Source: a virus
Virus record (IMG/VR): IMGVR_UViG_3300035199_000199
Location: 1 to 21,068 of that record
DNA length: 21,068 bases
Strand: one strand, 5' to 3'
In this document: positions 1 to 21,068 of the stretch, piece by piece
Layout: each line of letters begins with the position of its first letter
Position numbering within the stretch: the stretch's first letter is position 1
The notes under the pieces: model-generated
Database searches by the model: none
What the model saw: the letters and a program-made list of their open reading frames with translations, nothing else
Told to the model about the DNA's origin: nothing
Translations under genes and position numbers: made by a program

Positions 1-27
1 TGGAGCCTATCATGTCAATAGATCGGT

Positions 28-606
28 TTGCAAGTGGCTGAGCAATCTTTGAAAGCCACGCCAAGTAAAGTTTCCGGCGATTCCCCTAATGGGGGAGGGG
101 GGTTCGACTATATCGCCGAGCCGTTACGCGGTCTTGCACTTCCCATCTCAAGCATAAACCAGGATGCGGCGAACGCCAGGAAGCACGACGCCCGCAACAT
201 CGACGCAATCGCAAGCTCGCTAAAGCGTTGGGGTCAACGACTTCCCATCGTCGTTCAGCGTGAGGGCATGATCGTCCGCGCTGGTAATGGGCGAGTTGAT
301 GCTGCGAGGTCGTTGGGCTGGAGTCACCTTGCCGCCGTCGTCGTAGACGAGGACAGCGTTGAGGCGACCGCTTACGCAATAGCGGATAACCGGACAGCAG
401 AGTTGGCAGAGTGGGACAATGAGACACTGCGGTCGCTTCTTGATTCCCTAGATAGCGACCTGCGTGGAGTTATTGCATTCTCGGATTCCGAAATCGAAAC
501 ACTAATCCCCGAGCTATTGCAATCTACTCCTGTATCAGAGATTGACTGCGAAGCATTCAACGGGCAACACAAGTGCCCGAAGTGTGGATTTGAGTTTGAT
601 GACTGA
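28..606 (+). CDS. ParB-like N-terminal (ParB/Srx fold) domain protein
   Basis: This 192-residue protein has a ParB/sulfiredoxin-type domain at about residues 36-130. Its signature is the GNGR motif at 86-89, preceded by a 'W-G-Q-R-L-P-I-V-V' strand and followed by 'VVVDEDSVEATAYAIADNR', a typical ParB-like block. The C-terminus carries a single CPKC pair (CPKCGFEF), resembling half a zinc ribbon. Phage proteins of this kind often sit beside or are fused to DNA methyltransferases, and here the gene overlaps one by 8 bases. In this family the domain binds DNA or nucleotide and is sometimes a nuclease; which applies here is not visible. The start is uncertain: the frame opens after a TAG at 19-21, so TTG 28 or GTG 34 would serve, and GTG 34 would overlap a TGA at 39-41. 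No partition partner (ParA) is seen, so a plasmid-segregation role is not supported. Confidence 0.8.
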   Translation: MQVAEQSLKATPSKVSGDSPNGGGGFDYIAEPLRGLALPISSINQDAANARKHDARNIDAIASSLKRWGQRLPIVVQREGMIVRAGNGRVDAARSLGWSHLAAVVVDEDSVEATAYAIADNRTAELAEWDNETLRSLLDSLDSDLRGVIAFSDSEIETLIPELLQSTPVSEIDCEAFNGQHKCPKCGFEFDD

Positions 607-1654
607 TATCGGTTGGAAGCTCAATGACCTCAAGGGTATACAGCCGAACGGGTGTCGGGTGTTCTCGACCTTTGCCTGTGGAGGAGGTTCCTCGATGGGA
701 TACAAGCTCGCCGGATTCGAAGTCATTGGCGCGAACGATATCGACCCTGAAATGGCCGAGGTCTATCGTGCGAACCACAAGCCAAAGCATTATCGGTTGC
801 AATCAATTATTGATCTCGTCAACGACCTGCGGGGAAATGGCATACCAGAATATCTTTGCGACCTCGATCTACTTGACGGCTCGCCGCCATGTTCTTCATT
901 TAGTATATCCGGCCTAAGAGATAAGACATGGGGCACTCTCAAGAAGTTTAGAGAAGGACAAGCCACACAGAGACTAGACGATTTGTTCTTTTCGTTTCTT
1001 GATTTGGTAGACCTTATTCGACCTCGAGTTTTCGTCGCTGAGAATGTGCCTGGTATTCTCATCGGGAAAGCGAAAGGGTACGCGAAAGCAATCGTTCAAA
1101 AAGCAAAGTCGTACGGATACTCGGTACAGGTTTTCAAAGTTGATGCAACTTCATGTGGTGTCCCGCAGACGCGGGTTCGAATCTTCTTTGTAGGCACTCG
1201 CGAAAACAATCCGAAGCTTGTATTCCTACCATCACGACCAGTTGTGTCTATTGATACGGCTTGCAGAGATTGCGACAACGATACCGTTGACCTGAAAGCT
1301 GCTCAACTCTCTTATAAGAGCGACACCTTCAAATACTGGAATGCAGTAAAACCGGGCCAGTATCTAAGCGAGGCACACCCAAAAAAACAGTTCTTTACAT
1401 CCAAGAGGAACCGAGGCTGTGATCCTATTGCGACCATCGTTGCCTATTACGGCGGACAGTTGCACGGTAGTGAGCCGAGACGTTTCACTTGGAAAGAACT
1501 CCTACGGCTTGGCTCCTTCCCTGATGACTACAAACTCTGCGAGAAGAAAAGGCAGTCTTGGAATCGCAAGGCTTGCTATCTTGTTGGCATGAGCGTACCG
1601 CCGTTCATGGTTCGGTCTTTATCTACCGCAATCTATAAGCAATGGCTCGCGTAA
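599..1654 (+). CDS. DNA (cytosine-5-)-methyltransferase
   Basis: This 351-residue enzyme transfers a methyl group from S-adenosylmethionine to C5 of cytosine in DNA. The family motifs appear in order: motif I FACGGGSS at 25-32 (AdoMet binding), motif IV GSPPCSSFS with catalytic Cys98, motif VI AENVPG, motif VIII 'PQTRVRIFFVGTR', and motif X GMSVPPF near the C-terminus. The target-recognition region lies between VIII and X, and it does not reveal the target sequence. I chose ATG 599, which overlaps the ParB-like stop (TGA 604-606); an in-frame TTG at 542 would add 19 unconserved residues from inside the previous gene. No restriction endonuclease is adjacent, so this is probably an orphan phage enzyme that protects the genome from host restriction, or marks it. 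All catalytic motifs are intact. Confidence 0.93.
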   Translation: MTDIGWKLNDLKGIQPNGCRVFSTFACGGGSSMGYKLAGFEVIGANDIDPEMAEVYRANHKPKHYRLQSIIDLVNDLRGNGIPEYLCDLDLLDGSPPCSSFSISGLRDKTWGTLKKFREGQATQRLDDLFFSFLDLVDLIRPRVFVAENVPGILIGKAKGYAKAIVQKAKSYGYSVQVFKVDATSCGVPQTRVRIFFVGTRENNPKLVFLPSRPVVSIDTACRDCDNDTVDLKAAQLSYKSDTFKYWNAVKPGQYLSEAHPKKQFFTSKRNRGCDPIATIVAYYGGQLHGSEPRRFTWKELLRLGSFPDDYKLCEKKRQSWNRKACYLVGMSVPPFMVRSLSTAIYKQWLA

Positions 1655-1671
1655 CGAGTGAGAGGTACCCA

Positions 1672-1995
1672 ATGCTTCCCAATGGTGATATTGGAACCCG
1701 AGTCGGGTCGCTAGATATGGCGAACGGCCTTGACCGTGCAAAGTTACGAGGGGCAATTGCCCGAAGATGGCCCGGCGTCGAAGAACGAAAAGAGCAATAT
1801 GTGAAAGCGCTCGATCTGGCGCTGCGATGGGCCTTGGAAAGCCAGGACCAGCGGGCCGTCAATGGTTGCATAAGAACGCTGACGACAATGGAAGCACAGA
1901 ACCAGTCGGACGAGCAAATGAATATCAAGTACGCCAGAGCAGACGCAGGGTTACCAGAGGAAACGATTATCCTACGGGCAAGCCTGGACGAGTAG
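1672..1995 (+). CDS. Hypothetical protein in the small-terminase position
   Basis: This 107-residue charged, mostly helical protein lies between the methyltransferase and the large terminase. I do not recognise its family. The section 'EERKEQYVKALDLALRWALESQDQRAVNGCIRTL' looks like a pair of amphipathic helices. An obvious helix-turn-helix, as in many small terminase subunits, is not evident by eye. ATG 1672 is preferred because GAGAGG at 1660-1665 lies 6 bases before it. An upstream in-frame ATG at 1642 overlaps the methyltransferase end and has no clear ribosome site. By position it could be the small terminase subunit, which recognises phage DNA and loads the motor. That assignment is inference from gene order only. 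Confidence 0.6.
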   Translation: MLPNGDIGTRVGSLDMANGLDRAKLRGAIARRWPGVEERKEQYVKALDLALRWALESQDQRAVNGCIRTLTTMEAQNQSDEQMNIKYARADAGLPEETIILRASLDE

Positions 1996-2013
1996 GCGCT
2001 CAGGACTAAAGAC

Positions 2014-2019
2014 GGAAGG
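2014..2019 (+). promoter_or_regulatory. Shine-Dalgarno site of the large terminase
   Basis: GGAAGG lies 8 bases before ATG 2028 and supports that start for the terminase gene. Confidence 0.6.
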
Positions 2020-2027
2020 CGAGCCGC

Positions 2028-3329
2028 ATGGATGCGGTAGCAAAACCAGAGATCGTTGTAAGGCTGCCGAAGTTATACCCAAAGCAGCGCGACGCAATCT
2101 TTACCGATGCTCGCTATGCGACCGTCGAAGCAAGCACCAAGAGCGGCAAGACTGTCGCCTGTATCGTTTGGATCTTGCACGAGGTAATCAATAGGGGGAA
2201 GGTCGGGCGTAACTGGTGGTGGATAGCTCCGGTCTATCCGCAGGCTCAGATCGCTTATGGTCGCATTACCAGAATGCTCCAGCGCATCGACCCGGATGGC
2301 AGTATATGGACGTCGAATAAGGGCGAAATGTTCGTTCAGTTTTCGAACGGCGGTCGCTTGTGGTTCAAGTCTGGTGAGAAGTCAGACAACCTATACGGCG
2401 AGGACGTATGGGGGGCCGTCGTCGATGAAGCAAGCCGCGTCCGCGAGGAATCCTGGTGGGCATTACGGTCGACATTGACCGCGACGAAGGGTCATGTTCG
2501 GATCATCGGCAACGTAAAGGGGCGCAAGAACTGGGCGTATCGCATGGCGAGAAAAGCCGAGTCTGGTGCGGCGAACCATCACTATGCGAAGTTGACGTGT
2601 TGGGATGCTGTAGATGCCGAGGTATTGGACCGCGACGAAATAGACGACGCCAGGGCCAATCTGCCAGAGGCGGTATTCAACGAACTCTACCTGGCGGTGC
2701 CGAACGACGACGACAGCAACCCCTTTGGCCTCGAATACATCAACGCCTGTAAGACGCAGCAGCTAGCCCCCGGCCCCGTAGTTGCCTGGGGGATCGACCT
2801 TGCGAAGTCGCACGACTGGACGGTCGCCGTAGGCGTAAACGATAACTGTCAGGTTGCCGCGTTCCAGCGTTGGCAATCGAACTGGCTAAACACAACGCAC
2901 CGGATATGTGGCATGATAAAGGATACCCCGTCGCATATAGACTCAACGGGGGTCGGTGATTCTGTCGTCGAGCATGTCCAGGGCAAGTGTATGAATGCGG
3001 AAGGCTTTACCTTCACCAGCAAGTCGAAGCAGCAACTCATGGAGGGGTTAGCGGTCGCGATCCAGCGAGGCGAGGTAGCCTTTCCAGATGGCGTCATCGT
3101 TTCAGAATTAGAATCCTTTGAACATTACTACAAGCGAACCGGGGTCCAGTATTCGGCACCCGACGGCATGTTCGACGATTGCGTATGTGCATTAGCTCTA
3201 GCCGTCAACTGCCATCGTGTAGCAGCACCGCAGCCCGTAACTATTAGTGGGCTAGAAGATGATGATGCCGACGACGACGCATGGTTTACAGATCCGGTAG
3301 ATCGCCGGGAAATGTGGATACAGATTTGA
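2028..3329 (+). CDS. terL: Terminase large subunit (DNA-packaging ATPase/nuclease)
   Basis: This 433-residue motor protein drives DNA into the prohead and cuts it. The N-terminal ATPase has a Walker A-type loop TKSGKT at 37-42 (Lys41), a Walker B strand AVVDEAS with Asp133 and Glu134, and a coupling motif IIGN at 159-162. The C-terminal RNase H-like nuclease has spaced acidic residues: Asp257 in 'WGIDLAKSHD', Asp305 in 'IDSTGVGD', and Asp383/Asp384 in 'MFDDCVCALALAV'. Length and domain order match the usual large terminase, and no key residue is missing. Its end overlaps the portal open reading frame by up to 49 bases, depending on the portal start. It acts at the portal vertex with the portal and, presumably, the small protein encoded just upstream. 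Confidence 0.95.
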   Translation: MDAVAKPEIVVRLPKLYPKQRDAIFTDARYATVEASTKSGKTVACIVWILHEVINRGKVGRNWWWIAPVYPQAQIAYGRITRMLQRIDPDGSIWTSNKGEMFVQFSNGGRLWFKSGEKSDNLYGEDVWGAVVDEASRVREESWWALRSTLTATKGHVRIIGNVKGRKNWAYRMARKAESGAANHHYAKLTCWDAVDAEVLDRDEIDDARANLPEAVFNELYLAVPNDDDSNPFGLEYINACKTQQLAPGPVVAWGIDLAKSHDWTVAVGVNDNCQVAAFQRWQSNWLNTTHRICGMIKDTPSHIDSTGVGDSVVEHVQGKCMNAEGFTFTSKSKQQLMEGLAVAIQRGEVAFPDGVIVSELESFEHYYKRTGVQYSAPDGMFDDCVCALALAVNCHRVAAPQPVTISGLEDDDADDDAWFTDPVDRREMWIQI

Positions 3330-5767
3330 CTACGCGAACGAAAAGACTGAACGACGCAACGGCGACTATCGAAGGCACCTTGGGCTACGACACAAGCTCA
3401 TACTCTGCGCTATTTGGCGGCGATAGTGGCGGGATGAGCAGGGTACCGGGGCAGAACCTGATTTCACGATACGGGCGGTGGGTTTATAAGTGCGTGACGC
3501 TCAAGGCGTCGGTGGCTGCTGCAATACCCCTGCGACTGTTTGTCAAGGATACGACCGGGGCCGTCAGGCGATCTGCGAGCGTACAGACAAAAGCAATTGA
3601 TTCCGTAACCAAAGAATACTTGCGAGGCAGAACAGACACGCCGATTAGCCCGCAACTCCAAAAGTCCTTGAGGGGGCAAATGGAGAACCTGACGGAGCTT
3701 ATCGAACACCCGTTGCTCGATCTGTTCGACGATGTGAACGGATGGTCTGAGGGTTACAGCTTTATGGAGTCGCTGTTTAGCGATCTCGATATCTTTGGTC
3801 GGTTCTTCGTACAGAAGGTTTATAGCGATGCGAACGGACCACCGACAGAACTATGGCGCATGCAGCCTCAGCTAATGAAAGTCATACCGCACCCGTCGGA
3901 CTTCGTTAGCCATTATGAGTACGGGCAAGCACCACGACCGAAGCGGCTCGATATCGAGGACGTATGGTGGCTCAAGCTCAATGATCCAGATGATCCTTGG
4001 GGCGGCCTCGGACCTTTAGAAGCATGGCTGCGAACGATCGACGCCGACCATGCGATGGCCGTCATGCAGCAAGACCAAATGGAGCGAGGCGGTACGCCTG
4101 ATCTGATTATCAAGAACAGCAAAGGGTGGGGCGACACGCAAAAGAAGCGGGCGTTTCGCTCAGAGTTCAGGTCGTTATTCGGTCGGCTGTCCCGCCGTCG
4201 AGAGCACGCCGCGCTCGTTGACGGTGACGTGCAGATTGACAAACTAAACCAGACGAACCGCGAGCTTGAGTTTACGCAATCAGAGATATCGAAGCGCGAC
4301 CAGGTATGTGCGGCGCTCGACGTTCCGGTGTCGTTCGTAATGAGTGATCGAGTGGCAGCGAATAGCCGCGAGGCAATGAACCAGTTCAAGCTCATAGGTA
4401 TCTGGCCCCGACTACAGCGTATGCAGGATTCGATCAACCAGCGGCTCATCCCTGAATGGTCGGACCAGCTTCTTGCAGTATTCGATAACCCGTTACAAGA
4501 GGACAGGCAGCTACGCATTCTCGAACGCGACTCGAAGTTGCGAAGCGGGTACTCGATAAACGAAGTCAGAGCGGACGACGGCGATGCGTCAATAGATAAC
4601 CCTCAAGCTGATATGCCACTGGTCGCAGACGGGGTTACGCCTATTGAGTTTGCATTACGCGAGCCTCCGCCGATGCCGACAGGGTTCGGAGGGTTCGGAA
4701 GGTTTGGAGTGAGTCCCGGTCAAGACGCGCAGGAAGATAACGAGACAACTGGCGAGCAAGATACTGACGAGGAAAAGGCCGTCGGGTTTACATCGAGCCA
4801 GGTAGTCGAAATCGTGCGGGCAATCGTGCCGCAGCATAACCCCAATATAACGACTGCTGATCTATCGGTAGCGGGTTATGCTCGAGACACGCAAACCGAA
4901 ACCAAGCCGCTGGTCGAATCGCATACAGACATGCTGTTCGGCGTCTTTATGAAACAAGACACGACGCAAAATCCTGATCCGAACTTTAGTGGTGGTCGCG
5001 ACGCTGCCAACGCAGACGGTTTCGCTTCCGCACTGATGAGAACTATCGGCGCGTTCATCGAAGCTATCGAAAAAAGGATAATAGAGTTGGGTGGCAACAC
5101 CAACGCAATCTTGACGATGGCAATAGATGACATTATGGATGGCGAGGCGGAATGGCCTGATGAACTCGGCGAGATTGCCCGACTATATCTACCGCAAGCG
5201 GTACAGGGGGGTGGCGAAGCTGCTGCTCTCGAAATCGGAGCCGGTCTTTCATTCGACTTCGAAAGTCGTCACGCTCAAGAGTATGTCGAAACAGCATCAA
5301 GGCGTATCGGGGGAAATGTCAGTGAAACGCTGTCGACGGCCATTCGTTCTGAGCTAATAGCAGCACTCGATCTTGGCGAAAATATCGCACAGATCGCGGC
5401 GCGTATACAGAACATCTCTGCTCAAGCCAAATGGCGTACCGAACGCATTGCCCGTACCGAAACTGCATTCGCACATACGGCGGGATCGCTCGAATCGTGG
5501 AGACAGTCAGGGGTAGTCGAGGGCAAAAAGTTTCTTCTCGCTCCCGGCGCATGCTCTTTATGTCGTACAGTCGCCGCCAAGTACGGGGACGGAACAAACG
5601 GCGAATCTGATATTACGCTTAGCCTGAATCAACCATTGTTCCAGGTCGGTGACACCCTTCGAGTCGAAGGCAGAGCGCCAGTTCGTTTTGATTATGTAGA
5701 CCTACAAGGGCCGCCAATACATCCCAATTGCCGCTGCTCAATGTTGGCGGTTCTAAAGGAGATATGA
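3281..5767 (+). CDS. Portal protein fused to a MuF-type head morphogenesis domain
   Basis: This 828-residue protein appears to be two head proteins in one chain. Residues about 40-480 look like an HK97/SPP1-type portal, the ring through which DNA enters ('SRYGRWVYKCVTLKASVAAA', then 'WGGLGPLEAWL' and 'SREAMNQFKLIGIWPRLQ'). A Gly/Phe-rich and acidic linker lies at about 465-505. The C-terminal part carries the Mu gpF (phage head morphogenesis) signature: 'WRTERIARTETAFAH' near 717-730, a CSLC pair near 757-760, and HPNCRC at 814-819. In most phages portal and MuF are separate neighbouring genes. The start is uncertain: ATG 3281 overlaps the terminase by 49 bases, while in-frame GTG 3314 and TTG 3326 give shorter overlaps. 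The gene ends ATGA-coupled to the next gene. Confidence 0.9.
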   Translation: MVYRSGRSPGNVDTDLTTRTKRLNDATATIEGTLGYDTSSYSALFGGDSGGMSRVPGQNLISRYGRWVYKCVTLKASVAAAIPLRLFVKDTTGAVRRSASVQTKAIDSVTKEYLRGRTDTPISPQLQKSLRGQMENLTELIEHPLLDLFDDVNGWSEGYSFMESLFSDLDIFGRFFVQKVYSDANGPPTELWRMQPQLMKVIPHPSDFVSHYEYGQAPRPKRLDIEDVWWLKLNDPDDPWGGLGPLEAWLRTIDADHAMAVMQQDQMERGGTPDLIIKNSKGWGDTQKKRAFRSEFRSLFGRLSRRREHAALVDGDVQIDKLNQTNRELEFTQSEISKRDQVCAALDVPVSFVMSDRVAANSREAMNQFKLIGIWPRLQRMQDSINQRLIPEWSDQLLAVFDNPLQEDRQLRILERDSKLRSGYSINEVRADDGDASIDNPQADMPLVADGVTPIEFALREPPPMPTGFGGFGRFGVSPGQDAQEDNETTGEQDTDEEKAVGFTSSQVVEIVRAIVPQHNPNITTADLSVAGYARDTQTETKPLVESHTDMLFGVFMKQDTTQNPDPNFSGGRDAANADGFASALMRTIGAFIEAIEKRIIELGGNTNAILTMAIDDIMDGEAEWPDELGEIARLYLPQAVQGGGEAAALEIGAGLSFDFESRHAQEYVETASRRIGGNVSETLSTAIRSELIAALDLGENIAQIAARIQNISAQAKWRTERIARTETAFAHTAGSLESWRQSGVVEGKKFLLAPGACSLCRTVAAKYGDGTNGESDITLSLNQPLFQVGDTLRVEGRAPVRFDYVDLQGPPIHPNCRCSMLAVLKEI
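5756..5761 (+). promoter_or_regulatory. Shine-Dalgarno site deciding the start at 5767
   Basis: AAGGAG lies 5 bases before ATG 5767 and only 2 before ATG 5764, so the second of two adjacent ATG codons is the likely start. The site lies inside the end of the portal-MuF gene. Confidence 0.7.
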
Positions 5768-5979
5768 TGTTCGCCAAATATCAAAATAAGCAGCAGCGAA
5801 CGGGTGCCGGTACGTTACTCACACCAGACGACATGCGCGCCTATCAGCTAGGTTGTGAAGCAGCGATGAACAGTTTGCCGCCTAATACTTGCACGCTGCA
5901 AGATGAACAGATGAGTATGATGTGGATGGAAGGCTACGAACGAACAATGGGGAACATAACAGGAAAGAAGCGACTGTAA
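5767..5979 (+). CDS. Small hypothetical protein between portal and protease
   Basis: This 70-residue protein (MFAKYQNKQQRTGAGTLLTP...) has no motif I recognise. The segment 'LTPDDMRAYQLGCEAAMNSLPP' looks like a helix followed by a loop, and the C-terminus is basic (TGKKRL). A strong AAGGAG at 5756-5761 supports ATG 5767. It shares bases with both neighbours: its start abuts the portal-MuF TGA (5765-5767) and its TAA overlaps the protease ATG (TAATG at 5977-5981). It is therefore translationally coupled in the head operon. A head-assembly role is a guess from position. Confidence 0.7.
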   Translation: MFAKYQNKQQRTGAGTLLTPDDMRAYQLGCEAAMNSLPPNTCTLQDEQMSMMWMEGYERTMGNITGKKRL

Positions 5980-6719
5980 TGCCGCTCCCAAAGCCAGAGA
6001 ACAACGAGTCGCATGATCGGTTTATCGCTCGTTGTATGTCGGATGATATTATGAAAACAGAATACCCAAACGAGAAACAGCGGCGTGCTATCTGCGAACG
6101 GCAGAGCCAGAAGTCGCTCGCTACTTTCAAGAACCTACTAGAAGCAAAGCAAGGAGACAGAACGGTCGTAGCGCGGATCACTACCACCAGCGTAGATCGC
6201 GACGGCGACGTACTGATTCCTGGCGGCATGGATGCCAGCAGCTATAAGCAGAACCCCGTCGTGTTGTTCGCTCACGATGCAGGATCGTTCCCTATCGGCA
6301 AGGCTCCCAAGATTACGAGAACGAGCGACGACGTAACGGCGCGTGTTGAGTTCGCCAAGCGACCTCCAGAACACCCCATTACCGAGGAATGGGCAGCTGA
6401 TACAGTCTTGAGCCTATTCCAGCAGGGCATACTCAATGCCTTTTCTGTTGGCTTCCGGGTAAAGGACGGCGGCATACGCAAGGCCGAGTCCAAAGATATA
6501 TCTCGCTTCGGCGATGGCGTTCGGCAGGTGATAACCGATTGGGAATTGGTAGAGCTATCGGTCGTTCCTGTTCCCGCGAATCAGGATGCACTGGCAGTAG
6601 CCGTATCGAAGGGCTGCAACCTGGGGCAAGTGGGAAAGTTCTGGAACATTCGATTGCCGCTTGAAATATCGGTACCCAGTCCGCTAGTATTGGAGCAAGT
6701 GGAGCCGTTGAGGCTCTGA
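5979..6719 (+). CDS. HK97-type prohead protease (peptidase S78 family)
   Basis: This 246-residue serine protease cleaves the capsid delta region and itself during head maturation. The likely catalytic His is His99 in 'VVLFAHDAG' and the nucleophile is Ser156 in 'NAFSVGF'. The family hallmark 'WELVELSVVPVPAN' follows at 188-201. The N-terminus has a short conserved-looking leader (PKPENNESHDRFIARCM, residues 4-20) followed by 'NEKQRRAICERQ', a block I have seen at the start of many phage head proteases. ATG 5979 is chosen because it overlaps the previous stop as TAATG and begins this leader; an in-frame ATG at 5922 lies inside the preceding gene. The last codons and the stop form part of a predicted RNA stem with the following spacer. 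Confidence 0.93.
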   Translation: MPLPKPENNESHDRFIARCMSDDIMKTEYPNEKQRRAICERQSQKSLATFKNLLEAKQGDRTVVARITTTSVDRDGDVLIPGGMDASSYKQNPVVLFAHDAGSFPIGKAPKITRTSDDVTARVEFAKRPPEHPITEEWAADTVLSLFQQGILNAFSVGFRVKDGGIRKAESKDISRFGDGVRQVITDWELVELSVVPVPANQDALAVAVSKGCNLGQVGKFWNIRLPLEISVPSPLVLEQVEPLRL

Positions 6720-6833
6720 TAATCTATTCTCGCGGCTCCCTTCTCTGCCGCGATGGACCTCGAATAGATAGGTCGGACCCCTAGACCTTGCGGGTTCTTC
6801 CGACGATTCCCGGCAACCATCCTAATCAGAGTC
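6712..6833 (+). ncRNA. Candidate structured RNA element in the protease-capsid spacer
   Basis: The longest gap so far in this packed operon can fold compactly. A closing stem pairs 6712-6720 with 6825-6833 (9 bp, one G-U). Inside it a hairpin pairs 6722-6729 with 6762-6769 (8 bp) and 6730-6736 with 6747-6753 (7 bp), with a 10-base loop and an 8-base bulge. Next comes an H-type pseudoknot: GTCGGA 6772-6777 with TCCGAC 6799-6804, interleaved with TTGCGGG 6788-6794 and 6809-6816 (one bulged G). The stem starts within the protease stop region and ends at the capsid start region. The pairings are read directly from sequence; a function is inference. It could be a cis-acting regulator of capsid translation, an mRNA processing or stability element, or a separate small RNA. 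It does not fit a tRNA, hammerhead or HDV-like fold. Confidence 0.5.
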
Positions 6834-6867
6834 GGTGCCAATGACCCGTATTCGGAGTCGTTGCGCC

Positions 6868-8313
6868 ATGAATTGGCAAGCACTTGTAAAGCGATTGAAA
6901 GACGAAGGTTTTGACGGCGACGTAAAGAGCCTTGATGCCGTCAAAGCATTTTTGGACGACATGTACGGCGGCGTTGTAGAGGTATCAGGCAAAGCCCTGG
7001 ATATCGATGAGCTACATAGCGAAGCCTACCCCCCGCGACCAGCATTAGACGTATCGAAAGATGCGGAGGATATGCGGGTCGAGGCAATTATCAAGGCAAC
7101 CCGCGATGACGAGCGCGCAGCGATGCTAGCTGCGGGGATCGGTTCGACGAAAGTGAACCGCGACCATAGCGAAGAAATCGAAGCGGTATCAGTCAAGAGT
7201 GAACGGTGGGAGGATAGCCCCGCCCTCACATACAGCGAGTTCTCTGACAGCACCCTTGGGTTCGGCATGTTCTTGCATGACGTGAAAAAGGCCGCTTATG
7301 CCCGCCAGTCGGGTAGGCAAGCGCCGGATCGTCTGCTCAAGGCCAACGAGTACCTGACCAAAGGCACCGGAACGGGCATGAATATGTCCACCGATGCTGA
7401 GGGCGGATTCCTCGTCGCGCCAGAACATCAGAGCGAAGTATTGCGCAAGGCGCATGATACCGGGATGGTGTTCAGTCGTGCTCGCCCCTTTTCTCTTACT
7501 TCAAAGCAAGCAACGGTACCGTATATCGTCGAGTCATCTCGCGTAGACGGTTCGAGGCATGGCGGCGTGCGTGGATACTGGACCGGCGAAGGGGCGACCC
7601 TTACGGCTTCAGCCCCGAAGGGTGGCAAGCTCACACTGACCGCACATAAGCTCACAACCCTCGGATATGCAACAGAAGAATTAGAGGAAGATGGCGACGT
7701 CGGAGCGATCACGCTCTTGGGCGAACTGTTCCCAGAAGAAATCGCGTTCAAGATGGACGACGCTTTCATCAATGGCACTGGGGCCGGGCAGCCACTAGGC
7801 GTGCTAAACGCCAACTGCACGGTATCGGTCGCAAAGGAAACCGGCCAAGCAGCCTCGACCGTCGTATTCGAGAACGTATCCAAAATGTATTCGCGTATGT
7901 GGGGACGTTCACGCGCTAACGCCGTTTGGTTTATCAATCAGGATATCGAGCCGCAACTGTTCACCATGAGCCTATCGGTCGGCACTGGTGGCTTGCCGGT
8001 CTATATGCCTGCTGATGGAGCAGCCGGTACGCCGTTCGGTCGCCTGATGGGTAGGCCGGTTATCCCGGTCGAAGCCTGCGCGACACTTGGAACGGTCGGC
8101 GATATCATCTTGGCGGACATGTCGCAATACCTCTACGCACAGCGAAGGGGCATGACCTCTGCTCAGTCAATCCACGTTCAATTTACTACAGACGAGGTAG
8201 CATTCAAGACGACGATGCGAGGGGACGGCCAGCCCTGGTGGCAGGCAGCACTCACCCCGTACAAGGGTTCGAATACCCAAAGCCCGTTCGTAACGCTTGC
8301 AACTCGCGCCTGA
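6868..8313 (+). CDS. Major capsid protein, HK97 fold
   Basis: This 481-residue protein forms the icosahedral shell. Residues about 1-160 are charged and helical, as expected of a delta (scaffold) region removed by the protease. The HK97-fold core then starts near 'TKGTGTGMN' with 'STDAEGGFLVAPEHQSEVL'. Family-typical blocks include 'GGVRGYWTGEGATLTAS', the 'EELEEDGD' region, 'DDAFINGTGAGQPLGVLN' and a C-terminal 'TTMRGDGQPWWQAAL'. ATG 6868 is favoured, with GGAG 6854-6857 ten bases upstream; GTG 6835 and ATG 6841 are in frame and would add 9-11 residues beside the structured spacer. If ATG 6841 were used, its only SD-like bases (AGAG 6828-6831) would be buried in the closing stem. The decoration gene follows closely at 8332. 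Confidence 0.93.
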   Translation: MNWQALVKRLKDEGFDGDVKSLDAVKAFLDDMYGGVVEVSGKALDIDELHSEAYPPRPALDVSKDAEDMRVEAIIKATRDDERAAMLAAGIGSTKVNRDHSEEIEAVSVKSERWEDSPALTYSEFSDSTLGFGMFLHDVKKAAYARQSGRQAPDRLLKANEYLTKGTGTGMNMSTDAEGGFLVAPEHQSEVLRKAHDTGMVFSRARPFSLTSKQATVPYIVESSRVDGSRHGGVRGYWTGEGATLTASAPKGGKLTLTAHKLTTLGYATEELEEDGDVGAITLLGELFPEEIAFKMDDAFINGTGAGQPLGVLNANCTVSVAKETGQAASTVVFENVSKMYSRMWGRSRANAVWFINQDIEPQLFTMSLSVGTGGLPVYMPADGAAGTPFGRLMGRPVIPVEACATLGTVGDIILADMSQYLYAQRRGMTSAQSIHVQFTTDEVAFKTTMRGDGQPWWQAALTPYKGSNTQSPFVTLATRA

Positions 8314-8331
8314 TACTGGAGCAATCTAATT

Positions 8332-8829
8332 ATGAGACTTTCAGAAAACGGCCAGTTCGTCCAGGCAATCGTACCAATCAACTTGGCGACGGGAGCGAAC
8401 AACGGCGACTGGGTATCGATGGCAAACTACAACCACCTGTCGATCGTCGTAAGCACCGGAGTCGGTGCGTCTGGTGAGGATATTACCCTTACTGTCAATC
8501 AGGCGACCGACAATGCTGGTACGAGTTCGAAGGCATTGACCTTTACCGACATTTATGAAAAGGAAGGTAGCACCGCCCTATCTGCGGTCGGTACTGCTAC
8601 GAAGCAAACGCAATCGGCAGCACAAACTTATAACTCTACCTCAGGCGGCGAGAACGAGCAGCTTATTGTCGTCGAGATCGATGCAGATGATCTTGATGCA
8701 GACGGAGGATTCGATTTTGTGCAGTTGACTATTGCTGATGTAGGCAGTACGTCGCAAATTGGTAGCGCGATCTATTACTTGAGCGAACCACGGCACGGAC
8801 AAGAGGCACCAGTGTCTGCCCTGTCGTAA
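8332..8829 (+). CDS. Putative head decoration/structural protein
   Basis: This 165-residue protein follows the major capsid gene, with GGAG 8318-8321 ten bases before ATG 8332. It is rich in Thr, Ser, Ala and Asp with alternating beta-strand patterns ('HLSIVVSTGVGASGEDITLTVNQ', 'EQLIVVEIDADDLDADGGFDFVQLTIAD'), so a compact beta-sandwich is likely. It ends in a loop-rich tail (SEPRHGQEAP). I do not recognise a named family. A protein in this position is often a capsid-decorating or head-fibre protein, and that is the best guess. It has no signal peptide or membrane segment. The gene is followed directly by a candidate terminator, which suggests that capsid and this protein are expressed as a pair. 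Confidence 0.75.
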   Translation: MRLSENGQFVQAIVPINLATGANNGDWVSMANYNHLSIVVSTGVGASGEDITLTVNQATDNAGTSSKALTFTDIYEKEGSTALSAVGTATKQTQSAAQTYNSTSGGENEQLIVVEIDADDLDADGGFDFVQLTIADVGSTSQIGSAIYYLSEPRHGQEAPVSALS

Positions 8830-8835
8830 AACAAC

Positions 8836-8856
8836 CGCCTGCGGGCGTTTCTTATT
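8836..8856 (+). terminator. Candidate Rho-independent terminator after the capsid pair
   Basis: CGCC 8836-8839 pairs with GGCG 8844-8847 around a TGCG loop and is followed by TTTCTTATT (8848-8856). The GC stem is short (4 bp, with flanking AA/TT after one mismatch), so termination may be partial, which would fit read-through to the tail genes. Confidence 0.4.
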
Positions 8857-8886
8857 GGTGCGGGCGTCCTTCCGGTCGCTCGTACC
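8857..8886 (+). other. Strong hairpin in the capsid-downstream spacer
   Basis: GGTGCGGGCGTCC (8857-8869) pairs with GGTCGCTCGTACC (8874-8886) around a TTCC loop, with 12 of 13 positions paired including two G-U pairs. It is followed by TTTCC, too few T for a classical terminator. It may protect or process the upstream capsid message. The rest of the spacer (8887-8957) holds another weaker hairpin (8899-8926) and GGAG 8945-8948 before the next start; I see no convincing promoter. Confidence 0.45.
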
Positions 8887-8957
8887 TTTCCACAATTCAA
8901 CTCGTTGCCTAAGCGGGCGCGAGGTTTGCTTCAACCCATACACCGGAGTAACCCGAG

Positions 8958-9869
8958 ATGGCACGTTCAGGACTATTCGTAAAGAAGCAAGCAGGCGCTA
9001 GCTTCTCGACTGTCGAGGACATGGCACACTCGACTGGCAATCGCTTCTATGTTGACAGCGGTTCGTCGAGCAACGGTGATAGTGCAGGATACGGGCAGAG
9101 TCCCGATTCTCCATTCGCCACGATCGACTTTGCAGTTAGTCAATGCACGGCTAACAACGGCGACATTATTTATGCCATGCCGGGCCACGCCGAAACAGTA
9201 TCGGCTGCGGGCGGCTTAGACCTAGACGTTGCCGGGATGTCTCTTATCGGTATCGGCCACGGCACCGACATGCCTACCGTGACACTAGATACGGCGACCT
9301 CCGCCGACGTAGACATTGATGCGGCTAACGTACTTGTCGAGAACATTACGTTCTCGGCAAACTACGCCGACATCGTTGCAGCGATCGACGTCAATGCGGA
9401 CGATTTCACAATGCGGGGTTGCAGGTTTCTCGAAACAGCGACGAACATGAACGCGCTTATCTGGATTCAAGACGCCAGCGGAACGGACTCGGATCGTATC
9501 ACGATCGAGGATTGTTCCTGCAAGCTCCTTGATGCTGCGAACACGCACTTTATCAACTTCGCAGGAACCGGCGACGGTCATATTGTCCGCAATAACCTTT
9601 TGACGGGCGATTGGGGAACAATGTGTATCGGCGGCGCGGGCGTCGTGACGTTTTGCTCCATCTACAACAACTATGTTTACAATGCTGCAACCGACGCCGA
9701 CGCATGTATTTCTATGGCGGCAACTGCAACTGGCATCTGTGCTAACAACAGATGCACAGGCGGTCACGCAAGCCAGGGCATTACCGAAGGCCGCTTAGGA
9801 GCATTGGAGAACTACTACGTGCAGCATACGCTCGCGACCAGTGGTATTCTCGAGCCTGCAACCGCGTAA
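8958..9869 (+). CDS. Right-handed parallel beta-helix (pectin-lyase-like) protein
   Basis: This 303-residue protein has the pattern of a right-handed beta-helix. The N-terminal 'FYVDSGSSSNGDSAGYGQSPDSPFATIDFAVSQC' is the cap seen in many extracellular and phage beta-helix proteins. It is followed by 'GDIIYAMPGHAETV' near residue 74, then repeated short strands with Asn/Asp/Gly turns ('VLVENITFSANYADIVAAIDVNADDFTMRGCRFLETATNMNALIWIQDA'). No polysaccharide-lyase catalytic set can be assigned. Such proteins are usually tailspikes, but this one sits between capsid and connector genes, so a head fibre, head decoration or neck appendage is more likely by position. GGAG 8945-8948 is 9 bases before ATG 8958. 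The structural call is good; the role is inference. Confidence 0.8.
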   Translation: MARSGLFVKKQAGASFSTVEDMAHSTGNRFYVDSGSSSNGDSAGYGQSPDSPFATIDFAVSQCTANNGDIIYAMPGHAETVSAAGGLDLDVAGMSLIGIGHGTDMPTVTLDTATSADVDIDAANVLVENITFSANYADIVAAIDVNADDFTMRGCRFLETATNMNALIWIQDASGTDSDRITIEDCSCKLLDAANTHFINFAGTGDGHIVRNNLLTGDWGTMCIGGAGVVTFCSIYNNYVYNAATDADACISMAATATGICANNRCTGGHASQGITEGRLGALENYYVQHTLATSGILEPATA

Positions 9870-9908
9870 CCGTCTAATCGATAGGAGTCAACCAGGAGCG
9901 ATACAACA

Positions 9909-10298
9909 ATGGCTGGCAGTTCACTTACACAAAGTTGGGATACGGCCCATTACGTCAAAACTTGGACTTGCGATTGGGTGTCGGATGATTCCGCAGGCAC
10001 TGTTAGTATCGCATCCACGAAGCAGATTTATGGTCGTGTCTTTCAACTGATTACGAATCCAGGCTCGACCGCACCGACAGACAACTACGACATCAAGGTA
10101 TTGGATGCCGAGGGTGTTGATCTTTTGAACGGTGACGGCGCTAACCGGGATACGTCTAACAGCGAAATTACCGGGCTGAATGTCGCAACGGCTGTAGATT
10201 GCGCGGCAGCAGGCACTGTAACCTTCGACATAGCTAACGCTGGCAACTCAAAAGAGGGCCGCGCGATTTTCTATATCATCGGTGATGTTGTCGGATGA
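9909..10298 (+). CDS. Small head-region structural protein
   Basis: This 129-residue, probably beta-rich protein begins after an AGGAG (9894-9898) ten bases upstream; a second AGGAG at 9883-9887 lies further off. Its core 'SIASTKQIYGRVFQLITNPGSTAPTDNYDIKVLDAEGVDLLNGDG' and 'CAAAGTVTFDIANAGNSKEGRAIFYII' have the strand-turn-strand look of small virion proteins. I do not recognise a named family. Its stop overlaps the next start as ATGA (10295-10298), so it is coupled to the connector gene. A head, neck or decoration role is inferred from position alone. Confidence 0.7.
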   Translation: MAGSSLTQSWDTAHYVKTWTCDWVSDDSAGTVSIASTKQIYGRVFQLITNPGSTAPTDNYDIKVLDAEGVDLLNGDGANRDTSNSEITGLNVATAVDCAAAGTVTFDIANAGNSKEGRAIFYIIGDVVG

Positions 10299-11473
10299 GC
10301 GATCTTTCGTCAGCACAACTAGACGACCTAAGAAGTAAGGCCAAGCTCGTTATCGGTATCGAGGATGACGACACGCGCTTTCATGCATCCGGCCTTGCGA
10401 TTTATCACGATGAATCTAGTAGTGCAACGGCGGCTACAGTAGCGGTTACCTCGTCAACGATCGTCCTAGTTATCACTGGCGGCAGTAATGCCGGTACTGA
10501 CACTATGACAATGGCGGATAGCAACAAAGATACACTCACCGAAATGGTAGCGCAGATCAATGCGCTATCGAAAGGGTGGGTCGCTACATTGCTTGGAGAG
10601 TCTGCGGCAGATACGACGGCACTGGTACGCAAGGATGCTACGAGTGCTTTCGGATCTGCAAACGAGCAGACGTTGCTATACGAGAACGAGGAATTGCTTG
10701 ATCTGCTTATAACGAATATATGGGACGGAGTTGAATCTGCACTAAGTCGCGACATACTCAGCACAGACTTTAGTGAGATTTACACACTTCCGTCCATCGG
10801 AGTCGAGTTGGTACTACGCCAACCAAACGTAACTCAAGTCACGATGCTGTCGTTTGAGACAGAGCACGCGATTGATATGAGTTATTCTGGCTCAGACACC
10901 CATGCCCGCGTTGAGGTGACCGATACCGCCGTCGTTACCACTTCGCGGGTGGGTGCTACTACTACAACAACGACAAGTACGTTCGCGTCTAATGTTACGA
11001 CTGACGCAATGGCAACCACGATCAGCGCACTATCTGGATGGACCGCAACGGCCATCAACTCAAGGCCGTCTGCGTTTCTCGAACGACGGGGCGTGCAGGA
11101 CACTAAGAACAAGACGGTTAGGCTAGAGGCTTGGGATGATTCTGTCGGAGACTATTCCGTTGAGTACGAAGCCGGGGTGATTACATTTTGGGGCGACTCG
11201 ATTCGTGCCGGATGGCCTGGTGCGATATGGAACGGATACAACAGGGCGCGAATAGACTATACCGCAGGCTTTACGACGATCCCCTCTGATGTGGAACAAG
11301 CGATCATCGAAGCGGTACGGGATGCCTGGGCAGAAAAGGATAGGACCGGCGGCCTCAAGTCTGAATCGCTCGGCGACTATTCATGGACAGCAGCAGATAA
11401 CGCGACAACAGCAGCAGTAGCCGAAACGGCTGCGGCCAAGTTATCGAATATGTACCAGCGGGTCACGCCATGA
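10295..11473 (+). CDS. Head-tail connector (adaptor, gp6-like) with two inserted repeat domains
   Basis: This 392-residue protein ends in a gp6-like connector pattern: 'RIDYTAGFTTIPSDVEQAIIEAVRDAWAEKDRTGGLKSESLGDYSW'. The phrase 'YTAGF...IP.dv..Ai...v...' is typical of phage adaptor proteins that bind under the portal. Those are usually 100-200 residues; this one is larger because of two similar Thr/Ala-rich segments at about residues 44-112 and 200-264. Each carries a short helix ending in ALSKGWVAT or ALSGWTAT (Trp95 and Trp249). They look like duplicated surface domains inserted into the connector scaffold. The gene starts in an ATGA overlap. Its TGA is followed at once by the ribosome site of the next gene. 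Confidence 0.75.
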   Translation: MSDLSSAQLDDLRSKAKLVIGIEDDDTRFHASGLAIYHDESSSATAATVAVTSSTIVLVITGGSNAGTDTMTMADSNKDTLTEMVAQINALSKGWVATLLGESAADTTALVRKDATSAFGSANEQTLLYENEELLDLLITNIWDGVESALSRDILSTDFSEIYTLPSIGVELVLRQPNVTQVTMLSFETEHAIDMSYSGSDTHARVEVTDTAVVTTSRVGATTTTTTSTFASNVTTDAMATTISALSGWTATAINSRPSAFLERRGVQDTKNKTVRLEAWDDSVGDYSVEYEAGVITFWGDSIRAGWPGAIWNGYNRARIDYTAGFTTIPSDVEQAIIEAVRDAWAEKDRTGGLKSESLGDYSWTAADNATTAAVAETAAAKLSNMYQRVTP

Positions 11474-11478
11474 GGTGG
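11472..11478 (+). promoter_or_regulatory. Shine-Dalgarno site deciding the start at 11484
   Basis: GAGGTGG lies 5 bases before ATG 11484. The longer in-frame GTG at 11475 falls inside this site and is therefore unlikely as a start. Confidence 0.6.
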
Positions 11479-11483
11479 CGCGT

Positions 11484-11831
11484 ATGAGTATCGATTCGCT
11501 TTGCAACACATCGCTATCTGTCGAAAGAATGAGTGCGGCTAGGGACGCCAGCGGCGGATCGGTTGAAACATGGGCATCGCACCATGTCTTGCAGGGACGT
11601 ATCCAGCCTTTGTCTAGCCAGCAGCGTAACAGTTACTCTAACGAGACAACGGTTATAACACACCGGGTATATTTCCCCGGCGGTATTGATATAAGCGCTT
11701 CGACTGATCGGTTACGCTTTTCCGATACCTACGGAGTGTCGAGATATCTGATTATCCACGGCGTTAGGAATATCGACGAACAGGGCAGGCTGGTTACATG
11801 CGAGTGCGAGGAACAAGACGTCGATGAGTAA
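11484..11831 (+). CDS. Head closure/head-tail joining protein (phage H-T join family)
   Basis: This 115-residue protein has the pattern of small head-closure proteins: N-terminal 'SVERMSAARDASGGSVETW', a central 'LQGRIQPLSSQQRNSY', then 'VITHRVYFPGGIDISASTDRLRF' and 'RYLIIHGVRNIDEQGRLVTCECEEQ'. The order 'G.IqPls..e...y......thrvy......i...drl.......yli.gv.n....g....c.c.e' matches the head-tail adaptor (SPP1 gp16-like) type that stops DNA leakage from filled heads. ATG 11484 is chosen over GTG 11475 because GAGGTGG precedes it. It sits between the connector and the gp10-like gene, the usual place for this function, and overlaps the latter by 8 bases. Confidence 0.8.
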   Translation: MSIDSLCNTSLSVERMSAARDASGGSVETWASHHVLQGRIQPLSSQQRNSYSNETTVITHRVYFPGGIDISASTDRLRFSDTYGVSRYLIIHGVRNIDEQGRLVTCECEEQDVDE

Positions 11832-12255
11832 GCCGCAAAGAAATAGAAAAGTACGATTCTTCAAGAAAACGAGCTATGGAAACAATAGCCAGCGCGATTG
11901 GGATTCTTTTCGTAAAGAAATGGAAGGGGTAGCTCGCGAGGCGATGGCTAGAGCAGCAATCATCGTAGAAACCGAAGCCAAGCTATTACTCAACCTCGCC
12001 GCATATCCGCCTGCATCTGCACCTGGCGATCCGCCTCATAAACGAACAGGAACACTTGGCAGATCAATACAGAATGAGGTATTGAAAGACGAAAAGGAAC
12101 TGGTAGGCCGGGTCGGAACGAATCTCGTTTACGGAAGATGGCTAGAGTTGGGAACGAGCCAGATGGAACCTCGCCCGTATTTGCGACCAGCCCTGACGAA
12201 ATCCATGAGGCGTATAAAGCCCTTACTGCGAAAGGTTGCAAAAGCTAATGAATAG
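11824..12255 (+). CDS. HK97 gp10-like head-tail/neck protein
   Basis: This 143-residue basic protein carries the HK97-gp10 hallmark: 'APGDPPHKRTGTLGRSI' followed by 'GRVGTNLVYGRWLELGTSQMEPRPYLRPAL'. The 'PG.PP..rTG.L' and 'G....Ya...E.GT..m.PrPfl.pal' blocks are characteristic. The family acts at the head-tail interface or in tail assembly. The N-terminus is Lys/Arg-rich (SKPQRNRKVRFFKK). It starts inside the end of the closure gene (ATG 11824, TAA 11829-11831), and its stop overlaps the ATG of the zinc-ribbon gene that follows. Length is normal for the family. Confidence 0.88.
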   Translation: MSKPQRNRKVRFFKKTSYGNNSQRDWDSFRKEMEGVAREAMARAAIIVETEAKLLLNLAAYPPASAPGDPPHKRTGTLGRSIQNEVLKDEKELVGRVGTNLVYGRWLELGTSQMEPRPYLRPALTKSMRRIKPLLRKVAKANE

Positions 12256-12412
12256 TCACCGCTGCCCAGTTTGTCACTACCGCCTCGGAGGTGGCAAATG
12301 CCCAAACGAAAAGTGTAGGAATTACGGCAAAGGATCGAGCAAGCCGAACAGTGCGAAGCCTCAGAGTAAGAAGAATGTAGACGATTCAACAGATACGCAA
12401 AGTGACGACTGA
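12248..12412 (+). CDS. 54-residue zinc-ribbon protein
   Basis: A short reading frame between two well-supported genes encodes 54 residues. The first half holds four cysteines in a ribbon pattern: CPVC at 6-9 and 'CPNEKC' at 18-23, with a GGG turn between, as in small zinc ribbons. The second half is a Lys/Ser/Asp-rich, probably disordered tail. Its coding status is supported by position. ATG 12248 overlaps the previous TAG by 8 bases, and its TGA (12410-12412) overlaps the next ATG (12412-12414) as TGATG, so it exactly fills what would otherwise be a 156-base gap. Its function is unknown. Metal binding is inferred from spacing; it could be a small structural knuckle of the neck or a nucleic-acid-binding protein. 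Confidence 0.72.
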   Translation: MNSHRCPVCHYRLGGGKCPNEKCRNYGKGSSKPNSAKPQSKKNVDDSTDTQSDD

Positions 12413-12843
12413 TGGCGATAGCAGAGTTGAACATCGTTGACGGCATTTACTCATATCTGACGGCGGACAGCACTTTCAATACTGCTATCGGCGGCACTGC
12501 ATCAGCCGCCGGTCGCCTGTATCACGGACAGACGCCGACCAATGCAACCCCGACGACGCCGTATGTCGTTTACTTTATTATCGATACCGTTGACGAGGAC
12601 TCCTTTGACAAGGATGGTTTCAACACATCGGTGCAGTTTTCGATATGGGACACCAAGGCATCAGGGGCGAGGGCGTGCTTGGATACCTATGACAAATTGC
12701 ACGCACGCCTCCATCGGGCTATCGTTACCATGTCGAATATCGACGAGATGCCCGCAGAGTTAGATATAAAGAGGGGGCCAGTGATCGACGACCAATATTG
12801 GCTTATCCAGGCTGATTACCTATTCCGTGGCTACGAATCGTAA
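12412..12843 (+). CDS. Tail terminator/tail completion protein (DUF3168-like)
   Basis: This 143-residue protein resembles tail-completion proteins that cap the tail tube at its head-proximal end. It begins with a helix and a short-loop region ('IVDGIYSYLTADSTFNTAIGG'), then 'AGRLYHGQTPTNATPTTPYVVYFII', 'FNTSVQFSIWDTKASGARACLDTYDKLHARL' and a final strand 'YWLIQADYLFRGYES'. The phrase 'r.y.g..P.....Pyvvy......d......vq.siw......a....d.l...l' is typical of this class. It lies just before the tube genes, as expected. The start overlaps the zinc-ribbon stop. I am fairly confident of the class and less so of the exact family name. Confidence 0.75.
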   Translation: MAIAELNIVDGIYSYLTADSTFNTAIGGTASAAGRLYHGQTPTNATPTTPYVVYFIIDTVDEDSFDKDGFNTSVQFSIWDTKASGARACLDTYDKLHARLHRAIVTMSNIDEMPAELDIKRGPVIDDQYWLIQADYLFRGYES

Positions 12844-12852
12844 GGAACGACA

Positions 12853-13257
12853 ATGGCAGTTCTGACAGGTAAGAGCGGCAGCATTACACACAGCGCCGGT
12901 TACACGACCAAGATCACCGGCTGGAGTGTTCGTATCGACGCTGCACAGTTCGACAACACCGCGCTCGGAAGTAAATGGCGAAACAACATAACCGGCAGGC
13001 ATAATGTCACCGGGACATATACATGCGGCCTAGACAGCGCCAACATTACAGCGACGAACGGTGCCAGTGATGCTACGCTAGCTGAACTAAATATCGGCGA
13101 CTCAGCAGCCGATGCCCAGTTCATCTTCGATAGTACCGGGGGCAAGATTCAACTCGATATCATTACTACCGGCGCAGATTTCACTTGCGACAGGGATGGC
13201 AAAAACGAGGTCACATTCACTTGGGTTGCTGGTGGGCCACCGACAACTGCGGGCTAG
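12853..13257 (+). CDS. Tail tube (major tail) protein, copy 1
   Basis: This 134-residue beta-rich protein is probably a tail tube subunit. It begins 'MAVLTGKSGSITHSAGYTTK', contains 'FDNTALGSKWRNNITGRHNVTGTYTCGLDS' and ends in an 'NEVTFTWVAGG' strand. These features fit small tube proteins that stack as hexameric rings around the tape measure. It is clearly paralogous to the next gene: about 55 of the first 93 residues are identical by eye. AAGGA at 12842-12846 precedes ATG 12853. It differs from copy 2 in a shorter loop after 'FIFDSTGG' and in an extra cysteine (YTC). Which copy is the main tube protein cannot be told from sequence. Confidence 0.75.
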   Translation: MAVLTGKSGSITHSAGYTTKITGWSVRIDAAQFDNTALGSKWRNNITGRHNVTGTYTCGLDSANITATNGASDATLAELNIGDSAADAQFIFDSTGGKIQLDIITTGADFTCDRDGKNEVTFTWVAGGPPTTAG

Positions 13258-13286
13258 TAAACAGAAGCTGATAAGGATACGACGAC

Positions 13287-13706
13287 ATGGCAGTTCTTAC
13301 GGGAACAAAAGGGCTAATCACTTTCAGCGGTGGTTATGTCACTAAAATAAGCAACTGGACGGTTACCATTCAGGCCGACTCGTTCGACAACTCGGCGATC
13401 GGGGACACCTGGACGACGAACATTACCGGCGTTCATTCTTGGTCGGGAACATATACCGGCGGCCTTGACAGCGATGGTATTACCGGCGTATCTGGATCAT
13501 CAGATGCAACGCTAAACGAGTTCCAGATCGGCGCGGCGGCTGCGGCGGCAGTTTTTGGCTTCGACGACGGCGCATCATCAGACGGCGCGATTACAGGTAA
13601 CATCATTGTGACGGGTATCGATCTTAGTTGCGAGGTCGATTCAAGAAACGAGATCACGTTTACATGGGTCGGCGATGGAGCAGTAACTACAACCAGGACG
13701 GGATGA
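13287..13706 (+). CDS. Tail tube (major tail) protein, copy 2
   Basis: This 139-residue paralogue of the preceding protein shares the same start (MAVLTG), the 'SFDNSAIGDTWTTNITGVHSWSGTYTGGLDS' core, the 'SDATLNEFQIG' block and the 'NEITFTWVG' ending. It has a longer Asp/Gly/Ser loop at about 92-104 ('DDGASSDGAITG') and an Ala-rich stretch (GAAAAAAVFGF). AAGGA near 13274-13278 precedes ATG 13287. The tandem pair lies between the tail terminator and the chaperone genes, where the single tube gene normally sits. It may form a mixed tube, or one copy may be specialised, for example as an initiator ring or decorated subunit. Confidence 0.75.
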   Translation: MAVLTGTKGLITFSGGYVTKISNWTVTIQADSFDNSAIGDTWTTNITGVHSWSGTYTGGLDSDGITGVSGSSDATLNEFQIGAAAAAAVFGFDDGASSDGAITGNIIVTGIDLSCEVDSRNEITFTWVGDGAVTTTRTG

Positions 13707-13709
13707 TAT

Positions 13710-14186
13710 ATGGCGAATAACGGAAGCATAAACTCGGTATCACCGCAGCCGATCCAGTTTGTAATGACCGACGGGGAAGAATACCCGGTCAGCCAGCTTG
13801 GCCTATCTCACTGGTCGTCGCTCTGCTCGTTTATCAATCAGAGCAAGGGACGCAAGGCGAACGTGATCGTCGATCTTGGTGAGATGCTAGACCACGCCAA
13901 CTCAGTCGATGGAATGACCCACCTCGTATGGCGCGCGATGCAGGACCATAACAAGTCGATTACGAAAGCAGATGCAGCCAGGCTCGTCGGCGGATTGGTT
14001 CAGTTGCACGAGGTTATGGACGCCATCAAGGCTATGCCCGAGGAAGAAGATTTACGCGCGAAACTCGTAACCCTTGCAGGATCTTACGAAGCATTATGCG
14101 AGATGGTCGAACAGATCAGAGATATGTCCGAAACGGAAAGGGAAGCTATAGGCATCCGGTCTGATCCCGTCCCTTTGGAAATATAA
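13710..14186 (+). CDS. Tail assembly chaperone, short form (G-like)
   Basis: This 158-residue protein, between tube and tape-measure genes, matches the position and role of lambda gpG-type chaperones that coat the tape measure before tube polymerisation. It has an N-terminal beta part ('PIQFVMTDGEEYPVSQLGLSHWSSL') and a mostly helical remainder ('MDAIKAMPEEEDLRAKLVTLAGSYEALCEMVEQIRDM'). Near its end is a perfect X-XXY-YYZ slippery heptamer, CCCTTTG at 14171-14177. A -1 shift there leads into the next open frame. The sequence itself is not close to any family I can name; the call rests on synteny plus the frameshift arrangement. Confidence 0.75.
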   Translation: MANNGSINSVSPQPIQFVMTDGEEYPVSQLGLSHWSSLCSFINQSKGRKANVIVDLGEMLDHANSVDGMTHLVWRAMQDHNKSITKADAARLVGGLVQLHEVMDAIKAMPEEEDLRAKLVTLAGSYEALCEMVEQIRDMSETEREAIGIRSDPVPLEI

Positions 14187-14443
14187 ACTGGTGGGATCTG
14201 GTGGTTGGACTCGCATTATCTTTTCAGTGCTCGCCGAATCAGTTCGAGAATATCACGCTTGAACAACTGGTACAGTATCAGCGAGCACTAGCTCGACACG
14301 ACAAGAAGATGGTTGAATCGATGAAGCAAGGGGGCGGGGGCGGTACTTCGTCGGACGGCGGTGGTCAGATAACCGACCCACAAGAGATACGCAACTTCCT
14401 GCAACACATGGGCGTAAAGCAAAACGAGTCTGTCGATGGCTAA
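14165..14443 (+). CDS. Tail assembly chaperone frameshift extension (T-like part of a GT fusion)
   Basis: The -1 frame is open from 14165 to the stop at 14441-14443. Slippage at 14171-14177 would make a 244-residue GT-type fusion in which the short form is extended by 88 residues starting 'GNINWWDLVVGLALSFQC'. The region 'SPNQFENITLEQLVQYQRAL' fits the helical 'f..it..ql..l...l' pattern of T-type extensions. A Gly-rich stretch (GGGGG..SSDGGG) follows, and the end overlaps the tape-measure start by 8 bases. Independent translation from GTG 14201 is possible but has no good ribosome site. In the lambda model the T part binds tape measure and tube protein; here that is inferred by analogy. Confidence 0.7.
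   Translation, partial: SRPFGNINWWDLVVGLALSFQCSPNQFENITLEQLVQYQRALARHDKKMVESMKQGGGGGTSSDGGGQITDPQEIRNFLQHMGVKQNESVDG
14171..14177 (+). promoter_or_regulatory. Predicted -1 programmed frameshift site (CCCTTTG)
   Basis: Read in the zero frame as C CCT TTG, this heptamer allows both tRNAs to re-pair one base back as CCC TTT. It falls within the only stretch, 14165-14186, where the zero frame and the -1 frame are both open. No strong downstream hairpin is obvious, so efficiency cannot be judged. Confidence 0.65.
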
Positions 14444-16127
14444 GATTACCGAAGCATTCGTTGAGATTCGCGCGCGTACGGTAAAGCTCCAGGGCGACCT
14501 AAAAAAAGCGCGAGGCTTGACTGTAGCGAGCGCAGCTGGAATCGGTGCAGCGGCAGGCGCTGCTGTGGTTCTCGGAATCGGTGCAGCATTTGTAAAGCTG
14601 CGGCGTATATTTACCGGCTTCTTGAGCTTCGCTAAACAGTGGGGGACAAGGCTAAGCACCATAGTTACCGGCGGGATCAAAAAGACTATATCAATGGCAA
14701 GCGATGCTGAGATGGTGCTCCGTCGCTTTGAAATCACTATGGGTTCCGCTCTGCCGAAGGCTACGAAGTTCGTCGATACACTCGTAAACACATTGACGCG
14801 ATCTCGTACCGAAGTAAGACATGCGGTCGCTACATTCCAGAAGTTCTTTATTGGATTCGGTTTTGCAAAAGACGATGCGGCTGATTTATCTACGACGATG
14901 ACTCAGCTAGTAATTGATTTTGCTGCATGGAACAAAATGGCTGATGACGAGGCGATGGGCAAGTTCATTTCGGCGATATCCGGTTCCGGCATAGCACTTG
15001 CCCAGTTCGGTGTAAATATCGATCAAACTTCGTTGGATCAGGAATTACTGCGGCGAGGATTCAAGAAATCAACGCAGGGTGCAACAGAGCAGCAGAAGGT
15101 TATTGCACGGCTCGCGATTATTATGAAAGCGATGGGGGATCAAGGCGCAATTGGTAGTGCGGCTGCAACGCAAGAAAAGTTTGCAATGCAGGTAAAAGCA
15201 TTGCAGGGCGCGTTGAGAAACCTTGGCGATACGATCGGTACTGAGTTCTTGAAATCAGGCGGGGGTTTCATAGGGATTCTTACACAGATCGTCAAGGTAT
15301 TAGAAACGAAAGTCGCCCCTGCCGCCGAGTTCGCTCGCAAAGTATTCGACAAACTTCGTGAATCCATTATGGAGTTTACCGGCACCACCGGATTCTTTAC
15401 TCTGAATCCATTCGAGGGACTTGTTTCGGCTGCCAAGATCGCTCTCGCTCAGATTGAGCATTTATTCATAACTATGTTCATGCCGCTATGGGACAAAATA
15501 GTAATCGCTTTCGCCAACAAGGTGCAAGCCGGTATCGAAATAGTCTTTACGAAAGTGTTCGCCCCTGTTTTGAACGCTCTGAAAAAAGTGTCGGAAATGA
15601 CGCCAAAGCCTCTCGCCGAATTTTTTGGAGGTCCGTTACCGGTTTTGGGTCCGACCGGAAACATGGTGATCGGCGCATTATTGAAGAAGATCGACCCTGA
15701 AGGCATACAAGCAAAACTAAACCTTGGTCAAGCGAGCATCAATACGCGCGAGGCTGACCTAACAAGGCAGCGCGAAAAGGAAGCCGCAGCCTCACAGGTA
15801 AGAATTGATAAACTGCGAATCGACGAACGCAGGCGAATCTTTGAGCTGGAGTTTCCCGGTGGTCTAATGGGACGTCGCCGTGGCCCAGGTGGACCCGGAT
15901 TACCTGAGCCGACGATTCCTGGCGGGCTTGGTGGGGGAGCAGCAGATCCGATAGCAGCAGTTGCCCAGTCGCTCGTTCAAACGATACAAGCTGCAACGGG
16001 ATCGTTCAAGGCAGCGCAGCGTGATCGGATGCAACGAATACAAGAGGAGCAGGCCGAAAGTTTGAACGCTATCGAACGCAATACACGCCACCTCGGAGAT
16101 GAGACGCGAGGATGGGCATTTACATGA
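14436..16127 (+). CDS. Tail tape measure protein
   Basis: This 563-residue protein is the longest tail gene and follows the chaperones. An N-terminal basic helix is followed by an Ala/Gly-rich hydrophobic segment at about 27-54 ('SAAGIGAAAGAAVVLGIGAAF'). Then comes a tape-measure core with 'ASDAEMVLRRFEITMGSA', 'SGIALAQFGVNIDQTSL' and 'MKAMGDQGAIGSAAATQEKFAMQVKALQGALRNLGDTIG', a pattern common in tape-measure proteins. The C-terminal part has a Gly/Pro-rich region ('RRRGPGGPGLPEPTIPGGLGGG') and a final coiled-coil-like helix ('RDRMQRIQEEQAESLNAIERNTRHL'). By the usual rule of about 1.5 angstrom per residue, the tail would be near 85 nm. No lytic transglycosylase or peptidase domain is visible. 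Confidence 0.88.
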   Translation: MAKITEAFVEIRARTVKLQGDLKKARGLTVASAAGIGAAAGAAVVLGIGAAFVKLRRIFTGFLSFAKQWGTRLSTIVTGGIKKTISMASDAEMVLRRFEITMGSALPKATKFVDTLVNTLTRSRTEVRHAVATFQKFFIGFGFAKDDAADLSTTMTQLVIDFAAWNKMADDEAMGKFISAISGSGIALAQFGVNIDQTSLDQELLRRGFKKSTQGATEQQKVIARLAIIMKAMGDQGAIGSAAATQEKFAMQVKALQGALRNLGDTIGTEFLKSGGGFIGILTQIVKVLETKVAPAAEFARKVFDKLRESIMEFTGTTGFFTLNPFEGLVSAAKIALAQIEHLFITMFMPLWDKIVIAFANKVQAGIEIVFTKVFAPVLNALKKVSEMTPKPLAEFFGGPLPVLGPTGNMVIGALLKKIDPEGIQAKLNLGQASINTREADLTRQREKEAAASQVRIDKLRIDERRRIFELEFPGGLMGRRRGPGGPGLPEPTIPGGLGGGAADPIAAVAQSLVQTIQAATGSFKAAQRDRMQRIQEEQAESLNAIERNTRHLGDETRGWAFT

Positions 16128-16999
16128 GTATCTTCGTAAGGGAAATCACAAGTTCGGATCGCGGCGAGTTGCAAGACAGCAGAACGACCCGAAGCAGGGT
16201 GATACAAGTCGTCGGGACGGCTGGAGAAGTTCCGAACCTTGAAATGGCTCTGCGGGTTACGGACAATTCGGGAACGAGCAGTAACGGGACCAGGCCGCCA
16301 AGGGTCGGCAGCGATCTGCACCCTAACAACCCAAGTCTTTTGGCAGTAGGTTACAGTGGATCGCCTATCGAGGAATCCGGCTCGCGTACTGGTTGGCAGA
16401 TTGTTTACGACTATATGCCAATCCCGATACCTGGAACGGACCTCGGCCCACCAGACGAAACAGAGGTTGGGTTCGTAGGAATATCCGATACGGTGTCGTC
16501 AATTTTTGTCGATACATGGAGAACGAATGTCGATACTCCGATCGAGGTAGACAATCCGCTTTCGACTTTAGACGTCAAAGGCAAACCTGTAGATTCTGTG
16601 GGCAAGCCCATAAGCACCTCGCTCGTGGTATCGACGGCAGAGGTAACGAATATCATTGCCGGTACACCCCCCAGGTCGGTTTATCGTCTGCTGTCGAACA
16701 AGCGTAACGACAAGACGTTCTTGGCGGCACAGCCGGGAAAGCTGCTGTATATCGGTGCGAATACGCAGCGTCTATCTTCGACTGTTTACCGAGTCGTTCA
16801 TCGATTTGCATGGGATGACTTCTTTCATCTACGACAGCTACCCAAACTCGATCGGCAAACCGCCAAGGTTATTCTGTCCGATAGCTCGAACCCGGTTACT
16901 TACGGCGGGGTGAACTATGAGGATGTGGCGCTAACAGTATTTCATGTTCAGCCATACCCGCTCGTCGCAGATTTCGGCCAGCTAGGGCTAACGGTATGA
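16124..16999 (+). CDS. Distal tail-region protein, unknown family
   Basis: This 291-residue protein follows the tape measure, where distal-tail (Dit-like) genes usually sit. I do not recognise the family. It begins 'MSIFVREITSSDRGELQDSR' and is beta-rich with many loops. Segments include 'TRPPRVGSDLHPNNPSLLAVGYSGSP', 'TGWQIVYDYMPIPIPGTDLGPP' and a final 'YEDVALTVFHVQPYPLVADFGQLG'. There are no cysteines or membrane segments. ATG 16124 makes an ATGA overlap with the tape-measure stop (16125-16127). ATG 16112 is also in frame, adds four residues, and has no better ribosome site. A tip or baseplate role is inferred from position only. Confidence 0.75.
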   Translation: MSIFVREITSSDRGELQDSRTTRSRVIQVVGTAGEVPNLEMALRVTDNSGTSSNGTRPPRVGSDLHPNNPSLLAVGYSGSPIEESGSRTGWQIVYDYMPIPIPGTDLGPPDETEVGFVGISDTVSSIFVDTWRTNVDTPIEVDNPLSTLDVKGKPVDSVGKPISTSLVVSTAEVTNIIAGTPPRSVYRLLSNKRNDKTFLAAQPGKLLYIGANTQRLSSTVYRVVHRFAWDDFFHLRQLPKLDRQTAKVILSDSSNPVTYGGVNYEDVALTVFHVQPYPLVADFGQLGLTV

Positions 17000-17616
17000 G
17001 TCGTGGCGGCGACATCCCCGATATTACTCGCGGCCTTGGTTTATTCGATGTCGCTTTATGGAAACGGTATGCACGCAATGCCGTAGAGTTTGAGGAGCTA
17101 TATCCTCTACTGCAAGAGATCGCGAGGATACCGCGACTGCTCGAACGGCTTGAGGGACAGTCGCAAGCGATGCAAACTGTTATATGGGCGAGGATAGACG
17201 ACGCATCCACAGCAGGCGACGGGCTTGGTCCTGTAGCTCTAAGGCAAAATGATGCGGGCCTCGATGTTGCTTGGCGATACCCCTGGCAGCGAGTAGAGAT
17301 AGACGACGCAACCGATAACGATTATTCCGTTATCGACATTACTCGCGGCACGGTGATGTCAGGGACGATCGGAAATAATTATGCATTGAACGGGGTCGAA
17401 GCAAACAACGGTCGGATCGCTGGCACGAACTTGGTAGCACCGGGGGTTATCGCAGACCCTGACGATGGCTCGATCAACTACCCTGGCGGCTTCGAACCGC
17501 AGCCGATACAAGGACGGCCAGTCGTACCGATGTTCTTTATGCTACAGACTGACGGTACCTTTCGTCCGATGTTCTTCCTCAGCAATGCGCACGACGGAAA
17601 CTGCGGCGGCGGCTAA
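16996..17616 (+). CDS. Distal tail-region protein with N-terminal coiled-coil helix
   Basis: This 206-residue protein starts in an ATGA overlap with the previous gene (16996-16999). Its first 70 residues are helical and charged ('WKRYARNAVEFEELYPLLQEIARIPRLLERLEGQSQAMQTVIWARI'). The rest is loop- and strand-rich ('DITRGTVMSGTIGNNYALNGVEANNGRIAGTNLV') with a final 'PVVPMFFMLQTDGTFRPMFFLSN'. It ends DGNCGGG, the first cysteine before a very cysteine-rich neighbour. I do not recognise a family. The helix-then-beta layout would fit a trimeric tail-tip or fibre-attachment protein, which is a guess. Its TAA overlaps the next ATG as TAATG. Confidence 0.72.
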   Translation: MSRGGDIPDITRGLGLFDVALWKRYARNAVEFEELYPLLQEIARIPRLLERLEGQSQAMQTVIWARIDDASTAGDGLGPVALRQNDAGLDVAWRYPWQRVEIDDATDNDYSVIDITRGTVMSGTIGNNYALNGVEANNGRIAGTNLVAPGVIADPDDGSINYPGGFEPQPIQGRPVVPMFFMLQTDGTFRPMFFLSNAHDGNCGGG

Positions 17617-18797
17617 TGTCTAATGTGCGGCCATGTTGTACCGATTGCGACCCGCCGAAGTTTTGCTATTACGTCGCTACTATATGCGACTGCGAGCAAT
17701 GCGGGTTCGGCTGCACCGACCACCAGGAAATCGCGGTACCTTGCTTTCACGCTGAGAATATGCCTGGGTTTGCTACCGAGGCGCGCTTTCGTTCTACTTG
17801 CCCACCGCATTATTGTTATCAAGTCAGTCCGGGGCATGACAAGATAACCGACCCCGGTGATCTGACGGTCTGCTATGGGGTAAGTCGCGCCGGTATCGTC
17901 GAAGTATGGGATTCATGCGACGACTGCTGCGGGTGTTATCAAAAGATGGTCGCTTGTGGTTGTCAGCCCGACGACGGAACTTGCGAGGCTGCGGGCGGTC
18001 CTGAAACCAATAGGTATCGGCATTGCCAAGGCATTGCGAATGATAACTCGCAGGGCCGGTATGCCATGAAGATAGACGATTGCTGTATGGAGCCTGATGG
18101 TAACAATATCACTCAAGACGATTTGCCTGGGGGCTGGTTACAGTCCGGCGCGTTGCAGCACGGAAGTTGCGGCGAGTGTTGCGAGTGCGCGAGCCATTGC
18201 GGTTATCTTTATGTTGAAAATGTGGGACACGATTACGTTTGCGAAAACGAGTGTCCCGAAACGATACAACTTACAGCATCGTTCCAACTTGAAGGCTGCG
18301 GCCACTTATGCGATTGCAATACTGACCCATCATGCGGCGGTTCCCCACTTGACCCTTGGGACAGTTGCACCGACGAATGCACAGACTGTCGGACTAGCTT
18401 TACTGTAACGCTTCACAAGACATCGACGGGAAGCGGTAACGACTGTGCTTGGTACATAAATGCGTCAGACAAAGATTATGGTCCGCCTCATAATGGATGT
18501 GATTCAGACTTGCGGATCAACAACGCCGAAATACGGTGCCAAGGGTTTTCTGCTGGAACTGGCGACAGATTGTGGTTGATCTATATTCAGGTATATTGCC
18601 GGAAGGGCCTGTCGCCGCCTGCTACTTTTTGTTGCAGTTGCGGGCCGATACATCAGGGCTATGCTTTCGTCTATACAGACGGGGGCGTTGATTTGAAAGA
18701 CGCTATCGATTCTGCTTCGTTCTGCGGATGTCCTCCGGGTTCGGGATGGGTCATCGGCTCCGAGTATGATTGGCTGACATCGGTATCGATTTCCTAG
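17616..18797 (+). CDS. Extremely cysteine-rich protein in the tail module
   Basis: This 393-residue protein has about 45 cysteines (more than one residue in nine) spread along its whole length. They occur in clusters such as CCTDC, CDCEQC, CDDCCGCY, CGECCEC, CTDECTDC and CCSC. The rest is acidic and Gly-rich, and Lys-poor for its size. There is no signal peptide, transmembrane segment or family motif I can name. The cysteines could bind many metal ions (zinc or iron) or form disulfides once outside the cell. Metal-binding knots or a disulfide-stabilised tail appendage are the two readings. The reading frame is unbroken, ATG 17616 overlaps the previous TAA, and codon use looks like its neighbours, so it is a genuine gene. 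A virion tail-tip or receptor-facing role is inferred from its place between tail genes. Confidence 0.75.
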   Translation: MSNVRPCCTDCDPPKFCYYVATICDCEQCGFGCTDHQEIAVPCFHAENMPGFATEARFRSTCPPHYCYQVSPGHDKITDPGDLTVCYGVSRAGIVEVWDSCDDCCGCYQKMVACGCQPDDGTCEAAGGPETNRYRHCQGIANDNSQGRYAMKIDDCCMEPDGNNITQDDLPGGWLQSGALQHGSCGECCECASHCGYLYVENVGHDYVCENECPETIQLTASFQLEGCGHLCDCNTDPSCGGSPLDPWDSCTDECTDCRTSFTVTLHKTSTGSGNDCAWYINASDKDYGPPHNGCDSDLRINNAEIRCQGFSAGTGDRLWLIYIQVYCRKGLSPPATFCCSCGPIHQGYAFVYTDGGVDLKDAIDSASFCGCPPGSGWVIGSEYDWLTSVSIS

Positions 18798-18827
18798 CCA
18801 ACCCGAACCGGGGATTGTCTGCATGCA

Positions 18828-18833
18828 AAGGAG
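18828..18833 (+). promoter_or_regulatory. Shine-Dalgarno site deciding the start at 18839
   Basis: AAGGAG lies 5 bases before ATG 18839. It rules against the longer in-frame TTG at 18770, which lies inside the cysteine-rich gene. Confidence 0.7.
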
Positions 18834-18838
18834 AACGC

Positions 18839-19225
18839 ATGGTACAAATAGGACTAAACTGGCGGGAACCAGACGGGCGTGCATATACGGCTCGAGTTGA
18901 ATCGTCCCACGTTTCGGCCATTACCGAAGTAAGGGAGATTACCCAGGACGCCGACAAAATACATATCCCGCCACCGCGTAAGGTGTCGAGTAACGGCTGT
19001 TCAAAATGCAGCAAGTCGAAGGCAAAGATCCATCAGTGGCTAGGTATTCGATGGATAGGGGTTCCCAAGCCGATCAGATGGTATAGGGCCATGTTGAATA
19101 AAGATAAGCCGAAGGGGGGATACACTGGATGCGGGTGTATCCTGAAGCTGAAAGTTTCGTGGGATGCAGTAATAATTGCGATGAAATCTATTTGGGACGC
19201 CACGAAGGTCGCATGGCGCGCGTGA
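18839..19225 (+). CDS. Small CxxC/CxC protein, tail module
   Basis: This 128-residue basic protein has two cysteine pairs, CSKC at 54-57 and CGC at 98-100, separated by a Trp/Lys/Arg-rich stretch ('IHQWLGIRWIGVPKPIRWYRAMLNKDKP'). A single zinc site made from the two pairs is plausible. The ending 'GGYTGCGCILKLKVSWDAVIIAM' is reminiscent of short phage proteins of unknown function that end in a GCGC-Leu-Lys pattern, but I cannot name a family. The strong AAGGAG fixes the start at 18839. It lies between the cysteine-rich protein and the beta-solenoid gene, so it may be a tail part or an assembly factor for one of them. Confidence 0.72.
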   Translation: MVQIGLNWREPDGRAYTARVESSHVSAITEVREITQDADKIHIPPPRKVSSNGCSKCSKSKAKIHQWLGIRWIGVPKPIRWYRAMLNKDKPKGGYTGCGCILKLKVSWDAVIIAMKSIWDATKVAWRA

Positions 19226-19236
19226 AAGGTTGACGG

Positions 19237-20085
19237 ATGGCAACTGCGGTATGGCAAGACGTAGACGGTGACTGGAACAATACATCCAACTGGACCGGGG
19301 GTGCTGGTACTGGCGGTGTTCCGGCCAATAACGATACGGCTGTTATCGCTTCTGGTACTGTTGACATAACCGATAATCTTACGACTGGCCTTACTGGGAT
19401 TACGCTAAAGATCGGCAGCGGATATACCGGATCAATCGGCACGTCTAGCACTTGGCTCGATATTGACGGCGGCTTGTTCGAGTTTTCTGGCGGTGGGACG
19501 TCGTGTTATATGGCTGGCACATGGACCAATGTTCGCGTAAATGACGGCATCGCATCCCCCACTATGCTTTCGTGGAGAAACTCGTCAGCGACCGCGCTTA
19601 CCAATCTAAAGATTCGGGGCGGGCAGGGAACGGTAACAGTAAATAGCAACGGGAGCCTCGTTACCTACGAGATGGTCGGAGCCGACAGCGCTAGTCTTGT
19701 TATCGATGCAAGCGTATCGGGTATAACCACCGGCCTGATAGAAACGGGGCGCGTTACGATTAGCTCGAACTGTTCAGGGACGACAGACGTTCTCGGCGGT
19801 GTGCTTACGATAGATGGTGCTGCAACAGTCGGCACGCTAGAAGTCCATCCGTCTGGTGTTGTGGTACATAAGACCAGCGGCGCCATGACGACCACCAATC
19901 TGTACGGCAGGATAGACGGTCGCGAGAATACAAACTCATCCGCGACCTTTACGACGCTGAATATATTCGAGGGGGCCGAGTTGAACATACAGAGCGGGTT
20001 GGGCAATTTTCTGTTCTCCAACCCTATCAACTACAACGGCGGCGTCGCTTTGTTCCACCCAGGATCGTCGATCACCGTAAGCTAG
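19237..20085 (+). CDS. Beta-solenoid appendage (tail fibre/spike-like) protein
   Basis: This 282-residue protein is Gly/Thr/Ser/Asn-rich with regular short strands. It opens with 'VWQDVDGDWNNTSNWTGG', the cap motif common in passenger domains and beta-helix surface proteins. It continues with runs such as 'VDITDNLTTGLTGITLKIGSG', 'LKIRGGQGTVTVNSNGSLVTYEMVG' and 'VLTIDGAATVGTLEVHPSGVVVHKTSGAMTTTNLYG'. This points to a parallel beta-solenoid. As the last gene of the rightward tail block it may be a receptor-binding fibre or spike; no enzymatic residues are evident. AAAGG near 19225-19229 precedes ATG 19237. Its TAG lies in a CTAG (20082-20085) shared with the stop of the opposing gene. Confidence 0.75.
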   Translation: MATAVWQDVDGDWNNTSNWTGGAGTGGVPANNDTAVIASGTVDITDNLTTGLTGITLKIGSGYTGSIGTSSTWLDIDGGLFEFSGGGTSCYMAGTWTNVRVNDGIASPTMLSWRNSSATALTNLKIRGGQGTVTVNSNGSLVTYEMVGADSASLVIDASVSGITTGLIETGRVTISSNCSGTTDVLGGVLTIDGAATVGTLEVHPSGVVVHKTSGAMTTTNLYGRIDGRENTNSSATFTTLNIFEGAELNIQSGLGNFLFSNPINYNGGVALFHPGSSITVS

Positions 20086-20318
20086 ACATCGGTTTGAGTA
20101 CGGGCAATCGGTAGCGGATCGTTTCTCGCTATAACCTCGCGCGCCTCGGAATCAACTCTCATACATTCGATTGCCTGCTCGATCCTCGTCACCCGCATTA
20201 TCAACTCTGTCCTCCACGTCCACTCCGGCTTGAGCGCTGCCTTTATCTCCTTGACCTCAGCCGATAAACATTCGACCAGTCGATCTAGCTCCTTGACCGT
20301 AGGGTACTTATGAGCCAT
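20082..20318 (-). CDS. Small coiled-coil protein, leftward
   Basis: This 78-residue leftward gene converges on the tail-fibre gene, and both stop codons use the same CTAG. The protein is helical, with a heptad-like segment 'VKELDRLVECLSAEVKEIKAAL' and a second helix 'LIMRVTRIEQAIECMRV'. It has no membrane segment or signal peptide. I do not recognise a family. An AAGG lies about ten bases before the ATG. It is the last gene of the leftward cassette. It is probably real because of its helical regularity and its clean join to the opposing gene, but it could still be a chance frame. Confidence 0.6.
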   Translation of the reverse strand: MAHKYPTVKELDRLVECLSAEVKEIKAALKPEWTWRTELIMRVTRIEQAIECMRVDSEAREVIARNDPLPIARTQTDV

Positions 20319-20470
20319 CGCCCCGCCTTAGTCCTGTAAATGGACACCAGGCCAGAGGGCAGCCGCATGTCCAAAGCTGATTTCCTAAGACAACCCGACA
20401 GGCCATAGGGTACCCCCTGGGCGGCTTCTGTATCTGTCTGCGAGTCCATGCCCCTTCGCCGACGTCGGGG

Positions 20471-20887
20471 CTACAGCGGCCTCCTAGCCGCCCTCTGTGG
20501 CGGCTGGTCGTCGCCCCATACTCGCATCGTGGCTGCCGTCGTACAGTATTGCCAGACGATCGCCTGGCGACCATTGGTCGTCGAACGTCTTACCCCTGTA
20601 TCCAAGATGAAACCGGCGTCGGCCAGTTCCCGCCTCCCATGTCTTAGGCTGCTTTCCGTATAGCGATAGTCGGAAAAGAGCCTGGCGGCGATCGCAATTT
20701 CCTCGTCAGTCCTACGGATCTGGTCCCGCATAATCATTGCTACAAACGATGCTCGCTTGCTAATGATCGGGAGCTTGGGAACAGGGGTCACCCTGTTCGC
20801 CGCCTCCTTGCTCGTTTCAGGATCGGTCGATCTGAATAGCTTCCTTCGGCCATCTTCGAACAATGGCCCGACTGGATAAGCAGACAT
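20471..20887 (-). CDS. Winged-helix DNA-binding-like phage protein
   Basis: This 138-residue leftward protein has the pattern of a recurrent phage winged helix-turn-helix family. It contains 'DPETSKEAANRV' near the N-terminus, then a helix with 'RTDEEIAIAARL', then 'YTESSLRHGRRELADAGFILDTG' (recognition helix and start of the wing) and 'TTNGRQAIVWQYC' (closing strand). The DPxTS-xxAA opening and the 'R..L...G.i.d.g..R.T..GR.a.vW' ending are typical. A role in regulation or replication is possible; no target is visible. The start at 20887 is set by AAGGAG (reverse complement of 20894-20899) six bases upstream; an upstream in-frame ATG at 20905 lacks such a site. Confidence 0.8.
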   Translation of the reverse strand: MSAYPVGPLFEDGRRKLFRSTDPETSKEAANRVTPVPKLPIISKRASFVAMIMRDQIRRTDEEIAIAARLFSDYRYTESSLRHGRRELADAGFILDTGVRRSTTNGRQAIVWQYCTTAATMRVWGDDQPPQRAARRPL

Positions 20888-20893
20888 TGGTAG

Positions 20894-20899
20894 CTCCTT
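20894..20899 (-). promoter_or_regulatory. Shine-Dalgarno site of the winged-helix gene
   Basis: CTCCTT on the plus strand reads AAGGAG leftward, six bases before the ATG at 20887. It selects this start over the ATG at 20905. Confidence 0.7.
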
Positions 20900-20914
20900 A
20901 TTCAAAACTGCAAA

Positions 20915-21068
20915 TCAAATATCCAGATACGTTTGGGCGAACTGACGCGCCCGCTTTGCCAGCACCTTGTCGTTGCTTGGGTCTGCAATGACCGATCCTG
21001 CTTCCCAGATCATTACGTTTGGGATCAGTCCCGTCGTTGCCTTGCGGATCGTTTTCGCCATCGCCTTG
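20915..21068 (-). CDS. Leftward gene reaching the window edge, probably partial
   Basis: On the reverse strand a frame is open from the window edge to a TGA at 20915-20917. It encodes a sequence containing 'IRKATTGLIPNVMIWEAG' and ending 'AKRARQFAQTYLDI'. The composition looks protein-like, with a basic helix at the end. An in-frame ATG at 21061-21059 would give a complete 48-residue protein, with AAGG just before it at the extreme edge of the sequence, so partial and complete are both possible. It lies 27 bases upstream of the winged-helix gene in the same direction, probably in the same operon. No family is recognised. Confidence 0.5.
   Translation of the reverse strand, partial: KAMAKTIRKATTGLIPNVMIWEAGSVIADPSNDKVLAKRARQFAQTYLDI

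Follow-up and report, generated by a model that had tools for sequence, protein, structure and literature searches.

A candidate SAM-clan-like translational switch in the protease–capsid spacer of a viral head operon

What does the spacer between the prohead protease and major capsid genes of virus record IMGVR_UViG_3300035199_000199 do? The record, analysed as a single stretch of 21,068 bases (hereafter the window), carries an HK97-type head operon of terminase, portal, protease (PF04586), and capsid (PF05065), in which this spacer (6720-6867, 148 nt) is the longest gap. An earlier sequence-only reading had described nearly all the other junctions as overlapping or very short; that description needs amending, in that two gaps stand out, the one considered here and one of 128 nt at 8830-8957, the next longest. 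The latter shows structure as well (z -2.2 to -3.1), including a 10-bp hairpin close to GGUGCGGGCG...CGCUCGUACC. The presence of relatives of the capsid in 31 of 392 Planctomycetota genomes suggests, short of proof, a host within that phylum. A second contig (L002, 32,850 bases) is 99.6% identical to the window over the 9,476 bases compared, with zero differences in the spacer; all 34 differences fall within 9215-9864 and 11018-11869, clustering at 9720-9864 and 11836-11869, and may reflect recombination, hypervariation, or assembly error. Elsewhere, the tail region of the window (17616-18797) encodes a very cysteine-rich protein of 393 aa with no PHROG match.

The sequence-only reading had drawn a closing stem, a long hairpin, and an H-type pseudoknot across this junction, and every pairing that it named exists in the sequence. 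The corresponding features, all on the plus strand, are:

6717-6719, plus strand: stop codon of the prohead protease gene (PF04586), lying within the 5′ strand of stem A
6712-6833, plus strand: stem A, the closing stem, GGCUCUGAU at 6712-6720 with AUCAGAGUC at 6825-6833, 9 bp including one G-U; duplex -11.6 kcal/mol, from sequence
6722-6769, plus strand: hairpin B, AUCUAUUC/GAAUAGAU plus UCGCGGC/GCCGCGA with an 8-nt bulge; lower helix 6722-6729/6762-6769, upper helix 6730-6736/6747-6753; z -3.99, 2 of 3000 shuffles
6788-6816, plus strand: alternative pseudoknot stem, UUGCGGG (6788-6794) with CCC(G)GCAA (6809-6816); duplex -7.1 kcal/mol, from sequence

Folding energy, proposed at the time as a check, sets the region apart: 6700-6870 folds at -65.3 kcal/mol (z -3.09), a value equalled by none of 200 shuffles, and z is -2.86 for 6712-6833 and -2.66 for the exact spacer, the baseline being coding windows of the same phage (mean z -0.15, sd 1.06, minimum -2.33). 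The stacked 8+7 bp hairpin arises in 2 of 3000 Markov shuffles, while 8-bp helices on their own are frequent (581 of 3000). Both strand pairs of the drawn pseudoknot, GUCGGA/UCCGAC and UUGCGGG/CCC(G)GCAA, are as described, and the H-type pseudoknot can form, but it is one of two options for the P2-loop strand, whose partner may be 6809-6816 or 6844-6848. The stem 6788-6794/6809-6816 is mutually exclusive with the helices P3 and PK-1 described later; the H-type pseudoknot, possible yet in competition with these, was not retained as the main fold. The Rfam search that had been called for returned no family at its cut-off. Nor is there a tRNA or tmRNA in the region, or a terminator or promoter in the spacer, the nearest promoter-like match ending at 6690 and lying within chance; no support was found for mRNA processing or a free small RNA.

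The capsid start has to be moved. Candidates at 6835 and 6841 give way, by homology, to ATG 6868, because the resulting N-terminus, MNWQAL, aligns with the MNWETF that begins the capsids of two relatives (L049 and L052). Three further features follow from this placement:

6868-8313, plus strand: major capsid protein gene (PF05065), ATG 6868, N-terminus aligned with those of L049 and L052
6854-6857, plus strand: Shine-Dalgarno GGAG, 10 bases before ATG 6868, from sequence
6834-6867, plus strand: hairpin C, predicted to sequester the Shine-Dalgarno; -18.4 kcal/mol, z -4.87, 0 of 200 shuffles

Hairpin C, absent from the sequence-only reading, is the strongest element for its size and has its 3′ end at the ATG; the computed cost of opening the Shine-Dalgarno is about 10 kcal/mol. 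Its predicted lock on the Shine-Dalgarno is the firmest regulatory feature of the locus.

Judged by its sequence, the segment 6759-6857 matches riboswitches of the SAM-I/SAM-IV clan, imperfectly but with the elements in order. Its parts are:

6759-6857, plus strand: SAM-clan-like aptamer, from an RF00162 match of 14.3 bits at 6759-6856 and the chance tests reported below
6759-6766/6849-6857, plus strand: P1, with bulged G6855; its 3′ strand holds the Shine-Dalgarno
6772-6777/6799-6804, plus strand: P2
6812-6818/6834-6839, plus strand: P3
6791-6795/6844-6848, plus strand: PK-1, CGGGU of the P2 loop with ACCCG
6810-6842, plus strand: P3 core, CCGGCAACC (6810-6818) ... GGUGCCAAU (6834-6842), an exact SAM-clan match

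The PK-1 strand ACCCG comes right after the core and continues straight into P1, which closes directly after it, so that there is no P4 helix. The SAM-I P3 letters G43, C44, A45, C47 / G56, U57, G58, C59, together with A61, are all present, at 6813-6817, 6835-6838, and 6840. From the conserved SAM-I pocket letters listed in PMC3764141, where A6-U88 and U7-A87 are the P1 pairs beside the ligand, the spacer keeps A12 along with A6, U7, A87, and U88, and with them both ligand-side pairs, in addition to the P3 letters just named (G43, C44, A45, C47, G56, U57, G58, C59, and A61). The match fails elsewhere. In J1/2, A12 is kept (A6770) but G11, which reads the methionine main chain of the ligand (PMC3764141) and is invariant in 13 Planctomycetota SAM-I sequences, is replaced by U6769; SAM-I U4 is G in the spacer; and P2 has no kink-turn with tandem G-A pairs, its 5′ GA being missing and only a GAU bulge being left. 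Two of the stems noted earlier take on candidate roles in this layout. The lower helix of hairpin B is a predicted anti-P1, similar in strength to P1 (-6.7 versus -5.5 kcal/mol). The P3-loop strand 6825-6833, immediately before 6834, is taken up by stem A, which by analogy would be PK-2-like, its other strand lying upstream and spanning the protease stop codon.

Profile searches and chance tests give this likeness uneven support. The SAM-I model RF00162 scores 14.3 bits against a gathering cut-off of 44.4, with E 2.2 over all families at loose thresholds and E 0.03 for that family alone in the whole record, where it is the sole RF00162 match; taken alone the match is not significant, and it is the matching letters that make the lead worth following. 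The models for SAM-IV (RF00634) and SAM-I/IV (RF01725) give no match at E 10. Two P4-less SAM-I models, R1 (bacterial, with P4 cut out) and R2 (the natural viral set), give 11.9 and 9.2 bits, which are not significant, chance carriers of the core reaching 12-17 bits. The exact P3 core occurs in 44 stretches among 2.9 million viral contigs, and the ordered architecture is absent from the remaining 43. When the core is held fixed, ordered P1, P2, and PK-1 appear in 21 of 20,000 flank shuffles; a loose core with loose helices appears in 30 of 400,000 shuffled spacers, and with strict helices in 2 of 400,000. These figures are to be discounted, because the architecture tests were designed post hoc with the window already seen, and because many RNA families could have been matched.

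The SAM-like reading concerns one unique sequence, the L002 copy being identical over the spacer. No diverged homologue of the spacer was found by blastn in phages or in the fetched capsid and protease relatives, and 392 Planctomycetota genomes gave short chance matches only; the identical copy contributes no covariation. Protease–capsid gaps of relatives are usually about 70-270 nt, and one (L266) has a terminator-like hairpin; none carries the SAM core. Six relatives with a protease about 50% identical (L049, L052, L108, L109, L111, and L112) share a spacer of 88-92 nt that is 91% identical among them, as compared to 84% for the protease end, and that has no SAM core, no unusual folding energy, and no Rfam match. 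Since this spacer is better conserved than the protease end and does so without the SAM core, the protease–capsid junction seems to carry lineage-specific signals. At L049:2845-2933 and its equivalents, GGUUGC can pair with a nearby GCAAC or with a downstream GCGAACC.

SAM-I riboswitches do occur on viral contigs. Their absence, as indicated by a strict pattern, was rejected: that pattern missed copies, and a kink-turn pattern retrieved from IMG/VR contigs 40 viral stretches that yielded 23 distinct, good SAM-I sequences. All 20 copies scored pass the Rfam cut-off, so that IMG/VR holds at least 20 bona fide examples (e.g. L224:4533-4634, L227:5205-5291, L231:703-787, and one in L240 upstream of 3251). 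Most are P4-less, with covariation in both P2 and PK-1 (double changes at 12 pairs, 0 of 500 shuffles). Several precede metK, the gene for S-adenosylmethionine synthetase, and others precede small unknown genes. At L233:3240-3326, downstream of a SAM-I of 59.6 bits come a terminator-like hairpin, an ORF of 76 aa, and the gene for a tail tape-measure protein, which by sequence places this switch within or beside a phage structural operon. A few copies, on L251 and L238, where FMN and THF riboswitches lie close by, may belong to host DNA. At the level of sequence, viral contigs do carry SAM-sensing RNAs, a point on which we found no open paper.

By sequence and folding, the spacer can adopt two mutually exclusive folds. 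In the closed fold, stem A and hairpin B form alongside hairpin C, which holds the Shine-Dalgarno shut. The aptamer fold consists of P1, P2, P3, and PK-1, keeps the upper half of hairpin B, and probably retains stem A as a P3-loop pseudoknot; hairpin C, which excludes P3, PK-1, and P1, here loses its 5′ strand to P3 and PK-1, and the Shine-Dalgarno sits at the foot of P1, where pairing is weak. The sequence-only reading had proposed a cis-acting RNA controlling capsid translation through competing states. That proposal fits the evidence, and the competing states were right in kind; its start codon and blocking element are superseded by ATG 6868 and hairpin 6834-6867. Nested energies are -46 to -48 kcal/mol for the aptamer fold, to which two pseudoknots are added (duplexes of -6.6 and -11.6 before penalties), and about -72 for the closed fold, leaving the aptamer fold about 10 kcal/mol less stable with a rough pseudoknot credit included. 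Because it lies well above the closed fold, the aptamer fold would need to form as the RNA is being transcribed or to be assisted by ribosomes.

On our preferred reading, held with evenly balanced confidence, the spacer would act in cis to switch translation of the capsid gene, and would do so, in response to a ligand, through a divergent aptamer of the SAM-I/SAM-IV clan that lacks P4. S-adenosylmethionine or a close relative would bind the P3/P1 pocket and shift the balance of folds, and ribosomes ending the protease at 6717-6719 would cover about 6702-6734 and might help to free the 5′ strand of P1 from hairpin B. We lean slightly toward ligand giving more capsid, given that the default state is hairpin C, which has to be opened; the classical alternative, in which P1 sequesters the site and ligand gives less capsid, is nearly as likely. 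Accessibility gives no polarity, since both folds cover GGAG at least partly, P1 weakly and hairpin C strongly. Upstream of the terminase, the window also carries a gene for a C5-cytosine DNA methyltransferase (542-1654, PF00145); this SAM-using enzyme is a possible biological link to a SAM sensor.

The main competitor, which we consider appreciably less probable though by no means negligible, is a structured capsid leader without a ligand, in which C would throttle initiation, B and stem A would insulate or stabilise the message, opening would come from translation, temperature, a phage protein, or RNA cleavage, and the SAM-like core would be coincidental. Hairpins B and C are indeed the statistically strongest parts, no RNA family is significant, and protease–capsid gaps (about 70-270 nt) are usual in relatives, without the SAM core. 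The SAM-clan switch is itself weakened by the shortfall of 14.3 bits against 44.4, the change of G11 to U, the missing kink-turn, the failure of the searches to turn up a diverged homologue and with it covariation, the relatives without the core, and the lower stability of the aptamer fold. It is nonetheless favoured because an exact core with P1, P2, and PK-1 in order is rare by chance, and because the 3′ strand of P1 has the Shine-Dalgarno and anti-P1 and P1 are similar in strength, which puts anti-P1 and Shine-Dalgarno where a switch needs them; both points tell against a ligand-free leader. It is favoured further because the listed pocket letters other than G11 are kept, SAM-IV follows much of the same plan, and P4-less SAM-I riboswitches exist in viral contigs.

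Loss of G11 and the kink-turn from a kept core (by the letters of PMC3764141) would also suit a decayed or captured host SAM riboswitch that no longer binds ligand and now serves as fixed structure only, and RF00162 is above its cut-off in 56 of 294 genomes of Planctomycetota, the likely host phylum. Decay would not, however, preserve the other listed P3 and P1 pocket letters and the PK-1 pairing, which are intact, and we think this origin improbable. A bolder form of the preferred reading, itself unlikely, is that the spacer represents a new class of the SAM-I/SAM-IV clan, P4-less, with its P3-loop partner upstream on the stop codon of the preceding gene and a J1/2 without G11; it would recognise a relative of SAM while dispensing with the usual contact to the methionine carboxylate (e.g. 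decarboxylated SAM or MTA) and would control translation of the major capsid protein. Least probable is a self-cleaving ribozyme, processing site, or other catalytic RNA: the closing stem and pseudoknot topology, as originally drawn, would allow for one, yet all Rfam families fall short of their cut-offs, relaxing the search to E 10 brings up no ribozyme, there is no tRNA or tmRNA, and the spacer lacks the length of a group I or II intron, with both flanking genes complete.

If the SAM-clan switch is real, phage particle assembly would be tied to a host metabolite through RNA alone, and the SAM-I/SAM-IV clan would gain a variant that draws on the end of the upstream gene to form its peripheral pseudoknot. 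Taken with the viral SAM-I copies that precede metK or sit in a tail operon, such a switch would suggest that phage RNAs sense SAM more widely than the small number of phage riboswitches in the open literature searched would indicate; these are of the glutamine type (PMC9004378), with manA and wcaG as candidates (PMC2864571). That literature yielded no report of a SAM riboswitch upstream of a phage capsid gene, and the new-class reading, if true, would give the first metabolite switch known on a capsid gene. Should the SAM likeness be coincidental, a strongly closed capsid ribosome-binding site remains, needing an opener.

Among known systems, the spacer resembles SAM-I (S-box, RF00162) in the P3 core CCGGCAACC/GGUGCCAAU, A61, the ligand-side P1 A-U and U-A pairs, and a PK-1 that joins the P2 loop to the strand following P3, and differs from it in lacking P4 and the kink-turn, in U for G11, and in a 21-nt P2 loop. 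SAM-IV has no P4; its PK-1 links the P2 loop with the strand preceding P1, and the strand of its P3 loop continues directly into the 3′ strand of P3 and pairs elsewhere as PK-2, with a strand after P5 (PMC6890682). The spacer shares with SAM-IV (RF00634) the absence of P4, PK-1 directly before P1, and the P3-loop strand leading straight into the P3 3′ strand; unlike SAM-IV, it has its PK-2-like partner upstream (6712-6720) rather than downstream and no P5, and its letters after GGUGCC follow SAM-I. With the SAM-I/IV variant (RF01725) it has in common the clan core and a P2 without kink-turn, but that variant lacks PK-1 and has P4 (PMC6890682), the opposite of the spacer. The glutamine riboswitch of Melnitz-like phages (PMC9004378) is likewise a phage-borne metabolite-sensing RNA, with a different aptamer and on a different gene (tmRNA). 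The P4-less SAM-I riboswitches of viral contigs L223-L261 share viral carriage, the absence of P4, and PK-1 followed by P1, and one of them lies in a tail operon; unlike the spacer, they have the kink-turn, G11, and scores of 51-64 bits, and those with a recognisable switch region (e.g. L233) have a terminator-like hairpin, where the spacer would act by Shine-Dalgarno sequestration.
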